A stretch of DNA of 64,000 bases from Micromonospora vinacea (GTDB lineage: Bacteria > Actinomycetota > Actinomycetes > Mycobacteriales > Micromonosporaceae): contig NZ_JADOTY010000001.1 in assembly GCF_015751785.1 (NCBI RefSeq), positions 4,650,001 to 4,714,000 on the forward strand, read 5' to 3'. A program made the translations under genes and the position numbers. Below are positions 1-64,000 of this stretch, piece by piece. The stretch's first letter is position 1, and every line of letters begins with the position of its first letter. The notes under the pieces are model-generated. The model was not told the origin of the DNA, searched no databases, and saw only the letters and a list, made by a program, of their open reading frames with translations.

Positions 1-887
1 GAGCCGTCGAGACGCAGCTCGACCGGCAGCCCACCGCGGCGGACGCCCTCGACGAGCGTACGCAGCTGGGGGAGACCGGGGGCCGGCTCGCGCGGCCCGG
101 GTTCGCGACGCAGCGTGCCCAACGTGGCACGCAGCTCGGCCATGGCGCTGCCGCTCACCGAGTGGATCGCGGCCAGGGCGGCCTCGGCCTGGCCGGGCTC
201 GGCATCGGCAAGTGCCTCCCGCGCCACAGCCGATTGCAGGGTGATCACCGACATCGTGTGTCCCAGGGTGTCGTGCACCTCCCGGGCGATGCGCAGCCGC
301 TCGGCCTCGACCTGCCGGGCGGCCTCCCGGCGGCGCTCCTCGGCCGCCGAGGCGGCCTGCCGGGCCAGCGTGACCCGTAGCGAACGCCGGTTGCGGACGG
401 CGTCACCGAGAGCGATGACGGCGAGGATCAGGGCCGCCTCGGAGCCGAGACCCGCACCGATGACGACTGAGATGTCGTCTCCCTCGACGAGCCGGGCGAC
501 CACCGAGACGGCCAGCAGGCTCCCGCCGACGGCGGCGGCCGGGACCACCCGGCCCCGCTGGGCGGCTACGTAGAGGATGGCGGCGGCCGGGGCGGCCACG
601 CCGACCGGCGGCAACTCCAGCGCGTAGTAGCCGAGGATGCCGGCGGCCGTCGCCAGCAGCGCGGGAACGGTCCAACGCCGGGCCACCAGCAGCAGTACGG
701 CCCAACCGGCCCCGAATCCGCCGGCCAGCGCCGCCTGGGAGATCGGGGCGTCCTCGGTCACGACCGCCGCCGTGACCAGGCCCAGGATGGCCACAGCGAG
801 CAGCGCCTCGGTTCGGGTGGGTGAGGTGGCCTGCACGTCCGTGAGCCTAAGTCGGTGCGGGCCCGCGCCGCTGCCGTCCGCAGGCAT
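1..887 (-). CDS. NarL-type sensor histidine kinase, N-terminal part (runs off left edge)
   Basis: Membrane sensor kinase; 295 residues are visible before the gene leaves the window. Residues about 24-150 are a run of hydrophobic segments (roughly five or six membrane passes), followed by a charged coiled linker rich in Arg/Glu and then the HisKA_3 dimerisation box with REVHDTLGH, phospho-acceptor His205. The next helix (MAELRATLGTLRR) is typical of the family. The ATP-binding HATPase_c domain is not in the visible part. The frame is open throughout; the start is the ATG preceded by a G-rich stretch. It is divergent from the small membrane operon at 1032. Class assignment is secure; the stimulus is unknown. 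Confidence 0.85.
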   Translation of the reverse strand, partial: MPADGSGAGPHRLRLTDVQATSPTRTEALLAVAILGLVTAAVVTEDAPISQAALAGGFGAGWAVLLLVARRWTVPALLATAAGILGYYALELPPVGVAAPAAAILYVAAQRGRVVPAAAVGGSLLAVSVVARLVEGDDISVVIGAGLGSEAALILAVIALGDAVRNRRSLRVTLARQAASAAEERRREAARQVEAERLRIAREVHDTLGHTMSVITLQSAVAREALADAEPGQAEAALAAIHSVSGSAMAELRATLGTLRREPGPREPAPGLPQLRTLVEGVRRGGLPVELRLDG

Positions 888-1031
888 CACCCCCGCCCCC
901 GCACGTACGTCGAGAAGCGATGGCAGCTCGCGCGGCTGCGCGGCAGACGTCCCCGAGTTGGCGACCTAGCGTCGACGGCGACATCACAGAACGTGCCCGC
1001 ATGGGCTCGAAAACCAGGGAGAAGTACTGCT

Positions 1032-1544
1032 GTGTCCCGTATCAGGCTGACGTGGATCGTGCTCATCGTGCTCGTCTGGGCGGCGATGATGTCGTTTGGC
1101 GGGGTCGCCGCCGAGACCGTGATGCTCTACCCGAACATCTTCGGGGACGCACCCGCCTCGCTGGACCGGGCCCGTGAGTTCCTGGTCGCCGGAGGCCCGA
1201 GCGACTACTTCCCACCGCTGGGCGCCTCGGTCGTGTTGACGAGCCTCGCCGCGACCGCCCTCACGTGGCGCAATCGGCGACTGCGGTGGTACGTCGCTGC
1301 CGCCGCGGTGGTCTTCATCGCCTGCGAGTTCCTGTTCTCGGTGGTGTTCTTCTGGCCGCGCAACGAGATCATGTTCGTCGACCCGGTCGGCACGCACTCC
1401 CCGGAGTATCTTCGCCAGGTCGCTGAGGAGTTCGTCGCCGGCCACTGGGTGCGCCTCGCCGGCGGAGCGGTGACATCCGCGCTGGCATTCACCGCCCTGC
1501 TGCGCTTCGCCCGGGAAACCGCGCCGGTACGGGTCGAGCGATGA
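1032..1544 (+). CDS. Small four-helix membrane protein (DUF1772-like)
   Basis: A 170-residue integral membrane protein of unknown function. Hydrophobic segments lie near residues 6-25, 60-78, 88-110 and 140-160, with a soluble loop between the first two. Size and layout resemble DUF1772/anthrone-oxygenase-like proteins, but I see no diagnostic motif, so the family is only a suggestion. The GTG start is chosen because an AGGGAGAA ribosome-binding site lies 8 bases upstream and the signal-like first helix begins directly after it; a longer in-frame extension overlapping the kinase promoter lacks such support. It overlaps the next gene by four bases (ATGA), so the two are probably co-translated. 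Confidence 0.6.
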   Translation: MSRIRLTWIVLIVLVWAAMMSFGGVAAETVMLYPNIFGDAPASLDRAREFLVAGGPSDYFPPLGASVVLTSLAATALTWRNRRLRWYVAAAAVVFIACEFLFSVVFFWPRNEIMFVDPVGTHSPEYLRQVAEEFVAGHWVRLAGGAVTSALAFTALLRFARETAPVRVER

Positions 1545-2035
1545 GCGCCGGGCGTCGTACTCTCGGCTTCTCGTGGCCGGCCCTGGTCGCGCTCGCCGCG
1601 TTGGCCGCACCGCGGGTGGTCCTGCACGACCTGCACGTCGTGGAGGAAGGGCGGCCCGCCGCCCTGCTGCTCGCTGTCGTACCGCTGATCTGCTGGGTGG
1701 CCGCCGTGCTGTGGCGGCGTCCGTCGCGTCCGTTCCTGACCGTGGTGGTCATCGGGGCGATCCACGGTGTCCTTCTCGCGGTTGGTCACCAGCTTCTGTG
1801 GGACGAGGCGTTCGGTGCGGCCGGCCCGAGGCTCGGGGACATTGACCCGCGGGCGCAGGAAGCGGTCTTTCGGGTGGCGGCGGTGTTTTCCAGCCTCGTC
1901 ACCGGGGTCCTCACCGGGGTGGTGGCCGGGGCGTTGGCGGCGGTGCTGAGCCGGCTCGTCATCGGGCGGCAGCGCGCCGCCGGATCGGAACGGGCCGGGG
2001 GACGGCCGCCGGATGCGGCCGTCCCCCGGGGGTAG
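1541..2035 (+). CDS. Small four-helix membrane protein
   Basis: A 164-residue protein with four hydrophobic segments (about residues 10-24, 38-57, 64-83 and 108-133) and a basic C-terminal tail. No family recognised. Its ATG lies inside the stop of the preceding membrane protein (ATGA overlap), which suggests a two-protein membrane complex. The last codons are built into a strong GC-rich hairpin that probably ends transcription between this gene and the convergent sugar dehydrogenase. Confidence 0.6.
   Translation: MSAGRRTLGFSWPALVALAALAAPRVVLHDLHVVEEGRPAALLLAVVPLICWVAAVLWRRPSRPFLTVVVIGAIHGVLLAVGHQLLWDEAFGAAGPRLGDIDPRAQEAVFRVAAVFSSLVTGVLTGVVAGALAAVLSRLVIGRQRAAGSERAGGRPPDAAVPRG
1995..2029. 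terminator. GC-rich hairpin between convergent genes
   Basis: Perfect 15-bp stem (1995-2009 with 2015-2029, core GGGGGACGGCCGC) and a 5-base loop. It sits at the very 3' end of the 1541-2035 reading frame and 34 bases from the stop of the gene on the other strand. There is no U-tract, as is usual in actinomycetes. Confidence 0.6.
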
Positions 2036-2063
2036 CGCGGACGTCAAGGGCATGTCCCGAGGT

Positions 2064-3305
2064 TCAGCGGATCGTCGCCCCGCCGGTGGGGGTCGGCTGG
2101 ACCCGCTCGAACCGCACCTTGCTCAGCCATCCCGGGAGGTCACTGAGCACGTACAGCTCGCCGTTCACATCGGCGCCGAACGCCGTCGGCTGGGTGGGGA
2201 AGGTGCCGATCTCAGCGGAGTCGTAGCCACCCGTGGACTTGGGACGCACGGCGAACGCGCGGGTCGAGCAGTAGTCGCTCGCGATGTAGGTGCCCCGCGC
2301 CTCCGGGGTGACGGACCCCCGGTACACCAGGCCGCCGATGATGGAGCAGTTCTCCGTCATGTAGTGGTCGTATTCGACGACCGGGTCGGTCAGCCGCACA
2401 CCCGGCCGGCACTGCGTCTCGTCGAAGACCGGCGTGCCCTCTCGGCAGGACCAGCCGAGGTTCGCGCCACGCTGCGACGGGCGGACGTGGTTGATCTCCT
2501 CGATCAGGCCCTGGCCGACATCGCCGATCCACAGCGAGTTGTCGACCGGGTCGATGGAGAACTTCCACGGATTGCGCAGCCCGTAGACCCAGATTTCCGG
2601 ACGCGCGCCCGGCGTGCGGACGAACGGGTTGTCGTAGGGCACGCAGTAGGGCTTCCCCCCGCAGGAGCGGTTGACGTCGATTCGCAGAATCTTGCCGAGC
2701 AGGGTGCCCAGGTTCTGACCGGACTTGAACGGGTCGTTCGCGTAGCCACCGTCGCCAAGGGACCAGTAGAGGTAGCCGTCGCGGCCGAACGCCACCTGGC
2801 CGCCGTTGTGGTTGCCGTACTCGGCGTGCTCCTGGGTGAGCAGCACCTGCACCCGGTCGGGAGCGTTGATGGGCACCCGCGCCAGGGTCAGCGCGCCGGC
2901 CGGCAGGCTCGTGTACGCCACGTAGAGCATCCCGGTTCGCGCGAAGTTCGGCGCAGGCGTGATGCCGAGCAGGCCGCGCTCATTGTCCGACGCGTCGATC
3001 CGGGCGGTCAGGTCGATCACCGGGTCAGGTGCCAGGCCGGTGTCGGGGTGGTAGGAGCGGACGGTGCCGTTCTTCTCCGCGATCAACATCCGGCCGTCCG
3101 GCAGCCCGGTGATCGCGATCGGACGCTGCAGACCGAAAGCCACCCGTTCGGAAACCACGGTCAGCTCAGCAAGTGGCACAGCACGTTTGGATGGTCCGGC
3201 CGCAGCGGTGCCGGCCACCGGCGTCGGTGGCGACAGAGACGCAGCCAGGGCCAGAACGAGCAACCCGGCCAGCATGGCTGCCGGGCGACGACGTCGTCGT
3301 GACAT
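2064..3305 (-). CDS. Secreted PQQ-dependent aldose sugar dehydrogenase (GSDH family)
   Basis: A 413-residue exported beta-propeller enzyme expected to oxidise aldoses to lactones with PQQ. A basic N-terminus followed by a long hydrophobic segment forms a signal peptide. The GSDH fold is shown by LQRPIAITGLPDGRMLIAEK near the start of the mature protein, NERGLLGITPAPNF, GNHNGGQVAFGRDGYLYWSLGDGG (in two adjoining blocks) and GLRNPWKFSIDP, the classic order in soluble aldose dehydrogenases. The ATG at 3305 has GAGGAG upstream; a longer in-frame start is not supported. Several Cys residues in the second half may form disulfides. Converges on the membrane operon; no PQQ biosynthesis genes are in the window. 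Confidence 0.88.
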   Translation of the reverse strand: MSRRRRRPAAMLAGLLVLALAASLSPPTPVAGTAAAGPSKRAVPLAELTVVSERVAFGLQRPIAITGLPDGRMLIAEKNGTVRSYHPDTGLAPDPVIDLTARIDASDNERGLLGITPAPNFARTGMLYVAYTSLPAGALTLARVPINAPDRVQVLLTQEHAEYGNHNGGQVAFGRDGYLYWSLGDGGYANDPFKSGQNLGTLLGKILRIDVNRSCGGKPYCVPYDNPFVRTPGARPEIWVYGLRNPWKFSIDPVDNSLWIGDVGQGLIEEINHVRPSQRGANLGWSCREGTPVFDETQCRPGVRLTDPVVEYDHYMTENCSIIGGLVYRGSVTPEARGTYIASDYCSTRAFAVRPKSTGGYDSAEIGTFPTQPTAFGADVNGELYVLSDLPGWLSKVRFERVQPTPTGGATIR

Positions 3306-3459
3306 GTTCAGCTCCTCGAGCAGGTGGGTGGTGGACGCGGTCTGGGAGCGTTCCCACGATACATTGGCTCGAGTCGATGTCCAACGACGTCCTGTCAACT
3401 TCCGCTTCATTTCGCGGGTGACAGCGGGCGTTAGGGTGAGTTAGCGATCAATACGAACG

Positions 3460-3978
3460 GTGGTGCCGGTGAGTCTGATCCAGGCGGGTGTCACCGCGAC
3501 GACGACAATGCTGGCCGTCCTGATCGGTGGGTGGCTCACCGTCCGGGCTCAGGACCGGCTGTGGCGGCGCGACCAGGATCGACAGTGGCGGGACATCCGG
3601 CTGAACGCGTACACCGACTTCATCGGTGCGGTCCGGGAGTACGTGGCCCACGTCCTCAACCCGGCCGCCCACATCACAGCAGTGCCGCGCCCGCGTGATC
3701 CGGGTGATCTCATGCCGTTCTTCGACGACGAGGGCAGCCGCTACCGGGAGCGACTGGAGAGCACCAAGACCGCGCTTCGGCTGGTGGCCGGTCACGTCGA
3801 GGTGGTGAGCGGTTCGTCGGAGCTGGTGCGCCAGGCCCGGCTTCTGGCGGCCGCGCGAGCGGACAGCGACGCCGAGGCGTTGCCCGCCGATCGGTTCGAC
3901 GCCCTCTGGGAGGCCGAGCGCCGATTCATCGAGGTGGCCCGGGCCGAACTCGGCCTGCCCTCCGCGTTCGTGCCATGA
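3460..3978 (+). CDS. Hypothetical protein with N-terminal membrane anchor
   Basis: A 172-residue protein. One hydrophobic helix (about residues 6-26) is followed by a charged, largely helical domain that looks cytoplasmic or coiled-coil (RAQDRLWRRDQDRQWRD). No family recognised. Three in-frame GTG codons lie within the first four positions and none has a clear ribosome-binding site, so the exact start is uncertain. Divergent from the sugar dehydrogenase. Similar short anchored helical proteins are common in actinomycetes and have no assigned role. Confidence 0.5.
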   Translation: MVPVSLIQAGVTATTTMLAVLIGGWLTVRAQDRLWRRDQDRQWRDIRLNAYTDFIGAVREYVAHVLNPAAHITAVPRPRDPGDLMPFFDDEGSRYRERLESTKTALRLVAGHVEVVSGSSELVRQARLLAAARADSDAEALPADRFDALWEAERRFIEVARAELGLPSAFVP

Positions 3979-4086
3979 GCCGTCAATAACCGTCCTCACG
4001 GCCACGCCAGACGAAGCAGCGACCCTCGTCGAGGGGTCGGATGACGTGCGGGGCGAAGGTCTTCCGGCGACATGGGTGAAGCGGGG

Positions 4087-4518
4087 TCAGTGGCCCTTTC
4101 CCCGACGATCGGGCAGGGCGTACCAGCTGCCTGCCTGCACTTCCAACAGTTCACCAGTGCTGGCGAGGTGAGAGCACGCTGTGCGTAGCTCCTCGACCGA
4201 GGGCCCGGCGTCCGACTGTTCGTCGAGGAACCATCGGATCCGCCAGGCGTCGAACGCCTCAACATCACCGACCAGATCGACGTCGACCACCCGGCCCACC
4301 TCATCAGTCATCTGACAGCCGGCGCCGTGGATCGCGTACTCGACGCCCGTGCTCGACATGCCCGCTCGCGGCAACGTTCGCTTGTGCCTCACCGCCGTCA
4401 TCAGGTCCTTGATGCCGCTGACGTCTGGATAGGCATCGAACAAGCGCGACTGGATGTGCCGCAAAGCGACGGCGTAGCGTCGAACCGCGGCGATCGCCAG
4501 CTCAGATTCCTCGCCCAT
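4087..4518 (-). CDS. DUF6896-like hypothetical protein
   Basis: A 143-residue soluble protein. Its central part (YAIHGAGCQM then a DVDLVGDVEAFDAWRIRWF segment) resembles the DUF6896 pattern of a His-Gly-x-Gly-Cys turn followed by acidic beta-strands and an FDAWR motif; function unknown. The ATG at 4518 starts the protein with a helical segment; the frame stays open far upstream only because it runs antisense to the LtrA gene. It is divergent from LtrA with about 115 bases between starts. Family call is by eye and moderately sure. Confidence 0.6.
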   Translation of the reverse strand: MGEESELAIAAVRRYAVALRHIQSRLFDAYPDVSGIKDLMTAVRHKRTLPRAGMSSTGVEYAIHGAGCQMTDEVGRVVDVDLVGDVEAFDAWRIRWFLDEQSDAGPSVEELRTACSHLASTGELLEVQAGSWYALPDRRGKGH

Positions 4519-4632
4519 AGCGCCAGTATGACCTTGGTTCCGCGGGCGTTTGGTGGTCAAGGGCGCCTGACGGCCGACGCAACTCCACTGGCGGCCGGCT
4601 CGTTGGTAGCACGGGGCGGACGGAGGCGGACG

Positions 4633-5868
4633 ATGGCGGCGGGGCGGGGTGCCGAACTGCTGCGCCCTCCGATGAGTTCGGGTCGGGCGACCTTCCTGGA
4701 GCTGTTCTTCGATCTGGCCTTCGTCGTGGCCCTCACCCGGGTCTCGCAACGATTCGCCGGTCTCAGCGATGACACCGGCTGGGCGCTCGTCAACGGGTTC
4801 GGGCGTACCCTGCTGCTCTTTTTGGCGCTCTGGTTGATCTGGTCGCACACCGCGTGGATCACCAGTCGGTACGAACCGGAGCAGCCGATCATTCAGGCCG
4901 TCGTGGTTGGCACCATGTTCGCCGGCCTGATCATGGCGGTGACGCTGCCGCGCGCCATGGAGGAGCGAGCGCTGCCGTTCGCGGTCGCGTATCTGATGGT
5001 GATGGTGGTGCGGCCGCTCGTGGTGGCCGTCGCGCTGCGTGGCCATCCGCGACGGCTGGTGCCGTTCCGGCTTGTCGTGTGGGCGTTGGCGAGCGCCCCG
5101 CTGTGGCTGGTCGGCGCGTTGGGCCCGGATCACCTCCGCCTGCCGCTGTGGGTTGTCGCCCTCGCTGTCGACTACCTCGCCTGGACACTGGGCTGGCCGC
5201 TGCCGTGGTTCGGGGTCTCGAAGATAGGTCGGTGGCGGATCGCAGGGACTCATCTCGCGGACCGTTATCAGCAGATGTTCCTCATCGCGCTGGGTGAGTC
5301 GATTCTGGTCATCGGCGTGGTCTTCAGCGGCGCGGACTACTCCGCGGAGCGGGCCGCCGCCTTCGCTGTCGCGTTCGCCACCAGCGCGCTGCTCTGGCGG
5401 ATCTACTTCTACCGTGCCGGTCTGCTGTTGACGGAGGCGTTCGGCCGGGCGGGTATGCCCGGCCGGCTGGGTGCGGTGTCGGAGCGGACGCATCTGTTGA
5501 TCGTGCTCAGCGTGCTCGTCACGGCGGTGGGCTACGAGTTGGTGATCGATCATCCGTTCGGGCAGCCGCGGCCCAGTTGGCTGCTGTTCGTGGTGGGTGG
5601 TCCGATGCTCTTCCTCGTCGCCCGGATGCGGATGGAGCACGAGATTCTCGGCCAGGTCTCCCGATCCCAGATCGTCGGCTTGGCCGCCCTGTTGCTGTCC
5701 ACGCCGGTGTTGATCCACTGGGCGCCGATGGTCGGGCTGAGCGTGGTGGTCGGAGTGCTGGCCCTGGTCGCGTTCCTCGGTGCGCTGGGAAGGCGAGGCC
5801 AGCCGCTGGAGGTTCCCGCCTCGCCGATCGGACGGGACACGTCCGGAGATCGGGACTCCGAGGCGTGA
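4633..5868 (+). CDS. ltrA: Low-temperature requirement A family membrane protein
   Basis: A 411-residue polytopic membrane protein of the LtrA family (about ten to twelve helices). The family hallmark is visible at the N-terminus as ATFLELFFDLAFVVALTRVS, followed by a long hydrophobic body with RYQQMFLIALGESILVIG in the middle, a conserved LtrA segment. The role in actinomycetes is not established; the Listeria member was linked to growth in the cold. The ATG at 4633 has GGAGG seven bases upstream and fits the family N-terminus, whereas the frame extends upstream into antisense sequence. It stands alone between unrelated genes. Confidence 0.85.
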   Translation: MAAGRGAELLRPPMSSGRATFLELFFDLAFVVALTRVSQRFAGLSDDTGWALVNGFGRTLLLFLALWLIWSHTAWITSRYEPEQPIIQAVVVGTMFAGLIMAVTLPRAMEERALPFAVAYLMVMVVRPLVVAVALRGHPRRLVPFRLVVWALASAPLWLVGALGPDHLRLPLWVVALAVDYLAWTLGWPLPWFGVSKIGRWRIAGTHLADRYQQMFLIALGESILVIGVVFSGADYSAERAAAFAVAFATSALLWRIYFYRAGLLLTEAFGRAGMPGRLGAVSERTHLLIVLSVLVTAVGYELVIDHPFGQPRPSWLLFVVGGPMLFLVARMRMEHEILGQVSRSQIVGLAALLLSTPVLIHWAPMVGLSVVVGVLALVAFLGALGRRGQPLEVPASPIGRDTSGDRDSEA

Positions 5869-5970
5869 CGCGGCGGTCGTGCGCCCCTGTTGGGCGTAAA
5901 TGCCCCGGAGAGGCGCGTACCGCCCGTTCAGGTCGTACCGGCACTGCTTCCACGCGCATCACGACGAGAT

Positions 5971-5984
5971 AGAACGGTCGGTAT
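5971..5984. promoter_or_regulatory. Degenerate TetR-type operator (site O1)
   Basis: AGAACGGTCGGTAT, an imperfect copy of the palindrome at 6023-6036, located at the upstream edge of the -35 box of the EthD-operon promoter. Only the first half-site is intact. Confidence 0.4.
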
Positions 5985-6012
5985 TGACGGCAGGGGTTTC
6001 CGGCAGTACGGT
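5984..6012 (+). promoter_or_regulatory. Probable promoter of the EthD operon
   Basis: TTGACG (5984-5989), 17-base spacer, TACGGT (6007-6012). The start of transcription would fall near 6019, so the operator at 6021-6036 would block initiation, a classic repressor arrangement. Confidence 0.5.
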
Positions 6013-6020
6013 TCTCAGGG

Positions 6021-6036
6021 ACAGAACGTTCGTTCT
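6021..6036. promoter_or_regulatory. TetR-type operator (site O2)
   Basis: ACAGAACGTTCGTTCT with inverted arms AGAACG / CGTTCT around a 2-base spacer. It matches 15 of 16 bases with the site in front of the tetR-like gene at 9178-9193, which makes that regulator the obvious ligand-controlled repressor of this operon. Confidence 0.65.
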
Positions 6037-6081
6037 ACCCGGTGTCAGCCGGGTGTGCGGCTGTGCCTGAAGGAGACCGCC

Positions 6082-6381
6082 ATGCCTACCAAGATCACCC
6101 TCGTCATCGGCAACCCCGCCGACCCCGACGAGTTCGAGAAGCTCTACGCCGACGTACGCCGGGCCGCCGAGACGTTCCCGAAGCTTCAGCGGGTCGAGTC
6201 GGCCAAGGTGTGGCCGAAGGAGGACGGCACGCCCACTCCCGCGTACCGGACGCTCGACCTGTACTTCGCCAGCTACGAGGACGCCTCCGCCGCAGTCGCG
6301 ACGCCCGCTGCCGGTGCCGTCTTCGGTGGACTCCAGGGTGCTCAGGTGGAGATCACGGGGCTGTTCTCAGACATCGAGTAG
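6082..6381 (+). CDS. EthD-like small protein
   Basis: A 99-residue dimeric alpha+beta-barrel type protein of the EthD family. Visible features are the N-terminal strand TKITLVIGNPADPDEFEKLY, the middle segment with a Tyr-Arg-Thr-Leu strand (YRTLDLYFASYED) and the Ala-rich helix SAAVATPAAGAV, in the order usual for EthD proteins. Members are small oxygenase- or stress-associated proteins found next to degradation genes; no defined reaction. The ATG follows AAGGAGA. It is the first gene of a three-gene operon under two TetR-type operators. Confidence 0.75.
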   Translation: MPTKITLVIGNPADPDEFEKLYADVRRAAETFPKLQRVESAKVWPKEDGTPTPAYRTLDLYFASYEDASAAVATPAAGAVFGGLQGAQVEITGLFSDIE

Positions 6382-6451
6382 CACGCCGTCCCGTCCCGGC
6401 GGTAGCCCGCACCCCCGCTGGGCGTCCCTTCACCCCTGAACCACCGAGAGG

Positions 6452-7015
6452 ATGACCATGACCACCGTTGCCGTTCCCGGCATCTCGACGACGGCCGCTG
6501 CTCTGCGGCGGCTGTACTTCGGTCGCTTCGCCTTCGCAATCGTCTGGGCTGCCGTGACGCTCCCGCTCGCCAAGCACCTCAACCCCCTCACCGCCGCGCT
6601 GCTCGTGATCTACCCGCTGTTCGACGTGGCCGCCGCCATCGTCGATGTCCGCGCGTCGCGGGCCACCGGATCGCCCACCCTGCTGTACGTGAACGTCGCG
6701 ATCAGCCTGCTCGCCGCGGTGGGCCTGGGCATCGCCGGCGCGTCCGGCATCCCGGCGGTCCTGCGCGTCTGGGGCGCCTGGGCGGTCGTGGCCGGGCTGG
6801 TTCAGCTGATCGTGGGCGTCACCCGCCGCAGGATGGGCGGCCAGTGGCCGATGATCATCAGCGGCGGCATCTCCGTCGTCGCCGGTGGGTCGTTCTTCGC
6901 GGCCGCCTCCGCTGACAACCCGGCGCTGACCAACGCCATCGGCTACGCCATCCCCGGCGCCATCTTCTTCCTCATCGCGGCCATCCGCCTCGGCCGCGCC
7001 GCGAAGGAGAACTGA
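6452..7015 (+). CDS. Multi-pass membrane protein (DUF308/HdeD-like)
   Basis: A 187-residue membrane protein with about six hydrophobic segments in pairs, resembling DUF308/HdeD-type proteins; no catalytic motif. Two in-frame ATGs occur at the start: the second, at 6458, has the better spacing from GAGAGG and would give 185 residues. It lies between the EthD-like gene and the FAD enzyme, which begins one base after its stop, so the three are probably one transcript. Role unknown; possibly an accessory of the redox enzyme. Confidence 0.6.
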   Translation: MTMTTVAVPGISTTAAALRRLYFGRFAFAIVWAAVTLPLAKHLNPLTAALLVIYPLFDVAAAIVDVRASRATGSPTLLYVNVAISLLAAVGLGIAGASGIPAVLRVWGAWAVVAGLVQLIVGVTRRRMGGQWPMIISGGISVVAGGSFFAAASADNPALTNAIGYAIPGAIFFLIAAIRLGRAAKEN

Positions 7016-7016
7016 C

Positions 7017-8456
7017 GTGCAGAACGCCACGTACGACGTCATTGTCATCGGCGCGGGGCCGGTGGGGGAGAACGTCGCCGACCGCGTCGTGCGGGGCGGC
7101 CTGACCGCCGCGATCGTCGAGCGGGAACTGGTGGGGGGTGAGTGCTCCTACTGGGCCTGCATGCCGACCAAGGCGTTGCTGCGCAGCCAGACGGCGCTCC
7201 GGGCGGCACGCCAACTGCCCGGTGCGCGCGAGGCGGTGACCGGCGAGCTGGACGCGGCGGCCGTGCTGCGCCGCCGGGACTCCTTCGCCTCGCACTGGAA
7301 GGACGACGGGCAGGTGTCCTGGCTGGACTCGACCGGGATCGCGCTGTACCGGGGTCAGGGGCGGATCGGCTCCGACCGGATTGTCGAGGTGGCCGGCGCG
7401 GACGGCACCACCACCTCGCTCACCGCCCGACACGCTGTCGTCGTCGCCACCGGAAGTAGCGCCCTGGTGCCGGACATCGCCGGTCTGCGCGAGGCGGCAC
7501 CGTGGACCAGCCGTGAAGCAGCCGCCGCGAGCGAGGTTCCCGGCCGGCTCGCCATCATCGGTGGTGGCGTGGTGGCCTCGGAGATGGCGACCGCGTACAC
7601 CGGCCTCGGATCGGCGGTGACGGTGCTCGCGCGGGACGGAGTGCTCACTCTGGCGGAGCCGTTCGTCGGCGAGCGGGTCACGCAGTCCCTGCGGGAAGCT
7701 GGCGTGTCGGTTCGTCTCGGTGTCGAGGCCACGTCGGTGAGCCGCGACGGTGACGGCACTGTGCACATCACGCTCACCGACGGCGAGCAGGTCGAGGCCG
7801 ACGAAATCCTCGTCGCGATCGGCCGTACGCCGAACACGCACGACGTCGGCCTCGACCGGATCGGCCTGAAGCCGGGTGCCTGGCTCACCGTCGACGACAC
7901 CCTGCGGGTGGTCGACGGTGCCGGCGCGTTGATCGGCGACGGATGGCTGTACGCGGCCGGGGACGTCAACCGGCGTGTGCTCCTGACCCACCAGGGCAAG
8001 TACCAGGGTCGCGCGGTGGGCGACGTGATCGTGGCACGGGCCACTGGAGAAATGACGGACGACCGCCCGTGGGGTCGGCACGTCGCCACCGCCGACGAGC
8101 GCGCCGTGCCGCAGGTCGTCTTCACCGACCCGGAGGTCGCGTCGGTGGGGCTGACCGCAGCCGCCGCCGAGGCTGCCGGACTGCGGATCCGGGTCGTCGA
8201 CTACGACCTGGCCGCGGTCGCCGGGGCCGCGCTGCACGCCGACGGCTACCAGGGGCATGCCCGGATGGTGGTGGACGAGGACCGGAGGGTGATCGTCGGC
8301 CTCACCCTCGTCGGCCCGGACGTCGCGGAGCTGATCCACGCCGCGACGATCGCCATCGTCGGTGAGGTCCCACTGGAGCGCCTGTGGCACGCCGTGCCCG
8401 CGTACCCGACAGTCAGCGAGGTCTGGCTGCGCCTGCTGGAGGCGTACGGCCGCTGA
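7017..8456 (+). CDS. FAD/NAD(P) pyridine-nucleotide-disulfide oxidoreductase
   Basis: A 479-residue flavoprotein of the dihydrolipoamide dehydrogenase / mercuric reductase group. The FAD Rossmann motif GAGPVGENVADRV is at residues 11-23. The redox disulfide is C43-SYWA-C48 (GGECSYWACMPTK). The NAD(P) motif is IIGGGVVASEMA near residue 180, and the C-terminal dimerisation domain follows. In lipoamide dehydrogenases the latter carries a catalytic His in HPTxSE; here the same place reads Y463-PTVSE, so the reaction may differ from classic lipoamide or glutathione reduction. GTG start right after the upstream stop. Co-transcribed with the EthD-like gene and probably TetR-controlled. Confidence 0.85.
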   Translation: MQNATYDVIVIGAGPVGENVADRVVRGGLTAAIVERELVGGECSYWACMPTKALLRSQTALRAARQLPGAREAVTGELDAAAVLRRRDSFASHWKDDGQVSWLDSTGIALYRGQGRIGSDRIVEVAGADGTTTSLTARHAVVVATGSSALVPDIAGLREAAPWTSREAAAASEVPGRLAIIGGGVVASEMATAYTGLGSAVTVLARDGVLTLAEPFVGERVTQSLREAGVSVRLGVEATSVSRDGDGTVHITLTDGEQVEADEILVAIGRTPNTHDVGLDRIGLKPGAWLTVDDTLRVVDGAGALIGDGWLYAAGDVNRRVLLTHQGKYQGRAVGDVIVARATGEMTDDRPWGRHVATADERAVPQVVFTDPEVASVGLTAAAAEAAGLRIRVVDYDLAAVAGAALHADGYQGHARMVVDEDRRVIVGLTLVGPDVAELIHAATIAIVGEVPLERLWHAVPAYPTVSEVWLRLLEAYGR

Positions 8457-8490
8457 CCTGAGCCGTGCGGCCGCCGGCGCCATCGCCGAT

Positions 8491-8526
8491 GAGCTGGGTC
8501 ACCCCTCACCCGGGGTGGCCCAGTTC
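8491..8526. terminator. Hairpin between convergent oxidoreductase and tetR genes
   Basis: A 15-bp stem (8491-8505 with 8512-8526) including two G-U wobbles, core CACCCC/GGGGTG, and a 6-base loop. It lies midway between the two stop codons and can serve both strands. Confidence 0.55.
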
Positions 8527-8553
8527 TAGTCGTGCGGGGTGGTCGCGCTGGGG

Positions 8554-9162
8554 CTAACCGGCTGACTCCGCCGACTGGCGCTCCGAGTTGATCCTGAGGA
8601 GTCCTTCGACGCCGCGCAGGAAGGTCTCGGACACCAACGTGGCGTCGGAAAGGCAGCCGGCCGCCATGGCGCCGTCCCGGAGCATGACGAAGTGGCGCGC
8701 TGCGGGATCCGCCGTTTCTTCGTGGACCCGTGCCATGAGCATGGTGATGGTGTCCAGGAACCATTGCCGGTGGGCCATGAGTTCCTGGTGCACGGGATGG
8801 TTCGTGTCGGGGTATTCCGCCGCGGCGTTCAGGAACGCGCACCCACGGAACCCGGGGGACTGGATGTTCTGAGCGATGGAACCGGCGATGGCCAGGAGCG
8901 GATCGACAGGCGATCGGTTGGCGGCGAGGGCCTCGTTGACCATGCCGCGCTCCAGCTGATGCACCTCCCGCAGGTAGGCCAGGATGAGGTCGTCCTTACT
9001 GGGGAAGTGCCGGTAGAAAGTAGCCCTGGTCACCTTCGCCTCCGCGATGATCCGGTCGACGCCGACGGAGTGGATGCCCTCCGCGTAGAAGATCCTGGTC
9101 GCCGTGCGAAGAAGCTTGGAACGTGCCTCAGAGGGTCGGGCAGTGGGTTCGTCGCTCGCCAT
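8554..9162 (-). CDS. TetR/AcrR family repressor
   Basis: A 202-residue regulator. The N-terminal helix-turn-helix is clear at residues about 13-60 (ARSKLLRTATRIFYAEGIHS ... VTRATFYRHFPSKDDLI), followed by a helical ligand-binding domain with a C-terminal segment common in TetR proteins of the YxaF/LmrA kind. The ATG is 17 bases downstream of an AGAACGTTCGGTCT palindrome, so it probably represses itself. The same palindrome sits in front of the EthD operon that converges on it. The inducer is unknown; the neighbourhood (flavin reductase, EthD, hydrolase) suggests an electrophile or a xenobiotic. Confidence 0.85.
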   Translation of the reverse strand: MASDEPTARPSEARSKLLRTATRIFYAEGIHSVGVDRIIAEAKVTRATFYRHFPSKDDLILAYLREVHQLERGMVNEALAANRSPVDPLLAIAGSIAQNIQSPGFRGCAFLNAAAEYPDTNHPVHQELMAHRQWFLDTITMLMARVHEETADPAARHFVMLRDGAMAAGCLSDATLVSETFLRGVEGLLRINSERQSAESAG

Positions 9163-9177
9163 CCACCCATCTTAGCG

Positions 9178-9193
9178 ACAGAACGTTCGGTCT
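9178..9193. promoter_or_regulatory. TetR-type operator in tetR promoter (site O3)
   Basis: ACAGAACGTTCGGTCT, one base different from the site at 6021-6036. It lies 15 bases from the tetR start codon, next to a TAAGAT -10-like box on the minus strand, and about 200 bases upstream of the divergent hydrolase gene, which it might also control. Confidence 0.6.
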
Positions 9194-9395
9194 GATCTGT
9201 ACCTGCGGGAGGCACTCCGTTCTTCGATCTCGCTGACAGCGGCCCGACCCGTGCCGGATTCTAAATGCGGCAACCCATCGCAACGGATCGCCGGCTGATG
9301 CGTGCTGCCGGGGAAACGCGCCGTTCACCGTCCTCGTCGGTCCGGTCTCATTACCGCAGGCAGTGGGTGGCGAAGACCTCTCGAAAGGACTCCAG

Positions 9396-10175
9396 ATGAG
9401 CGCTGCTTCTGACACGTCTACGCAGGACGCTGGGATGCCGACAGTTGTGCTGATCCACGGGGCATTCGCCGGCTCGTCGAGTTGGAACGGGGTGATCGCT
9501 GACCTCAAACGTCGGGGTTACCCGGTCATTGCCGTCGCCAACCCGCTGCGCGGTGTGCAAAAGGACGCCGCTTACGTGCGGGCCCTCCTGGACAGCCTGC
9601 CCGGACCGGTCGTGATGGCCGCCCACTCCTACGGCGGGCTGGTCATGACCGAGGCCGCGGATGGTGCCTCCAACGTCAAGGCCCTGGTGTACGTCGCCAG
9701 CGTGAGCCCGGACGTAGGCGAAAGCGTGATCGGGTTGCTCGGTAAGTACCCCGGCAGTCAGCTCGCCACCAGCATCAATATGGTGCCGATCCCCTCCGGC
9801 GACGGCGGCACGACCATGGACCAGTACATCCTGCAGGACAAGTTCCCCAAGGTGTTCGCCGCCGACGTCGATCGCGGCACCGCCGAGATCATGGCGGCGA
9901 CGCAGCGGCCCGCCTCGGCGAGCGCCCAGGAGGAGGGCGTGACGAAGGCCGCCTGGAAGACGATCCCCTCCTGGACCCTGATCACCACCCAGGACCTGGG
10001 GATTCCACCGGACCTGCAGCGCTTTCTGGCCGACAGGGCGGGGTCCACGGCAGTTGAGATCGCCGCCTCCCACGCTGTGGCAGTCTCGCAACCCGGCCCG
10101 GTCGCAGACCTCATCGACACCGCCGCCCGCGCCACCGCACGCTCGATGCAGATGTCCAAGAGCCGCCAGGGTTAA
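9396..10175 (+). CDS. Alpha/beta hydrolase
   Basis: A 259-residue cytoplasmic alpha/beta-hydrolase of the EstC/salicylate-esterase-like group. The oxyanion motif VVLIHGAFAGSSSW opens the fold, the nucleophile is S78 in AAHSYGG, and the likely catalytic His is H226 in ASHAVAVSQP. The ATG follows AAAGGA with good spacing. It is divergent from the TetR gene, whose operator lies in the shared 230-base gap. The substrate is probably a small ester or lactone; the exact reaction cannot be read from sequence. Confidence 0.82.
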   Translation: MSAASDTSTQDAGMPTVVLIHGAFAGSSSWNGVIADLKRRGYPVIAVANPLRGVQKDAAYVRALLDSLPGPVVMAAHSYGGLVMTEAADGASNVKALVYVASVSPDVGESVIGLLGKYPGSQLATSINMVPIPSGDGGTTMDQYILQDKFPKVFAADVDRGTAEIMAATQRPASASAQEEGVTKAAWKTIPSWTLITTQDLGIPPDLQRFLADRAGSTAVEIAASHAVAVSQPGPVADLIDTAARATARSMQMSKSRQG

Positions 10176-10272
10176 CCAGGCTTGCCGACGCGGCGTCTGG
10201 TTCATTCCACCACCGACGGTGCCGAACAGAAGGGTGCCCAAGCCGAGCGTCCGAAGCTGCCATGATGCTCCG

Positions 10273-10470
10273 GTGAGTCAGACAGGGGAATGGGACCGCG
10301 TGGTCGAGGGCGTTCGTGTTCAATTCATGGCCGGCCAGCACGACGAGCCGGCGACCGCCGTCATCATTCCAAGGCCAGGTGTCGAGGCGATGGTGGCGGC
10401 CCTGGGAGAGATGATCCGATCTGGTGACCTCGACGTGATGCTCAGCATGGTGGAGGACGGCGCGATCTAG
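10273..10470 (+). CDS. Small hypothetical protein
   Basis: A 65-residue acidic protein from a GTG start (begins with Ser-Gln-Thr-Gly-Glu-Trp-Asp), with no signal peptide or membrane segment and no recognised family. Codon use in this stretch is ordinary for the region. No clear ribosome-binding site is seen, so both start and reality are only moderately supported. It stands between the hydrolase and the convergent DUF1152 gene. Confidence 0.4.
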   Translation: MSQTGEWDRVVEGVRVQFMAGQHDEPATAVIIPRPGVEAMVAALGEMIRSGDLDVMLSMVEDGAI

Positions 10471-10638
10471 TTGAGTGACCAACCAGGTGACACCGAGCGG
10501 CTCTGCTGTTGACGTGCCGTCGTCAAAGCGGTGTCTGGGCCACAGGTTTCTGGGCGAGGAGATATCCCTGGGCAGGGCTGTCCGTTCGATCGGCTGGGAC
10601 GCCGCCCCAGAACACGGTGGTGAAGCCCGTCCGGGCGA

Positions 10639-11634
10639 TCAGTGCGGGAAGGCGCGGGGGATGCGGGCGCCGACAAGCTCGTCGCGGAACGCCTGGATGC
10701 GTGTGATGACCTGCCGTCTGCCGATGGTGTTCTCGATGCGGTCGAGGTACAGGCATCGGGCCGCGAGTTTGTCGAGATCGACGGTGAAGTAGACCGCCAT
10801 CAGCGGGTTGACGAACAGGTCGCCGCCGCCGGTGCGCCGGCTGAATCGGACGTCCCCGAACGCGCCGCTGGTGGCGGCGGCGATCTGTCCCTGAACGATG
10901 CTCGGCCGCTGCGGGGTGGCGTTCTGGGCGTCAGCGACGGCAGCGCGGTAGAGCTCCGCCTCCCGGCTGGAACCGGGGATGGACAGGGCGCCGAGGTAGC
11001 CGCCGTCGCGGTCGAGCGCGGCGAGGTTCTCCAGCACCTCGACGTGGTTGACGCCGTCGTAGGCGTCGATGCCAAAGCCGAGACTGGTCACCAGCTTGAC
11101 CGGTACGTCCAGCGCGGCCACCGCGGCCAGACTGGTCATGTCCTCCACCGGAGTGCCGAGATTGCTTTCGTCGCCCCGCAGCAGTACGTCGGTGCCGCCG
11201 TCGACCAGTACCACCGCGTCGATGTCGAGGCGTTCCACCAGGTGCCGGTACGCCGTCCGTAGCGGCTGGACGCCGAGCGGCGGGAAGGCGTACACCGTCG
11301 ACGGCAGTTGCTGAGCCGCCAGCCATCGGGCGAGCGTTCGCTCCGGGAAGTACCAGTCGGGGCTGGTGGTATCCGGCTGAACCGCCGCGACGTGCTCCGC
11401 CACCCACGCGTCTCGGTCGATCAGCTCAAGTTCGGAGAAGGAGAGGCTGGCCAGGTGCACCTGCGCCCCGGCACGCCACAACGCGAAGGCCAAGGGCAGG
11501 CCCGCGTACACGTCGAAACCCCCGCCTGCTCCGGCGATGAGGATGCTCCGCGCCGGGGCCAACGCGGCGAACAGTGGCGGAACGGCCAACGAGAACACAC
11601 CGGAGTCGGCCGGCGGCGCCGCAGGGGTCATCAC
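10639..11634 (-). CDS. DUF1152 family protein
   Basis: A 331-residue soluble protein of the DUF1152 family. Characteristic features are the glycine-rich nucleotide-like loop LIAGAGGGFDVYAGLPLAFAL (quoted in part, about residues 31-50), LASLSFSELE, the VVLVDGGTDVLLRGDE segment with conserved acidic residues, and GFGIDAYDGVNHVEVLENLA. The fold suggests a Rossmann-like enzyme, but no activity is established. It starts with two consecutive ATGs. No operon partner; the flanking genes are unrelated. Confidence 0.82.
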   Translation of the reverse strand: MMTPAAPPADSGVFSLAVPPLFAALAPARSILIAGAGGGFDVYAGLPLAFALWRAGAQVHLASLSFSELELIDRDAWVAEHVAAVQPDTTSPDWYFPERTLARWLAAQQLPSTVYAFPPLGVQPLRTAYRHLVERLDIDAVVLVDGGTDVLLRGDESNLGTPVEDMTSLAAVAALDVPVKLVTSLGFGIDAYDGVNHVEVLENLAALDRDGGYLGALSIPGSSREAELYRAAVADAQNATPQRPSIVQGQIAAATSGAFGDVRFSRRTGGGDLFVNPLMAVYFTVDLDKLAARCLYLDRIENTIGRRQVITRIQAFRDELVGARIPRAFPH

Positions 11635-11915
11635 CGCTCAATGATCACTGACGCTCGGCGGGCACCTGCGACGCCGCTGGCTGGCGGGAACGGGGGAGGG
11701 GCGAGCAGGGTGAGATCATCGTGGAAGCCGTGCTTCAGTGCGGCGGTGCGTCCTCACCCTGACGACCCCGATGATCTCGACGACGCCGAGACGCGTGCGA
11801 TCGGTGTATCGGGAAAGCGCCCCTCGTGCCGAAACGATGCGGCCCGCGAGAGGCGCGATAATCCCAGCACGGAGGGCGCTTTTGGCGCTATGCCCACATC
11901 ACCGAAGGCGCGTGA

Positions 11916-12212
11916 CTAGTTGATCCGGTGCGCGCTGTAGATGTACACCACGACCGGATCCGCTGCCCTTCGGTACCACAGGAGGCCGGCTGGGCTGGTG
12001 CAGCGCCCGTCCATCGTGTAGGTGTATTCGGGGTAGGCGTATCCGGCCACCTTGGACGAACTGCTGTAGCCGTAGCGCCATGGGGCCGACGCGAACCGCA
12101 TTTCGATGTAATCGGTGTCCGTGCAGCCCGCAGCAAGCGCGGGAGTCGGCACAGCCAGTGTGCTCAGCGGAAGCACGATGGCTGTTGCCAGCGCTAGCAG
12201 TGATCTCCTCAA
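11916..12212 (-). CDS. Small secreted protein
   Basis: A 98-residue exported protein. A 27-residue Sec signal peptide (two Arg, hydrophobic core, Ala-Leu-Ala-Ala cleavage region) is followed by about 70 residues rich in Tyr, with three Cys and a DGRCTSPAGLLWYRRA segment. The start codon is TTG, with GAGG nine bases upstream. No family recognised. Similar small Tyr/Cys-rich secreted proteins in actinomycetes are uncharacterised. About 280 bases of apparently empty DNA separate it from the DUF1152 gene. Confidence 0.6.
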   Translation of the reverse strand: MRRSLLALATAIVLPLSTLAVPTPALAAGCTDTDYIEMRFASAPWRYGYSSSSKVAGYAYPEYTYTMDGRCTSPAGLLWYRRAADPVVVYIYSAHRIN

Positions 12213-12528
12213 GATCTCGCCTCACTTTCTGCATGGCTGCCGTTCGAATGAGCCGGCAGCGGTGACGCATTGCCGAACATGTCCGACGTCCGGACCCGTG
12301 TGGGCGAACTCGTTTCCCAGCTTCGATTCGCCGGCGTCACGGGTGATTGGGGTCAGCGTATGGGCGACGAATTGGGGGCAGCTACCGCCGATTGCTGTCC
12401 CGAACACAAGCGCGCCTGTCCGGGCTGCTCACCGGCTTGTTCGGACTTGTTCGAACGCTCGTCAGGACGTGGGCGACCGTTCCTGGTTCAGCAGAACAGC
12501 GCGCATCTCGAACAGCGTCCAACAGACG
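12213..12528. other. Intergenic stretch without a convincing gene
   Basis: This gap lies upstream of the small secreted protein and downstream of the HelD gene. Open frames are present but show poor codon bias, and none has a ribosome-binding site with a recognisable protein. It should hold the promoter of the secreted protein; I see no strong hairpin or palindrome. Confidence 0.4.
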
Positions 12529-14718
12529 TCATGGGTGTGCCGATTGCTGCGTGAGTGTCAGTTGGCCGAGTTCCTGGGTGCATCGGGTGAGCGCGACGTA
12601 GAGGCCGTTCCAGCCGCGCGGTTCGGCGGCGATGCCCTGAGGGTCGATGAGCAGCGTCGCGTCCCATTCCAATCCCTTGGACTGGGTCGCGGTGAGCACC
12701 GGCACATCACTGAGCACGGCTGAGAGTTCGGCGATGCGGGTCGCGGGGGCGATGACGCCGACCGTGCCGCCGTGCCACCGGAGCCGCAACTGCCGCACCG
12801 CTTCGACGGCGGCGCCGGCAAGCTCAGCGGGGGTGATGGCGAGCTCCCAGGGGGCGATGCCGGAGGAACGGACCGCTCGTGGCGGCGTGTTGTGGCTGCC
12901 AGCCCTCTTCAAGACCGGTTCGGTGAGGTCCATGACCTCGCGCGGGGTCCGGTAGCAGATGGTGAGTTCCGCGCCGGTCCAGCGGTCTCCGAAGGCAGCC
13001 TGCACCGCTTGTGCCCACGTGGTGTGCCGGTGGGCTGCCTCGGCCTGGTCGATGTCGCCGACGGCGGTGATGGAGCGACTGGGACAACGCCGGAGAACCA
13101 TCTGCCACTGCATCTCGGACAGCTCCTGCGCCTCGTCGATGACGACGTGGCCGTACACCCAGCCGCGCTGGCGGCGAGCCCGTTCGGCGAGGAACTCGCC
13201 CTGTGGTTGAGGGGTGTCGACCTCGCCGAGCAGGTCGGCGAGGGCGTCGAGCAGCGGGATGTCGCTTGATGCCCAGGGGGCGGGCTCGGCGGCGACGGCG
13301 GTGATCTCCTCGGGGGACAGCTGCGGGGTGAACCGGGCCAGCAGGGCGCGGTCGGTCAGGAAATCACCCAGCAGGGTCTCGGGGTCGAGGGTGGGCCACC
13401 ATGCCTCGATGAACCGGGCGATGGTGGCGTTCTCGGCGATACGACAACGGAGCTGCTCGACCTCCTCCTCGGAAAGTAGTCCGTCGACGTCACTGCCGGT
13501 GGACGTCCGGGTGGGCTGGTGGTCCTGCTCCATGCTCCTGTCGACGCGGGCGAGGATGTCCTCGAAGCCCTCCTCCATCTCTTCCATCAGCGCCTCGCGC
13601 TGCTCGGCGACGACATCGGCAAGGAGGTGGTGCAACTGCTCGGCGAACACCGCGCGGGCGCGGTGGTACGGGCGTCCCTGCACCGCCGAGGCGAGCGCCT
13701 GCGCCACCGTTGCGGGCGGGATGACGTAGAAGTCGCCCTCCCAGCGCAGCTTCAGCTCGCGCGGCCGGGGGAGCAGCGACGCGACGTAGCTTTCGAGCGC
13801 GGGCTGCCAGAGGGCGCGGCCCTTGATCTCGGCGAGAAGCCGACTCTCGTCGCGGCCCACCTGGACGTCGGCCAGCAGCGTGTCGCAGGTCGCCGAGACG
13901 ACGGCGGTCTCACCGAGCGCGGGCAGCACCTGGGCGATGTACTGGAGGAACCGCGGCGACGGGCCCAGGACCAGGACCGCCTGGTCGGCCAGCTTGCGGT
14001 AGGTGAACAGCAGGTACGCGACGCGATGCAGGGCCACCACGGTCTTGCCCGTGCCGGGACCGCCCTGGACGACCAGCGGGCCGGTCGCCTCCGCCCGGAT
14101 GATGTCGTCCTGTTCGCGTTGCAGGGTGGAGATCGCCGTCGACATGTGACCGGTGCGCCGCTGGCCGAGGGCGGCAAGTAGGGCGCCTTCGCCGACGAGT
14201 TCCGCCGTTGTGGTCCCGTCCAGGGGCTCGTCGTCCACGCCGACGACGGCCGATCCCGTCGTACGGATGTGCCGGCGCCGCGCCTGACCCTGTGGGTCGA
14301 CGGCCGTAGCGGTGTAGAACGGCCGAGCTGCGGGAGCCCGCCAGTCCACCAGCAGTGGCTCACCGCCCTCGCCGTCGTTGCGGAGACCGACACGGCCCAC
14401 GTGGCGCACTGTGCCATCAAGGCCGTCGAGGCGGCCGAAGACCAGCCCTTCCTCTGCTCGCCGTAGCTCGTCGTACTGCTGCCGGAGCATGCGCTGCCGA
14501 GCCCGCTCCAACGCGTCCTGGGCCTCTGACGACAGCTCGACCTGTAGGTGATCGGCCAGCCTGTCGCGCCGGGCCGTGGCCACATCCAGAAATGCCTGTT
14601 CCTCGGCGACCGCGGATCGGCGCGCGGCACCCTCTGCGGTAGAGGTCGGCGGTTGGCCGTCAGGTGCTCCTTCGCCGACGCCAGCAGTGCCGTTGCTCAG
14701 AGCAGACTTCCGGTGCAT
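12529..14718 (-). CDS. helD: HelD-type UvrD-like ATPase (RNA polymerase recycling factor)
   Basis: A 729-residue superfamily 1 helicase-like motor related to HelD/HelR, which releases stalled RNA polymerase from DNA. An N-terminal helical coiled region (about residues 20-90, the arm that enters the secondary channel in HelD) precedes Walker A GGPGTGKT (K225). The Walker B-like VVIDEAQELSEMQW lies in the second half, followed by GDIDQ and a C-terminal LYVALTRC motif typical of UvrD-like enzymes. The ATG at 14718 has AAGGA upstream; a 28-residue longer frame is less likely. Actinomycete HelR relatives give rifampicin tolerance; whether this one does is unknown. Stand-alone gene. Confidence 0.85.
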   Translation of the reverse strand: MHRKSALSNGTAGVGEGAPDGQPPTSTAEGAARRSAVAEEQAFLDVATARRDRLADHLQVELSSEAQDALERARQRMLRQQYDELRRAEEGLVFGRLDGLDGTVRHVGRVGLRNDGEGGEPLLVDWRAPAARPFYTATAVDPQGQARRRHIRTTGSAVVGVDDEPLDGTTTAELVGEGALLAALGQRRTGHMSTAISTLQREQDDIIRAEATGPLVVQGGPGTGKTVVALHRVAYLLFTYRKLADQAVLVLGPSPRFLQYIAQVLPALGETAVVSATCDTLLADVQVGRDESRLLAEIKGRALWQPALESYVASLLPRPRELKLRWEGDFYVIPPATVAQALASAVQGRPYHRARAVFAEQLHHLLADVVAEQREALMEEMEEGFEDILARVDRSMEQDHQPTRTSTGSDVDGLLSEEEVEQLRCRIAENATIARFIEAWWPTLDPETLLGDFLTDRALLARFTPQLSPEEITAVAAEPAPWASSDIPLLDALADLLGEVDTPQPQGEFLAERARRQRGWVYGHVVIDEAQELSEMQWQMVLRRCPSRSITAVGDIDQAEAAHRHTTWAQAVQAAFGDRWTGAELTICYRTPREVMDLTEPVLKRAGSHNTPPRAVRSSGIAPWELAITPAELAGAAVEAVRQLRLRWHGGTVGVIAPATRIAELSAVLSDVPVLTATQSKGLEWDATLLIDPQGIAAEPRGWNGLYVALTRCTQELGQLTLTQQSAHP

Positions 14719-15019
14719 TCGCAAATCCTTGTATCGGGGTAACCCTCGGCCCGGATGAGCCGCAGCGCATTCGGCGGCAAGCATAGAGTTGCTTTCCCTC
14801 ACCGGCCAGGAGATTCGCCGGCAGAGATCGGTATCTCAATGCCTTGCAGTTCCGAGGTTGCCTGTGGCCTCACCAACCTCGATTCGCATATTGACAGTTC
14901 GGTCTTCATCTGTTCTGCGGGTGCGTTCCGAGGGTGTTGGCAGGCGGGCTCCGGGCCGAAGTCGTCGTCGGGTCAGAGGCGGTACCGCGTCGGTCTGGCT
15001 GGTGCGGCACGATGGCGGC

Positions 15020-15721
15020 GTGTCGATGGAACGCGTTGAGGCTCCGGCCCCGCTGTTGACCTGGCTTGCGGACCGTCCTGCTTGGGAGGCAACCACCGGA
15101 TATGACGCCGCTGGTTGGCAATCGTCGACCTGGATTCTTCATGCGATGTACGAGAATTCCAGCATCGGAGGCATCAACCTCGACGAGGAGACCACCGATA
15201 CCGGTATTCCCTTGGGCTTCGTCGTGCGACCGGCAAGCCCTTGGCGACGGGCACTCTGGTCGGAGCATTTCGCCGAGGGGCGGGGACAGGCATCGGATCG
15301 GAGTTACCCGCCATGCCACCGTTGGTTCCCACACCGCAGTTGGCCCGTTGCCGTCCAGCCACCGCCCGAAGGGTCCCTCGACGAGGAGAGCCTTGATGCC
15401 CTGTTGGACACCCTGAGTCGTTGTTCGATCGACGGCCCCGGGACCGACTGCGTCGCCTTCTACGCGTCCTTGCCGGCCGGTGACTTCGACAACCCTCACG
15501 TGTGGCGGGGGCCGTTGTCAGCAGTCCCCGAACTGCTCGAAGAACGCGGAGGGTCCTATGCGTTCTCAGCGACGAATCTGTGGCCCACGGATCGGTCCTG
15601 GTTCGTCTGGACGGACTACGACCTACTGGCCACCAAGGTCAGCGGGGCCGGGCCCCTGGTCGAGGCGGTCAAGAGCCACCCCGCTCTCGAGACGGTGGAC
15701 TGGTCCACGCAACCACGCTGA
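15020..15721 (+). CDS. Hypothetical protein
   Basis: A 233-residue soluble protein of unknown function, acidic and Trp-rich. The C-terminal part (LWPTDRSWFVWTDYDLLATK, then an Ala-Val helix and HPALETVDW) matches a pattern I associate with widespread uncharacterised actinomycete proteins, some compared with SMI1/KNR4-like folds. Start is GTG at 15020 or ATG at 15026; no strong ribosome-binding site separates them. Divergent from the HelD gene across a 300-base gap. Confidence 0.55.
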   Translation: MSMERVEAPAPLLTWLADRPAWEATTGYDAAGWQSSTWILHAMYENSSIGGINLDEETTDTGIPLGFVVRPASPWRRALWSEHFAEGRGQASDRSYPPCHRWFPHRSWPVAVQPPPEGSLDEESLDALLDTLSRCSIDGPGTDCVAFYASLPAGDFDNPHVWRGPLSAVPELLEERGGSYAFSATNLWPTDRSWFVWTDYDLLATKVSGAGPLVEAVKSHPALETVDWSTQPR

Positions 15722-15799
15722 GTTGACCTGCGGCTGATGTTGGGCCGAGATCGCGCGGCCCGAAAGCGATTACCTAGTCGGAGGGCTGTCTCGCGCAGG

Positions 15800-16351
15800 T
15801 CAGCTCAACGTGAAGGACGCGTCGTCGACGTCGAAGGCGGTCGCACCGTTGCCGGCCGTCTCGCTGGCGAGGAAGCTGACCGTCGCGGTGCGCTCGGCCG
15901 TCGCGGTGCCGCTCGACATGACGTACTGCCGCCACTGCGCCCCGCCGTCGAAGGCCAGCGAGAACCTCGTCTTCGGGGGTATCCCGGTGACCGCCAGTCC
16001 GACGTTCAGGTAGTCGCCGCGGCTGGTCTCCGTGGTGGTCCGCACCCAGAAGCGGACCGTCAGGTCGCAGTTGGCCGGCACAGTGACGGTGGTGCGCAGC
16101 AGGTCGGCACGGGTCACGTCCAACCCGGCGAAGGTGGCGTACGCGCGGCCGGTGTGCGCGGGCCGGGCCGCGTCGCCGAACACGACGATGCGGGGGCCGG
16201 CCGTCCAGCCGGTGGTGCCACGCTCGAACCCCGGGTTCGGGTGGATCTGCCCCGTGCAGGGCGGGTCGGCGGCTGGCTGGCCGTGGGATGCGCTGCCCGT
16301 GGCCAGGAGCAGCAGGGCCGCGGCCGAGACGGTGGTGACGAAGGCCTTCAT
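15800..16351 (-). CDS. Secreted carbohydrate-binding-like protein
   Basis: A 183-residue exported protein. A signal peptide (about 23 residues) is followed by a single beta-sandwich domain: NPGFERGTTGWTAG at the start, TVPANCDLTVRFWVRT in the middle and AFDVDDASFTLS at the end. This is the classic layout of a CBM4/9-type jelly-roll domain, so it may bind polysaccharide without a catalytic domain. The inner ATG at 16351, with GGGGAA upstream, is preferred to one six codons earlier. It follows the GH15 gene on the same strand after about 130 bases, which fits a glucan-related role. Confidence 0.65.
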   Translation of the reverse strand: MKAFVTTVSAAALLLLATGSASHGQPAADPPCTGQIHPNPGFERGTTGWTAGPRIVVFGDAARPAHTGRAYATFAGLDVTRADLLRTTVTVPANCDLTVRFWVRTTTETSRGDYLNVGLAVTGIPPKTRFSLAFDGGAQWRQYVMSSGTATAERTATVSFLASETAGNGATAFDVDDASFTLS

Positions 16352-16478
16352 CGGTTCCCCCGTGTCCATACATTCGAGATGGTCGATGCACGTCGACGAT
16401 GCGGGATGGACGTGGGCGCGTCAAGCTCTTCCCGCCGTCGGCTCCGTGCCGGCGGCGGGCTGACCGAACCTGCTGGCG

Positions 16479-18326
16479 CTACCGGCGGCGGCGGGCGTCG
16501 GCCTCGGTGTCGAGCAGGTCGTTGAGCGTCAGCGCGGAGTTGATCAGAGAGAGGTGGCTGAACGCCTGGGGATAGTTGCCGATCTGCTCCCCGGTCGCGG
16601 CGATCTCCTCGGCGTAGAGGCCGAGGTGGTTGCTGAAGGTGAACATCTTCTCGAACGTGAGTCGGGCGTCGTCGAGGCGACCGGAACGGGCCAGCGCCTC
16701 GACGTACCAGAAGGTGCACATGTTGAAGGTGCCCTCGTGGCCGGGGAGACCGTCGGGGGAGTGGACCGGGTCGTACCGGTGGACCAGGCTGTCGGAGACC
16801 AGTTCGCGCTCGATCGCCTGCAGGGTGGACTGCCACAGTGGGTCGCTCGGCGTGACGAAGCCGACCGCCGGCATGGCGAGCAGCGCCGCGTCCAGCACTG
16901 TCTCGTCGTACGCCTGCACGAAGGTGCCGCGGCCCCGGTTGTATCCGCGCTCCATGACCTGGTTGTAGATGCGGTTGCGCTGCTCGGTCCAGCAGGTCAT
17001 GTCCCCGGGCCGGCCGGTGCGGGTGGCCAGCCTGATGGCCCGGTCCAGCGCGACCCAGGACATCACCCGACCGAAGGTGTAGTTGCGGGGGTGGTGGCGG
17101 CTCTCCCAGATGCCGGCGTCGGGCTGGTCCCAGTTGTGGCAGAGCCAGTCGACCAGCCGGACGGTGCTCTTCCACACCTGGTGCGAGACGCGGATGCCCT
17201 GCTCGTCGGCGAGGTGCATGGCGTAGAGCGCCTCGCCGTGGATGTCGAGCTGGAGTTGGTCGGCGGCGCCGTTGCCGATCCGCACCGGCCGGGAGCCGCG
17301 ATAGCCCTCCAGGTGGTCCAGCACCTCCTCGTGCAGGTCGGAGGAGCCGTCCACCCGGTACATGATCTTGAGTGGATCCTGGTGGTCGCCGGCCTCGCGG
17401 ATCCGCTCGTCCAGCCAGTTCATGTACCGGCTGACCTCCTCGGTGAAGCCGAGGCCGAGCAGCGCGTGCACCGAGAACGACGTGTCGCGGACCCAGGTGT
17501 AGCGGTAGTCCCAGTTGCGCGTCCCGCCGACCAGCTCCGGCAGCGCGGCGGTGGGCGCGGCGATCATCGCGCCGGTGGGCGCGTACGTCATGAGTTTCAG
17601 CGTGATGGCGGAGCGCTCGACCATCTCCCGCCAGCGACCGGTGTAGCGGGAGCGTTCAAGCCAGCGCCGCCAGTAGTCCCGGGTCCACTCGAACATGGCC
17701 TGGATCTCTTCCGGCGGGATGACGCGCGGCTCCGCACCGGCGGTCTCCAGGACCACCCCGCCGGTGTCGCCCTCGTTCAGCGTGCCGTACGCGACCAGGT
17801 CGCCGCCCTCAAGGTGGACGTCACCCTGTTCGGAGATCAACCGCCGCACCGGGTCGACCGGGTTGAACGTCAGCGTCGCCGACCGGCTGCGGAAGACGTA
17901 ACCGTTGTGGTGGCGTTCCAGCCGATGCTCTTCGCGGGCGTAGTCGAACCGGGGCCGGCACTCCACCCGGAAGCGCATGCTGCCTCGGACCATGGTGACG
18001 ATGCGGACCAGCCGGTGCGCGTCGGTGGCCCGCTCGCCGGTGACCGGCATGAAGTCCATCACCTCGGCCACCCCGTCGGCGCTGATGAACCGGGTGATCA
18101 GGATGGGGGTGCCGGGAAGGTAGAGCTGCTTCGTCACGTACCGCACGTCGTGCGGAGCGATCTGGAAGTAGCCGCCCTTCTCCTTGTCCAGCAGCGCGGC
18201 GAAGATGCTCGGCGAGTCGAACCGCGGCGCGCAGAACCAGTCGACAGTCCCGTCGCACGTGACCAGCGCGGCGGTCTGCAGGTCGCCGATGAGGCCGTGA
18301 TCCTCGATCGCCGGATAGCTGTCCAC
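16479..18326 (-). CDS. GH15 family glucan hydrolase (glucoamylase/trehalase type)
   Basis: A 615-residue (alpha/alpha)6-barrel enzyme without a signal peptide, so cytoplasmic. The N-terminal beta-domain starts with YPAIEDHGLIGDLQTAALV, CDGTVDWFCAPRFDSPSIF, typical of the actinobacterial GH15 group that includes trehalases and glucoamylases. The barrel carries RNWDYRYTWVRD (around residues 270-281) and the C-terminal EEIAATGEQIGNYPQAFSH (around 573-591), whose Glu residues belong to the catalytic pair of the family. Substrate may be trehalose, maltose or short alpha-glucans; the sequence does not decide. Followed by a carbohydrate-binding-like gene on the same strand. Confidence 0.88.
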   Translation of the reverse strand: MDSYPAIEDHGLIGDLQTAALVTCDGTVDWFCAPRFDSPSIFAALLDKEKGGYFQIAPHDVRYVTKQLYLPGTPILITRFISADGVAEVMDFMPVTGERATDAHRLVRIVTMVRGSMRFRVECRPRFDYAREEHRLERHHNGYVFRSRSATLTFNPVDPVRRLISEQGDVHLEGGDLVAYGTLNEGDTGGVVLETAGAEPRVIPPEEIQAMFEWTRDYWRRWLERSRYTGRWREMVERSAITLKLMTYAPTGAMIAAPTAALPELVGGTRNWDYRYTWVRDTSFSVHALLGLGFTEEVSRYMNWLDERIREAGDHQDPLKIMYRVDGSSDLHEEVLDHLEGYRGSRPVRIGNGAADQLQLDIHGEALYAMHLADEQGIRVSHQVWKSTVRLVDWLCHNWDQPDAGIWESRHHPRNYTFGRVMSWVALDRAIRLATRTGRPGDMTCWTEQRNRIYNQVMERGYNRGRGTFVQAYDETVLDAALLAMPAVGFVTPSDPLWQSTLQAIERELVSDSLVHRYDPVHSPDGLPGHEGTFNMCTFWYVEALARSGRLDDARLTFEKMFTFSNHLGLYAEEIAATGEQIGNYPQAFSHLSLINSALTLNDLLDTEADARRRR

Positions 18327-18575
18327 GTCTCTCCCCGGTTCGGCGGCGTCCTGCGCATCGAACCTAGGGGGAAGAATTGTCGACTTAGGTGAGATTCACG
18401 TTTCGCCACCCTGTCGCGTGCCCAACCCACCTCGACCGCCGGCGGGTCACCTCACCTACCTGATCCGACCGGGCACGAGGAGTGCGGGCTGACGGTCCCT
18501 GCGCGAAGATCATCGGAGCAGGTCACCCGTTCCTGCTCGTCGGGTAACCGCTCGCACCGGCATGAGGGGGCAGTT

Positions 18576-19349
18576 GTGGCCAGGAACAAGCCGCCGTTCG
18601 CGATGAAGGCGATGCTCAGGCTGGAACGCGGCACCGGGAACGCCGCCGCCACTCTGCGCCGATACGCCCCGCTCGCCGACGAGCTCGGCGCCGACGGGGT
18701 GGACGTCGACGTCGAACGCGCTGACGTGCTGCTGTCGGGCCGCCTCGTCGCGGTCAGTGAGGAACGCGCCATGCACGCCATGGCACGCCCGCTGCTGCAC
18801 CGCTTCGGGTGGCGCGAGCAGGACTTCGTCTTCTCGAAGAACGTCCGCTACGCCGAAACCCTCGAAGCCCCGTCCGACCCGCCGGCCACCCACCTGGTGA
18901 TCAACCGGGCCGACCAGGAGCTGGGCTGGGAGGGCGCGACCCACGGCACCGGGCGAACCCCCGACCGCACCTTGGACATCGGACCGACCGAGGCCGAGTT
19001 CGTCGCCCGGCTCTTCGTCACCGTCCCGGCGACCACGATCGCCGGGACGGTGGAGGCGCTGGAGCCGTGGCTGGCCCGCGTCGAGCCCGCTGCGGTCGGC
19101 GTCGACCCGGGTCGCGCGGCCCTGTTGTTCCTCGCCCGCGCCGACCTGCGGACCGAGTCGGAGAGGCTCGGCCTGGGTCCGGTCGAGACCGGCCGCATCG
19201 AGGCGGATGCCGACCACGTCATCGAGACCGCGACGGCCGCCGACGGCGCGACCCTCTGGTTGCGCCGCGGTACCGACCCGGTCTCCCGGCACTGGCCCGG
19301 CATTATCGAGATCCGGGAGATGGTGATCGACGACTCCTACCCGGTCTAG
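18576..19349 (+). CDS. Hypothetical protein
   Basis: A 257-residue soluble protein without signal or membrane segment; I do not recognise the family. The sequence is regular alpha/beta with many acidic residues and ends in an IEIREMVIDDSYPV strand. GTG start with a G-rich stretch just upstream. It converges on the LacI gene with only 16 bases between stops. Codon use is like its neighbours, so it is very likely a real gene. Confidence 0.6.
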   Translation: MARNKPPFAMKAMLRLERGTGNAAATLRRYAPLADELGADGVDVDVERADVLLSGRLVAVSEERAMHAMARPLLHRFGWREQDFVFSKNVRYAETLEAPSDPPATHLVINRADQELGWEGATHGTGRTPDRTLDIGPTEAEFVARLFVTVPATTIAGTVEALEPWLARVEPAAVGVDPGRAALLFLARADLRTESERLGLGPVETGRIEADADHVIETATAADGATLWLRRGTDPVSRHWPGIIEIREMVIDDSYPV

Positions 19350-19365
19350 GGCCCGGCCCCGGGCG

Positions 19366-20370
19366 TCAGTGCAGCGGGCGGCAGGAGGAACGGATGACCA
19401 GCTCGGTGGGGAGCCGGATGTGGGTGTCGCGTTCGACGCCGGCGATCAGGTCGACCAGCAGGCGCAACGCTTCGGCGCCCATCCGCTGTAGCGGCTGCAT
19501 GATGGTCGTCAGCGGCGGGTTGACCAGCGCCGACTCCGGTACGTTGTCGAAGCCGATCACCGACAGGTCGTCGGGCACCGAGAGGCCCATGTCGCGGGCC
19601 ACGTTCATCGTGGAGATCGCGGAGAGGTCGTTACCCGCGAAGATCGCGCTCGGCCGGTCGGTGAGGGCGAGAAGCTCCGCGGCCGTGCCGGCGGCGCTCT
19701 CGATCCGGAAACCGCCGACGCGGACGAGCCGCTCGTCCACCGGCACGCCGGCTTCGGCCATCGCACTGCGGAAGCCGGCCTCGCGCAGCTGCGCCGACTT
19801 CAGATCGGTGCGTCCACTGATGTGCCCGATCCGCGTGTGGCCGAGGGACAGTAGGTAGTTTGTCGCCAGCACGGCGCCGGCGAAGTTGTCCGAATCGACA
19901 GTGGGCAGGTCGGACGGCCCGGTGTGCGGGTCCACGGCCACCACGTGGAAGCTGTGTTCGGTCTCGACCACTGTCGGCGTGACGATCACGGCACCGTCGA
20001 TGAGAGTGCCGGAGAGCCGGGCGAGTGAGCGCCGCTCCCACCCCACGGCGGCACCTTCGCCGTCACCGCTGGAGTAGGCCAACAGCTGGTAACCACTGCC
20101 GGCGACCTCCTGCGACGCCCCCTTGAGCAGTTCGGTCGAGAACGGCTCGAACTCGGCGACCAGGATGCCGAGCACGTTGGTGCGGTGGCTGCGCAGGCTC
20201 TGCGCCCCCAGGCTCGCCTCGTAGCCGAGCTCGTGGATGACCTGCTGGACGCGCTCCACGGTCGCCTGGGCCACGCCGTAGCGGCCGTTGACAACCTTGG
20301 ACACGGTCGCGACCGAGACGCCGGCAGTACGTGCCACATCCGACATCTTGACGCGCTGCTGAAACACCAC
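19366..20370 (-). CDS. LacI family transcriptional regulator of the GH3/CUT1 locus
   Basis: A 334-residue repressor. The helix-turn-helix and hinge are VKMSDVARTAGVSVATVSKV and NGRYGVAQATVERV, followed by a periplasmic-binding-like sensor domain (LGILVAEFEPFSTELLKGA ... IFAGNDLSAISTMNVARDMG). The frame is open to an ATG at 20445, but that would place the operator at 20414-20429 inside the coding region; the GTG at 20370 gives the normal family length and is preferred without a clear ribosome-binding site. Divergent from the importer operon it is expected to control, releasing on sugar binding. Confidence 0.85.
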   Translation of the reverse strand: MVFQQRVKMSDVARTAGVSVATVSKVVNGRYGVAQATVERVQQVIHELGYEASLGAQSLRSHRTNVLGILVAEFEPFSTELLKGASQEVAGSGYQLLAYSSGDGEGAAVGWERRSLARLSGTLIDGAVIVTPTVVETEHSFHVVAVDPHTGPSDLPTVDSDNFAGAVLATNYLLSLGHTRIGHISGRTDLKSAQLREAGFRSAMAEAGVPVDERLVRVGGFRIESAAGTAAELLALTDRPSAIFAGNDLSAISTMNVARDMGLSVPDDLSVIGFDNVPESALVNPPLTTIMQPLQRMGAEALRLLVDLIAGVERDTHIRLPTELVIRSSCRPLH

Positions 20371-20413
20371 GTCGATGATGATAGGGCCCCGTCGGGGGCG
20401 CGTCGTCAGCGAC

Positions 20414-20429
20414 TCGAAAACGTTATCGA
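20414..20429. promoter_or_regulatory. LacI-type operator
   Basis: TCGAAAACGTTATCGA, a near-perfect palindrome centred on AACGTT (two mismatched positions), the usual LacI-family centre. It lies directly upstream of a TTGACA box and between the divergent lacI-like and binding-protein genes. Confidence 0.65.
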
Positions 20430-20435
20430 TACCGA

Positions 20436-20463
20436 TTGACATCAAGTTACATGACTGTAAAAC
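20436..20463 (+). promoter_or_regulatory. Probable promoter of the CUT1 importer operon
   Basis: TTGACA (20436-20441), 16-base spacer, TAAAAC (20458-20463), about 45 bases before the binding-protein gene and just downstream of the LacI-type operator. The -35 box is a perfect consensus; the -10 is weak. Confidence 0.45.
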
Positions 20464-20509
20464 TTCGCCGCAGGCCGAGTACCGCGACTGACTAGTCGAG
20501 GAGACATCG

Positions 20510-21817
20510 ATGGCAATTAAGCGGCGTGCGAGTGCCGTCCTGGCACTGTTAATGACAAGTGTTCTCGTGGTCGCCGGGTGTAGCGGCGGCGGCGAAGAGG
20601 CGGCCCCTCAAGGCGAGCTGTACAAGGACCCGGTGACCCTGACCTGGTGGCACAACGCCTCACAGGACGGGCCCGGCAAGACCTACTGGGAGAAGGTCGC
20701 CAAGGACTTCTCCGCACTCCACCCCACCGTCAAGATCGAGATCGAGGCGATCGAGACGAACCAACTCCAGCGCACCCGGCTCCCTGCCGCGCTGCTGAGC
20801 AGCGACCCGCCGGACATCTTCCAGGCCTGGGGCGGCGGCGAGATGACCGAGCAGGTCGAGGCCGACTACCTCAAGGACATCACCGACCAGGCCAAGACCG
20901 AGGTCGGCAACATCGGCAGCGCCGCGGAGATCTGGCAGGTCAAGGGCAAGCAGTACGGCCTACCGTTCCGGATGGGCATCGAGGGCGTCTGGTACAACAA
21001 GGAGATGTTCGCCAGGGCGGGCATCGCGGCGCCGCCGACCACCTTCGAGGAGCTCAACGCCGCGGTCACCAAGCTCAAGGCGATCAACGTCATTCCGATC
21101 GCCGTGGGTGCCGGTGACAAGTGGCCGGCCGCGCACTGGTGGTACAACATGGCGCTGCGCGCCTGCTCTGTCGACACCCTCAAGAAGGCATCGGCGGAGA
21201 AGAACTTCGACGACCCGTGCTTCGTGAAGGCCGGCCAGGACCTGAAGGCCTTCATCGACACCAAGCCGTTCCAGCCGAACTTCATCGCCACCCCGGGCCA
21301 GAACGATCCGACCAGCGCCAACGGCATGCTCGCCAACGGCAAGGCCGCGATGGAGCTCATGGGTGACTGGAACCGCGGCACGCTGGACACCGTGGCCACG
21401 GACAAGACGAAGCTCGCCTCGTTCCTCGGCTGGTTCCCGGTGCCGGCGATCTCCGGTTCCCCGGGTGACCCGAAGGCGGCCCTCGGCGGTGGCGACGGGT
21501 TCTCCTGTGCCAAGAACGCCCCGGCCGAGTGCGTCGAGTTCCTCAAGTACATCGTGAGCCCCGAGGTGCAGAAGGGCTACGCCGATACCGGCACCGGTCT
21601 TCCCGTCGTCAAGGGTGCGGCGGACGCCGTGAAGGACCCCGCGCTGAAGTCCATCCTGGAGGCCACCTCCGGGGCGAGCTACGTCCAGCTCTGGCTGGAC
21701 ACGGCCTACGGCAGCACCGTCGGCACCGCGATGAACGACGCGATCGTCGCCATCTTCGCCGGCAACGGGACGCCTGAGAAGGTCGTCTCGGCGATGAAGG
21801 CGGCCGCAAGCAAGTGA
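20510..21817 (+). CDS. Sugar ABC importer, substrate-binding lipoprotein
   Basis: A 435-residue family 1 extracellular binding protein. A basic N-terminus and hydrophobic stretch end in the lipobox VVAGC, so the protein is anchored outside the membrane. The mature part has the family pattern TLTWWHNASQ, FSALHPTVKIEIEAI, LLSSDPPDIFQAWGGGEM and EMFARAGIAAPPTTFEEL. It captures an oligosaccharide, probably the product or substrate of the GH3 enzyme at the end of the operon. The following permease gene overlaps its stop by four bases. Control by the divergent LacI regulator is likely. Confidence 0.88.
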   Translation: MAIKRRASAVLALLMTSVLVVAGCSGGGEEAAPQGELYKDPVTLTWWHNASQDGPGKTYWEKVAKDFSALHPTVKIEIEAIETNQLQRTRLPAALLSSDPPDIFQAWGGGEMTEQVEADYLKDITDQAKTEVGNIGSAAEIWQVKGKQYGLPFRMGIEGVWYNKEMFARAGIAAPPTTFEELNAAVTKLKAINVIPIAVGAGDKWPAAHWWYNMALRACSVDTLKKASAEKNFDDPCFVKAGQDLKAFIDTKPFQPNFIATPGQNDPTSANGMLANGKAAMELMGDWNRGTLDTVATDKTKLASFLGWFPVPAISGSPGDPKAALGGGDGFSCAKNAPAECVEFLKYIVSPEVQKGYADTGTGLPVVKGAADAVKDPALKSILEATSGASYVQLWLDTAYGSTVGTAMNDAIVAIFAGNGTPEKVVSAMKAAASK

Positions 21818-22812
21818 CCTCCGCCAACCAGATCCGTATGCCCGCCGGCGGCGCTTCCGCGTCGCCGGCGGGCCCCCGCGAGGCCGGGCGCGACTCCGCC
21901 CGCCGTGCCGACAACCGCCGCAAGTGGTACGAGATCATCGGGCTCACCACGCCGGCCGTCGTCATCTACGTGATGTTCGTGCTGGTGCCAATGGGCTTCG
22001 CGGTCTACTACAGCCTGTTCCGGTGGCGCGGTGTCGGGCCTCCCACCGAGTTCGTGGGCCTGCGCAACTACACCCTCGCCTTCCAGGACCCGATCTTCCT
22101 CGACGCGTTGCGCAACAACGCCATCATCGTGTTCGGGTCGCTGCTGATCCAGGGCCCGATCGCCCTGGGCGTCGCCCTGCTGCTCAACCGTCGCTTCCGT
22201 GGGCGGGCCGTGTTCCGCCTGCTGGTGTTCGTGCCGTACGTGCTGGCCGAGGTCACCGTCGGCATCATGTGGAAGCTGCTGCTGACCGGCGACGGCACCG
22301 TCGACGCGCTGCTGCGGTCCCTGGGAATGGGCGGCCTTGTGCAGGCCTGGCTGGCGGACCTGGATGTGGTCATCTGGACCCTGCTTGCCGTCCTCACCTG
22401 GAAGTATGTCGGCTTCGCCATCATCCTGCTCCTCGCCGGACTGTCCAATGTGCCCGACGAGCTGACCGAGGCCGCCGCCATCGACGGCGCGAGCTGGTGG
22501 CAGATCCAGCGGCACGTCACGATCCCGCTGCTCGGCCCGACGATCCGGATCTGGATGTTCCTGTCCATGATCGGCTCACTGCAGATCTTCGACATGATCT
22601 GGGTGACCTCGGTGCCCGCGGTGCGGTCCCTCGGCGCATCGGCCACCATGGCGACGTACATGGTGGACAACGGGTTCTTCGCCCGGCTCTGGGGCTACGG
22701 CAACGCCGTGGCGGTAATCCTGTTCGTCATCTCGTTCGTGGCGGCGCTGCTGTTCCAGCGGTTCCTGCTCCGCCGCGACATCGAGGGCGCCATCACCGGA
22801 AGGGCGAAGTGA
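21814..22812 (+). CDS. Sugar ABC importer permease 1 (CUT1)
   Basis: A 332-residue inner-membrane permease with six helices. The first helix is TTPAVVIYVMFVLVPMGFAV and the cytoplasmic EAA loop, which docks the ATPase, is EAAAIDGASWWQIQRHVTIP. The N-terminus (about 35 residues) is a charged cytoplasmic tail. The GTG start overlaps the stop of the binding-protein gene; an ATG eight codons on is an alternative. No ATPase gene follows, so it probably uses a shared MsiK-type ATPase encoded elsewhere, the normal arrangement in actinomycetes. Confidence 0.88.
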   Translation: MTSANQIRMPAGGASASPAGPREAGRDSARRADNRRKWYEIIGLTTPAVVIYVMFVLVPMGFAVYYSLFRWRGVGPPTEFVGLRNYTLAFQDPIFLDALRNNAIIVFGSLLIQGPIALGVALLLNRRFRGRAVFRLLVFVPYVLAEVTVGIMWKLLLTGDGTVDALLRSLGMGGLVQAWLADLDVVIWTLLAVLTWKYVGFAIILLLAGLSNVPDELTEAAAIDGASWWQIQRHVTIPLLGPTIRIWMFLSMIGSLQIFDMIWVTSVPAVRSLGASATMATYMVDNGFFARLWGYGNAVAVILFVISFVAALLFQRFLLRRDIEGAITGRAK

Positions 22813-22814
22813 CG

Positions 22815-23675
22815 ATGGCCGTGAACTCGGTTCTCCCCCCGTCCACCGGACGCCGCCAGGTCTCCTGGGGCACGCCGCTCACCTACGCGCTCGCCCTCGC
22901 GATCGCGGCAGTGTCGATCGCCCCGGTCATCTACGTGGTCATCGGCGGTTTCCGCACCACCCCGCAGATCGTCGCGGACCCGGCCGGCCTACCCGACCCG
23001 TTCGTCTGGGACAACTACGCCAGGGTGCTGACCCAGAGCAACTTCTGGCAACAGGCGTTCAACAGCGCGGTCATCGCCCTGGGCACCACGCTGGCAGTGG
23101 TCGTCCTCGGGATGGCCGCCGCGTTCGTGCTCGCCCGCTACAGCTTCCGCGGGCGGGAAGGGCTCTACACCTTCTTCACCCTCGGCCTGCTGTTTCCGGC
23201 CGGTGCGGCGATCCTGCCGCTCTACCTCATGCTGCGTGACCTGAACCTGGTCAACTCCTACTACGCGGTGATCCTGCCGCAGGTCGCCTTCTCACTGCCA
23301 CTGACGATCGTGATCCTGCGTCCCTTCCTCTCGGCGATCCCGAGAGAGTTGGAGGACGCCGCCTCGATCGACGGTGCGAGTCGGCTCGGTTTCCTCTGGC
23401 GCATCGCGATGCCGCTGTCGCGGCCCGCGCTCGTCACCGTTGGCGTCCTGGCATTCGTGGCGAGCTGGAACTCGTTCCTGCTGCCGCTGCTCGTGCTCAG
23501 CGACGTCAACCTGCACACCCTGCCGCTGGGCGTGCAGAACTTCTCCAGCCAGTACACGACCGACACGGCAGGCGTACTCGCCTTCACCTCGCTGGCGATG
23601 CTGCCGGCACTGCTCTTCTTCACACTCGCGGAGAAGCAGATCGTCGGTGGTCTGCAGGGCGCGGTAAAGGGCTGA
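22815..23675 (+). CDS. Sugar ABC importer permease 2 (CUT1)
   Basis: A 286-residue permease with six helices, the MalG-like partner of the preceding permease. The EAA loop reads ELEDAASIDGASRLGFLWRI followed by AMPLSRPAL. The C-terminus EKQIVGGLQGAVKG is the usual ending of second CUT1 permeases. The ATG begins two bases after the upstream stop; a GTG two codons earlier is possible. Tight spacing puts it in the same operon as the binding protein and the GH3 gene. Confidence 0.88.
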   Translation: MAVNSVLPPSTGRRQVSWGTPLTYALALAIAAVSIAPVIYVVIGGFRTTPQIVADPAGLPDPFVWDNYARVLTQSNFWQQAFNSAVIALGTTLAVVVLGMAAAFVLARYSFRGREGLYTFFTLGLLFPAGAAILPLYLMLRDLNLVNSYYAVILPQVAFSLPLTIVILRPFLSAIPRELEDAASIDGASRLGFLWRIAMPLSRPALVTVGVLAFVASWNSFLLPLLVLSDVNLHTLPLGVQNFSSQYTTDTAGVLAFTSLAMLPALLFFTLAEKQIVGGLQGAVKG

Positions 23676-23712
23676 GCGGCAGCGGTACGAGCACACCAGA
23701 GGAAGGCACAGC

Positions 23713-26037
23713 ATGACTCAGGTCCACACGGTAGTGGGCGGGCCGGCGCCGGCTCAGTCAGGTCCGGAGCACGGCCGGCAGGACGGGCACGACGGCGAGG
23801 CCCGCCTGCGCGATCTCCTCGGCCGAATGACGATCGAGGAGAAGATCGCCCAGCTCGTCGGCTTCTGGGAGAAAGAAGACGGCGAGGCGGTGGCACCGAT
23901 GCAGGGAGAGTTCGGCGGGAACGCCAAGCTCGAGGAGTTCTCCCGGCACGGGCTCGGTCACCTCACCCGCACCTACGGCACCCGCCCCGTGGACGCGGCC
24001 GAACACGCGGCCTGGTTGTGGAAGTTCCAGCGCGACCTGGTCACCGGGACGCGGCTCGGCATCCCGGCGATCGTCCACGAGGAGTGCCTCACCGGGCTCT
24101 CGGCGTGGAAGGCCGCCACCTTCCCCACCCCGCTGGCCTGGGGCGCCGCGTTCGACCCCGAACTGGTCACCGAGATGGCCGCGGCGATCGGCGCCTCGAT
24201 GCGGGCCCTGGGCATCCACCAGGGGCTCTCTCCGGTGCTCGACGTGATCCGTGACCCCCGCTGGGGCCGGGTGGACGAGTGCATCGCCGAAGACCCGTAC
24301 CTGGTCGGCACCATCGGCACGTCGTACGTGCGCGGCCTCCAGTCGCAGGGGGTGCACGCCACCCTCAAGCACTTCGCCGGTTACTCCGCCTCACGCGCCG
24401 GGCGCAACTTCGGACCGGTGCACATCGGTCGCCGTGAACTGGCCGACGTACTGCTCCCCCCGTTCGAGATGGCGATCATCGACGGTGACGCCCGCAGTGT
24501 CATGCACTCGTACGCCGAGATCGACGGGATGCCCGTCGCCGCCGACCCGACCATGCTGACCGGCGTCCTGCGGGACCAGTGGGGCTTCGACGGCACTGTG
24601 GTGGCCGACTACTACGGGGTGGCGTTCCTGAACCTGTTGCACCACGTGGCGAGCGATCACTCGGAGGCGGCCGGGCAGGCGCTGACTGCCGGCCTCGACG
24701 TCGAACTGCCGACCGGCGACGCCTACCTGACCCTGGGGGAGTCGGTGCGGACGGGCACGCTCGACGAGGCGCTCATCGACCGCGCGGTGCTGCGGGTACT
24801 GCGCCAGAAGCTGGACCTGGGTCTGCTCGACGCGACCTTCAGCGACGAGCCGCCCCCGGCGATCGACCTCGACTCGCCGGAGCACCGGTCGATCGCCCGC
24901 CGGCTCGCCGAGGAATCGGTCGTGCTGGTCGCCAACCGGGATGTGCTGCCGCTGCCGGCGGGGCGACGGGTGGCCCTCATCGGCCCGAACGCCGACCGGC
25001 AGAGTGCGCTCTTCGGGTGCTACTCGTTCCTCAACCACGTCCTCGTCCAGCATCCCGGCGTGGAGACCGGCATCGAGGTGTCGACAGTGCTCGACGCCGT
25101 GCGGGCCGAGTTCGGCGGCGAGCTCGTCACCTGGGCACGCGGCTGCGACGTGGACACCGACGACCGGTCCGGCTTCGACGAGGCCGTCACCACGGCCTCC
25201 GACGCGGACGTCGCCGTCCTGGTCGTCGGCGACCACGCCGGCCTCTTCGGGCGCGGCACCGTCGGCGAAGGCTGCGACCGGGACGACCTGGAACTGCCCG
25301 GCGTCCAGCGTGAACTGGTCGAGTCGGTGCTGGCGACCGGCACACCTGTCGTCCTCGTGTTGCTCACCGGCCGGCCGTACGCCCTTGGTTGGGCGCTCTC
25401 ACGCTGCGCGGCGGTGGTGCAGGCGTTCTTCCCGGGTGAGGAGGGCGCCGGGGCGATCGCGGGAGTGCTCTCCGGGCGGGTCAACCCGTCGGGCCGGCTG
25501 CCGGTCACCCTGCCCGGGTCGGCCGGCGCGCAGCCGTACTCCTACCTGCACCCCACCCTCGGCGCGGGGAACGCGGGGACGAACCTGCTGGCGACGCCGG
25601 TGGCGCCGTTCGGCCACGGCCTGTCCTACACGACGTTCGCGTACGGCGATCTCACCGTGCCCAGCACGGTGCCTACCGACGGGTCGGTAGGGGTGACCGT
25701 GCGGGTGACGAACACCGGTACGGTCGCCGGCGACGACGTGGTCCAGCTCTACGGTCGCGACCTGGTCGCATCGGTGACCCGGCCGGTCGCTCAGCTGCTC
25801 GGCTACCGGCGGGTCCACCTGGAACCGGGCCAGTCCGTCACTGTCGAGCTGACGGTGCCCACCACCCGCCTGGCCTTCTCCGACCGCACGTTCACCCGCG
25901 TCGTGGAACCCGGTGACGTCGAACTCTGGGTCGGCACCAGCGTGCGGCGCGACACCCAGGCGGTGACCACGCTTGTCGGTGACACCGTCCCGGTCACCAA
26001 CGCCTCCCCACGCTGGACCACCACCGACGTCCGCTGA
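23713..26037 (+). CDS. GH3 family beta-glycosidase
   Basis: A 774-residue cytoplasmic enzyme (no signal peptide) with the three-part GH3 layout. The (alpha/beta)8 domain contains LSPVLDVIRDPRWGR, K219-H220-F and the nucleophile D299 in VVADYYG. The alpha/beta sandwich follows from about residue 390 (VVLVANRDVLPLPAGRRVAL), and a fibronectin-III-like C-terminal domain completes the protein (VGVTVRVTNTGTVAGDDVVQ). Typical activities are beta-glucosidase and beta-xylosidase; I cannot choose. Last gene of the LacI-controlled importer operon, so it probably cleaves the imported oligosaccharide. Confidence 0.88.
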   Translation: MTQVHTVVGGPAPAQSGPEHGRQDGHDGEARLRDLLGRMTIEEKIAQLVGFWEKEDGEAVAPMQGEFGGNAKLEEFSRHGLGHLTRTYGTRPVDAAEHAAWLWKFQRDLVTGTRLGIPAIVHEECLTGLSAWKAATFPTPLAWGAAFDPELVTEMAAAIGASMRALGIHQGLSPVLDVIRDPRWGRVDECIAEDPYLVGTIGTSYVRGLQSQGVHATLKHFAGYSASRAGRNFGPVHIGRRELADVLLPPFEMAIIDGDARSVMHSYAEIDGMPVAADPTMLTGVLRDQWGFDGTVVADYYGVAFLNLLHHVASDHSEAAGQALTAGLDVELPTGDAYLTLGESVRTGTLDEALIDRAVLRVLRQKLDLGLLDATFSDEPPPAIDLDSPEHRSIARRLAEESVVLVANRDVLPLPAGRRVALIGPNADRQSALFGCYSFLNHVLVQHPGVETGIEVSTVLDAVRAEFGGELVTWARGCDVDTDDRSGFDEAVTTASDADVAVLVVGDHAGLFGRGTVGEGCDRDDLELPGVQRELVESVLATGTPVVLVLLTGRPYALGWALSRCAAVVQAFFPGEEGAGAIAGVLSGRVNPSGRLPVTLPGSAGAQPYSYLHPTLGAGNAGTNLLATPVAPFGHGLSYTTFAYGDLTVPSTVPTDGSVGVTVRVTNTGTVAGDDVVQLYGRDLVASVTRPVAQLLGYRRVHLEPGQSVTVELTVPTTRLAFSDRTFTRVVEPGDVELWVGTSVRRDTQAVTTLVGDTVPVTNASPRWTTTDVR

Positions 26038-26047
26038 GAGCCGGTTC

Positions 26048-26074
26048 GCCGACTGTCCCCAGTGGACAGTCGGC
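26048..26074 (+). terminator. Terminator of the CUT1/GH3 operon
   Basis: Perfect 11-bp stem GCCGACTGTCC / GGACAGTCGGC with a 5-base loop, 10 bases after the GH3 stop codon. It can also serve the convergent gene ending at 26117. Confidence 0.65.
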
Positions 26075-26116
26075 GGGCCGGTCCCAGCCGCGCCGGGCGC
26101 GTTACTGCCGACCTTC

Positions 26117-27043
26117 TCAGCAGTAGTCTTCCCTGCAGTTCCGCAGCCTGATTTCGCCACCCTTTCCGAGAGTGGCCGTCACGGACATGTCGCGTGGGTT
26201 CAGTCCGCTCAGTCTGGCGGCGCGCAGGAGTTCCGGTGCGAAGTCCACCTCGATCGTGGTGAAGGACTGGGGAGCGAGCGCGACTGTCACGTCGAAGGAG
26301 ACCGAGATCGACGCGACTTCCGTCGGGCCGCAGCCTGGTACTCGGATCCTGCCATCCACCGGCAGGCTGGCGGCCCCTCCGCTGCGAGCGGATTTCGCTG
26401 CGCCGGCCTCCTCGTCGGTTACCTCCTCGGCCGAGACCTCTTCCTGCGCCGAGCCGATGAACCGCTGATCCCGGCCCGACTTCAGATCCACCGCGCCTGT
26501 GATGGTGTAGGTGTGCCGGCCCTCTTTTCCCTGGCCATGGCAGGCATGCCGCACTCTCCGTTGTGACGTCACTTCCAGGTGGGTTACCAATCTGGGCCGG
26601 GCAGACGGGTTCTCGATCACGATCCGGGCCCGCCGGTAGCTCCGCTCAACCGGCGTGGTGGGCGAGGTGGGTGGCGGCGCCACCGCGAGGACCTGTTCGA
26701 TCCCCGAGTCCTCATCGGGCCAGCCGAACGCCTTGTGCAGGACGAAATTCCGCCCGGCGGGCACCGCGACGGCCATCACGGTGCCCAGCAAAACAGCTAC
26801 GGAGATGACCCTCAGCGACAGTACGAAGTGACGGGGGTGCCCCGCCAGGTCGCCGCGGATGGTGTGCCACAGGGTCAGGGCCGGCAGTGCCACCAGGAGC
26901 AGCACGCCGAGCAGCGTGGTGGAGACGGGCCTCCCGGCCAGCAGTGCAGCGGGAACCCCGGCGGCGGCGGTGACCAGCGTGACGGCCCACATGATCCGGT
27001 GATCGCGGCTGTCCTCTGGCCGACCCTGGCGATCATCGGTCAT
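26117..27043 (-). CDS. Hypothetical membrane protein with extracellular domain
   Basis: A 308-residue protein. Three hydrophobic segments fall in the first 110 residues (around 19-38, 42-60 and 78-98), followed by an approximately 200-residue extracytoplasmic region with immunoglobulin-like beta character and three Cys, two of them at the very end (NCREDYC). The ATG at 27043 has GGAGG five bases upstream; a longer frame lacks support. No family recognised. It converges on the GH3 operon and appears to stand alone. Confidence 0.6.
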   Translation of the reverse strand: MTDDRQGRPEDSRDHRIMWAVTLVTAAAGVPAALLAGRPVSTTLLGVLLLVALPALTLWHTIRGDLAGHPRHFVLSLRVISVAVLLGTVMAVAVPAGRNFVLHKAFGWPDEDSGIEQVLAVAPPPTSPTTPVERSYRRARIVIENPSARPRLVTHLEVTSQRRVRHACHGQGKEGRHTYTITGAVDLKSGRDQRFIGSAQEEVSAEEVTDEEAGAAKSARSGGAASLPVDGRIRVPGCGPTEVASISVSFDVTVALAPQSFTTIEVDFAPELLRAARLSGLNPRDMSVTATLGKGGEIRLRNCREDYC

Positions 27044-27383
27044 GTCGCCTCCGTGGCTGCTTGCGTCATCCATACGTCGAAGCTGATTCCACGTTACAAG
27101 CAGGGAGGAAATTCTCAGGGGCACGGCGCACTGCCCGCCCTGGCCTCAATCCGGCCGGCCGACTCTCCGCAGGCAGCCAAAGGTCGACATCAATGTCAAG
27201 CGCGTTTCAGAAACCTCCGAAACGCGTCTGTCGGCGCCCGGTCGGTACGTCCCCCAACTCCGGGTCAGCGACGGCACCGTCACCCAGAGAACCCCGGTCG
27301 TCCTCGACGTCCGGTCGTCCTGCTAGACGGCTGCTGGCGCCCCCCGCGCAGTCGAGGCGATGGACGCCAGCAGCGCCGACGTG
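27044..27383. other. Intergenic stretch with an inverted repeat
   Basis: No convincing gene. It contains the 8-bp inverted repeat CGCGTTTC / GAAACGCG (27201-27208 and 27219-27226) with a 10-base loop. On the minus strand this is followed directly by TTGACA, so it may be an operator or promoter element of the 26117-27043 gene, or the terminator of the gene at 27384. Confidence 0.4.
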
Positions 27384-28232
27384 TTACTCGTGGCGTGGGC
27401 CGAGCTGGCTGATCTCGTACCCGTCGGGGTAGCTCTTGGTCTTGATCCCGTCGACGAACAACGCGGTCGCCCGTGGCGCTCCGAACCACCGTTGCCACCG
27501 CGAGCGCGTCTTCAAGGCCAGGTGCAACCCGGCTCGGACCGGCCAGGCCGGCCTGTCGACCCGCGTCGCGCGCCGCAGCGGCGCGTCGTACATGGCGCTG
27601 ACCAGAGCGTTTCCCAGGGGCGCGAGCATCCGCGGGATCCGGGTGAGCATCAGCGTACGCGTGGCGCGTTCGATGGCCGCCGCGTCGTCGTTGGGCTGAA
27701 GGTGAACCGCGTCGTGCGCGTCGAACCAGGTCTCGAACTCGTCGTACGACCCGGGAATGTCGGTGATGCCCATCCGTCGGCCGAGTTCCCGGTAGAACAG
27801 GTACGTGGCGTGACGTTCGTGGCAGCAGGGTGGGCGCCAGCCGTACTCCTGCAACCACCGGGTGGGGATCACGACCAGGCAGCCGAGGACGTAGCGGAAG
27901 TCGTCGTTGCTGATGTCGTACGGACGGTGGAGCTGGTTGACCCGCCGCAACGCGTCGCGGCCCCGAGGCTGGTCGAAGCCGTTGAGCACCATCTCGTACA
28001 TCAGCAGGCCGGTGTCGTCGATCCGCTGCTGGGTGCGTTCGGTCAGCTCGCCCGTGGCGGTGTGCACGGCGGCGATGGCGGGGATGGAGAAGGACCTGTT
28101 GAAGGCGAGGTTGAGCCCGAGCTTCAGGTCCCACGGAAACTCGTAGCGCAGCATCGTCTGGTAGATGTCCAGGTAGTCGCGCTCCGGGTGGAGCGCGCGG
28201 GTACGGGTCAGGTTGTCGTAGCGGCCTCTCAT
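27384..28232 (-). CDS. MpaB/DUF2236 family oxygenase-like protein
   Basis: A 282-residue soluble protein of the DUF2236 (ER-bound oxygenase MpaB/MpaB', latex-clearing-protein-related) family. Typical features are RDYLDIYQTMLRYEFPWDLK near the N-terminus, TGLLMYEMVLNGFD, a run with CCHERHATYLFYRELGRRMG and GSYDEFETWFDAHDA, rich in conserved Arg, His and acidic residues. Some relatives bind haem b and cleave C-C bonds; the substrate here is unknown. The gene starts with a plain ATG; its upstream region carries a 13-bp inverted repeat. Confidence 0.8.
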   Translation of the reverse strand: MRGRYDNLTRTRALHPERDYLDIYQTMLRYEFPWDLKLGLNLAFNRSFSIPAIAAVHTATGELTERTQQRIDDTGLLMYEMVLNGFDQPRGRDALRRVNQLHRPYDISNDDFRYVLGCLVVIPTRWLQEYGWRPPCCHERHATYLFYRELGRRMGITDIPGSYDEFETWFDAHDAVHLQPNDDAAAIERATRTLMLTRIPRMLAPLGNALVSAMYDAPLRRATRVDRPAWPVRAGLHLALKTRSRWQRWFGAPRATALFVDGIKTKSYPDGYEISQLGPRHE

Positions 28233-28307
28233 CGGCGGGGGTCTCCAACTGTGGGATGTGGGGTGCCCGGAGCGGCGGGTTCTCGGGTCGCCGCTTGTTG
28301 GTGGGGG

Positions 28308-28359
28308 GTCGCTGGGCCGCTCCGGCAGAGGAACGTTCTTCTACCGGCGGCCCAGCGAC
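28308..28359 (-). terminator. Inverted repeat after the HAD-like gene
   Basis: Perfect 13-bp arms GTCGCTGGGCCGC (28308-28320) and GCGGCCCAGCGAC (28347-28359) separated by 26 bases. It is 30 bases past the stop of the minus-strand gene at 28390 and upstream of the MpaB-like gene. The loop is long for a terminator; it could instead be a regulatory repeat. Confidence 0.4.
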
Positions 28360-28389
28360 AGTGGCGCCGGACGTCACCCGGGAGCCGGC

Positions 28390-28830
28390 TCACGTGTCAG
28401 GTTCCTCCGCCGGACCGTGCCCACCCGTCCAGGTGACGGTGGTCAGCCGGGCGCCGAGTAACCGCCGCGCCCTGGCGGCCTGCCGCGGGTTCGCGTTTAC
28501 CAGCACGGGCTGCTCGGCAGCGCGGAGGATGGGCAGATCCGACAACGAGTCGCTGTAGGCCACCGGCCACGGTGGAGTCACCCCCTGGGCGGCGAGCTGA
28601 ACCATCTTGGTCGCCCCGTGGTTGTGCACGATCAGCCTCGGCCCGTGAATGCGCGAGGCCACGAGCTCGACCCCGGCGAGACCTGTCGCGTCGAGCACCG
28701 TACGCGCCAGGGTGTGCTCGCACGCCGTCACCACGATGACCCGGTCGCCTGCGGCGAGGTGGGTACGGATCATCCGCAGACCGGCCCCGATGATGCGCCC
28801 GGGCTCCCCGGTGCCGTGGCGGTTCGCCAT
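28390..28830 (-). CDS. HAD-superfamily phosphatase-like protein lacking motif I
   Basis: A 146-residue protein that covers only the C-terminal part of a HAD-IB (SerB-like) phosphatase. Motif II is in DRVIVVTACEHTLA, motif III Lys in HGATKMVQLAAQG and motif IV in AYSDSLSDLPILRAA. The N-terminal DxDGT motif with the nucleophile Asp is absent, and I could not find it in any frame upstream. Either the gene is a decayed remnant or it is a non-catalytic relative. The ATG has no good ribosome-binding site. Codon use is normal for the region. Confidence 0.55.
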   Translation of the reverse strand: MANRHGTGEPGRIIGAGLRMIRTHLAAGDRVIVVTACEHTLARTVLDATGLAGVELVASRIHGPRLIVHNHGATKMVQLAAQGVTPPWPVAYSDSLSDLPILRAAEQPVLVNANPRQAARARRLLGARLTTVTWTGGHGPAEEPDT

Positions 28831-28854
28831 GGGCCGAGTGTACGGGTGGCCGGG

Positions 28855-29079
28855 ATGTGTCAGGCGACGTCGGAGGCGCGGCGGCAGACCTTCCTGGCCG
28901 CCGCGCTGATGGTGGTCGGGGCGGTGGTGTTCATCGCCGCCACCGCTGGCTGGCGCGCCGCCACGTCGGGCTACGACGGCAGCGGCGCGCCAGCCAGCCG
29001 CGCTCAGTACGGGTATCCGGGGATGTTGAGCCGCACGCTGTACAGCCCGGAGTCGCCCCACGGACCCGACGTGATGTAG
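28855..29079 (+). CDS. Possible small single-helix membrane protein (uncertain)
   Basis: A 74-residue frame with strong third-position GC over its first 50 codons, beginning MCQATSEARRQTFLAAALMV and continuing into a clear membrane helix. The last 25 codons lie antisense to the 3' end of the lactonase gene, and a 17-bp inverted repeat falls within the frame. It is divergent from the HAD-like gene with only 24 bases between starts. It may be a real small membrane protein or the remnant of a longer gene; no family recognised. Confidence 0.3.
   Translation: MCQATSEARRQTFLAAALMVVGAVVFIAATAGWRAATSGYDGSGAPASRAQYGYPGMLSRTLYSPESPHGPDVM
28945..28998 (-). terminator. Strong hairpin after the SMP-30 lactonase gene
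   Basis: Perfect 17-bp inverted repeat GCTGGCTGGCGCGCCGC (28945-28961) and its complement (28982-28998), loop 20 bases, starting 5 bases past the stop codon of the minus-strand gene. It is the longest perfect stem I found in the window. Confidence 0.6.
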
Positions 29080-30050
29080 AGGGTCTGCCGGTCCGGGCCG
29101 CCGAACGCCACGTTCGTGGTGCCGGAGTTGCCGGGCCGGATCGTGCCGAGCTGGGTGCCCGTGGGGGAGTAGACGTGGACCAGGGAGTCCCCGCCCGAGG
29201 TCCAGTACACGTTGCCGGCGCAGTCGATCGTGCCGCCGTCCGGACCGCCGATGTAGTTCACGAAGACGCTGCGGGCGCCGATGCTGCCGTCGGGCTGGAC
29301 CACGTACTTGTAGATCTTGTTCTCGGAGTAGGCGCCCACGTACAGCGCGGACCCGTCCGGGGAGAGCGAGATGCCGTTGGGTTGGCGCAACCGGTCGTCG
29401 ACAAGCGACACCTGACCGTTGGAGACGCGGAAGACGCTGGTACGCCCGCTCATCTGGTCCGGGCGGTTGCCGCGCTGGAAGTTGGGGTCGGTGAAGTAGA
29501 CGACGCCGTCGGAGCGGACCGCGACATCGTTCGGCGAATTGAACGCCCGGCCCTGGTAGTTGGCCGCGACGGTGCTGCGGGCCCGGTCGCTCAGGCGGTA
29601 CGCGGACACGCTCCGCTGGTCGTGGGTGGCCGCGACGAGCTGCTGGGCGTCGGCGCTGAGCGCCAGGCCGTTGCTGCCGGCGTTGGCGATGAACGTGTCG
29701 AAGGTCGCCGGCGGGGTGAACCGGCGGATCGTCGACGGCTGGACGTTGTACGGCCCGGTGCCGCCGGCCATGTCGGACATCAGCAGGTAGCCACCGTCGG
29801 CGACCCAGACCGGCCCTTCGAGGAACGTGAATCCGCCCCGGATCCGTGGGGCCGTCAGGGTGCTGGCCGGCAGCGGTGGGCCGTAACTGGCCCCCGTCGG
29901 GCAGACCCCGGGCGGTGGGCCGGGCGGACCGGCGAGCGCGGCGTGAGCGCTGACCTGCTCGGCGTTGGCGGCAGCACCGGCGGGCAGTGTGGTGGCGCTG
30001 ACCGCGAGGCACAGGCCGGCCAGTGCGGCAATGGTTGGACGCCAGGTCAT
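29004..30050 (-). CDS. Secreted SMP-30/gluconolactonase-like protein
   Basis: A 348-residue exported six-bladed beta-propeller. The signal peptide ends near Ala-Gly-Ala-Ala-Ala at about residue 27. SMP-30/LRE signatures are FTFLEGPVWVADGGYLLMSD, GRAFNSPNDVAVRSDGVVYF, RLRQPNGISLSPDGSALYVG and PDGGTIDCAGNVYWTSGG; the Glu, Asn and Asp in these blocks are the usual metal ligands. Expected activity is hydrolysis of sugar lactones outside the cell, which would suit the secreted sugar dehydrogenase at 2064. Ends at a strong hairpin. Confidence 0.82.
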   Translation of the reverse strand: MTWRPTIAALAGLCLAVSATTLPAGAAANAEQVSAHAALAGPPGPPPGVCPTGASYGPPLPASTLTAPRIRGGFTFLEGPVWVADGGYLLMSDMAGGTGPYNVQPSTIRRFTPPATFDTFIANAGSNGLALSADAQQLVAATHDQRSVSAYRLSDRARSTVAANYQGRAFNSPNDVAVRSDGVVYFTDPNFQRGNRPDQMSGRTSVFRVSNGQVSLVDDRLRQPNGISLSPDGSALYVGAYSENKIYKYVVQPDGSIGARSVFVNYIGGPDGGTIDCAGNVYWTSGGDSLVHVYSPTGTQLGTIRPGNSGTTNVAFGGPDRQTLYITSGPWGDSGLYSVRLNIPGYPY

Positions 30051-30333
30051 CGATTACTCCAATCGGCGTCGAGGGTTGCGATGGCCGGCGTGCGAGGTCG
30101 GTGGCTGGCACGGCGTGAGGGCGGGCCGTCGATGTGGATATTCGGGAGCCTAGGTCATTGACCAGCGACCCGCAGCAATCTTTCGCCGTCGTCTCCGAAA
30201 CGGATCGGAGCCCACACACAAAGACGCAGGTCAATGCCAAAGAGCGCCGGAGAATCCTTCCGGTACGACCACAGTGGACAAATCAGCGGTGGCCCGGGTC
30301 GTCGGGCCGGACGCGGGGAAATAGGCTCGGGTC

Positions 30334-31512
30334 ATGACTGGCCTGCTCAGTGGTGCCCCAACCGCCGTCAACCCCCTCCGCCAGCTCACGATCGACCAGC
30401 TCCGGCAACGGACGAGCCTCAAGTGGCGGGAGTACCCCGACGACGTGCTGCCCCTCTGGGTGGCGGAGATGGACGTGCCCCTGGCCGAGCCGGTCGCCCG
30501 GGCGATCACCGACGCCGTCGCGCGCGGTGACACCGGCTACACCGCCGGCACGGCGTACCCGCAGGCGTTGGCCGAGTTCGCCGCGCGGCGGTGGGGTTGG
30601 GACGGGCTGGCCGTGGAGCGCACCGCGCTGGTGCCCGACGTCATGCACGGTGTCGTCGAGGCGCTGCGGCTGGTCACCGAGCCAGGGGACGCGGTGATCG
30701 TCAACTGCCCGGTCTACCCGCCGTTCTACGAGTCCGCGGCGCACGCCGACCGCCGGATCGTGGAGGCGCCGCTCGGCGAGGCCCTGCGGATCGACCTCGA
30801 CGCGCTCGAGGACGCGTTCCGGCGGGCCCGCACCGGTGGACGGCCGGCGGCGTACCTGCTCTGCAGCCCGCACAACCCGACCGGCGTCGTGCACAGCGCG
30901 GCCGAGCTGACCGCCGTCGCCGGTCTGGCCCAGCGGCACGGGGTGCGGGTGGTCGCCGACGAGATCCACGCGCCGGTGGTGGCTGAGGGAGCGCGGTTCG
31001 TGCCGTACCTCTCGGTGCCCGGCGCGGAGAACGGCCTGTCGCTGATGTCGGCCTCCAAGGGGTGGAATCTGTCCGGTCTGCGCGGTGGGCTCCTCGTCGC
31101 CGGTCCGGCCGCGGCCGAAGACCTCGCCCGCGTCCCGTTCGGGGTCAGCGTCAGCACCAGCCACCTCGGCGTGATCGCCCACACCGCGGCCTTCCGCGAC
31201 GGCGGCGAGTGGCTCGACACCCTGTTGACCGGCCTGGACGACAACCGCCGACTGCTGTCCGCGCTGCTCGCCGAGCACCTGCCGTCCGTCCGGTACCAAC
31301 CTGGTCAGGCCACCTACCTGGCCTGGCTCGACTGCCGCGCCCTGGGCCTCGGCGACGACCCGGCCACCGTGTTTCTCGATCGTGGCCGGGTGGCGCTCAA
31401 CCCTGGATCGGCCTTCGGGACCGGCGGTGGGGGGCACGTGAGACTGAACCTGGCCACCGCACCGGAGCTCATCACCGAAGCGGTACGCCGGATGACCAGC
31501 GCCGTCGGCTGA
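30334..31512 (+). CDS. MalY/PatB-type PLP aminotransferase (C-S lyase)
   Basis: A 392-residue cytoplasmic fold-type I PLP enzyme of the MalY/PatB branch, usually cystathionine beta-lyase. Branch markers are [56 protein letters not shown] and the PLP lysine in [12 protein letters not shown]. Position 30334 ATG follows a short gap from the divergent lactonase gene. It is followed after 39 bases by the SWIM gene, without evidence of a functional link. Methionine or sulfur metabolism is the probable role. Confidence 0.85.
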
Positions 31513-31551
31513 GACCGGCCAGGTGTCGGTCGGTGGCTCTACGGTGTGCCC

Positions 31552-32877
31552 GTGAACGCCGTCCAGACGTACCGATATCTCCAGCCGTCCGCTCTGCGTA
31601 CCGCTGGCCTCGACCTTCAGACCAGCGGCGGCCCGGCGGCCAATCCGCGCTTCTTCTCCGGGTTTCTCACCACCCCGGCAGCGGCGGCGGGCGGGCTGCT
31701 CGCCGTGGCCGAGGTGGCCCGTACCCGTTACCACCAGCCGGTCAGCCCGGCGAGCCTCGACCCGGTGGTGACGGGCAGCCGGGAGCGGCTGCGATTCGAG
31801 TCCTTCTCCGGCTGTTGCGGGGTGTACGCCCGGATGGACGTGCTCCCGGCCGGCTTCGACGGTGAGATCGCCGGGCACGGCACGACAAACGTGGACGTCA
31901 ACCCGCCGCTGCGGGAGGCCCTCGCCCGGGTGGGTGGCATCGAGCCGTTGCACCTGGCCGTCGGCCCGGACGACCTCACCGTCTCCACCATGGAGGGTGC
32001 GGTGGTGGAGCGGAAGGTCCCGCTGCCGGGGCGTTGGATGCGCGGTTTCGCCGAGGTGCACGTGCTCACCGCCGGCTTCGAGCCGCGCGCCGAGATCCCC
32101 GCCGCCGAGGCCACGGCGTTCCTGCGCCGGTTGCCCGGGAGCAGCGACCGTTCAGTGCTGTGGGCGGTGCCGGCCGGGCGTACCCTCCGCCTGACCTCAC
32201 GCCCGACGCCGGGGGCGGTCTGTCTGGCCGGCGCGGGGCGGCTCGCGGCGCTACGCGGGCTGCTCCGGCACGCCCGCACCCTGCGGGTGTACGGGCCAGC
32301 GGTGCGCGCCGGCTCACCGGCGGTGCCGAGCACGTGGGAACTGGACACCGGGTCCTTGCGGCTGTCGCTGACCCTCTCGCCCGAGCCGTACCGGGGATTC
32401 TCCGGCGAGGGGGCCGCGTTGCTCGCGCTCGCCAGCGACGAGGTGATCGACGACGCGGAGCTGGTCGGTGCCCTGCTCTCCTGGGATCCGACGATCGACG
32501 TCGCCGCGCTGGCCGAGGCGACCGGCCTGTCCGACGACCGGGTCCGCGCGGCCCTGGCCCAGCTCGGCACCGCCGGCCGGGTCGGCTACGACGTCGCCGA
32601 CGCCGGGTACTTCCACCGGGTCATGCCGCACGACGCCGGCCGAGCCGAGCGGGACAATCCCCGGCTGGTCGGCGCGCGCACGCTGGTCGAGCGGGGCGCG
32701 GTCCGCCGCGACGGCGATCATGCCACGGTACGCAGCGGCGACGACGACTACCGCGTCCGCCGACTTCCCGACGGGAACCTCACCTGCACCTGCCGGTGGT
32801 GGGGGAAGTACCGGGGACAGCGCGGCCCGTGCAAGCACGCCCTCGCGGTGTCCATGCTGGCGGAGGTGGCGGTGTGA
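31552..32877 (+). CDS. SWIM zinc-finger protein
   Basis: A 441-residue soluble protein ending in a SWIM zinc finger, with C412, C414, C427 and H429 as ligands (CTCRWWG ... GPCKHALAV). The upstream 400 residues are beta-rich and contain no enzymatic motif I can name. SWIM domains bind nucleic acid or protein. The GTG at 31552 is chosen; another in-frame GTG is two codons earlier. Its stop overlaps the start of the DUF6493 gene (GTGA), a pairing I know from other actinomycetes, so the two almost certainly work together. No MoxR or vWA gene, seen beside some SWIM systems, is nearby. Confidence 0.8.
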   Translation: MNAVQTYRYLQPSALRTAGLDLQTSGGPAANPRFFSGFLTTPAAAAGGLLAVAEVARTRYHQPVSPASLDPVVTGSRERLRFESFSGCCGVYARMDVLPAGFDGEIAGHGTTNVDVNPPLREALARVGGIEPLHLAVGPDDLTVSTMEGAVVERKVPLPGRWMRGFAEVHVLTAGFEPRAEIPAAEATAFLRRLPGSSDRSVLWAVPAGRTLRLTSRPTPGAVCLAGAGRLAALRGLLRHARTLRVYGPAVRAGSPAVPSTWELDTGSLRLSLTLSPEPYRGFSGEGAALLALASDEVIDDAELVGALLSWDPTIDVAALAEATGLSDDRVRAALAQLGTAGRVGYDVADAGYFHRVMPHDAGRAERDNPRLVGARTLVERGAVRRDGDHATVRSGDDDYRVRRLPDGNLTCTCRWWGKYRGQRGPCKHALAVSMLAEVAV

Positions 32878-35423
32878 CGGACTTCTTCAGGGCACTGAGC
32901 CGCGGCGATGTGACGACCGTCGGGTCGATGCTGCACACCCTGGACGATCCGGCTCGGCGGGCGCTCGGTGACGAACTGATCGCCCATGTCCGACAACGGC
33001 GCGACCACTGGGCGTGGGGGAGTGAGGCGACCGCGCTGGCGGTCGCCGCGGTGGGCACGCTGAGCACCGCGACGAAGGCCGCCGCCCTGCTCGGCAGGCA
33101 GTCGATCATGTTGACGGATGCCGACCCCGAGCCGGTGGTTGCCGCGGCCCGACAGCGAGGAGTGCCCTGGCTGGCCGACCTGGCGTACCGGCTGGCCGAG
33201 CGGCTGCCCCGCAGCCGAGCGTGGGACGGTTGGCGCTTCGTCGCCGGGCTGTTGCTGGCGGAGAAGGTGCCGCCGCCGACCGGCGACGCGTTCGTCGTCG
33301 GCTGGGCGCAGTCGATGTGGTGGCAACGGTCGTCCGACGAGCAACGGCGGGCACCGCTGCTCGACCGGCTGCGCGCCGACCCGTTCCTGGACGTGCTGCT
33401 GCCGCGCCTGTTCGATGTCGACGGGATCGGCACCGACCTGGGGTTCGGCGGCGGCGGGCGGGCGGTGCCCGCGACGCTGGCCGCACTCGCGGCGGAGGGG
33501 CGGCTCGACCGGGCCGTGCTCCTGGACGGGGTGCTGGGTCGGCTGCTGCGCGGTGACCGGCCGGGCGCGCTGCGTCCGTTCCTCGCCCTGCACGAAGAGC
33601 TTCGACCCAGCCCGGACGAGGTGGCCGCGCGGGCGAGCGGATACCTGCGGTTGCTCGCCGACGGGCCCGGGCCGGTGGCCGGCCTCGCGCAGCGAGCGCT
33701 GCGCGACGCGGACGGGCCGGTGGAGTTCGAGTCGTTGCTGGACACCTCGCGGGTCGTGCTGGGCCGGCCGGAGAAGACGCTGGTGCGGGCACAGCTGTCC
33801 TGGCTGGACCGACTGGCCCGGCACAACCCCGATCGGGCGGCCGACATCGCCGAGGTCCTCGCCTCGGGCACCGAACACCCGGCCGCCGACCTAAGCGACC
33901 GCGCGACGGCGTTGGCCCAGCGGTACGGCCACCGGCCGGTCGCCACTGTCACCGTGAGGGTGGCCGGCGACGAGCTACCCCCGCCGGTGTCGCCCGCGCT
34001 CGCCGCACCGCCGATCACCGAGGTGGACGAGCTCGTCGAGGAGGTCTCCGGGCTGCTCACCCCACGCCGGTCCGCGTTGACAGTGGAACGGGTCCTGGAC
34101 GGGCTGGTTCGGTTGACCACCACCGACCGGGACCGGCTGTCCACCGCCCTGCTGCCGGTGCTGCGGCGGGGCCAGGCGGGTGCCTGGGACAACATGTGGT
34201 CGCAGTTCAACGTGTCGGTCCAGCTCAACGGCGTCCTGCTGGCCGCCGCCGCGCCGTCCGAGGCGACCAGCCGCCGCGACCAGTGGTCCAGCATCCTCAG
34301 CCAGTTACTGCCCCGGACGTTGCGCCCGTTCCGCCGCCGGTCGGCCGTCGACCCGCCGCTCCAGTCCGCGCTCACGCTTGTCTACTGCGCCCGGCTCGCG
34401 GAGATCGGACAGCGCCTGGACGGGCGGGACGACCCCGGCCTGCTGGCCGCCCCGACCTGCGCCACCGGTGCCCTTGACCCGACCGCGCTCTACGAACGGG
34501 TGGCCGCCCTCGGCGACCGCCCGGTGTGGCGGTGGGATCTCACCCAGGCCCTGCTGCGACTGCCCGCCGGCGTGGACGAGTCGCTGGCGAGCCGGGCCGC
34601 CGCGCTCGGCACTGCGGCCGGCGACGAGCTGGCCGGGTGGCTGCGCGGTGACGCCCTGCCGGCAACGGTCCAGCAGTTGGTGACGGTCGACCGACGCGAG
34701 CGCAGGCACACCTACGACTTCGGCTACGACGGGCTACCCGTGCGGCGCACCCTCGTCACGACTGCCCCACCCGAGGAGGTCGCGGATCCGCTCGGGCTGC
34801 TCACCGTCCGGGCACGGCCGATCGGACGAGGGCCGGGCGACTCGAGCAACCTGTGGCCGGCGCTGCTACCAGGGCACCGGGGGCTGGTCGCCGCCCACCT
34901 GCTGCCCGAGTTCGCCAGCGCGGCGCAGCAGGACGCCCAGGATGCCGCCGCGATCCTGCCGGTACTCGCCGAGTGTGCCGGCGCGGGTGGTCCGGCGCTC
35001 GACCTGGCGCTGGCCTACGGGCTGTGCGCCCGGCACGAGGTGGACCGGGTGGCCGCCCTCGACGCCCTGCTGATGCTGGCGGCCGCTGGTGACCTTGATG
35101 CTCCGGGTGTCGGCGGCCAGTTGGGCGCACTGGCGGCCGACGGCCAGGTGACGCTGACCAGGGTGGTCACACCGCTGCGCGACGCGATCGCCGCCGGTGC
35201 CCGGCTGAGCGTCTGGCGGTTGCTCGCCGCCGCGTTGCCACCGATGCTGGCGGCGCCGGCCCCGCCTCGCGGCATGCCCGACCTGCTGGCCCTGGCGGCC
35301 GAGACGGCCAGGGCCACCGGCGTGCTCATCGAGGTGCCAGGGCTGGCGGACGTGGTGGCGCGCGGCGGCACGAGTCGGTTGGTGACCGAGGCTCGCCGAC
35401 TCGCCACCGCACTGACCGCCTGA
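32874..35423 (+). CDS. DUF6493 family protein
   Basis: An 849-residue soluble, almost entirely helical protein rich in Ala, Leu and Arg, which looks like a long HEAT/ARM-like solenoid. No nuclease, ATPase or protease motif is visible. DUF6493 proteins are known as partners of SWIM zinc-finger genes; the function is unknown. GTG start inside the stop of the SWIM gene. The frame is open far upstream only because it overlaps that gene out of phase. Transcription probably ends at the hairpin 19 bases after the stop. Confidence 0.78.
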   Translation: MTDFFRALSRGDVTTVGSMLHTLDDPARRALGDELIAHVRQRRDHWAWGSEATALAVAAVGTLSTATKAAALLGRQSIMLTDADPEPVVAAARQRGVPWLADLAYRLAERLPRSRAWDGWRFVAGLLLAEKVPPPTGDAFVVGWAQSMWWQRSSDEQRRAPLLDRLRADPFLDVLLPRLFDVDGIGTDLGFGGGGRAVPATLAALAAEGRLDRAVLLDGVLGRLLRGDRPGALRPFLALHEELRPSPDEVAARASGYLRLLADGPGPVAGLAQRALRDADGPVEFESLLDTSRVVLGRPEKTLVRAQLSWLDRLARHNPDRAADIAEVLASGTEHPAADLSDRATALAQRYGHRPVATVTVRVAGDELPPPVSPALAAPPITEVDELVEEVSGLLTPRRSALTVERVLDGLVRLTTTDRDRLSTALLPVLRRGQAGAWDNMWSQFNVSVQLNGVLLAAAAPSEATSRRDQWSSILSQLLPRTLRPFRRRSAVDPPLQSALTLVYCARLAEIGQRLDGRDDPGLLAAPTCATGALDPTALYERVAALGDRPVWRWDLTQALLRLPAGVDESLASRAAALGTAAGDELAGWLRGDALPATVQQLVTVDRRERRHTYDFGYDGLPVRRTLVTTAPPEEVADPLGLLTVRARPIGRGPGDSSNLWPALLPGHRGLVAAHLLPEFASAAQQDAQDAAAILPVLAECAGAGGPALDLALAYGLCARHEVDRVAALDALLMLAAAGDLDAPGVGGQLGALAADGQVTLTRVVTPLRDAIAAGARLSVWRLLAAALPPMLAAPAPPRGMPDLLALAAETARATGVLIEVPGLADVVARGGTSRLVTEARRLATALTA

Positions 35424-35441
35424 AAGCTGCTCCGCCCGCAC

Positions 35442-35476
35442 CGCGGCCGGGCCGGGACACCACCGGCCCGGCCGCG
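35442..35476 (+). terminator. Terminator of the SWIM/DUF6493 pair
   Basis: Perfect 14-bp stem (core GCGGCCGGGCCGG) with a 7-base loop, directly after the DUF6493 stop codon and about 90 bases before the sigma-factor gene. Confidence 0.65.
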
Positions 35477-35569
35477 TCGGTCGAGTGGTCTGGCTTCCGA
35501 CCGTACTTTGACGGGGACGCAACCTGATGGTCGTCCGGTCCCGTCGAGCTTGCGGAGGAGGGAGCCTCG

Positions 35570-36085
35570 ATGGTGGATGCCGAGGGTGAGTTCGTGGAGT
35601 ACGTCTCCGCGCGACTGCCGAGCCTGCATCGGACCGCGTTCCTGATGTGCGGCGACGCCCATCTGGCCGACGACGTGGTGCAGCAGACGATTACCGCGCT
35701 CTACGTTAACTGGCGCCGGGTCAGCCGGGCCGACAACGTCGACGCGTACGTCCATCGGATGCTGGTGCACAAGCTCGTCGACGAGAAGCGGTTGAGCTGG
35801 GCGAAGGTCCGGCTGCTGGGGTCGATGCCGGAGCCGGAGCGCTCGCCGGTGACGCCACAGGACGACCTGGCCGAGCGGGACAGCCTGCTCGCCGCGCTCG
35901 CTCGACTCCCGCGCGGGCAGCGCACCGTGCTGGTCCTGCGGTTCCTGTGCGACCTGTCGTTGACCGACACGGCCGCCGCGATGGGCTGCTCCGAGGGCAA
36001 CGTGAAGTCGCAGACGGCTCGGGCGCTGGCGGCCGTCCGCCAGGTGCTCGACGTCACCGAGATGTCAGTGAGGAGTCCGAGATGA
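35570..36085 (+). CDS. SigE-family ECF RNA polymerase sigma factor
   Basis: A 171-residue ECF sigma factor of the actinobacterial SigE-family. Region 2 is DDVVQQTITALYVNWRRVSR and region 4 runs LPRGQRTVLVLRFLCDLSLT then MGCSEGNVKSQTARALAAVR. The ATG follows GGAGGAGGGA. The next gene begins inside its stop codon and encodes a membrane protein with an extracytoplasmic propeller, the expected place for its regulator. The stimulus and regulon are not deducible. Confidence 0.88.
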   Translation: MVDAEGEFVEYVSARLPSLHRTAFLMCGDAHLADDVVQQTITALYVNWRRVSRADNVDAYVHRMLVHKLVDEKRLSWAKVRLLGSMPEPERSPVTPQDDLAERDSLLAALARLPRGQRTVLVLRFLCDLSLTDTAAAMGCSEGNVKSQTARALAAVRQVLDVTEMSVRSPR

Positions 36086-37251
36086 CCACGGTGGACGATC
36101 AGCGGATGGCCGAGCTGCTGCGCTCGGTGCCGGTGCCCGAGCCCCGGGTCGACCTGGGCCGGGCGGTCCGCGACGGCCGGCGGCGCCGCAAGCGTCGCCG
36201 CGTCGGCGGGATCGCGGCACTGACGGTGCTGGCCGGGGTCGGCGTCGTCGGCGCCGTCCAGGTCGGCGGGCCCGCCGGCCCGCCAGTTCCCACCCCGCCG
36301 GCGCTCGCTGTGTCACCCGCCGCAAGCGGGTCGGCCGCCCCGCGCCCGCCGATCACCTGTCAGGCGTCGTGGTTGCCGCAGCCGGTCGGCGGTCCGGTCG
36401 CGGTGGCCAACAGGGTCGACCCCAGCGGGCGGCACATCGTCGGCGACATCGGCACCGGGCAGGAGGACGGACGGGTCGTGCTGTGGACCGACGGCCGGCC
36501 GGTCGTCCTGCCGGCGGCCGCGCGGCACGCGGCCGCGGTCAGCACCCGTGGCGATGTGGTCGGCACCGACGGCGACGGCACCGGCTGGCTGTACCGGGAC
36601 GGGAAGCTGCGTTTTCTGGCCACTCCACCCGGCTACGACGCGGTGCTCGTGCACGCCGTCAACGGTCGGGGCGACATCGTCGGCACCGCCCGCAGGTCCG
36701 ACGACTCGCACCAGGCTGTGCTGTGGTCGATGGACCAACCCCAGAAGTACCGGCTGGTCGGCCAGCGGGGGTCGTCCGCGACCGGGATCACCGAGGACGG
36801 CACGATGGTCGGCACCATGGGCGATCAGCCCTACCGGTGGACTCCGCAGGGCGTCGGGTCGGCGCTGGCGGTGCCCGACGGCTACCCGCGGGCGTCGGTC
36901 GACTCGGCTCGGGGCGAATGGGCGATCGGTATGGTTCCCGGCGGCAAGCGCAGCGGCGCCGTGCAGATGCTGCCGGTCCGGTGGAACCTCGCTACCGGGG
37001 CGGTGAACCTGTTGCCCTACCCCGGGGCGAACGGCGTTGCCGGTAACGGTGAGCTGCTGGTCAGCGACGGTGCGCCGCTGGTCGTCGCCCGGGATGGCAC
37101 CTCCCGCCGGTTGCCGGGCCACCCCGAGGTCCGGGCGACCGAGGCGGGCACGTACACGGCCGAGGGAATCAGCGACGACGGTCTGACGGTGGTCGGGGCG
37201 GTCTACGAGAAGCAGGCGTATCGGCCGCTGGTGTGGCGGTGCACGCGCTGA
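36082..37251 (+). CDS. Membrane-anchored propeller protein, probable partner of the sigma factor
   Basis: A 389-residue single-pass protein. About 45 cytoplasmic residues (start MTTVDDQRMAELLRSVPVPE) precede a basic patch and one membrane helix (about 46-64), then a Pro/Ala linker and an extracytoplasmic domain of repeated short beta-motifs ending in RGDVVGT, RGDIVGTARR, DGTMVGT and DGLTVVGAV, like HAF-type repeats. No HxxxCxxC zinc motif of classic anti-sigma factors is present. Translational overlap with the sigma gene (ATGA) makes it a likely membrane sensor or anti-sigma factor. Confidence 0.7.
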   Translation: MTTVDDQRMAELLRSVPVPEPRVDLGRAVRDGRRRRKRRRVGGIAALTVLAGVGVVGAVQVGGPAGPPVPTPPALAVSPAASGSAAPRPPITCQASWLPQPVGGPVAVANRVDPSGRHIVGDIGTGQEDGRVVLWTDGRPVVLPAAARHAAAVSTRGDVVGTDGDGTGWLYRDGKLRFLATPPGYDAVLVHAVNGRGDIVGTARRSDDSHQAVLWSMDQPQKYRLVGQRGSSATGITEDGTMVGTMGDQPYRWTPQGVGSALAVPDGYPRASVDSARGEWAIGMVPGGKRSGAVQMLPVRWNLATGAVNLLPYPGANGVAGNGELLVSDGAPLVVARDGTSRRLPGHPEVRATEAGTYTAEGISDDGLTVVGAVYEKQAYRPLVWRCTR

Positions 37252-37354
37252 CGTGGTGAGTCCACCGTGGGGGCGTGCCGTCCGGCTCGTTTCAACCGAC
37301 CGGGTCCGTGGGTACGCTCCCACCGGCTGATCACCCGATCAACGGAGACTCCTC

Positions 37355-37744
37355 GTGATTATGGCTCTGCTGCTCGACCTCGCCAACATCGTCGGTGGCT
37401 TCCTGCTCGCCGTGGCGGTGCTGCGGCTGCTGCCACGAGTCGGCGACGACCTGGGCCGCCTCGCCGGTCGGGCCGCCCCGATCGCGTGGGTGGTCGGCCT
37501 CGTGGCACTGGTGACCGGCGGCTACTACCTGATCGTCCACCTGGTGTCCGGGCCCCGGGTGTTCCACTTCGAGGTGGTGGGGGTCGGGGTGGGGCTCGCC
37601 CTGCTGTGGGGCCGACTGACCGGGCGGTCGACGCCGCGCGACGATCGGTCGGACGGCGCCACCGGGGTCCGGCTGTTGCTCGCGATCTTCGGCCTCATCG
37701 CGATCGTCGTCGGCGTCCAGGGGCTGTTCACCCCGGACGGCTGA
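37355..37744 (+). CDS. Small membrane protein
   Basis: A 129-residue protein with four hydrophobic segments (about 5-24, 40-62, 70-84 and 104-123). GTG start with GGAG eight bases upstream; an ATG two codons later is possible. No family recognised. It converges on another four-helix protein at 37760, with stop codons 16 bases apart. Confidence 0.6.
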   Translation: MIMALLLDLANIVGGFLLAVAVLRLLPRVGDDLGRLAGRAAPIAWVVGLVALVTGGYYLIVHLVSGPRVFHFEVVGVGVGLALLWGRLTGRSTPRDDRSDGATGVRLLLAIFGLIAIVVGVQGLFTPDG

Positions 37745-37759
37745 CCGCGCGTCACCGGG

Positions 37760-38158
37760 TCAACCGGTGGTGGACGGCCGCGGCGCCCAGGTGCCCGCGG
37801 CGCTGGCGATCAGGAGTATCACCGCTGGTAGGAACGCGCCACCGATGCCCAGCCCGAGCAGCAGGCCCCATCCGGTGATCACGAGCGCGGCCACCAGATC
37901 GGCGACCAGGGTCAGCCGACCGACCCGCTGGGCGAGAACGGGCAGTATCGCCGCGACGACGGGAACGCCGAGCAGATAGCCGGCTGCGGCGCCCGAGTCG
38001 TCCACGGTGAAGGGAGTCAGCACGGCGGCCACCAGCACGGTGATCGCCAGGGCCGACCATCTGAGCACTGACCGAGCGTCGGCCGGCTTACGGACCAGGA
38101 CCACGAGACCGACGAGCAGGACGCCCACGAAGGCGCCGACGGTCGCCAGACCAGTCAT
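37760..38158 (-). CDS. Small membrane protein
   Basis: A 132-residue protein of four or five hydrophobic segments with little else. The ATG at 38158 has GAGGAGAACGAG directly before it, the strongest start in the open frame, which otherwise extends upstream. No family recognised. It is separated by about 160 bases of empty DNA from the TetR gene on the same strand. Confidence 0.6.
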   Translation of the reverse strand: MTGLATVGAFVGVLLVGLVVLVRKPADARSVLRWSALAITVLVAAVLTPFTVDDSGAAAGYLLGVPVVAAILPVLAQRVGRLTLVADLVAALVITGWGLLLGLGIGGAFLPAVILLIASAAGTWAPRPSTTG

Positions 38159-38317
38159 CTCGTTCTCCTCGGCCGCTGCGGGAGGCCCTTCATCGAAGGC
38201 GGCGGATCGTCGCCTCCTCGTCCCACGATACGGCCGGTCGGGCCAACTGCACGAGCTCCGGCCTCCTGATCGTTCCGGGCGGTGCGGGGCTGGCACCGGT
38301 ACCGGTGGGCTCGCTCG

Positions 38318-39043
38318 CTACCGCCGGGCCGCCGTGCGGAGAATGGCGTCGAGGCCCTCCTCGAACAGCAGGTCGTCGTCCCATCGCGTGTCGTCGAGGT
38401 GGCCCGAGGCGTCGAGGGTCGGATAGGCGTTGGCGCTCGCGACGACGTGGGCGCGGGCCGCGGCCCTGGTTTCCGGCTCCGTGGTTCGTCGCCAGGTGGC
38501 TTCGGTGAGCGAGGCGCCGATGACGTAGTTGGCCAGCAGGCGCGTCGCCACCGCGAGGTGCAGCCCGCTACAGCCGCCGCGTACCAGCGCCGATTGCAGA
38601 AACTCGGTGCGGGCCAGCACGTTCGGACCGAGCATGGGGCGGCCGACGAGCCCTGCTGCCCAGGGATGGTCCAGAATGGCGCCGCGCCAGGCGCGAACGA
38701 GGACGCGGATGTCCTCCAGCCAGCTGTCGCTCGCGTCCGGAACGGGCACATCGCCGAAGATCCGGTCGACGGCCAGGTCCAGGACGTCGTCCTTCGTCCT
38801 CACGTGCCAGTACAACGCGGTCGCCGTCACGTCGAGCCGCTGCGCGAGGCAGCGCATCGTCAGGCCCTCGGCGCCAAGCTCGTCCAGCACGATCACTGCC
38901 GCGTCCACGATGCGATCGAGGGTCAGGGGTGGCTTCCTCCGCGCCCGCAACGGCGCTGCGCGCAGCCATACCGGCGGCGCGGCGTGATTGTCCGGTCGCG
39001 TCGCCGAGGGCGAGGTGGACATGCCGGGGTCGACGGGGGGCAT
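38318..39043 (-). CDS. TetR family regulator
   Basis: A 241-residue TetR-type repressor. After an unusually long, Pro-rich N-terminal tail (about 37 residues) the helix-turn-helix runs LTLDRIVDAAVIVLDELGAE and LDVTATALYWHVRTKDDVLD, which matches the TetR branch with a TetR_C_1-like C-terminal domain. A start further in (GTG or ATG near residue 8) cannot be excluded. It is divergent from a small gene at 39139 that it may regulate; I could not find a convincing palindrome in the 95-base gap. Confidence 0.82.
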   Translation of the reverse strand: MPPVDPGMSTSPSATRPDNHAAPPVWLRAAPLRARRKPPLTLDRIVDAAVIVLDELGAEGLTMRCLAQRLDVTATALYWHVRTKDDVLDLAVDRIFGDVPVPDASDSWLEDIRVLVRAWRGAILDHPWAAGLVGRPMLGPNVLARTEFLQSALVRGGCSGLHLAVATRLLANYVIGASLTEATWRRTTEPETRAAARAHVVASANAYPTLDASGHLDDTRWDDDLLFEEGLDAILRTAARR

Positions 39044-39138
39044 GGAGGCATCCTAAACAGATGGACAGGCAATTTAACGGCGGTAAGGTGGTTGTTCGTA
39101 GGAAAGTTGGAGTGACGGTTGCGCAAGGAGGTTCCGAC

Positions 39139-39369
39139 GTGCCTCTCCTGCGAGTCCACCTCGACAGTGACCGCGCCACCGCCCGTCGGGTGCTGCAACT
39201 GCATCACGAGGGCAGAATCCATCACGAGTCGCGGGAGGCCGCCCGGGAGCAGGCGTGGCGTCAGGGCCGCACCCCGGCCGGTGACCCGGTCTTCGTCGGC
39301 ATCACCAACGGCCGCCGTGATGTGCAGTTGCTCTACGACGTCGAGGTCTACTCCGACGCAACCCGTTGA
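39139..39369 (+). CDS. Small hypothetical protein with a perfect Shine-Dalgarno
   Basis: A 76-residue charged soluble protein with no recognised family. The GTG start is fixed by AAGGAGG at 39125-39131, a perfect match to the 16S anti-Shine-Dalgarno with 7-base spacing; the longer in-frame ATG at 39061 lacks one. The first part (HLDSDRATARRVLQLHHEGR) is His/Arg-rich helical and the second is beta (DPVFVGITNGRRDVQLLYDV). Divergent from the TetR gene, convergent with a hydrolase. The strong start suggests high expression. Confidence 0.6.
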   Translation: MPLLRVHLDSDRATARRVLQLHHEGRIHHESREAAREQAWRQGRTPAGDPVFVGITNGRRDVQLLYDVEVYSDATR

Positions 39370-39376
39370 GCAGGGG

Positions 39377-40252
39377 TCAGCCCGCGTCCAGCACCTCCCG
39401 CAGCCGCGCGGCGAACTCCTCGGGCTTGCCCGCGTAGCCGAACTCGCCGCCGAGGAACCCGCCGTGGTGGCTTGGGAACACCACGGCCTCCTGGCCGAGC
39501 AGCGCCGCGAGGCCCAGGGCGGTGCGGGCGGTGTACGTGCCGGCCGACTCCTCGCCGACAGCTACCACGATCCGGGTGGGAGCGGCGGTGAGCAGCCCCG
39601 CGTCGGGGCGGTAGTCGGTGATCGCCCACGAGTTCTGCGACAGCAGCGGGTCGTCGCGGCTGCCGTCGTCGTCGGCGGTCATGCCGAACATCGCCGGGTC
39701 GGGGGTGGGCTGGGCGAAGTAGGCATCGGTGAACTCGCCCTGCCAGGAGGTCATCGCGATGAACGCGGCCATTCCCGCGCCCGAGCCCTTCGCCTGGTAC
39801 GCCTCGTAGAAGCCGGCTCGGGCGCGCTCGGCGGCCGTGGCGTCGGGGAGCACTGCGTTGATCGGCGGTTCGTGCGCCACCAGGGTGGCGACGTCACCGG
39901 GGTGGGTGGCGACCAGTTCGAGTGCGGTCACCGCGCCGCCGCTGCTGGCGAACAGGTCGACCGGCCCGACGTCGAGCGCCTCGACGAGCGCGTGCAGGTC
40001 GGCCGCCTGCTGCTGCGGCGTGTGGTCGGACCGACCGTCCTTGCGGACGCTGCGGCCCAGGCCACGCGGGTCGTAGGTGAGGACCGTGCGGTCCGTGAAG
40101 TGCGGGGCGAGGGCGGTGAAGCCCTCCGCCGTCATCGGCTGGCCGATCATGAGCAGCGCACGATGGGCGCCAGTGGGAGGGAGCGGGCCGCGGACGTCGT
40201 AGACCAGGTCGACGCCGGGAATGACCAGGGTGTGCGTCTGGATGTCCTGCAT
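39377..40252 (-). CDS. Alpha/beta hydrolase
   Basis: A 291-residue hydrolase of the alpha/beta fold. YDPRGLGRSVRKDGR is the typical post-strand-4 motif, the nucleophile elbow reads LFASSGGAVTALEL and the likely catalytic His lies in FPSHHGGFLGG near the C-terminus, with an acidic residue around the VAVGEES strand. It belongs to the large esterase/epoxide-hydrolase-like group; no substrate can be named. Its stop lies 7 bases from that of the 76-residue gene. Confidence 0.82.
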   Translation of the reverse strand: MQDIQTHTLVIPGVDLVYDVRGPLPPTGAHRALLMIGQPMTAEGFTALAPHFTDRTVLTYDPRGLGRSVRKDGRSDHTPQQQAADLHALVEALDVGPVDLFASSGGAVTALELVATHPGDVATLVAHEPPINAVLPDATAAERARAGFYEAYQAKGSGAGMAAFIAMTSWQGEFTDAYFAQPTPDPAMFGMTADDDGSRDDPLLSQNSWAITDYRPDAGLLTAAPTRIVVAVGEESAGTYTARTALGLAALLGQEAVVFPSHHGGFLGGEFGYAGKPEEFAARLREVLDAG

Positions 40253-40343
40253 CCGATGAGACTACGGCCGGCTGGCCGGTGTCAGGGTGCCTTGAGAACG
40301 GCGAGCCATCCGGTTCTTCGGGACGGCGCTCGTGCGTCGGGCG

Positions 40344-40688
40344 CTACCGACCGGTGGCGCGGCGGATGGTCGCGGCCATCTGCGACGAGTCGTGGCCGGA
40401 CTCGACCCCGTCAACGAGGATCACGTCGCCGGTGAGGTGCCTCGTCCGCAAGGGCTTGATCTCCTGATAGGCGCTGGACCGGTACCAGGAGCGGGCCTGG
40501 TTCAGGTCCGGAAACTCGATGACGATCACGTCGCCGGGCCAGTCGCCCTCCAGCACGTCGACGGCACCGCCGTGGACGAGGAACCGGCCAGCGAAGGGTG
40601 CGAGGGTGGCGTCGATTCGCTCCAGGTACGTCAGCACCTCGTCGTGGATGGGTGCCTTGCGGAGGTGCGCGAGCGCGTACGCGGTCAT
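40344..40688 (-). CDS. DUF1330 family protein
   Basis: A 114-residue dimeric alpha+beta-barrel protein of the DUF1330 family. Recognised by MTAYALAHLRKAPIHDEVLT, the strand FAGRFLVHGGAVDVLEGDWP, VIVIEFPDLNQARSWYRS and YQEIKPLR. Function unknown. It is divergent from the MmyB-like regulator, and the gap contains a perfect 17-base palindrome about 135 bases from its start, so it is a probable target of that regulator. Confidence 0.85.
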   Translation of the reverse strand: MTAYALAHLRKAPIHDEVLTYLERIDATLAPFAGRFLVHGGAVDVLEGDWPGDVIVIEFPDLNQARSWYRSSAYQEIKPLRTRHLTGDVILVDGVESGHDSSQMAATIRRATGR

Positions 40689-40821
40689 GATGGTCCGTCC
40701 TTTGCGTCTGGTGCGGTGACCTGGGTGGCAGGGGCCGGCGATCGGCGTGGGTCGCCGGGTCGCCGCCGTACCGGATCGGTCGTGCCGGGAGAGATTTTTC
40801 CGGTGTCGTGGTGGGCTGTCG

Positions 40822-40838
40822 ATTACCTGGCAGGTAAT
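40822..40838. promoter_or_regulatory. Perfect palindromic operator of the MmyB-like regulator
   Basis: ATTACCTG-G-CAGGTAAT, two perfect 8-base arms around one base, 35 bases before the regulator start codon and in the gap shared with the DUF1330 gene. Its position and perfection make it the likely binding site of the regulator at 40873. Confidence 0.7.
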
Positions 40839-40872
40839 GGCCGGGGTGCCGGCGCGGAACTAGGGTCGGTGA

Positions 40873-41676
40873 GTGACGATCTCAACTCGGCCGAAGCGAC
40901 CGGTGGGGGAGCTGCTGCGCGACTGGCGGCGGACTCGCGGGATGAGCCAGCTCGACCTGTCGATCGAGGCGGGAGTGTCGGCCCGGCATCTGAGCTTCGT
41001 CGAGACCGGCCGGTCGCGGCCGAGCCCGGACCTCATCCTGCGGCTGGCCGAGCACCTGGAGATGCCGCTGGCCGAGCGCAACACGATGCTGCTGGCCGGC
41101 GGTTACGCGCCGGCCTACCCCCGCCACGAACTGGGGGACCCCGAGTTGGCGCCGGTACGGGCCGCCGTACGGCAGATCCTCGACGGTCACCGCCCGTACC
41201 CCGCGCTGCTCGTGGACCAGCACTGGCACCTCGTCGACGCCAACCCTGCCGTCGCCCTGTTCACCATGGACGCGCAGCCGCACCTGCTCACCCCACCGAT
41301 CAACGTGCTGCGCCTCAGCCTGCACCCCGACGGCCTGGCACCGCGCATCGTCAATCTGCCCGAATGGCGTGCCCACCTGCTGAAACGGCTGCACCAACAG
41401 GCGGCGACGACAAACGACCCGATCCTGTACGACCTGCATGAGGAGCTGCGCGGCTATCCCGGTGGCGACGTCGACACGACACCGGCCAGCGATGTGCTCT
41501 CACGTGTTCTCGTCCCGCTCCGATACCGGCACGGTGACCAGGAGCTGTCCTTCGTCAGCACCACGACCCTCTTCGGTACGCCGCGGGATGTCACAGTCGC
41601 CGGGCTGGCCGTCGAGGCGTTCTTTCCCGCTGACTCGGCGACCACGCAAGCCCTCCGAGCCCGTGCCGCGTCGTGA
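40873..41676 (+). CDS. MmyB-like XRE family regulator
   Basis: A 267-residue regulator. Residues about 11-66 form the helix-turn-helix (LLRDWRRTRGMSQLDLSIEA, HLSFVETGRSRPSPDLILRL). The rest is the PAS-like MmyB/MLTR ligand-binding domain, with PALLVDQHWHLVDANPAVAL and RVLVPLRYRHGDQELSFVST as hallmarks. The family typically binds a fatty acid and controls a divergent gene from a palindrome like the one at 40822-40838. GTG start. Confidence 0.87.
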   Translation: MTISTRPKRPVGELLRDWRRTRGMSQLDLSIEAGVSARHLSFVETGRSRPSPDLILRLAEHLEMPLAERNTMLLAGGYAPAYPRHELGDPELAPVRAAVRQILDGHRPYPALLVDQHWHLVDANPAVALFTMDAQPHLLTPPINVLRLSLHPDGLAPRIVNLPEWRAHLLKRLHQQAATTNDPILYDLHEELRGYPGGDVDTTPASDVLSRVLVPLRYRHGDQELSFVSTTTLFGTPRDVTVAGLAVEAFFPADSATTQALRARAAS

Positions 41677-41691
41677 CCAGGGCTGCTGTCG

Positions 41692-42699
41692 TCACCCGGT
41701 GGGAACGGGCGGCGGCTGACGGAGCGCGTCGTCGATGATGCCGGGCATCCGCCGGGCCACTCCCGCGAGGAGATCCGCGACCTGGACGCGCGGATCGTCG
41801 CGGGAGTCGACCATCACCAGCCCCGCCAGGGGTGACACGCCGTCCGGCAACGCCTCAGCCCGGTCGACGCCGGCCGCCGACGCGTCGCCGTTGGCGGCCA
41901 GCACCCGCTGAAGGCGGGTCAGCCGGTCGGCCGTCAGGGCGCTCTGCTCGTCGTGGGTCACCAGCACCTGCCGTTGGCCGCCGCTCCAGGACAGGACCGT
42001 TTCGGCCAGCGCCGGCAGCAGCGGTTCCAGCGGGGGAGGGACCGTGCGATCGTCGACGTCGAGCCGGGCCACCATGGCCCGCACATGGTTCGGGCGGAGC
42101 CCGTCGAGGACGGCGTCGGCCACCGTGCCGAGGCCGTGTCGCCGCAGCGCGTCCCGGGCCTGGAAGAACCGCCGCACCGTCTGGTCGACCGGAAGTCTCC
42201 GCTTCATCCGGACCAGGTCGACGAACGCCGACAGGAAGGCATCCCAGTCGCCTCCGGTCGGTCGTCCGGCCTCGTGCAGGGCGAGAGCGGCCGGATGGTG
42301 CTCGCGAGCCAGGCGGGTGCCCGCCGCGTACGACGGCTCGGTCAGCAGGAAGTCCACGATCCGGGTGACGAGGAAGAACTCCTTGTCGATGAGGTGGACG
42401 TGCGCGCGGCCGGCCAGCGCCGCCAGGAACCACTCCAGTGCCTCCTGCGCACCCGAGCCGCGCAGAAACCGGCCGGACTTGAGTTCGTGCGGCGAGAACC
42501 GGAACCCGGACCGCAGGGCGGTGATGAGCGCGACCGCCTCGTCGACGACCAGGTCGACGCTCGCGTGCGTGATCACCGGGGCGGTCGAGTGCAGCAGGTT
42601 CGTACCCGAGAAACCCGACTCGTCGCAGGCGATCTCCACGACGGCGCCGACCACCGCCGCGCCGCCCGGCGGTAGTCCGCCCTGAAGAGGCGATCTCAC
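41692..42699 (-). CDS. DUF3800 family protein (RNase H-like fold)
   Basis: A 335-residue protein. The hallmark CDESGFSGTN is near the N-terminus, and the C-terminal RDDPRVQVADLLAGVARRM carries the second conserved motif with Asp residues; between them is a helical insertion. DUF3800 proteins have an RNase H-like fold and are common in mobile and defence islands, but their biochemical activity is unproven. The GTG at 42699 is preferred because GGGAGGAC lies just upstream; the frame runs on further upstream without support. Converges on the MmyB-like gene. Confidence 0.7.
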   Translation of the reverse strand: MRSPLQGGLPPGGAAVVGAVVEIACDESGFSGTNLLHSTAPVITHASVDLVVDEAVALITALRSGFRFSPHELKSGRFLRGSGAQEALEWFLAALAGRAHVHLIDKEFFLVTRIVDFLLTEPSYAAGTRLAREHHPAALALHEAGRPTGGDWDAFLSAFVDLVRMKRRLPVDQTVRRFFQARDALRRHGLGTVADAVLDGLRPNHVRAMVARLDVDDRTVPPPLEPLLPALAETVLSWSGGQRQVLVTHDEQSALTADRLTRLQRVLAANGDASAAGVDRAEALPDGVSPLAGLVMVDSRDDPRVQVADLLAGVARRMPGIIDDALRQPPPVPTG

Positions 42700-42941
42700 C
42701 GCCGTCCTCCCGCCATGCCGCCCATGGTCACCCGCCTGCCGGCGGAGGACAACCAGATTGCGGACGCGACGCGCCGGGCGGCGGCCAACGCACGGTGTCA
42801 TGGCGGATCCACGGTCGTCACCGTTCGTACGGTCACGGTCTCCAGAGATCACCACCTCCGCCAAGCAGCTTGATAGGTTGGCCCACAAGTAGCGGGTACG
42901 AGGGTCAGCACCTGGCAGCTCACCGGCGAAGGGGGTCAGTG

Positions 42942-43400
42942 GTGTCCGGCTTCCGCTCCAGCTGGCCGGTCCGCTGGGCGTTGATCGTCGGCACTCTCGT
43001 CGTCGCGGCCTGCGGATCGGGTGACGCCGAGGTTGCCTACTGGAGCAACGGCGCGGGTCAGGACAAGGCCGTCGAGTCGTACGCGGGGTCCGAGCACTGT
43101 GGTTGGCAGGATCTGACCTTCCTGCACGTCACCTGGCCGCTGCCGGGTCAGACCGGCCCGGCGGCGAACCGGCAGTACGTCCGGGACCCCTCGGGACGGC
43201 TCGCTGCGCAGGTCCGCGCCAGCTACGCCCCGGGCGCCGAGTTGCCGGCTGATGCCCGCACCACCGACTACACCGGCCCGGACGGGCAGCAACTGTGGTT
43301 GGCGGCAAGCGACTCCGACAACCTGGCGTACGTGGTCTACCCGGGTTCCGAGCGGGTGGAGGCCTGGCCCCGCACGACGCAGACACTGGGTTGCGACTGA
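42942..43400 (+). CDS. Small lipoprotein
   Basis: A 152-residue putative lipoprotein: a short basic N-terminus, hydrophobic stretch LIVGTLVVAAC with the lipobox Cys, then a Ser/Gly linker and a compact domain with two further Cys (GSEHCGWQDLTFL and the C-terminal LGCD). No family recognised. GTG start after a G-rich stretch. It converges on another lipoprotein gene across a strong hairpin. Confidence 0.6.
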   Translation: MSGFRSSWPVRWALIVGTLVVAACGSGDAEVAYWSNGAGQDKAVESYAGSEHCGWQDLTFLHVTWPLPGQTGPAANRQYVRDPSGRLAAQVRASYAPGAELPADARTTDYTGPDGQQLWLAASDSDNLAYVVYPGSERVEAWPRTTQTLGCD

Positions 43401-43415
43401 TCGTCTCCACCGACA

Positions 43416-43455
43416 GAGGAGCCCGGACCGGTGCAACAGCCGGTCCGGGCTCCTC
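43416..43455. terminator. Bidirectional terminator between two lipoprotein genes
   Basis: Perfect 16-bp stem (43416-43431 with 43440-43455, core GAGCCCGGACCGG) and an 8-base loop, centred in the 95-base gap between convergent stop codons. Confidence 0.7.
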
Positions 43456-43495
43456 CGTCGGGAGGCTGCGTGCCGCGTCGACGCCACCCGACCGT

Positions 43496-43966
43496 TCAGT
43501 GGTCGCTACAGCCGACCTGGTCGCCGATCTCTGGCGGTATGCCGAACGGGGTGCATTCGAGTGCGCTGCCCTCGCCCACCTTCTGCCACCCACCGTTCGA
43601 GTGCTTGAACAACAGCACACCGTCGCCCTGCATCCCGGGGTCGACGGCGATCACACCGGCAGTGGCCCACTGCCTGGCGCACCTGATCTGATCCCTGTCG
43701 ATCCGGTGGGTGCTGCTGTCCAACCCGGAGGCGCGCTGGAGGGTCGTCGCGCTCACCGGACAGACGGCCCGGGCGGTGTCGGGTGACGCGCTGCGGGTCG
43801 GTGACGCGCTGACGGCGGTGGACGGGGTCGCGGGCGAGGTGGGTGCGGCGCTGGCCGGTGGCGTGCTGCTCGCCTCGGCGGCGGGAGTGGGGGCGGTGGC
43901 GGTGCAGGCGGCCAGGCCGGCCAGCGCGGCGACGGGCAGGAGGGCGCGGAGCGCGGTCAGTGTCAT
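43496..43966 (-). CDS. Small lipoprotein
   Basis: A 156-residue putative lipoprotein with the lipobox LAGLAAC at about residue 21, a long Ser/Thr/Pro/Ala linker (to about 65) and an 80-residue domain with four Cys (AVCPVSATTLQ, QIRCARQWATAGV, LECTPFGIP, VGCSDH). No family recognised, though it resembles uncharacterised actinomycete cell-surface proteins. Convergent with the preceding lipoprotein; its promoter lies in the long gap upstream of the GH95 gene. Confidence 0.6.
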   Translation of the reverse strand: MTLTALRALLPVAALAGLAACTATAPTPAAEASSTPPASAAPTSPATPSTAVSASPTRSASPDTARAVCPVSATTLQRASGLDSSTHRIDRDQIRCARQWATAGVIAVDPGMQGDGVLLFKHSNGGWQKVGEGSALECTPFGIPPEIGDQVGCSDH

Positions 43967-44092
43967 GGCTCCTCCGAGTGACGCATCGATTGGGATTTCC
44001 CACTACACGTCCGTGGGCCCGGCGGGGTTGCGCTGCCGTTTCGAGGGTGTACGTCGGAGCTGGTGCCAGCGGCATTCGGCCGCTCGTCTCCG

Positions 44093-44105
44093 TACATCTG
44101 ATGTA
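44093..44105. promoter_or_regulatory. Palindrome TACATC-T-GATGTA (distal copy)
   Basis: Perfect 6-base arms around one base. Its core ACATC-T-GATGT is repeated, on the opposite orientation, at 44281-44291, 187 bases downstream centre to centre. Such pairs often bind a looping repressor. Confidence 0.5.
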
Positions 44106-44242
44106 TGGCCATCGGGGTGGGTGGCCGTGGGCGTCGATCTGGCGAATCACAGTGCCGTGCCGCCTCGGTCTGCCGCTGTTCACCCGCCCGTTCGTCTCGC
44201 TGACCGGCCAGAGGGGCCGCGCGTCCACCTATCGATCGACCG

Positions 44243-44271
44243 TTGCCTATTCTGTGGCCTCGGAGTAACCT
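44243..44271 (+). promoter_or_regulatory. Probable promoter of the GH95 gene
   Basis: TTGCCT (44243-44248), 17-base spacer, TAACCT (44266-44271). Transcription would begin near 44278, directly at the proximal ACATC-A-GATGT palindrome. Confidence 0.45.
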
Positions 44272-44280
44272 TCCCGAAAC

Positions 44281-44291
44281 ACATCAGATGT
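44281..44291. promoter_or_regulatory. Palindrome ACATC-A-GATGT (proximal copy)
   Basis: Perfect 5-base arms, located where transcription should start, so well placed for repression. Same sequence as the distal site read on the other strand. Confidence 0.5.
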
Positions 44292-44422
44292 CTGGCTCGC
44301 CAAGGCCCGGCGTCGGCCTGCTCAGGCAGGGTCCCGGTTGGCGCCACCAAGCGGATCCCCATGTCGAGTCCCATAGTTGTCACGCTTCGGGGTGGCCGGA
44401 CTGGTCACCGTTTGGAGGATCG

Positions 44423-47422
44423 ATGTCAGACCTGACCCGACGGCAAGCCCTCAAGATCGGCGCGGCCGGCGCGGGCGGCGCTCTCCTGCCGGTGCCGTGG
44501 ACCGCCGTGGCACGAGCTGACTCGGTGGCGCCGCCGCAGGTGTTGGCCGCCGGGGACATGGCCCTGTGGTACGACGAAGGGGCCGGCACCGACTGGCTGC
44601 GGGCGCTGCCCATTGGCAACGGCCGGCTCGGCGCCATGGTCTTCGGCAACGTCGACACCGAGCGACTTCAGCTCAACGAGGACACCGTCTGGGCCGGCGG
44701 TCCGCACGACCCCAGCAACCCCAGGGGCGCGGGAGCCCTCGCGGAGATTCGCCGGCTGGTCAACGCGAACCAGTGGACCCAGGCCCAGGATCTGGTCAAC
44801 CAGACCATGATGGGTAACCCCGGCGGCCAGTTGGCCTACCAGACGGTCGGCAACCTCCGCCTCGCCTTCGGATCCGCCAGCGGAGCCTCGCAGCACAACC
44901 GGACGCTCGACCTCACCACCGCCACCGCCACGACGACGTACGTGCTGAACGGCGTCCGTCACCAGCGGGAGGTGTTCGCCAGCGCGCCGGACCAGGTCAT
45001 CGCGATCCGCTTGACCGCCGACCGGACCGGCTCGATCAGTTTCACCGCCACCTTCGACAGCCCGCAGCGCACCACGGTGTCCAGCCCGGACGGCACCACG
45101 ATCGGTCTCGACGGTGTCTCCGGAAACATGGAGGGCGTCACCGGCGCGGTCCGCTTCCTCGCCCTGGCCAACGCGACAGTCAGCGGCGGCAGCGTGTCCA
45201 GCTCCGGCGGCACCCTGCGGGTGACAAACGCCAACAGCGTGATCCTGCTGGTCTCCATCGGCTCCAGTTACGTCAACTACCGCAACGTCGGCGGCGACTA
45301 CCAGGGCATCGCCCGGCAGCGCCTCACCGCCGCGCGGGCCAGCAGCTACGACCAGCTGCGCAGCCGGCACGTGGCCGACTACCAGGCGTTGTTCGGGCGG
45401 GTCACTCTCGATCTGGGCCGCACGTCCGCGGCCGACCAGACGACGGATGTCCGGATCGCCCAGCACAACAGCGTCAACGACCCGCAGTTCTCGGCGCTGC
45501 TGTTCCAGTTCGGGCGGTACCTGCTGATCTCGTCCTCGCGGCCCGGCACCCAGCCGGCCAACCTCCAGGGCATCTGGAACGACTCGCTGGCCCCCTCCTG
45601 GGACTCGAAGTACACGATCAACGCCAACCTGCCGATGAACTACTGGCCGGCCAACACCACCAACCTGGCCGAGTGTCACAACCCGGTCTTCGACATGGTC
45701 AGAGACCTCGCCGTCACCGGAGCGCGGACCGCCCAGGTGCAGTACGGCGCCGCCAGTGGCTGGGTCACCCACCACAACACCGACGCGTGGCGGGCGACCG
45801 CGGTGGTGGACGGCGCGTTCTGGGGCATGTGGCAGACCGGTGGCGCCTGGCTGTCCACGTTGATCTGGGACCACTACCTGTTCAACGGCGACATCGAGTT
45901 CCTGCGGACGAACTACCCGGCCATGAAGGGCGCGGCGCAGTTCTTCCTCAACACCCTGGTGACCGAGCCGACCCTCGGCTACCTGGTGACCAACCCGTCG
46001 AACTCGCCGGAGCTGAGCCACCATTCGAACGCCAGCATCTGCGCCGGCCCCACCATGGACAACCAGATCCTGCGGGACCTGTTCGACGCATGCGCCAGGG
46101 CGAGCGAGATCCTCGACGTGGACAGCACCTTCCGGGCGCAGGTCCGCGCCACCCGGGACCGGCTCCCACCCATGAAGGTCGGCTCGCGCGGCAACATCAT
46201 GGAGTGGCTCTACGACTGGGTGGAGACCGAGCCCAACCACCGGCACATCTCGCACCTGTACGGGCTGGCCCCCAGCAACCAGATCACCAAGCGCGGCACA
46301 CCGCAGCTGTTCGAGGCGGCCAGGCGGACCCTGGCGCTGCGCGGCGACGACGGAACCGGCTGGTCGCTGGCCTGGAAAATCAACTTCTGGGCTCGGATGG
46401 AAGAGGGCAAGCGGGCGCACGACCTGATCCGCTACCTCGCCACCACCGCGCGACTCGCGCCCAACATGTTCGACCTGCACCCACCGTTCCAGATCGACGG
46501 CAACTTCGGCGCCACCGCCGGCATCGCCGAGATGCTGTTGCAGAGTCACACCGGCGAGCTGCACGTCCTGCCCGCGCTGCCGCCCGCCTGGCCGAGCGGG
46601 CGGGTGACCGGCCTGCGCGGTCGGGGTGGGCACACGGTCGGCGTCACCTGGGCGAGCGGTGTGGCCACCGAGATCCTCATCCGACCGGACCGGTCCGGCA
46701 CTGTCCGCCTGCGCTCCCGGATCCTGACCGGCACCGTGACTGTGGTCGACACCGCCGACGGTACGGCGGCCCGGACCACCCGGATCGAGTCCGACCTGAT
46801 CGACGTCACAGTGTCGGGCGGACGCACCTACCGGGTCACCAGTTCCGGGGTCGCCACACCGACGCTGGAGCAGAGCTTCAGCAACGTCGGCATCACCAGC
46901 GACAGCAACACCAACGTCGGCAACTTCGACGGCGGCGGGGCGTCGCTCTCCGCGCAGGCCCTGGCGCAGGCCGGCGCCAGCCCGGGCGGCACGATCAGCC
47001 GCAACGGGGTCAACTTCCGCTGGCCCAACGTCAGCTCCGGGGCCGCCGACAACGCCATCGCCTCGGGCCAGACCATCGGCGTGACCGGCACTGGCAGCAC
47101 GCTCGGTTTCCTGCTGACCGGCACCTACGGCGCGGTGTCCGGGACCGGCACGGTCGTCTACGCCGACGGCACCCGCCAGACGTTCACGCTGAGCACGCCC
47201 GACTGGTACGGCGGGCCGCACTCCGGCGGGACCGCGGCCATCGTGTCCGCCTACCAGAACCGGCCCAACAACACCCGCCAGGCCACCGCGGCCTGCATCT
47301 ACTACGTGGGTGTCGCGTTGCAGAGCAAGGCGGTGGCCTCGGTGGTGTTGCCGAACATCAGCGCCCGACCCGCGACGAACGTGCCGACCATGCACGTCTT
47401 CGCCATCGCGATCGGGGGCTGA
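44423..47422 (+). CDS. Secreted GH95 alpha-L-fucosidase
   Basis: A 999-residue exported enzyme. Tat signal (LTRRQALKIGAAGAGGALLP) followed by the GH95 domain: PIGNGRLGAMVFG and LNEDTVWAGGPHDP near the start, NLPMNYWPANTTNLAE (around residue 406), the GPTMDNQILRDLF block with D546, and PFQIDGNFGATAGIAEML with D692. By eye, D546 aligns with the general acid and D692 with the second catalytic Asp of Bifidobacterium AfcA. An approximately 150-residue C-terminal beta-sandwich (from about 850) looks carbohydrate-binding. Expected to release fucose or galactose from glycans. TTGGAGG precedes the ATG. Ends at a strong terminator. Confidence 0.87.
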   Translation: MSDLTRRQALKIGAAGAGGALLPVPWTAVARADSVAPPQVLAAGDMALWYDEGAGTDWLRALPIGNGRLGAMVFGNVDTERLQLNEDTVWAGGPHDPSNPRGAGALAEIRRLVNANQWTQAQDLVNQTMMGNPGGQLAYQTVGNLRLAFGSASGASQHNRTLDLTTATATTTYVLNGVRHQREVFASAPDQVIAIRLTADRTGSISFTATFDSPQRTTVSSPDGTTIGLDGVSGNMEGVTGAVRFLALANATVSGGSVSSSGGTLRVTNANSVILLVSIGSSYVNYRNVGGDYQGIARQRLTAARASSYDQLRSRHVADYQALFGRVTLDLGRTSAADQTTDVRIAQHNSVNDPQFSALLFQFGRYLLISSSRPGTQPANLQGIWNDSLAPSWDSKYTINANLPMNYWPANTTNLAECHNPVFDMVRDLAVTGARTAQVQYGAASGWVTHHNTDAWRATAVVDGAFWGMWQTGGAWLSTLIWDHYLFNGDIEFLRTNYPAMKGAAQFFLNTLVTEPTLGYLVTNPSNSPELSHHSNASICAGPTMDNQILRDLFDACARASEILDVDSTFRAQVRATRDRLPPMKVGSRGNIMEWLYDWVETEPNHRHISHLYGLAPSNQITKRGTPQLFEAARRTLALRGDDGTGWSLAWKINFWARMEEGKRAHDLIRYLATTARLAPNMFDLHPPFQIDGNFGATAGIAEMLLQSHTGELHVLPALPPAWPSGRVTGLRGRGGHTVGVTWASGVATEILIRPDRSGTVRLRSRILTGTVTVVDTADGTAARTTRIESDLIDVTVSGGRTYRVTSSGVATPTLEQSFSNVGITSDSNTNVGNFDGGGASLSAQALAQAGASPGGTISRNGVNFRWPNVSSGAADNAIASGQTIGVTGTGSTLGFLLTGTYGAVSGTGTVVYADGTRQTFTLSTPDWYGGPHSGGTAAIVSAYQNRPNNTRQATAACIYYVGVALQSKAVASVVLPNISARPATNVPTMHVFAIAIGG

Positions 47423-47450
47423 CGGCAACGGATCCTGCTCGGGGGAGCGT

Positions 47451-47486
47451 GACCGGGCCCGTCCCAACTTGGGGACGGGCCCGGTC
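47451..47486 (+). terminator. Terminator of the GH95 gene
   Basis: Perfect 15-bp stem GACCGGGCCCGTCCC with its complement (47472-47486) and a 6-base loop, 28 bases after the stop codon. Confidence 0.7.
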
Positions 47487-47570
47487 GCGGCTTTCGTTGG
47501 TGCTGTGGCGGTATGCGGCAGCCGACGCGGCGGTATTGTTGGCGGCGACGACTCGTTCGGGCGTGCCGAC

Positions 47571-48515
47571 TCAGGCTGATGTTGAATCGGCAATGATGCG
47601 CGCGAGTGTGCGTCGGCCCATCCGACTCATGGCGGCGTTGGTCTGGTGGTAGTACCAAACCACCCCCATTGCCTGCTGGAAGGCCCACGCTTTGCCGCGC
47701 TCCCATTCGAGATCGTCGCAGCCGAGTTGCTGCCGAAATGCCCGACGTGGCTCGCGTTCCAGCAGGTGCCAGGCGCTGACGAGATCGAGGGCAGGGTCGG
47801 CAGGCCCCAGTCCGCCCACGTCGAGAACCCCGGCCAGCCGCCCACCGGAGACGAGGACGTTGCCCGGAATGAGATCACCATGGTTCATCCTGTCCGGGGC
47901 CTCGCCCCGCGGCAGTTCCCTCATGACCTTCCAGATCCGGCGGAGCAGCGGGACGTCCAGCAGTGCCTCGCTGCGCCCGAAGCAGGTTTCCATCCACCCG
48001 TCGTGCGCTGGTAGCTCGCCACCGCGACCCTGCCCTGTGAACGTGCGTCCCCGTGTGTCGATGGCTCGCACACCAGTGACGAAATCGGCCAGATCGTGCG
48101 CGAACGCGACCAAGTCGCCTGGGTCCTCGTCGGTGGCTATGACACCGGGTACCCAGGTCTGTACCGACCACGGAAGCGGGTAGCCGGCGCCGGGGTCACC
48201 GATGGCGACCGGCTCGGGGGTGGGAAATCGCGTACGACCCATCAGTTCTCGGGCCGCTTCCGCCTCGCGTTCCAGCCAGACCTGCGCCGCGTCGACCTCA
48301 TGAGGCTGAAGGGGAAACCGGGCCGTGAACCGTTCCCCGATACGGAAGATGGCATTGACCGTTCCCTGCGAAGCGACGCACCGGATAGGCAGGCTTCGCC
48401 ACTCGGGGAACTGCGCGTCCACCAGCTCACGCACCGCGTTGAGTGAGACTGTGAGCTGGCCATCGTGCATCGGCACATCCGGCGAAAGGGATGGGAGGTG
48501 GGTAGAGGCTGGCAC
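47571..48515 (-). CDS. Aminoglycoside-phosphotransferase-fold kinase
   Basis: A 314-residue protein of the APH/ChoK-like kinase family. The catalytic loop is MNHGDLIPGNVLVSGG, followed by the metal-binding segment GVLDVGGLGPADPALDL; the N-lobe runs from VSLNAVRELVDAQF through FRIGERFTARFPLQPHE. Most chromosomal members act on small metabolites or have unknown substrates, so resistance cannot be assumed. The GTG at 48515 is preferred because AAGGA has the right spacing; an ATG three codons upstream and another at 48470 are possible. Confidence 0.8.
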   Translation of the reverse strand: MPASTHLPSLSPDVPMHDGQLTVSLNAVRELVDAQFPEWRSLPIRCVASQGTVNAIFRIGERFTARFPLQPHEVDAAQVWLEREAEAARELMGRTRFPTPEPVAIGDPGAGYPLPWSVQTWVPGVIATDEDPGDLVAFAHDLADFVTGVRAIDTRGRTFTGQGRGGELPAHDGWMETCFGRSEALLDVPLLRRIWKVMRELPRGEAPDRMNHGDLIPGNVLVSGGRLAGVLDVGGLGPADPALDLVSAWHLLEREPRRAFRQQLGCDDLEWERGKAWAFQQAMGVVWYYHQTNAAMSRMGRRTLARIIADSTSA

Positions 48516-48592
48516 GACAATCATCCTTCGTCAGGTTCTGGGCGGCGACTGCGACTCATGTGCGAACCGCCTGTCCGAAAGCGTCGATCACG

Positions 48593-49375
48593 TCAGTCCA
48601 CCGGCCCGCCGGCGACGTAGATGACCTGGCCGGAGACGAACCCGGCTTCGGGGCTGACCAGGTACGACGCGGTGTGCGCGATGTCCTCGGGCTGGCCGAC
48701 CCGGCGTACCGGGATGGTCTGCGCCACGATCCGCTGGTGCTCCTCGAAGCTGCGGCCCCGTCGCTGGGCCCCGACCCTGGTCATGTCACTGACCACGAAG
48801 CCTGGCCCGATGGCGTTCGCCGTCACGCCATGCTGCCCGAGTCGCAGCGCGAGCGATTTGGTGAAGCCGATCAGACCGGCCTTCGCGGCGGCGTAGTCAA
48901 CGCGGCCGGAATCTCCGAGCGCGGAAATGCTCGACATGTTGACGATCCGTCCCCAGTTGGCCGCCACCATGTAGGGGGTCACGGCCCGGGTCAGGAAGAA
49001 CGCTCCGCGCAGGCTGACCCCGGTGACCGCATCCCACTGCTGGGTGCTCGTCTCCTCGACGCCGGCGTTGGGGCCGCCGATGCCGGCGTTGTTGATCAGC
49101 ACCGTCGGTGATCCCAACTCGGCGGCGATCCGAGCGACAGTGGCAGTCACGGCCGACTCGTCGTTGACGTCGGCGGCGAACGCCGCCGCTGTTCCGCCGT
49201 CGAGGGTGATGGCGGTCACGGTGCCGGCGCAGTCGTCCTCGACCAGGTCGACCACGGCGACCGCGAGGCCATCGCGCGCCAAACGCCTGGCCACCCCGGC
49301 ACCGATGCCGCGTGCCGCACCCGTGACAATCGCCGTGCGCCGAATGGCCTGGTCTGTCATGTTGATCTGTGTCAT
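48593..49375 (-). CDS. Short-chain dehydrogenase/reductase (FabG-like)
   Basis: A 260-residue classical SDR. Cofactor loop TGAARGIGAGVARRLA, LINNAGIGGP, catalytic Ser in VNMSSISALG and YxxxK as VDYAAAKAGLIGF, with a PG motif in AIGPGFVVSDM. The Asp following the second strand (VVDLVEDD) suggests NAD preference. It is divergent from an ArsR-like gene only 57 bases away, which probably controls it. Substrate unknown, likely a secondary alcohol or sugar-derived ketone. Confidence 0.87.
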   Translation of the reverse strand: MTQINMTDQAIRRTAIVTGAARGIGAGVARRLARDGLAVAVVDLVEDDCAGTVTAITLDGGTAAAFAADVNDESAVTATVARIAAELGSPTVLINNAGIGGPNAGVEETSTQQWDAVTGVSLRGAFFLTRAVTPYMVAANWGRIVNMSSISALGDSGRVDYAAAKAGLIGFTKSLALRLGQHGVTANAIGPGFVVSDMTRVGAQRRGRSFEEHQRIVAQTIPVRRVGQPEDIAHTASYLVSPEAGFVSGQVIYVAGGPVD

Positions 49376-49432
49376 GCCGGAGAGTCCACGGCACCTCGGC
49401 GGCGATCGCCAAGAGATGTAGTGTGCAGCTTA

Positions 49433-50422
49433 ATGATCAGCATCATGCTCGGCGTCGAAGACCTTGCGGACACCCGCTTCGCGATCTCGCCGCTCCACGA
49501 GGCCGTGCTCAGCCTGCGAGTGTTACGCGACCCTGGCCTGTACGCGCTGCACCTGCCCTGGCGCAGGTCGGTTCTCGGCAGACTCGACGCGCCCGGCGCC
49601 GACCTGTTGATGTCACTGGTCGGGCCAGACCGCTGCGTTCCGGACTTCCTCACGCCCCGACCGGCGACCTTCGCCGCGACCTTCGAGGACGAACTGGCCG
49701 CCGTACGCCGAACACCTCCGGACGTCGTACGCCGCGACCTGCTGGCCCTGTACCTGCGTGGCGGGCTACCGGCAGTCGTTCAGGGAATCACCGCGAACGA
49801 GGATGAGCCGGTGCTCGCACTCCGCGACGCCATCTGTGACCGCCTGCACCGCTATTGGCAAACAGCGATCAAGCCGACTTGGCCGCAGATGCGACTCGTC
49901 CTGGAGGCGGACACGACCTACCGCGCCCGACAACTGGCCGTAGGAGGCGCACGCCTGCTCTTCGCCGATATGCACCCGAATCTGCGCTGGCAGGACGGCG
50001 TCCTGCACATCGACAAGATGATCGGCAGGCATCACGTCGCGGCAGCCGGCCGAGGACTGCTGCTGGTGCCATCCATCTTCTCCCACAGGCCCGCCCCGCC
50101 AGTCAGCCCGGACGAGCCGCCAATGCTGGCGTACCCCTGCCGTGGAGTAGCAACGCTCTGGGCGCCGACACCGACCGCCGACGCGACCGCCGTCACGTCG
50201 CTCCTCGGCGCGCCCAGAGCGCGACTGCTCCGCCTCCTTGCCGAACCGCTACCGACAGTGGAAATGGCCCGCCGGCTCACAGTCACACCCAGCGCCGTGT
50301 CACAACACCTACAGGTCCTCCACGCGACAGGCCTGATCACTCGCGCCCGCGATGGACGGCACGTGCTGTACCGGCGCAGCCCTCTTGGCGACCAGGTGGT
50401 CGGCCAGTCGGCGGAGCAGTGA
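49433..50422 (+). CDS. ArsR-like winged-helix regulator with DUF5937-type N-terminal domain
   Basis: A 329-residue regulator. The N-terminal 240 residues begin ADTRFAISPLHEAVLSLRVL, the usual opening of the DUF5937 group, and the C-terminal 75 residues form the ArsR-like helix-turn-helix (LPTVEMARRLTVTPSAVSQH, LHATGLITRARDGRHVLYRR). The start is uncertain among GTG 49421, ATG 49433 and ATG 49445; none has a clear ribosome-binding site, so the message may be leaderless. Probably represses the divergent SDR gene. No metal-binding Cys motif is visible. Confidence 0.75.
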   Translation: MISIMLGVEDLADTRFAISPLHEAVLSLRVLRDPGLYALHLPWRRSVLGRLDAPGADLLMSLVGPDRCVPDFLTPRPATFAATFEDELAAVRRTPPDVVRRDLLALYLRGGLPAVVQGITANEDEPVLALRDAICDRLHRYWQTAIKPTWPQMRLVLEADTTYRARQLAVGGARLLFADMHPNLRWQDGVLHIDKMIGRHHVAAAGRGLLLVPSIFSHRPAPPVSPDEPPMLAYPCRGVATLWAPTPTADATAVTSLLGAPRARLLRLLAEPLPTVEMARRLTVTPSAVSQHLQVLHATGLITRARDGRHVLYRRSPLGDQVVGQSAEQ

Positions 50423-50618
50423 TCCCAGTGGACCCTGAGCTGTGCTCGCTGGCGTGCGGCGGTGTCGCGGTCGTCCAGTGTCAAAGCCTCGGCCCATAGT
50501 GCATCCCTGGGGGTGACGAGCGCCCTACATCGGGAGCCGTCTTCGCCGCGGTGATGTTCGCGACGGTAAGCGGCCGCCAGCAGGAAATGCATTGCTCTGC
50601 CATCTTCCATTCGTGATC

Positions 50619-51566
50619 ATGCGCCGAGTGAGATTCTTTTCCGCTATTGCGGACTCCACCGCCCTGGACCGTGCCGCCGCGTACCCGGCCGACGGTCCCA
50701 TCACCGCCCTGACCGCTGAGAAGATCCGCGAGGAGCTCGGTGCCAACCAGTTCCGCCCGGAATGGATCTGGCTTGCCGAGGACGAGAACGGGTACGTCCT
50801 TGCCCGTGCGGTGTGGTGGGGTCGTGCCGACAGCGAGCGCCCCATAGCGCTCGATTGCCTTCAGGTCCGTTCCACCGTTGCCGATCCGGTCGCCGTCGCC
50901 ACCAGGCTCCTTGACGCCGCGCATGCCGCCTTCGGTGCGCGGCCGCTGTACAATCTCTCCCTCCCAACGGACTGGAGCAGCCGACCGGAACTCAGCGAGG
51001 CGGTGGCCTGGCGTCGCGAGGCGGGCCTGCGCACGGGGCTGAGCCGGGAGATTCAGCGTCTGCGCTACGAGTGGACTCCGGCGGCGGGACTGCCCGAGGC
51101 CGACGGTCGGCTGACGTTCCGCGAGGGCAGCGACGAGGAGTTCCTGGAGGCCTTCGTCCGGGTGTCGGGCGACAGCCTCGACGAGGCCACCCGTGACGAG
51201 CTGCGCACAAAGAGCGCCAGGCAACTGGCCGAAGAGGACATGAAGTTCTACCTCGACTGCCCGGGTGAGCGCTCCTGGTGGAGGCTGGCGGAGCTGCCCG
51301 ACGGCACTCTCGCCGGCCTGGCCATCCCGTCAGCGACCCCGTACAACCGCAACGTCGGGTATCTCGGAGTCGTACCCGAGCAGCGCGGCAAGGGACTGAT
51401 CGACGAGATCCTCGCCGAGATCACCCGCTTCCACGCGAACGAACGCGCCGAGCGCATCACCGCGACCACTGACACTACGAACATCCCGATGGCCGCCGCC
51501 TTCGACCGCGCCAACTACGAGCTGACCGAGATCCGTCTGGTTCTGGAGGCTTCGGGGGCCGTATGA
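50619..51566 (+). CDS. GNAT family acetyltransferase
   Basis: A 315-residue protein with a clear C-terminal GNAT domain: VGYLGVVPEQRGKGLIDEIL holds the acetyl-CoA-binding R/Q-x-x-G-K/R-G motif and TATTDTTNIPMAAAFDRANY the following strand-helix. The N-terminal half looks like a degenerate second GNAT domain (WIWLAEDENGYVLARAVWWG). Substrate unknown. Start ATG 50619, with GTG 50628 as an alternative. Converges on the GH67 gene with 54 bases between stops. Confidence 0.75.
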   Translation: MRRVRFFSAIADSTALDRAAAYPADGPITALTAEKIREELGANQFRPEWIWLAEDENGYVLARAVWWGRADSERPIALDCLQVRSTVADPVAVATRLLDAAHAAFGARPLYNLSLPTDWSSRPELSEAVAWRREAGLRTGLSREIQRLRYEWTPAAGLPEADGRLTFREGSDEEFLEAFVRVSGDSLDEATRDELRTKSARQLAEEDMKFYLDCPGERSWWRLAELPDGTLAGLAIPSATPYNRNVGYLGVVPEQRGKGLIDEILAEITRFHANERAERITATTDTTNIPMAAAFDRANYELTEIRLVLEASGAV

Positions 51567-51620
51567 CGTGCCGACAGGAACGGCATTCCACCCCCACGAG
51601 CCGCAATTCGCCAGTAGCAC

Positions 51621-54600
51621 CTAGCGGATGTGCTCCCCTCGGCTCTCGATCCGGAAGTAGTCGAAGGCGACGTCGAGGTCGGTGGACGTGCCGGCCCGGT
51701 TGAACGCCAGCAGCCCAGCCTTCGTCGGCTCCACGTTCAGCGTCTGGGAGCCGATGTAGCGGTAGACGCTTCCGTCGGTGGAGTAGTAGGCGCGGTAGCT
51801 GTCGCCGATCTTGGTCAGTCGCAGCCAGATGGCGCCGTCGGCCCCGACGATCCGCTGGGCGTCGGCTCCGGTGATCTCCAGGGTGGACGCCGTGCCGTTC
51901 TGTTCGCGCAGGAAGACGATCCGGGTCTTGTTGACGGCCGCTGTCGCGTTGCCCATCTCCCAGGCGAGCTTCACGTAGTTGTCGTCGTCTGCGTACCCGA
52001 GCACACCGCCCTGTTCGTTGTTGGCGGCGAGTGGGCGGGAGAAGACGACCCGGGACTCGGCCGTCCAGTCGCCGTCGACGTCCTGCAGGGCCAGGTTCCG
52101 CGCGGTGTTGGCGTTGCCCTGGAGGTCGCCCTGCTGCGCGGTGACGACCAGGGACCCGTCGGTCAGACGCCGGCTGCTCTCGTCCGGACGGACCCACTGC
52201 CACTGCGGGCCGAGCTGGGTCGAGTCGAACTCGTCGCTGCCGGTGAGGGTGGTGTTCAGGTCCACCGTGTAGACCGACGACGCTCCGCCGTTCGTGACGG
52301 TGATCCGAGCCTGACCGGTGGGGCCGGTCGCCTGCTCGACAGCGACCGAGGCGGCGGGGTCGGCGGTGGTGGCGGTGACCGTCGGCACTGTGGTGGTGCC
52401 GGCCGGCACGAGGGCGTTGTAGCGCAGCACCGTCGGCGCGAAGGACGTCAGGCGCTTGCCGCCGACCCGCAGGGCCCTCAGCGTCGTGTCGGGCACCAGG
52501 TTGAAGACGTAGTTCTTCACCAGGGGGCCGAAGAAGCCCTCCGTCGTGACCTTGACGACCGCCTGACCGGGTACGGCGGACGCCTGGGAGACGATCTCGT
52601 AGCGGGCCTTCCGGTCGGCCGTCCGTACCTTCGTGATGGTCGGCGACGCCCCGGCCGGCACCGGGATGGTGTACGAGGCGTCCGACAGGTTGAAGCCGCC
52701 GAACGTCTTCCCGTTCACGACGATCGTCGCCGACAGCGGTGCGTCGTCGACCGGGATGTCCCGCCCGCTGAACTCCTTCCAGTAGTTCACCGACGTGTCC
52801 CGCCAGTCGGCGGCGTCCGCCTCGTGGACCGCCAGCTTGGCGCGTACCTCAGCGAACCGGCGTGCGTCGATGTCGGGCCGGAGCGCGTCCCAGGTCTCCC
52901 GCATCCAGGTCACGTACTGCACGCCCATCTGGTAGCGGTAGACCAGCTCGTCCCAGAACGTCCGGCCGCTGTCCATCCGATGGCCCCACGGCACGTGGTG
53001 GAACCACATCAGCAGGTTCTCCGGAACCGAGTCGATGTTCCCGTAGCGCCGCTGCAAGCGGGGAAAGTACTGGGCGGCCAGGTTGCTGCCGGTGGGGGAG
53101 CGGTCGAAGCCCAGACCGACGCTGTCGGCCTTGTTGTAGTAGGTCGGGCTCCAGTCGTCACGCCCGGCCCAGTCGGCGGGGTCGGGACGGTAGTGGACGC
53201 CCTCGGCGAACTGGTGGCCGATGCCCAGCGGCGTCTGGTAGCTGACCAGCGACTCCCACGAGCCCATCATCATCGCGCGGATGGTGTCGACGACGCGCCG
53301 GTCGTTGCTCCAGGTCATCCGCGTCCAGTCGGTCGCGATGTCCGCCGATTCGAGCGTCCAGTCCCACGCCTGACGTCCGAAGGCGAACAGGTTGGCCTGG
53401 GCGAAGTGGTGCCCGGTCAGGTTGTCGGCGTTGCCGAGGTTGGCGACACCCACGATGGCGGTGTCCGGGTGGTGCTGGGCGGTCCCGTCGACGATGTTGC
53501 CGACCAGGCGCTTCTTCAGCAGCTTCCCGTTCGCGTCGGTCGCGTACGTGTCGGTCTTGAGGATCTCCTCGTACATCGGGCCGAGGTAGGCCAGCATCCA
53601 GTTCTGGCCGGTGTACTCCTGCGTGATCTGGAGTTCCAGGGCCTGGTTGGTGTTCTCCATCCGGCCGAACATCGGGTGGATGGGCTCCCGGGCCTGGAAG
53701 TCCAGTGGCCCGTTCTTGGTCTGGAGGAACACATTGTCGGCGAAGCGCCCCCGGCTGCCGTCCGGCTGCACCTCGTCGTCGATCGGCCCGAACTCCAGGT
53801 AGGCCCGCTTGAGCCGGTCGTTGTCGACCTCGGCGTTGTAGACGAACGTCCGCCAGTGCACTGTCATCCCGAGCGGTGCCACCGCGGCGGCGATGGCGTT
53901 GGCGCCGTCACCGTGGTCGTACCCGAAGTCCTGTGGCCCCGGCTGGCCCTCGGAGTTGGCCTTGACGGTGAGGCCCATGAAGTCCGGGATCGCGGCCTGG
54001 ATCTGCTGGGCCCGGCGGTGCCACCAGCCCCGGAAATCCGCGCCGTACGGGTCGAGTTGACTGTTGGTCAGCGTGTCCGGTGCGAACCGGCTGTCGGTGG
54101 GCGCGGTGTAGCGGATCGACAGGCCCAGCCTGATCCCGTACGGGCGCAGCGCGTCGGCGAGGGCAGCCTCCTGCGCGATGCGGGCGCTGGTCAGGTACGC
54201 GTTGTCGGCGTTGACGTTGTTGATGGTGATGCCGTTGATGCCCAGCGACGCCAACGCGCGGGCCATGACGAGGTAGCGGTCGAGAATGACGGGCAGGTTC
54301 CGGCCGGCGCTGGCACCGGTCGCGGCGAAGTTGAAGATCGCCCCGCTCTCCCCGTTCAGCCCGCCGATTCCGGAGGCGTTGTTGCCCGCGTAGAGGCGCT
54401 CGGTCTCCCAGTTGTTCAGCAACCGATGCTTGATCTTCGGTGACTCGGCGACGCGGAGGTGATCGATGGGTTTCTGGGTCTGTAGCAGCCGGAGGAAGGC
54501 GAAGGTGCCGTACAGCGCGCCGAGGTCGGTGTTGCCGGCGATGACGGTGAACCGCGACCTGCCCGTCGACACCGAGCGGACGAGGTAACCCTCGTCGCCC

Positions 54601-55085
54601 ACGGTGGCCAGGTCGCGGGTCGCGATGGTGCGGCCCACCAGCGGCGAACTCGTCGGCGTGCCCACCAATATCGCGCCGTCCGGGACCGAGCCGCCGTCGA
54701 CAGTCGCCACGGGTGTCGGCTGACCGAGCAGCCCACCCAGGCCGCGGACCAGTTCGTCGCGGGCGGCGCCCAGCGTGGTCTCGACGAGCTTCTCGGCGGA
54801 GCCGGGGGCCATGGCGAGGTCCGTCGTGTGCCGGTGGACCTTCGTGGTGTCGGCGTTCTCGACCACGATCGCCGTGGCCGCGCGGCGGTAGTCGCGCAGC
54901 AGCTTCGCGTCGTCGACCGGCACGTACCGCAGCCACAGGTCGGAGCCGCTGTAGTCGTCCGGCGACGACGGGGCCGCGGCCACCGGCGCGGTGGTGGCGA
55001 CAGTGAGGGTGGCCGCGACGGTGGCGAGTGCCGTGCCCAGCACGATGAGGGTTCGCCGTAGCCGGGGCACCGAAGCTCGGTTCAT
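51621..55085 (-). CDS. Secreted GH67 alpha-glucuronidase with C-terminal accessory domains
   Basis: A 1154-residue exported enzyme removing 4-O-methylglucuronic acid from xylan side chains. Signal peptide (about 35 residues), N-terminal GH67 domain (SSPDDYSGSDLWLRYVPV), then the (beta/alpha)8 domain with the acid E379 in KANSEGQPGPQDFGYDHGDG, FADNVFLQTKNGPLDFQAR and E467, and the helical C-domain ending near residue 800. A further 350 residues hold an Ig-like region and a DUF1349/concanavalin-like domain (SDEFDSTQLGPQWQWV). Most GH67 enzymes are about 700 residues and intracellular, so this form is unusually long. GAGGAG fits the ATG at 55085. Confidence 0.85.
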   Translation of the reverse strand: MNRASVPRLRRTLIVLGTALATVAATLTVATTAPVAAAPSSPDDYSGSDLWLRYVPVDDAKLLRDYRRAATAIVVENADTTKVHRHTTDLAMAPGSAEKLVETTLGAARDELVRGLGGLLGQPTPVATVDGGSVPDGAILVGTPTSSPLVGRTIATRDLATVGDEGYLVRSVSTGRSRFTVIAGNTDLGALYGTFAFLRLLQTQKPIDHLRVAESPKIKHRLLNNWETERLYAGNNASGIGGLNGESGAIFNFAATGASAGRNLPVILDRYLVMARALASLGINGITINNVNADNAYLTSARIAQEAALADALRPYGIRLGLSIRYTAPTDSRFAPDTLTNSQLDPYGADFRGWWHRRAQQIQAAIPDFMGLTVKANSEGQPGPQDFGYDHGDGANAIAAAVAPLGMTVHWRTFVYNAEVDNDRLKRAYLEFGPIDDEVQPDGSRGRFADNVFLQTKNGPLDFQAREPIHPMFGRMENTNQALELQITQEYTGQNWMLAYLGPMYEEILKTDTYATDANGKLLKKRLVGNIVDGTAQHHPDTAIVGVANLGNADNLTGHHFAQANLFAFGRQAWDWTLESADIATDWTRMTWSNDRRVVDTIRAMMMGSWESLVSYQTPLGIGHQFAEGVHYRPDPADWAGRDDWSPTYYNKADSVGLGFDRSPTGSNLAAQYFPRLQRRYGNIDSVPENLLMWFHHVPWGHRMDSGRTFWDELVYRYQMGVQYVTWMRETWDALRPDIDARRFAEVRAKLAVHEADAADWRDTSVNYWKEFSGRDIPVDDAPLSATIVVNGKTFGGFNLSDASYTIPVPAGASPTITKVRTADRKARYEIVSQASAVPGQAVVKVTTEGFFGPLVKNYVFNLVPDTTLRALRVGGKRLTSFAPTVLRYNALVPAGTTTVPTVTATTADPAASVAVEQATGPTGQARITVTNGGASSVYTVDLNTTLTGSDEFDSTQLGPQWQWVRPDESSRRLTDGSLVVTAQQGDLQGNANTARNLALQDVDGDWTAESRVVFSRPLAANNEQGGVLGYADDDNYVKLAWEMGNATAAVNKTRIVFLREQNGTASTLEITGADAQRIVGADGAIWLRLTKIGDSYRAYYSTDGSVYRYIGSQTLNVEPTKAGLLAFNRAGTSTDLDVAFDYFRIESRGEHIR

Positions 55086-55137
55086 CGCCATCTCCTCGTT
55101 CGTCCGCTGGGGACGCCGTTCGGCCCGTCCCGCGAGC

Positions 55138-55150
55138 GCAACGACGTTGC
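55138..55150. promoter_or_regulatory. Inverted repeat GCAACGACGTTGC upstream of GH67
   Basis: Perfect 6-base arms around one base, 53 bases upstream of the GH67 start. It shares the GCAAC/GTTGC arms with the sites at 55193 and 56429, and lies between the GH67 and LacI genes. Confidence 0.55.
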
Positions 55151-55192
55151 TGGATGGATGCGCGTCGATCCTTCCCGGCGTGGCTCTGCCTC

Positions 55193-55206
55193 GGCAACGA
55201 GTTGTC
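55193..55206. promoter_or_regulatory. LacI-type site GGCAAC-GA-GTTGTC
   Basis: Inverted GGCAAC/GTTGTC arms (one mismatch) with a 2-base spacer, between the end of the lacI-like gene and GH67. It has the same architecture as the site at 56429-56442. Confidence 0.45.
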
Positions 55207-55233
55207 GTTTCTTGTCGCGGGGCCGTGCGGCCC

Positions 55234-56316
55234 TCACGGCAGGTGGGCCGCCGGGCCGGGAACGGGCCGCTGCCGTACCCACGCTGGTCGGGCCCGACCG
55301 GGGCTCGGCTTGCGCACGGCTGTCGAGTCGCGGACCACGAGGCGTACCGGCAGGACCATTGGTCGGCCGGTGTGCCCGGGTGCCCCCTCGATCATCGTGA
55401 GGAGGTGCCGGGTAGCGGCCGAGCCCTCCGCGAAGAGCGGTGCCGCGACGGTGGTGAGCCCGGGGGTGACGATGTCGGCGGCGAGGATGTTGTCGAATCC
55501 CACGACGCTGACGTCGCCCGGAACGTTGACACCCATCCGGCTGAGGCCGCGGATGATCCCGATGGCCATCTGGTCGTTGAAGGCGAGGACCGCCGTCGCG
55601 GGACGCGCGCACAGCTCCTGCGCGGCCCGCTCACCGCCTGCCATGGTGGGGCTGAACGGCCCGATCTGGCGAACCTTGATCTCCAACTCCATGCCCGCCT
55701 CGAGCAGCGAGCGCCAGCGGATGCCGTTGGGCCAGGACGCCTGCGGCCCGGCGACGTAGGTGATGTGGTCGTGCCCCAGTTCGCCGAGGTGCTCAGCTGC
55801 CCGTCGTACCCCACGCGGGTCGTCCGTGACGACGCACGGCACGTCGGCGAGGGCGCGGTTGAGGACCACCACCGGCCGCTGCTTGGCGACCATCCGGATG
55901 GCCGAGTCGGACATCCGGCTGCTGGCCAGCACGATGCCGTCGACTGTCGACATGGTGCGTTCGACCGCCGCCCGTTCCAGCCGGTCGGACTCCTGGGCGT
56001 CGATCAGCACAGTGGTGTATTCGCCATCGGCCGCGACCTCCTGCGCGCCGCGCACGATCTCGGCGTACACCGGGTTGGTGATGTCGGCGATGACCAGCGC
56101 GATCATCTGGGTGCGGGAGGTGGTGAGGGCGCGGGCGAGGGGGTTGGTCCGGTAGCCCAGCCGCTCGGCGACCTGCCGGATCCGTTCGGCGGTCTCGGAG
56201 TTGACCCGACTCGGTCGGGAGAAGGCGCGGGACACGGTGGACGGTGAGACGTCGGCCTCGGAGGCGACGTCGTAGATCGTGACTCTCGTTCCCGGCGGCC
56301 TGGTGTGGTCGGGCAT
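55234..56316 (-). CDS. LacI family regulator of the GH67/importer locus
   Basis: A 360-residue repressor. Helix-turn-helix and hinge TIYDVASEADVSPSTVSRAF and RVNSETAERIRQVAERLGYR, then the sensor domain (QMIALVIADITNPVYAEIVR, AFNDQMAIGIIRGLSRMGVN). The C-terminal 20 residues are an unusual basic, Pro-rich tail. Two ATGs three codons... two codons apart; the second (56316) has the proper spacing from GGAGG. It is transcribed toward GH67 and divergent from the four-gene importer, and inverted repeats with GCAAC/GTTGC arms occur on both sides, so it probably controls both. Confidence 0.85.
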   Translation of the reverse strand: MPDHTRPPGTRVTIYDVASEADVSPSTVSRAFSRPSRVNSETAERIRQVAERLGYRTNPLARALTTSRTQMIALVIADITNPVYAEIVRGAQEVAADGEYTTVLIDAQESDRLERAAVERTMSTVDGIVLASSRMSDSAIRMVAKQRPVVVLNRALADVPCVVTDDPRGVRRAAEHLGELGHDHITYVAGPQASWPNGIRWRSLLEAGMELEIKVRQIGPFSPTMAGGERAAQELCARPATAVLAFNDQMAIGIIRGLSRMGVNVPGDVSVVGFDNILAADIVTPGLTTVAAPLFAEGSAATRHLLTMIEGAPGHTGRPMVLPVRLVVRDSTAVRKPSPGRARPAWVRQRPVPGPAAHLP

Positions 56317-56428
56317 CTTCATGCTCCTCCCGGCTACGCGCCGTGATCATGCTATGGCGGCGGTGAATACTCGGCAATGCCCCGGCAACAATCCGGCTGC
56401 CCGATCGCATTCGTGCGAGGCAATACAT

Positions 56429-56442
56429 GGCAACCCGTTGCC
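56429..56442. promoter_or_regulatory. LacI-type operator GGCAAC-CC-GTTGCC
   Basis: Perfect inverted repeat of 6-base arms with a 2-base spacer, 60 bases upstream of the binding-protein start in the divergent gap with the LacI gene. Confidence 0.6.
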
Positions 56443-56501
56443 GCCGCGGCGCGCCGGCTGCCTCAATCAGCGGGGATGACACCTGGCGGAGGGAACGGCT
56501 C

Positions 56502-57722
56502 ATGGGTATCTCGCGGCGCGGCGCTCTCCTGGTCACGGCATCGTCACTCCTGGTGGGCGCCGTCGGGTGTGGGGCACCCGAGGCTCCCGGTGACACCGCT
56601 GGCGACAGCACCGGCGAGGTGCCACAGCGGCCCGGCAAGGCCGTCACACTCAACGTCCTCGACGTGGCGGGCAACCTCCAGCTGACCCAGGGGATGATCG
56701 ACGAGTTCGTCTCGAAGAACCCCGACGTGATCTCCCGGGTGACCTATTCGAAAGCGCCGGCGCCCGAGCTGGCCGGGAAGATCAAGGCCCAGCAGGGCGC
56801 TGACCGGGTGGACATCGGTCTCGTGCTGACCGGCGTCGACGGCCTGGCGGCCGGAATCGAGCAGGGGCTCTGGATCGACGTGTTGCCGACCTTCCAGGAC
56901 CGCCTCGGCGGGATGAGCAACTACCTGGAGCCGGCGGCCGCGATGCAGAAGCTCGCCGGCAACGCGGGCGTCACCGTCACCTACTACCCGTCAGGGCCCC
57001 TGCTCGAATATCTGCCGGCGCGCCTCGCCTCACCACCCACCAGCGCGGAGGCCCTGCTCTCCTGGGCCAGGGCCAACCCCAGGAAATTCCAGTACGCCCG
57101 CCCGGCCAACTCCGGCCCGGGTCGGACGTTCCTGATGGGTCTGCCCTACATCCTGGGCGACTCGAACCCCAAGGACCCCACCGCGGGATGGGACAAGACG
57201 TGGGCCTTCCTCAAGGAGTTGGGCCAGTACGTCGACTACTACCCGTCCGGCACCACCGAGACGATGAAGAACCTCGCCAACGGCACCGCGCACCTGATCG
57301 TCAGCACGACCGGTTGGGACATCAACCCGCGGGTGCTCGGCACGGTGCCCAAGGAGGCCAGGATCACCCCCATCGACGGCTTCCACTGGGTCACCGACGC
57401 GCACTACGCCGTCATGCCCAAGGGCGTATCGACCGACACCCAGGCCGCGGTGCTGGCCCTGCTGGCGTTCATGCTCACCCCCGAACAGCAGGCGAAGGCG
57501 TACGACGAGGGCTACTTCTACCCGGGCCCGGCGATCAAGGAGGTCCAGCTCTCGTCGGCGCCGCAGAAGAGCCAGGACGCGATCCGGGAGTTCGGTCGCC
57601 CCGAGTACGACGCGCTGATCGCCGGGAACCCGACCGAGGTCCCGCTCGACGCCAAGAGCCTGGTGGCGGCGTTCAGCCGCTGGGACCGCGAGATCGGCGG
57701 CGGCAAGGTCAAGCAGGGATGA
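56502..57722 (+). CDS. ABC importer substrate-binding lipoprotein (family 1, PotD/AfuA-like)
   Basis: A 406-residue extracytoplasmic binding protein. A twin-Arg signal (ISRRGALLVTASSLLVGAVG) ends in a lipobox Cys. The mature part resembles the group used by PotBCD- and iron/2-aminoethylphosphonate-type importers (KAVTLNVLDVAGNLQLTQGM, YPSGTTETMKNLANGTAHLI) more than CUT1 sugar systems. The ATG at 56502 has GGAGGG upstream; an earlier ATG at 56427 would overlap the operator. First gene of the four-gene operon. The ligand is likely a carbohydrate or acid from xylan, by context. Confidence 0.83.
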   Translation: MGISRRGALLVTASSLLVGAVGCGAPEAPGDTAGDSTGEVPQRPGKAVTLNVLDVAGNLQLTQGMIDEFVSKNPDVISRVTYSKAPAPELAGKIKAQQGADRVDIGLVLTGVDGLAAGIEQGLWIDVLPTFQDRLGGMSNYLEPAAAMQKLAGNAGVTVTYYPSGPLLEYLPARLASPPTSAEALLSWARANPRKFQYARPANSGPGRTFLMGLPYILGDSNPKDPTAGWDKTWAFLKELGQYVDYYPSGTTETMKNLANGTAHLIVSTTGWDINPRVLGTVPKEARITPIDGFHWVTDAHYAVMPKGVSTDTQAAVLALLAFMLTPEQQAKAYDEGYFYPGPAIKEVQLSSAPQKSQDAIREFGRPEYDALIAGNPTEVPLDAKSLVAAFSRWDREIGGGKVKQG

Positions 57723-58831
57723 GCGCCTTCACCCAGCTGCGGCTGGACGGGGTGTCCCGCCGGTTCGGCGGCCAGGCCGCGCTCACCGAACTGGACCTGA
57801 CGATCGAGGCGGGAGAGTTCATCGCCCTGCTCGGCCCGTCCGGCTGCGGCAAGTCGACGGCCTTGAACTGCCTGGCCGGCCTGCTCCCGTTGACGGCGGG
57901 GAGCATCTGGCAGGACGAGCGGCGCATCGACACGCTCCCACCGGAGCGGCGCGGCTTCGGCATGGTGTTCCAGAGCTACGCCCTCTTCCCGCACCTGACG
58001 GTCCGGGCGAACATCGCCTTCGGGCTGCGCATGCGGCGACTGCCCAGGGAGGAGACGCGCCGGCGTACGGAGGAGGCGGTGCGGCTGGTGCGACTGGAGG
58101 ACCACGTCGACAAGCTGCCCGGTCAGCTCTCTGGTGGCCAGCAGCAACGCGTGGCCATCGCCCGTGCCGTCGTGTTCGAGCCGTCCCTGGTGTTGATGGA
58201 CGAACCGTTGAGCAACCTCGACGCCAAGCTGCGCCTGGAGATGCGGACCGAGATCCGCCGGCTGCACCAGTCGCTGGGGCTCACCACCGTCTACGTGACC
58301 CACGACCAGGAGGAGGCGCTGTCCCTGGCCGACCGGCTGGTGGTGCTGCGGGAGGGGCGGGTGCAGCAGATCGGCTCGCCACGTGAGCTGCACACCCGGC
58401 CGGCGAACTGGCACGTCGCCGACTTCATGGGCTACCGCAACCTGTGGCGGGGGCGGGCGGAGCAGTCCGACGGCGGCAGGGCCACAGTGGAGTCGTCCGG
58501 CCACCGCCTGCTCGGTGAGGTGGTGGGGACCCTGCGGACCGGGGTGGAGGCGGTGGTCGCGGTACGCCCCGAGGACATCCGCGTCGACGGGCCCGGCGAG
58601 ACCCGCAACGCCATGTCGGCGACCGTGGAGGTGGTGGAGTACCAGGGCCGCGAGTTGGCGGCCGAGGCCCGCACCGACACCGGGCTGCTGCTGCACCTGC
58701 GGACCGAGCAGCGGATCGCGCCGGGAGACCAGATCAAACTCGCCGTCGACCCGCAGCGGCTGCTCGTCTATCCCGCCGACGAATCGGCGGCGACCGACCG
58801 CCTCACGGATGCGCCGGGGGCGACGCGGTGA
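57719..58831 (+). CDS. ABC importer ATPase (PotA/MalK-like)
   Basis: A 370-residue ATP-binding subunit. Walker A is GPSGCGKS (residues 39-46), the signature LSGGQQQR is at 137-144, Walker B is LVLMDEPLSNLD and the switch His lies in VYVTHDQEEA. The C-terminal 120 residues are a TOBE regulatory domain (EAVVAVRPEDIRVDGPGETR). ATG overlaps the stop of the binding-protein gene. A dedicated ATPase inside the operon is unlike actinomycete CUT1 sugar importers, which share MsiK. Confidence 0.9.
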   Translation: MSAFTQLRLDGVSRRFGGQAALTELDLTIEAGEFIALLGPSGCGKSTALNCLAGLLPLTAGSIWQDERRIDTLPPERRGFGMVFQSYALFPHLTVRANIAFGLRMRRLPREETRRRTEEAVRLVRLEDHVDKLPGQLSGGQQQRVAIARAVVFEPSLVLMDEPLSNLDAKLRLEMRTEIRRLHQSLGLTTVYVTHDQEEALSLADRLVVLREGRVQQIGSPRELHTRPANWHVADFMGYRNLWRGRAEQSDGGRATVESSGHRLLGEVVGTLRTGVEAVVAVRPEDIRVDGPGETRNAMSATVEVVEYQGRELAAEARTDTGLLLHLRTEQRIAPGDQIKLAVDPQRLLVYPADESAATDRLTDAPGATR

Positions 58832-59727
58832 GCGGCGCCGGGCCCGGGAGGCCGTTGGCGCACTGGCAGCACCGTCTCGCCGAGCGGGGCGTCGACCGTC
58901 AGCTCTGGTTGCTGGTCCCGGCCCTGGTCTTCGTCATCGCCCTGTTCCTCTATCCGTTCTTCTACGGGCTGACGCTCTCGTTCCAGCCGACCCGGGGCGG
59001 GCCGTTCAGCGACTACGCCCGGTTCTTCTCCGACTCCTACGAGCGGGGGACGATCTGGATCACGCTGCGGATCGCGTTGCCCGCCGCGCTCCTGAACGTC
59101 CTCGCCGCGGTGCCGATCGCCTACCGGATGCGCGGCCGGTTCCGGGGCAAGCGGCTGGTCACCACGCTGCTGGTCGTGCCGATCACGCTCGGCACGGTCC
59201 TCACCGCGCAGGGGTTGCTGAACTTCCTCGGCCCGACCGGCTGGTTCAACCGGATCCTGCTGGCCACCCACCTCGTCGACGAACCGGTGCGGCTGACCCA
59301 CAACTACTGGGGGGTGTTCTTCTCCCTGGTGATCACCGGCTTTCCGTTCGCGTTCCTGCTGGTGCTCTCGTACCTGTCCGGCATCGACCCGACCCTGGAA
59401 CGGGCGGCCGCGACCCTGGGCGCGGACTGGCGTCGCCGGTTCACCCGGATCACCCTGCCGCTGCTGATGCCCGGCCTCGCCACGACCTTCTGCCTGACGT
59501 TCGTCCTGGCGTTCAGCGTGTTCCCGTCGGCCGTCCTGGTCGGCAACCCCGCCGGTGAGACCCGGGTCATCTCCCTCGCCGCCTACCAGGCGGCGTACGA
59601 GCAGTACGACTACCCGTACGCGTCGGCGATTGCCATGATCATGGGCTTCGTCGAGCTGGTCATCATCGCGGTGGTGCTGGCCGCTCGCGGCCGCTTCTAC
59701 ACCGGCTCCACCGGAGGCAAGGGCTGA
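58828..59727 (+). CDS. ABC importer permease 1
   Basis: A 299-residue permease of six helices, PotB-like. First helix LWLLVPALVFVIALFLYPFF, EAA loop LERAAATLGADWRRRFTRIT. The charged 25-residue N-terminal tail is cytoplasmic. GTG start overlaps the ATPase stop by four bases. Operon with ATPase and second permease. Confidence 0.87.
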   Translation: MSGAGPGRPLAHWQHRLAERGVDRQLWLLVPALVFVIALFLYPFFYGLTLSFQPTRGGPFSDYARFFSDSYERGTIWITLRIALPAALLNVLAAVPIAYRMRGRFRGKRLVTTLLVVPITLGTVLTAQGLLNFLGPTGWFNRILLATHLVDEPVRLTHNYWGVFFSLVITGFPFAFLLVLSYLSGIDPTLERAAATLGADWRRRFTRITLPLLMPGLATTFCLTFVLAFSVFPSAVLVGNPAGETRVISLAAYQAAYEQYDYPYASAIAMIMGFVELVIIAVVLAARGRFYTGSTGGKG

Positions 59728-60617
59728 TGGCAACGACCACCCAGGCCCCACCCGCGCGGCCCCCCGCCACCAGCACCGACCGGCGGCGGCGCATCGTCGC
59801 CCGGCCGGCCGCCTGGATCGTGTGGGGCGCCGTCATCTTCTTCTTCCTCAACCTGCTCGGCGTCGTGGCGTCCGTGCTGGTCAGCTCGTTCGGCCAGCGG
59901 TGGTTCGACACCTGGCTCCCGGACGGCTACACCACCAGCTGGTACGCCCGAGCCTGGGACGAGTTCGCGCTCCTCCAGGTCATCGTCGTGACGCTGGAGG
60001 TCTCCGTACTCGTGGTGGGGCTCTCGCTGGTGATCGGCGTGCCGGCCGCCTACGCCCTCGCGCGGCGCTCGTTCCCCGGCAAACGACTGATCTTCCTCGT
60101 GTTCCTGCTGCCCATCCTGATGCCCCCGATCACGTACGGCATTCCGCTGGCGACCGTCCTGTACAAGTTCGGCCTGGCCGGGCACATGTCCGGGGTGGTG
60201 CTCGCCAACCTTGTACCGTCGGTGCCCTTCGTCATCCTGACCATGACCCCGTTCATCGAGCAGATCGACCCGCGGATCGAGAGCGCGGCGCGCATGTGCG
60301 GCGCGGGCCTGCGGACGGTGTTCCTGCGGGTCCTCACGCCGCTGCTCGTGCCGGGCATCCTCGCCTCCGCGATCCTCGTGCTCGTGCGGACCGTGGGCAT
60401 GTTCGAGCTCACCTTCCTGACCGCGGGGCCCGACTCGCAGACCCTCGTGGTGGCGCTCTACTACTCGATGTCCGCGTCCGGGATCAGGGCCCAGCAGTCG
60501 GTCGACGCCATGGCGGTCATCTACACCTCGATGATGCTGGTCCTGCTCGTCGTCGCGCTGCGCTACGTCAACCCGACCCAACTGGTGGCGCAGGTCAAGG
60601 ACGAGCCGGAGCACTGA
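59727..60617 (+). CDS. ABC importer permease 2
   Basis: A 296-residue permease of six helices, PotC-like. It starts one base inside the preceding stop (TGATG). The EAA loop reads RIESAARMCGAGLRTVFLRV. The last 23 bases overlap, tail to tail, the FGGY kinase gene on the opposite strand, so the two convergent messages share sequence. Confidence 0.86.
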   Translation: MATTTQAPPARPPATSTDRRRRIVARPAAWIVWGAVIFFFLNLLGVVASVLVSSFGQRWFDTWLPDGYTTSWYARAWDEFALLQVIVVTLEVSVLVVGLSLVIGVPAAYALARRSFPGKRLIFLVFLLPILMPPITYGIPLATVLYKFGLAGHMSGVVLANLVPSVPFVILTMTPFIEQIDPRIESAARMCGAGLRTVFLRVLTPLLVPGILASAILVLVRTVGMFELTFLTAGPDSQTLVVALYYSMSASGIRAQQSVDAMAVIYTSMMLVLLVVALRYVNPTQLVAQVKDEPEH

Positions 60618-62127
60618 GGCCGACGCTTGCGTCGAGGATCTCACCCAGGCGACCCGCGACCGTGATGAGCGCGGGCAGCCTCGTCCGCAGCCCGCGATAG
60701 GCCGCGGCGAGAGCCGGGTCGACAGCGACGGGCTCGCCGCCCGCGACAGCGGGATCGAGCTGCGTGACCGCCTCCCGAAGATCGGAGGTGTGGCCGATCG
60801 CGAAGAGCCCGAGCGCCGCCGCGCCGAGGGGGACGTGGTCGGCCACACCTGCGACGCGGACCGGGCAGTCCAGGACCGCAGCCATCACCTCGCGCCACAG
60901 CGGAGACCGGAAGGCCCCACCGGTCAGGCGGATGCTGCCGATCGGCGTCAGCTCGGCCAGCCGGTCACGGACACCACCGAGTTGCAGGCAGACGCCCTCG
61001 ACGGCGGCCCGGACCAGGTGGCCGCGCGAGTGCTCGCTGCGCAGCCCCAGGAACGCGCCCGGCGCTGCGTAGCCCTGCAGCGGGGCCTCGTCGGCCAGCA
61101 GGTAGGGCAACATCACGAGACCGTCGCTGCCCGGCGCGATCCGCCCGGCGAGATCCAGGAGCGCAGGCACGGCACTGTCGTCACCGAGGACACGCCCCGC
61201 CCACCGTACGACGTTGCCGCCGTTGCTGACCGCGCCGCCGACAACCCACGCGTCGTCGGTCAACGCAGCGCAGGAGAACGTCTCGACCGGCTCGGAGAGG
61301 GGACCCTCGACGACCGTCCGCAGAGCCCCGGTAGCCCCGAGCGTCAGCCCACCGACGGTGTTGTCGATCGCCGCCGCGCCCAGGCTCCGCAAGGGACCGT
61401 CTCCCGCGCCGACGACGACCGGTGTGCCGGAGGGCAGGCCCACCGCGCGCCCGGCCGTCGGCGACAACCGCAGCACCGCCGTCGTGGGCAGGACCGGGGG
61501 CAGCTGACTCTCGGACAACCCGGCGAGATCGAGGACGGCGGTACTCCAGCCCCGACGGTGCACGTCGAACATCCCGGTGCCGGACGCCGAGGACAACTCG
61601 GTCACCAACATTCCGGTGAGTCGATGGACCACATAGTCCTTGAGGCCGATCCACCACCGGGTCGCCGTGCACAGGTACGGCTCGTGCCGGGCGAACCACA
61701 GGAGCTTGCAGAACGGGTTCATCGGGTGCACAGGTGTGCCCGTCAACCGGTGCAGCTCCCGGCTCTGGCCGGACAACCGCAACTCACGGGCCGCCTCCGA
61801 CGACCGCATGTCACGCCGGGTCAGCAGTGGCGTAACCGGCGTCATGGCCGCGTCCAGCCCGATCAGGCCGTACCTGGCGGAACTCAGCGCGAGCGCGACC
61901 ACCTCCGCCCCGGCGGTGCCGGCCACACACGCGGACAACGCCGCCACTGTGGCCGCCATGAGCACGTCCGGCTCCTGTACCTGCCAGCCGGGCATCGGCT
62001 CAAGCAGCGGGTACTCCCGCGTGGCGACGTGTCGTGCGGTGCCGTCCAGTGCGAACGCGACAGCCCGCACGGCAGTGGTGCCCACGTCGACCCCGACGAT
62101 CACCCGACGCTCCGGCCCCATCCGCAC
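60595..62127 (-). CDS. FGGY family carbohydrate kinase
   Basis: A 510-residue sugar kinase of the GntK/XylB-like FGGY family. N-domain phosphate loop VIVGVDVGTTAVRAVAF, LALSSARYGLIGLD, and C-domain signature RLTGGAFRSPLWREV with ATP-binding LTLGATGALRTV. Substrate may be gluconate, xylulose or another sugar acid or polyol; the neighbourhood (GH67, importer) fits a xylan-derived sugar or sugar acid. It ends inside the importer operon's last gene; on its own strand it starts near another unknown gene. Confidence 0.86.
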   Translation of the reverse strand: MRMGPERRVIVGVDVGTTAVRAVAFALDGTARHVATREYPLLEPMPGWQVQEPDVLMAATVAALSACVAGTAGAEVVALALSSARYGLIGLDAAMTPVTPLLTRRDMRSSEAARELRLSGQSRELHRLTGTPVHPMNPFCKLLWFARHEPYLCTATRWWIGLKDYVVHRLTGMLVTELSSASGTGMFDVHRRGWSTAVLDLAGLSESQLPPVLPTTAVLRLSPTAGRAVGLPSGTPVVVGAGDGPLRSLGAAAIDNTVGGLTLGATGALRTVVEGPLSEPVETFSCAALTDDAWVVGGAVSNGGNVVRWAGRVLGDDSAVPALLDLAGRIAPGSDGLVMLPYLLADEAPLQGYAAPGAFLGLRSEHSRGHLVRAAVEGVCLQLGGVRDRLAELTPIGSIRLTGGAFRSPLWREVMAAVLDCPVRVAGVADHVPLGAAALGLFAIGHTSDLREAVTQLDPAVAGGEPVAVDPALAAAYRGLRTRLPALITVAGRLGEILDASVGLSAPARP

Positions 62128-62197
62128 ATGGTCGAGCGGTGCTCACTGGGGCGGCAAGCGGTTGCGCGCAGTTGTCGTCACCGCGGGTCCGCCGGGC

Positions 62198-62911
62198 TCA
62201 GACCAGGAACTCCTCCCGCATCCGCGCGCCCAGGTTGATCCCGCCGACCGCCCGAGGGCCGGCCGGATCGTGCACGGCGACGGTGTTGTTACGACGCATC
62301 AGCTCCCGGACCGCGGGCGGCAGTCGCGGCGGGTCGTCCATGGCCGCGAGGACCCGCCCGGCGCTGACGATCAGTCGATCGGCCAGGGTGGCGGCGTCGG
62401 TGTCCACCCGCACCCGGCCGTACTCCCAGCCGGAGGTGGTGAGGTCGAGCACCTCGAACACGCGGGTCACCAGCGGGTTCGGGTCGGTCACCCGGTCGAG
62501 CCGGGGCGCCCGGTTGCCGACCACAGTGACGGCGGCGGTCACCTGCGCGTACGGGTGGAAGCCGCACGGCAACGCGAACAGCGGCCAGCGCAGGGCCGGG
62601 CCGGCCTCCTTCCACAGCGGCCGGTAGTTACGGCGGTGCACCAGCAGCCGTCGGCCCGTCCGTCGGTGGATCTCCTGGGCCTGGGCCTGAAGGTCCACGT
62701 GGGCCTCGTCGGCGACCTGACTCACGATCCGGGTCGCCACCACCAGGCCGTCGTCGCTGTCGAGCGAACCGGTGAGCGCGTCGACCTGCTCGTTGAACCG
62801 GATCCGCGCGTGGGAGCCGTACCGGGACTGGACGTCGTGCAGCAGCGCCTGCTGGCGTCCCGGGTCGAGCTGGACCTTCCTACCGCCCAGCAGTCGACGG
62901 AGCCAACGCAT
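62198..62911 (-). CDS. Hypothetical protein
   Basis: A 237-residue soluble protein, basic at the N-terminus (MRWLRRLLGGRKVQLDPGRQ), without signal peptide or recognised family. The middle and C-terminal parts are alpha/beta with conserved-looking Pro/Arg clusters (RRNYRPLWKEAGPALRWPLF). The ATG at 62911 has GAGG upstream; a longer frame to 62950 is less likely. Same strand as the kinase and the regulator pair, but spaced from both. Confidence 0.55.
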   Translation of the reverse strand: MRWLRRLLGGRKVQLDPGRQQALLHDVQSRYGSHARIRFNEQVDALTGSLDSDDGLVVATRIVSQVADEAHVDLQAQAQEIHRRTGRRLLVHRRNYRPLWKEAGPALRWPLFALPCGFHPYAQVTAAVTVVGNRAPRLDRVTDPNPLVTRVFEVLDLTTSGWEYGRVRVDTDAATLADRLIVSAGRVLAAMDDPPRLPPAVRELMRRNNTVAVHDPAGPRAVGGINLGARMREEFLV

Positions 62912-63017
62912 GTCGCCTCGATTCAGCAGAGCCGTCGCGGACGGCGGCAATGCTAGTGCGTCGACCGTCCCTCATGTTCCCAAGGGGGCTGATCGGCTCC
63001 GCTCGCGGAGACGGCGA

Positions 63018-63680
63018 TCACCGTCGACGTGGCGTGATCAGCCCCGATTCGTACGCCCACACGACAAGCTGGGCCCGGTCGCGGCAGTGCAGCTTCGTCA
63101 TGGCCCGGTTGACGTGTGTCTTGGCGGTCAGCGGACTGATCACCATGCGCGCGGCGATCTCGTCGTTGGTCAGCCCGCGGGCGACCAGCTCGACGACCTC
63201 CTGCTCCCGGGCGGTCAGCACGTCGCGTCCGGCCGTCGGCACCGCCGGCGGTGGGCCGGCCACGAACTCACTGATCAGCGTGCGGGTGACGGTCGGCGCG
63301 AGCAACGCGTCGCCGCGCGCGACGACGGTGACGGCGTGCAGCAGGTCGGTGGGGTCGGCGTCCTTGAGGAGGAAGCCGCTGGCGCCCGCGCGGAGGGCGG
63401 CGAACACGTAGGAGTCGAGCCCGTAGTTGGTGAGGATGAGAACGCGGACCGCGGCGAGGTCGGGATCGGCGGCGATGCGCCGGGTGGCCTCGATGCCGTC
63501 GAGGCCCGGCATCTGCACGTCCATCAGGACGACGTCGGGGCGCAGACATCGCGACAGGTGGACGGCAGAGGTGCCGTCGGTCGCCTCGCCGACGACCTCC
63601 AGATGGTCCTCGGCGTCGAGCAGTGCCCGGAAGCCGGCGCGCATCAGCGCCTGGTCGTCGGCGAGCAGCACCCGGATCAT
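63018..63680 (-). CDS. NarL-type response regulator
   Basis: A 220-residue two-component regulator. Receiver domain with phosphoacceptor D54 in VVLMDVQMPG, an acidic pair at ADD, the Lys in FLLKDADP, and the C-terminal LuxR helix-turn-helix (LTAREQEVVELVARGLTNDE, AKTHVNRAMTKLHCRDRAQL). The ATG overlaps the last bases of the kinase gene (ATGA type) and has GGAGGAG upstream, so kinase and regulator are one operon. Target genes not evident. Confidence 0.9.
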   Translation of the reverse strand: MIRVLLADDQALMRAGFRALLDAEDHLEVVGEATDGTSAVHLSRCLRPDVVLMDVQMPGLDGIEATRRIAADPDLAAVRVLILTNYGLDSYVFAALRAGASGFLLKDADPTDLLHAVTVVARGDALLAPTVTRTLISEFVAGPPPAVPTAGRDVLTAREQEVVELVARGLTNDEIAARMVISPLTAKTHVNRAMTKLHCRDRAQLVVWAYESGLITPRRR

Positions 63681-64000
63681 CCCGGCTCCTCCCCGCGGCG
63701 GGCGGTCACCGCGCACCCGTCGAGCGGGAAGGTGGCCCGCACGGTGAACCCGTGGTCGTCGTGCGCGGCGGCCCGCAGCGTGCCGCCCAGTGCGCTGACC
63801 CGCTCCCGCATGCCGCGCAGGCCCACGCCGGGCGTCGGGGGCTCGGCCGGCGACGCCTGGCCGTCGTCGATGACCGCGACGGTCAGCTGCGCCGGGGCGT
63901 ACGCCACCTGGATGTGCGCGGTCGCGGGGCCGGCGTGGCGGGCCACGTTGGTGAGGGCCTCCTGGATGACCCGGTACCCGGCCTGGTCGACCTCGTCGGG
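63677..64000 (-). CDS. NarL-type sensor histidine kinase, C-terminal part (runs off right edge)
   Basis: The last 107 residues of a HisKA_3 kinase: the N-box EALTNVARHAG, G1 box VIDDGQASPA (here shortened) and G2 box GVGLRGMRERVSALGGTLRA, then a short tail. The start and phosphoacceptor are outside the window. Overlaps the downstream response regulator. The first visible residues (PDEVDQAGYRVIQ) begin within a few residues of where the left-edge kinase leaves off. Confidence 0.9.
   Translation of the reverse strand, partial: PDEVDQAGYRVIQEALTNVARHAGPATAHIQVAYAPAQLTVAVIDDGQASPAEPPTPGVGLRGMRERVSALGGTLRAAAHDDHGFTVRATFPLDGCAVTARRGEEPG

Follow-up and report, generated by a model that had tools for sequence, protein, structure and literature searches.

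The window, a stretch of 64,000 nucleotides of Micromonospora vinacea DNA, contains a gene for a SWIM zinc-finger protein directly followed by a gene for an alpha-solenoid protein (Table 1). The initial annotation had described these as a SWIM/solenoid pair, and the pair is real: the two reading frames overlap and end at a perfect hairpin. The overlap of four nucleotides recurs in 36 of 39 homologous pairs, L010 and L017 being one record in this comparison. The 77 nt downstream of the solenoid stop codon fold with a z-score of -3.66, a value equalled by one of 200 shuffles; the hairpin is not trailed by a T run, and a consensus scan listed no terminator. Comparable GC hairpins were seen by eye at locus L014 and at the site of a relative without the pair (L156). 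Upstream, an aminotransferase-like gene lies on the same strand at a distance of 39 nt, so that a separate transcript for the pair is unproven, and downstream a sigma-factor-like gene follows after 146 nt (both neighbours named by eye).

Table 1. Features of the gene pair, with positions in the window.
Feature	Position	Strand	Details or basis
SWIM gene	31552..32877	+	GTG start, 441 aa
Region of highest conservation in the SWIM subunit, residues about 66-290	31747..32421	+	weighted conservation, 66 sequences
Winged-helix-like stretch, residues 297-344	32440..32583	+	DprA_WH / HTH_PafC in relatives
SWIM zinc finger CxC...CxH, residues 409-433	32776..32850	+	Pfam
GTGA overlap of the SWIM and solenoid genes	32874..32877	+	4 nt, read from sequence
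Alpha-solenoid gene, DUF6493 family (by way of relatives)	32874..35423	+	GTG start, 849 aa
Hairpin, perfect 14-bp stem, 7-nt loop GACACCA	35442..35476	+	sequence

The SWIM subunit consists of a conserved N-terminal part, a winged-helix-like stretch and a C-terminal SWIM zinc finger, which Pfam recognises above its cut-off (5.5e-6). The most conserved part carries the motifs DPVxT, RxExxS, GTTNxDxN, LPxRW and RGFSGEG, and an alignment of 23 members (A1) reaches 79% mean column identity. Winged-helix matches are below the cut-off in the window protein itself; among 21 diverse members, searched with E-values up to 5, DprA_WH was matched by eight (best 4.2e-5) and HTH_PafC by four (best 0.066). 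AlphaFold2, run on an alignment of 12 close relatives, yielded an overall poor model (mean pLDDT 42.4), with values of 65-92 over residues 371-440 and a poor remainder. Repeats noticed by eye at residues 66-168 and 178-285 had suggested a DnaN-type sliding clamp, a candidate rejected by profile comparison: the first part reached 2% probability and a score of 21.3 against 17.5 for the best of 39 block-shuffles, the second gave no match, both parts jointly did not rise above the shuffles, and the two parts do not match each other by profile. A second SWIM gene in the same genome adjoins a helicase-like gene (named by eye); it has the SWIM finger in common with the pair and differs in its protein and its neighbour.

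Profile searches point to the SWIM protein of the PADLOC XIII set (RT_XIII, WGR_XIII and SWIM_XIII) as the closest known relative found for the SWIM subunit. We take this set to be the type XIII retron, the type name reportedly following Mestre et al. 2020. SWIM_XIII matches residues 67-435 of the window protein over model positions 101-501 of 509 (E 1.8e-41) as well as all 23 members of alignment A1. The comparison with the retron rests on one instance, Methylobacterium locus L053, whose gene names and E-values are among the matches listed (25 of 44 families): a SWIM gene (4.8e-213) adjoins a WGR_XIII gene (1.3e-251) with a 4-nt overlap, and an RT_XIII gene (6.6e-176) lies beside them. The 316-nt gap 5' of the RT gene is strongly folded (z -6.9), as expected of an msr-msd. 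Nine residues, D70, P71, T74, E83, S86, R94, G110, D115 and P159, are invariant in 21 members including this Methylobacterium SWIM protein. Since HEAT-ARM_XIII models are likewise part of PADLOC, the type XIII retron seems to combine a SWIM protein with a helical-repeat one. The pair thus shares with it a homologous SWIM protein with invariant residues in common and a directly adjacent helical-repeat gene, in L053 even with an overlap of the same length.

Unlike the retron, the pair comes without a reverse transcriptase and shows no recognisable msr-msd. RT_XIII has no match at E 1e-15 in the window's genome; it is matched in 13 of 62 SWIM-bearing genomes, there either at a distance of 200 kb or more or on a different contig. 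The gap upstream of the pair is as short as 39 nt, and Rfam has no match in positions 29000-37500 and equally names none in L053. Gene order differs too, the solenoid gene coming first in L053 and the SWIM gene mostly first in the pairs, and the solenoid is of the DUF6493 type in the pair and WGR or HEAT-ARM_XIII in the retron.

The initial annotation had instead likened the SWIM protein to those of the MoxR/vWA conflict systems, implying a branch with its ATPase lost. This likeness is not supported, and such an origin is highly improbable. SWIM genes presumably lie near MoxR/vWA genes among the E. coli yeh genes, which would favour it, but the window's genome has five AAA_3 (MoxR-type) matches, none adjacent to the pair and none within 1.3 Mb (nearest about 1.37 Mb), and SWIM_XIII is the closest family found. 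By term search, the word SWIM is absent from the main text of the eLife 2020 MoxR-vWA survey (PMC7159879); the ternary systems in that main text resemble the pair in being accessory genes of filamentous actinomycetes and differ in their MoxR-type ATPase, which the pair does not have adjacent to it.

For the solenoid subunit, the family assignment goes through its relatives. The window protein has no match to DUF6493 (PF20103) at E-values up to 1 and stays below the cut-offs of DUF7824 (PF25148; 0.0033) and DUF7825 (PF25149; 0.093). Among 24 relatives, searched with E-values up to 0.1, DUF7824 matches 18, DUF7825 nine and DUF6493 five (best Pfam E 2.7e-9), all of five distant SWIM-paired relatives match at least one of the three models above cut-off, and several homologous neighbours are named DUF6493 in public annotation, so that the window solenoid takes the family name by transitivity. 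AlphaFold2 predicts an almost wholly helical protein (mean pLDDT 67.8; mostly above 80 at residues 1-350, below 50 at 594-721), for which Foldseek retrieved generic HEAT/ARM-type solenoids with a best E of 1.5e-3, hence none at 0.001 or better, and TM-scores of about 0.1-0.3. No PADLOC model matched the DUF6493 solenoid, thus neither WGR_XIII nor HEAT-ARM_XIII, and comparison with the L053 WGR solenoid revealed no profile similarity (probability 0.15%), suggesting that the two may be analogous rather than homologous. Profile searches found no known toxic or nuclease domain in either subunit. The earlier description of the pair as an undescribed machine stands for the solenoid, as DUF6493 is not mentioned in the literature searched, and not for the SWIM protein, which has a catalogued relative; among the literature matches listed, nothing was found on a SWIM and DUF6493 pair.

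Across 150 Micromonosporaceae genomes, the pairing is near-obligate: after inspection, 69 of 70 SWIM loci adjoin a DUF6493 gene. Pairs were also found in Streptomyces, Nonomuraea, Diaphorobacter and Asticcacaulis. When neighbours up to six genes away were clustered for 60 sequences (the gene finder did not parse L048), no third gene recurred, the clusters seen being same-genus synteny and common promiscuous families only. The notion of a two-gene unit is borne out at the loci examined, and the survey of DUF6493 neighbourhoods suggested in the initial annotation found the two genes conserved together and no constant partner of known function. Distances of the SWIM and solenoid proteins correlate with r 0.87 over 40 pairs, a value reached by none of 2000 permutations in a test that ignores shared ancestry. 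Over 36 pairs, the solenoid evolves at about 2.5 times the rate of its SWIM partner, in keeping with a recognition function.

All 62 SWIM-bearing genomes also possess a DUF6493 gene (three settled by inspection), as would suit a stand-alone toxin-antitoxin system with the SWIM protein as toxin and DUF6493 as its neutraliser, both maintained by addiction. Retrons have been characterised as tripartite toxin-antitoxin systems, and S. cadmiisoli has a lone SWIM gene that has lost the GTTNxD and LPxRW motifs, both points in the same direction. We nevertheless regard this explanation as improbable: an intact SWIM gene in genome G024 has no adjacent DUF6493 gene, though two are located elsewhere in that genome, 849 aa is unusual for an antitoxin, and relatives have lost the pair at this site. 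Three close relatives are without it there; tested against shuffles, one site (L155) retains clear remnants of both genes, showing joint loss, the second (L156) only probable remnants and the third (L154) none.

This loss and the patchy presence of the SWIM gene in 62 of the 150 genomes are among the points for the model that we favour, with a probability of roughly 45%: the two genes would be a relative, without RT, of the effector pair found in type XIII retrons, i.e. a solenoid-gated SWIM effector directed against phages. The SWIM subunit would represent the conserved effector core, binding nucleic acid via its winged helix and SWIM finger, and the DUF6493 solenoid would wrap and restrain it and provide the recognition surface, a role comparable to that of the WGR/HEAT solenoid and RT-msDNA in the retron. 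The solenoid's encounter with a trigger, for which a phage product and disturbed DNA are the most probable candidates, would free the SWIM subunit or load it onto its target, resulting in a stop of growth or phage propagation. The pair may accordingly be a stand-alone defence unit. The data establish the homology to SWIM_XIII, the near-obligate pairing, the missing RT match, the joint loss in one relative and the surplus of solenoid genes, whereas a physical complex, the direction of gating, the defence role, the trigger and the target are inferred. The high conservation of its SWIM protein would be unusual for a defence effector and counts against this model. The neighbours do not point to a defence island: each PADLOC model matched at most one of 128 near-neighbour proteins, scanned from 173 eligible ones (138 after a size limit, ten more left out); of the 60 sequences, 13 had been set aside beforehand, being near-duplicates or the window. 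One neighbour at locus L006 matches PDC-S41. Neither a tblastn search of phage records with the SWIM protein nor pattern-based scans of viral contigs gave a match.

The same conservation would suit a housekeeping partner, i.e. a regulator or repair factor whose SWIM protein would bind to chromosomal DNA while its solenoid would serve host proteins as a scaffold, for example in the DNA-damage response or development, without any anti-phage role. The winged-helix-like and SWIM parts and the ordinary-looking neighbour genes would fit as well. In excerpts of a Deinococcus study (PMC8533742), the WGR-domain gene dr2173 is strongly upregulated when DdrO, which represses the radiation response, is depleted, and not in an irradiated irrE mutant. 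The patchy presence (eight of 16 sampled Micromonospora) and the loss at this site count against a core role, and SWIM_XIII belongs to a retron set; we consider this explanation possible but on the unlikely side.

The 150 genomes contain 97 DUF6493 loci and 70 SWIM loci. All 25 DUF6493 stretches longer than 1.8 kb, a length line of our own choice, without an adjacent SWIM gene are found in SWIM-bearing genomes, and three SWIM-less genomes hold DUF6493 fragments only (Fisher p 0.010). This excess and the restriction of long orphans to SWIM-bearing genomes suggest one core with several adaptors: in our preferred model, the extra copies would be alternative sensors acting on the same SWIM core. 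A more general form, in our judgement rather unlikely, is that a SWIM effector core freed from the retron uses interchangeable DUF6493 solenoids with different triggers, the type XIII retron being the special case that senses with RT-msDNA and a WGR solenoid.

As a summary, what is new here is a SWIM protein that, as judged by its sequence, appears closest to the type XIII retron set and not to the MoxR/vWA systems. We know of no activity for the type XIII retron effectors. Such a pair, RT-free and common in culturable actinomycetes, would allow the effector to be studied without msDNA and would reveal the separate roles of SWIM core and solenoid. It offers a testable role for the DUF6493 family and, if several solenoids share one core, would provide a simple bacterial case of exchangeable sensors acting on a common effector.

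The SWIM and solenoid genes share the tetranucleotide GTGA, which ends the first and starts the second, the two being described as translationally coupled in the initial annotation. The perfect hairpin proposed to end the pair is also present, but it is not followed by a T run and has no entry in the terminator scan. Just 3' of the pair, at 35570-37251 of the window, we see by eye a sigma-factor-like gene translationally coupled to a gene for a 389-aa protein with a membrane-anchor-like stretch. The 7.34-Mb genome, assigned to Micromonospora because all 11 relatives found belong to this genus, contains a single match to the solenoid and two SWIM proteins that exceed the Pfam cut-off; the gene for the second (299 aa) adjoins one for a 1078-aa protein that looks by eye like a helicase (L149, 8912-13124).

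Coordinates of the gene pair and of the related Methylobacterium bullatum locus
Feature	Sequence	Coordinates	Strand	Remark
SWIM gene	window	31552-32877	+	441 aa
Solenoid gene	window	32874-35423	+	849 aa
Perfect 14-bp hairpin	window	35442-35476	+	3' of solenoid gene
WGR solenoid, SWIM protein, 316-nt folded gap, reverse transcriptase (RT)	L053	5444-12376		plasmid record

The SWIM protein has its zinc finger at the C-terminus (Pfam) and contains a winged-helix-like stretch matching DprA_WH in 8 and HTH_PafC in 4 of 21 diverse members (best 4.2e-5 and 0.066, respectively). Its N-terminal part, for which no assignable fold was obtained, is strongly conserved; across 66 sequences (~32 effective) D70, P71, T74, R81, E83, S86, R94, D96, G110, T112, N113, D115, N117, P159 and W162 are kept in at least 95%. 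The solenoid, whose relatives match DUF7824, DUF7825 and DUF6493, is modelled as helix almost throughout, its structural matches being generic solenoids. It changes faster than the SWIM protein: in 36 pairs identity to the window is 67-97% for the SWIM proteins and 37-89% for the solenoids (best tblastn segment), with a median ratio of log identities of 2.5.

Of the 150 Micromonosporaceae genomes in one set searched with profiles, 62 gave SWIM loci, 62 gave DUF6493 loci and 59 gave both. A DUF6493 match lies at most 1 kb from 64 of 71 listed SWIM loci, stumps counted; in G094 a contig end splits one gene into two entries, leaving 70 loci, and at five further loci (G072, G027, G088, G095:C36, G122:C40) a diverged DUF6493 gene adjoins by inspection. 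A DUF6493 gene thus adjoins 69 of 70 SWIM loci. At the remaining locus (G024:C28) the SWIM motifs are intact and no DUF6493 gene was found within the 19 kb read; the genome carries two tandem DUF6493 genes elsewhere. The 4-nt overlap is kept in 36 of 39 pairs (L010 and L017 being the same record), the exceptions L015, L033 and L044 having broken or truncated frames; distant pairs may have an intergenic gap, e.g. 61 and 100 nt on two Streptomyces plasmids. The pair also occurs in Nonomuraea, Asticcacaulis and Diaphorobacter, the latter with two DUF6493 genes; in Diaphorobacter sp. HDW4B (L047, 8983-15316) these follow the SWIM gene in tandem with 4-nt overlaps, and genes next to the array encode an integrase and a VapC toxin-antitoxin pair. 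Two core motifs are gone from a lone SWIM gene of Streptomyces cadmiisoli, with a DUF6493 gene elsewhere on its plasmid, and Hymenobacter has a DUF6493 gene with no SWIM gene within the 19 kb read. In wider samples the pair is rare, with SWIM matches in 5/61 genomes across the order and 5/149 across the phylum, own genome counted in both.

Clustering of genes up to six places from pairs or orphan DUF6493 genes in 60 sequences gave only same-genus synteny and promiscuous families and no recurring third partner, in line with the self-contained pair initially proposed. When 128 near-neighbour proteins were scanned with PADLOC, no model matched more than one of them, the output listing 25 of the 44 matched families.

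DUF6493 loci outnumber SWIM loci (97, fragments counted, versus 70), the counts being approximate because the search scores a limited number of candidates per genome; the five diverged genes seen only by inspection are additional to the 97. An adjacent SWIM match is missing at 33 of the 97; 25 of these exceed 1.8 kb, all in SWIM-bearing genomes, and the three SWIM-less genomes with DUF6493 have fragments only. Part of this pattern may stem from duplication of paired copies. The second DUF6493 copy of genome G071 (L105) is preceded by a SWIM stump of only 77 aa, and in four genomes of one genus (L073, L076, L077, L079) the neighbour of an orphan DUF6493 gene looks by eye like a glycyl-tRNA-synthetase gene.

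The solenoid is present in 8 of 16 listed Micromonospora genomes. Three close relatives (L154-L156) lack the pair at this site, the sigma-factor-like gene directly following the aminotransferase-like gene; L014 has the pair between flanks identical in kind to the window's. Two segments within the 234 nt between the flanking genes of L155 have matches: one matches the SWIM gene at window 31772-31831, scoring 62 where the best of 200 shuffles scores 40, and the other matches the L014 solenoid gene (63, best shuffle 38). These remnants show that the pair was formerly present and that its two genes were lost together, by decay or deletion. L156 probably keeps remnants too: the leader aligns, as does the region where the solenoid gene ends and the hairpin lies, the coding match being marginal (43 versus 42; with L014, 4/200 shuffles reach the score). 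L154 has no clear remnant (32 versus 31; with L014, 46/200).

The PADLOC model SWIM_XIII matches residues 67-435 of the window SWIM protein (1.8e-41) and all 23 alignment members. Judging from the model names, XIII is presumably the retron type number. Both PADLOC papers (PMC9252829, PMC8565338) refer to Mestre et al. 2020 for the classification of retrons. The distant homologue from Methylobacterium bullatum (26.6% identity over 69-441; SWIM_XIII 4.8e-213) has neighbours matching WGR_XIII (1.3e-251) and RT_XIII (6.6e-176). The first 90 residues of its solenoid match two annotated WGR proteins (8e-6, 4e-4), with Pfam WGR below cut-off at 0.045. Compared with shuffled versions, the 316-nt gap 5' of the RT is much more strongly folded (z -6.9), and Rfam names no retron RNA in it. 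This locus, for which the collection lists no gene, is apparently a complete type XIII retron.

The homologous SWIM protein is common to this retron and the pair. The solenoid-first gene order of L053, there with the WGR solenoid, is also seen at four DUF6493 loci (L107, L114, L115 and L116). RT_XIII has no match in the window's genome at E 1e-15. It occurs in 22 of the 150 genomes, 13 of them among the 62 SWIM-bearing (Fisher p 0.10). Within the limits set by contig ends, none of these 13 has it near a SWIM locus: nine carry it on another contig, and in the other four the nearest one is ~200 kb away. Because tests for the RT and the matching solenoid of the type XIII retron found neither in the window pair, we do not file it as such a retron. 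The pair may still work like the effector half of one, as a two-part effector with a putative role in defence, in which the SWIM core would bind nucleic acid and the solenoid, in complex with it, would hold and direct this core and meet the trigger.
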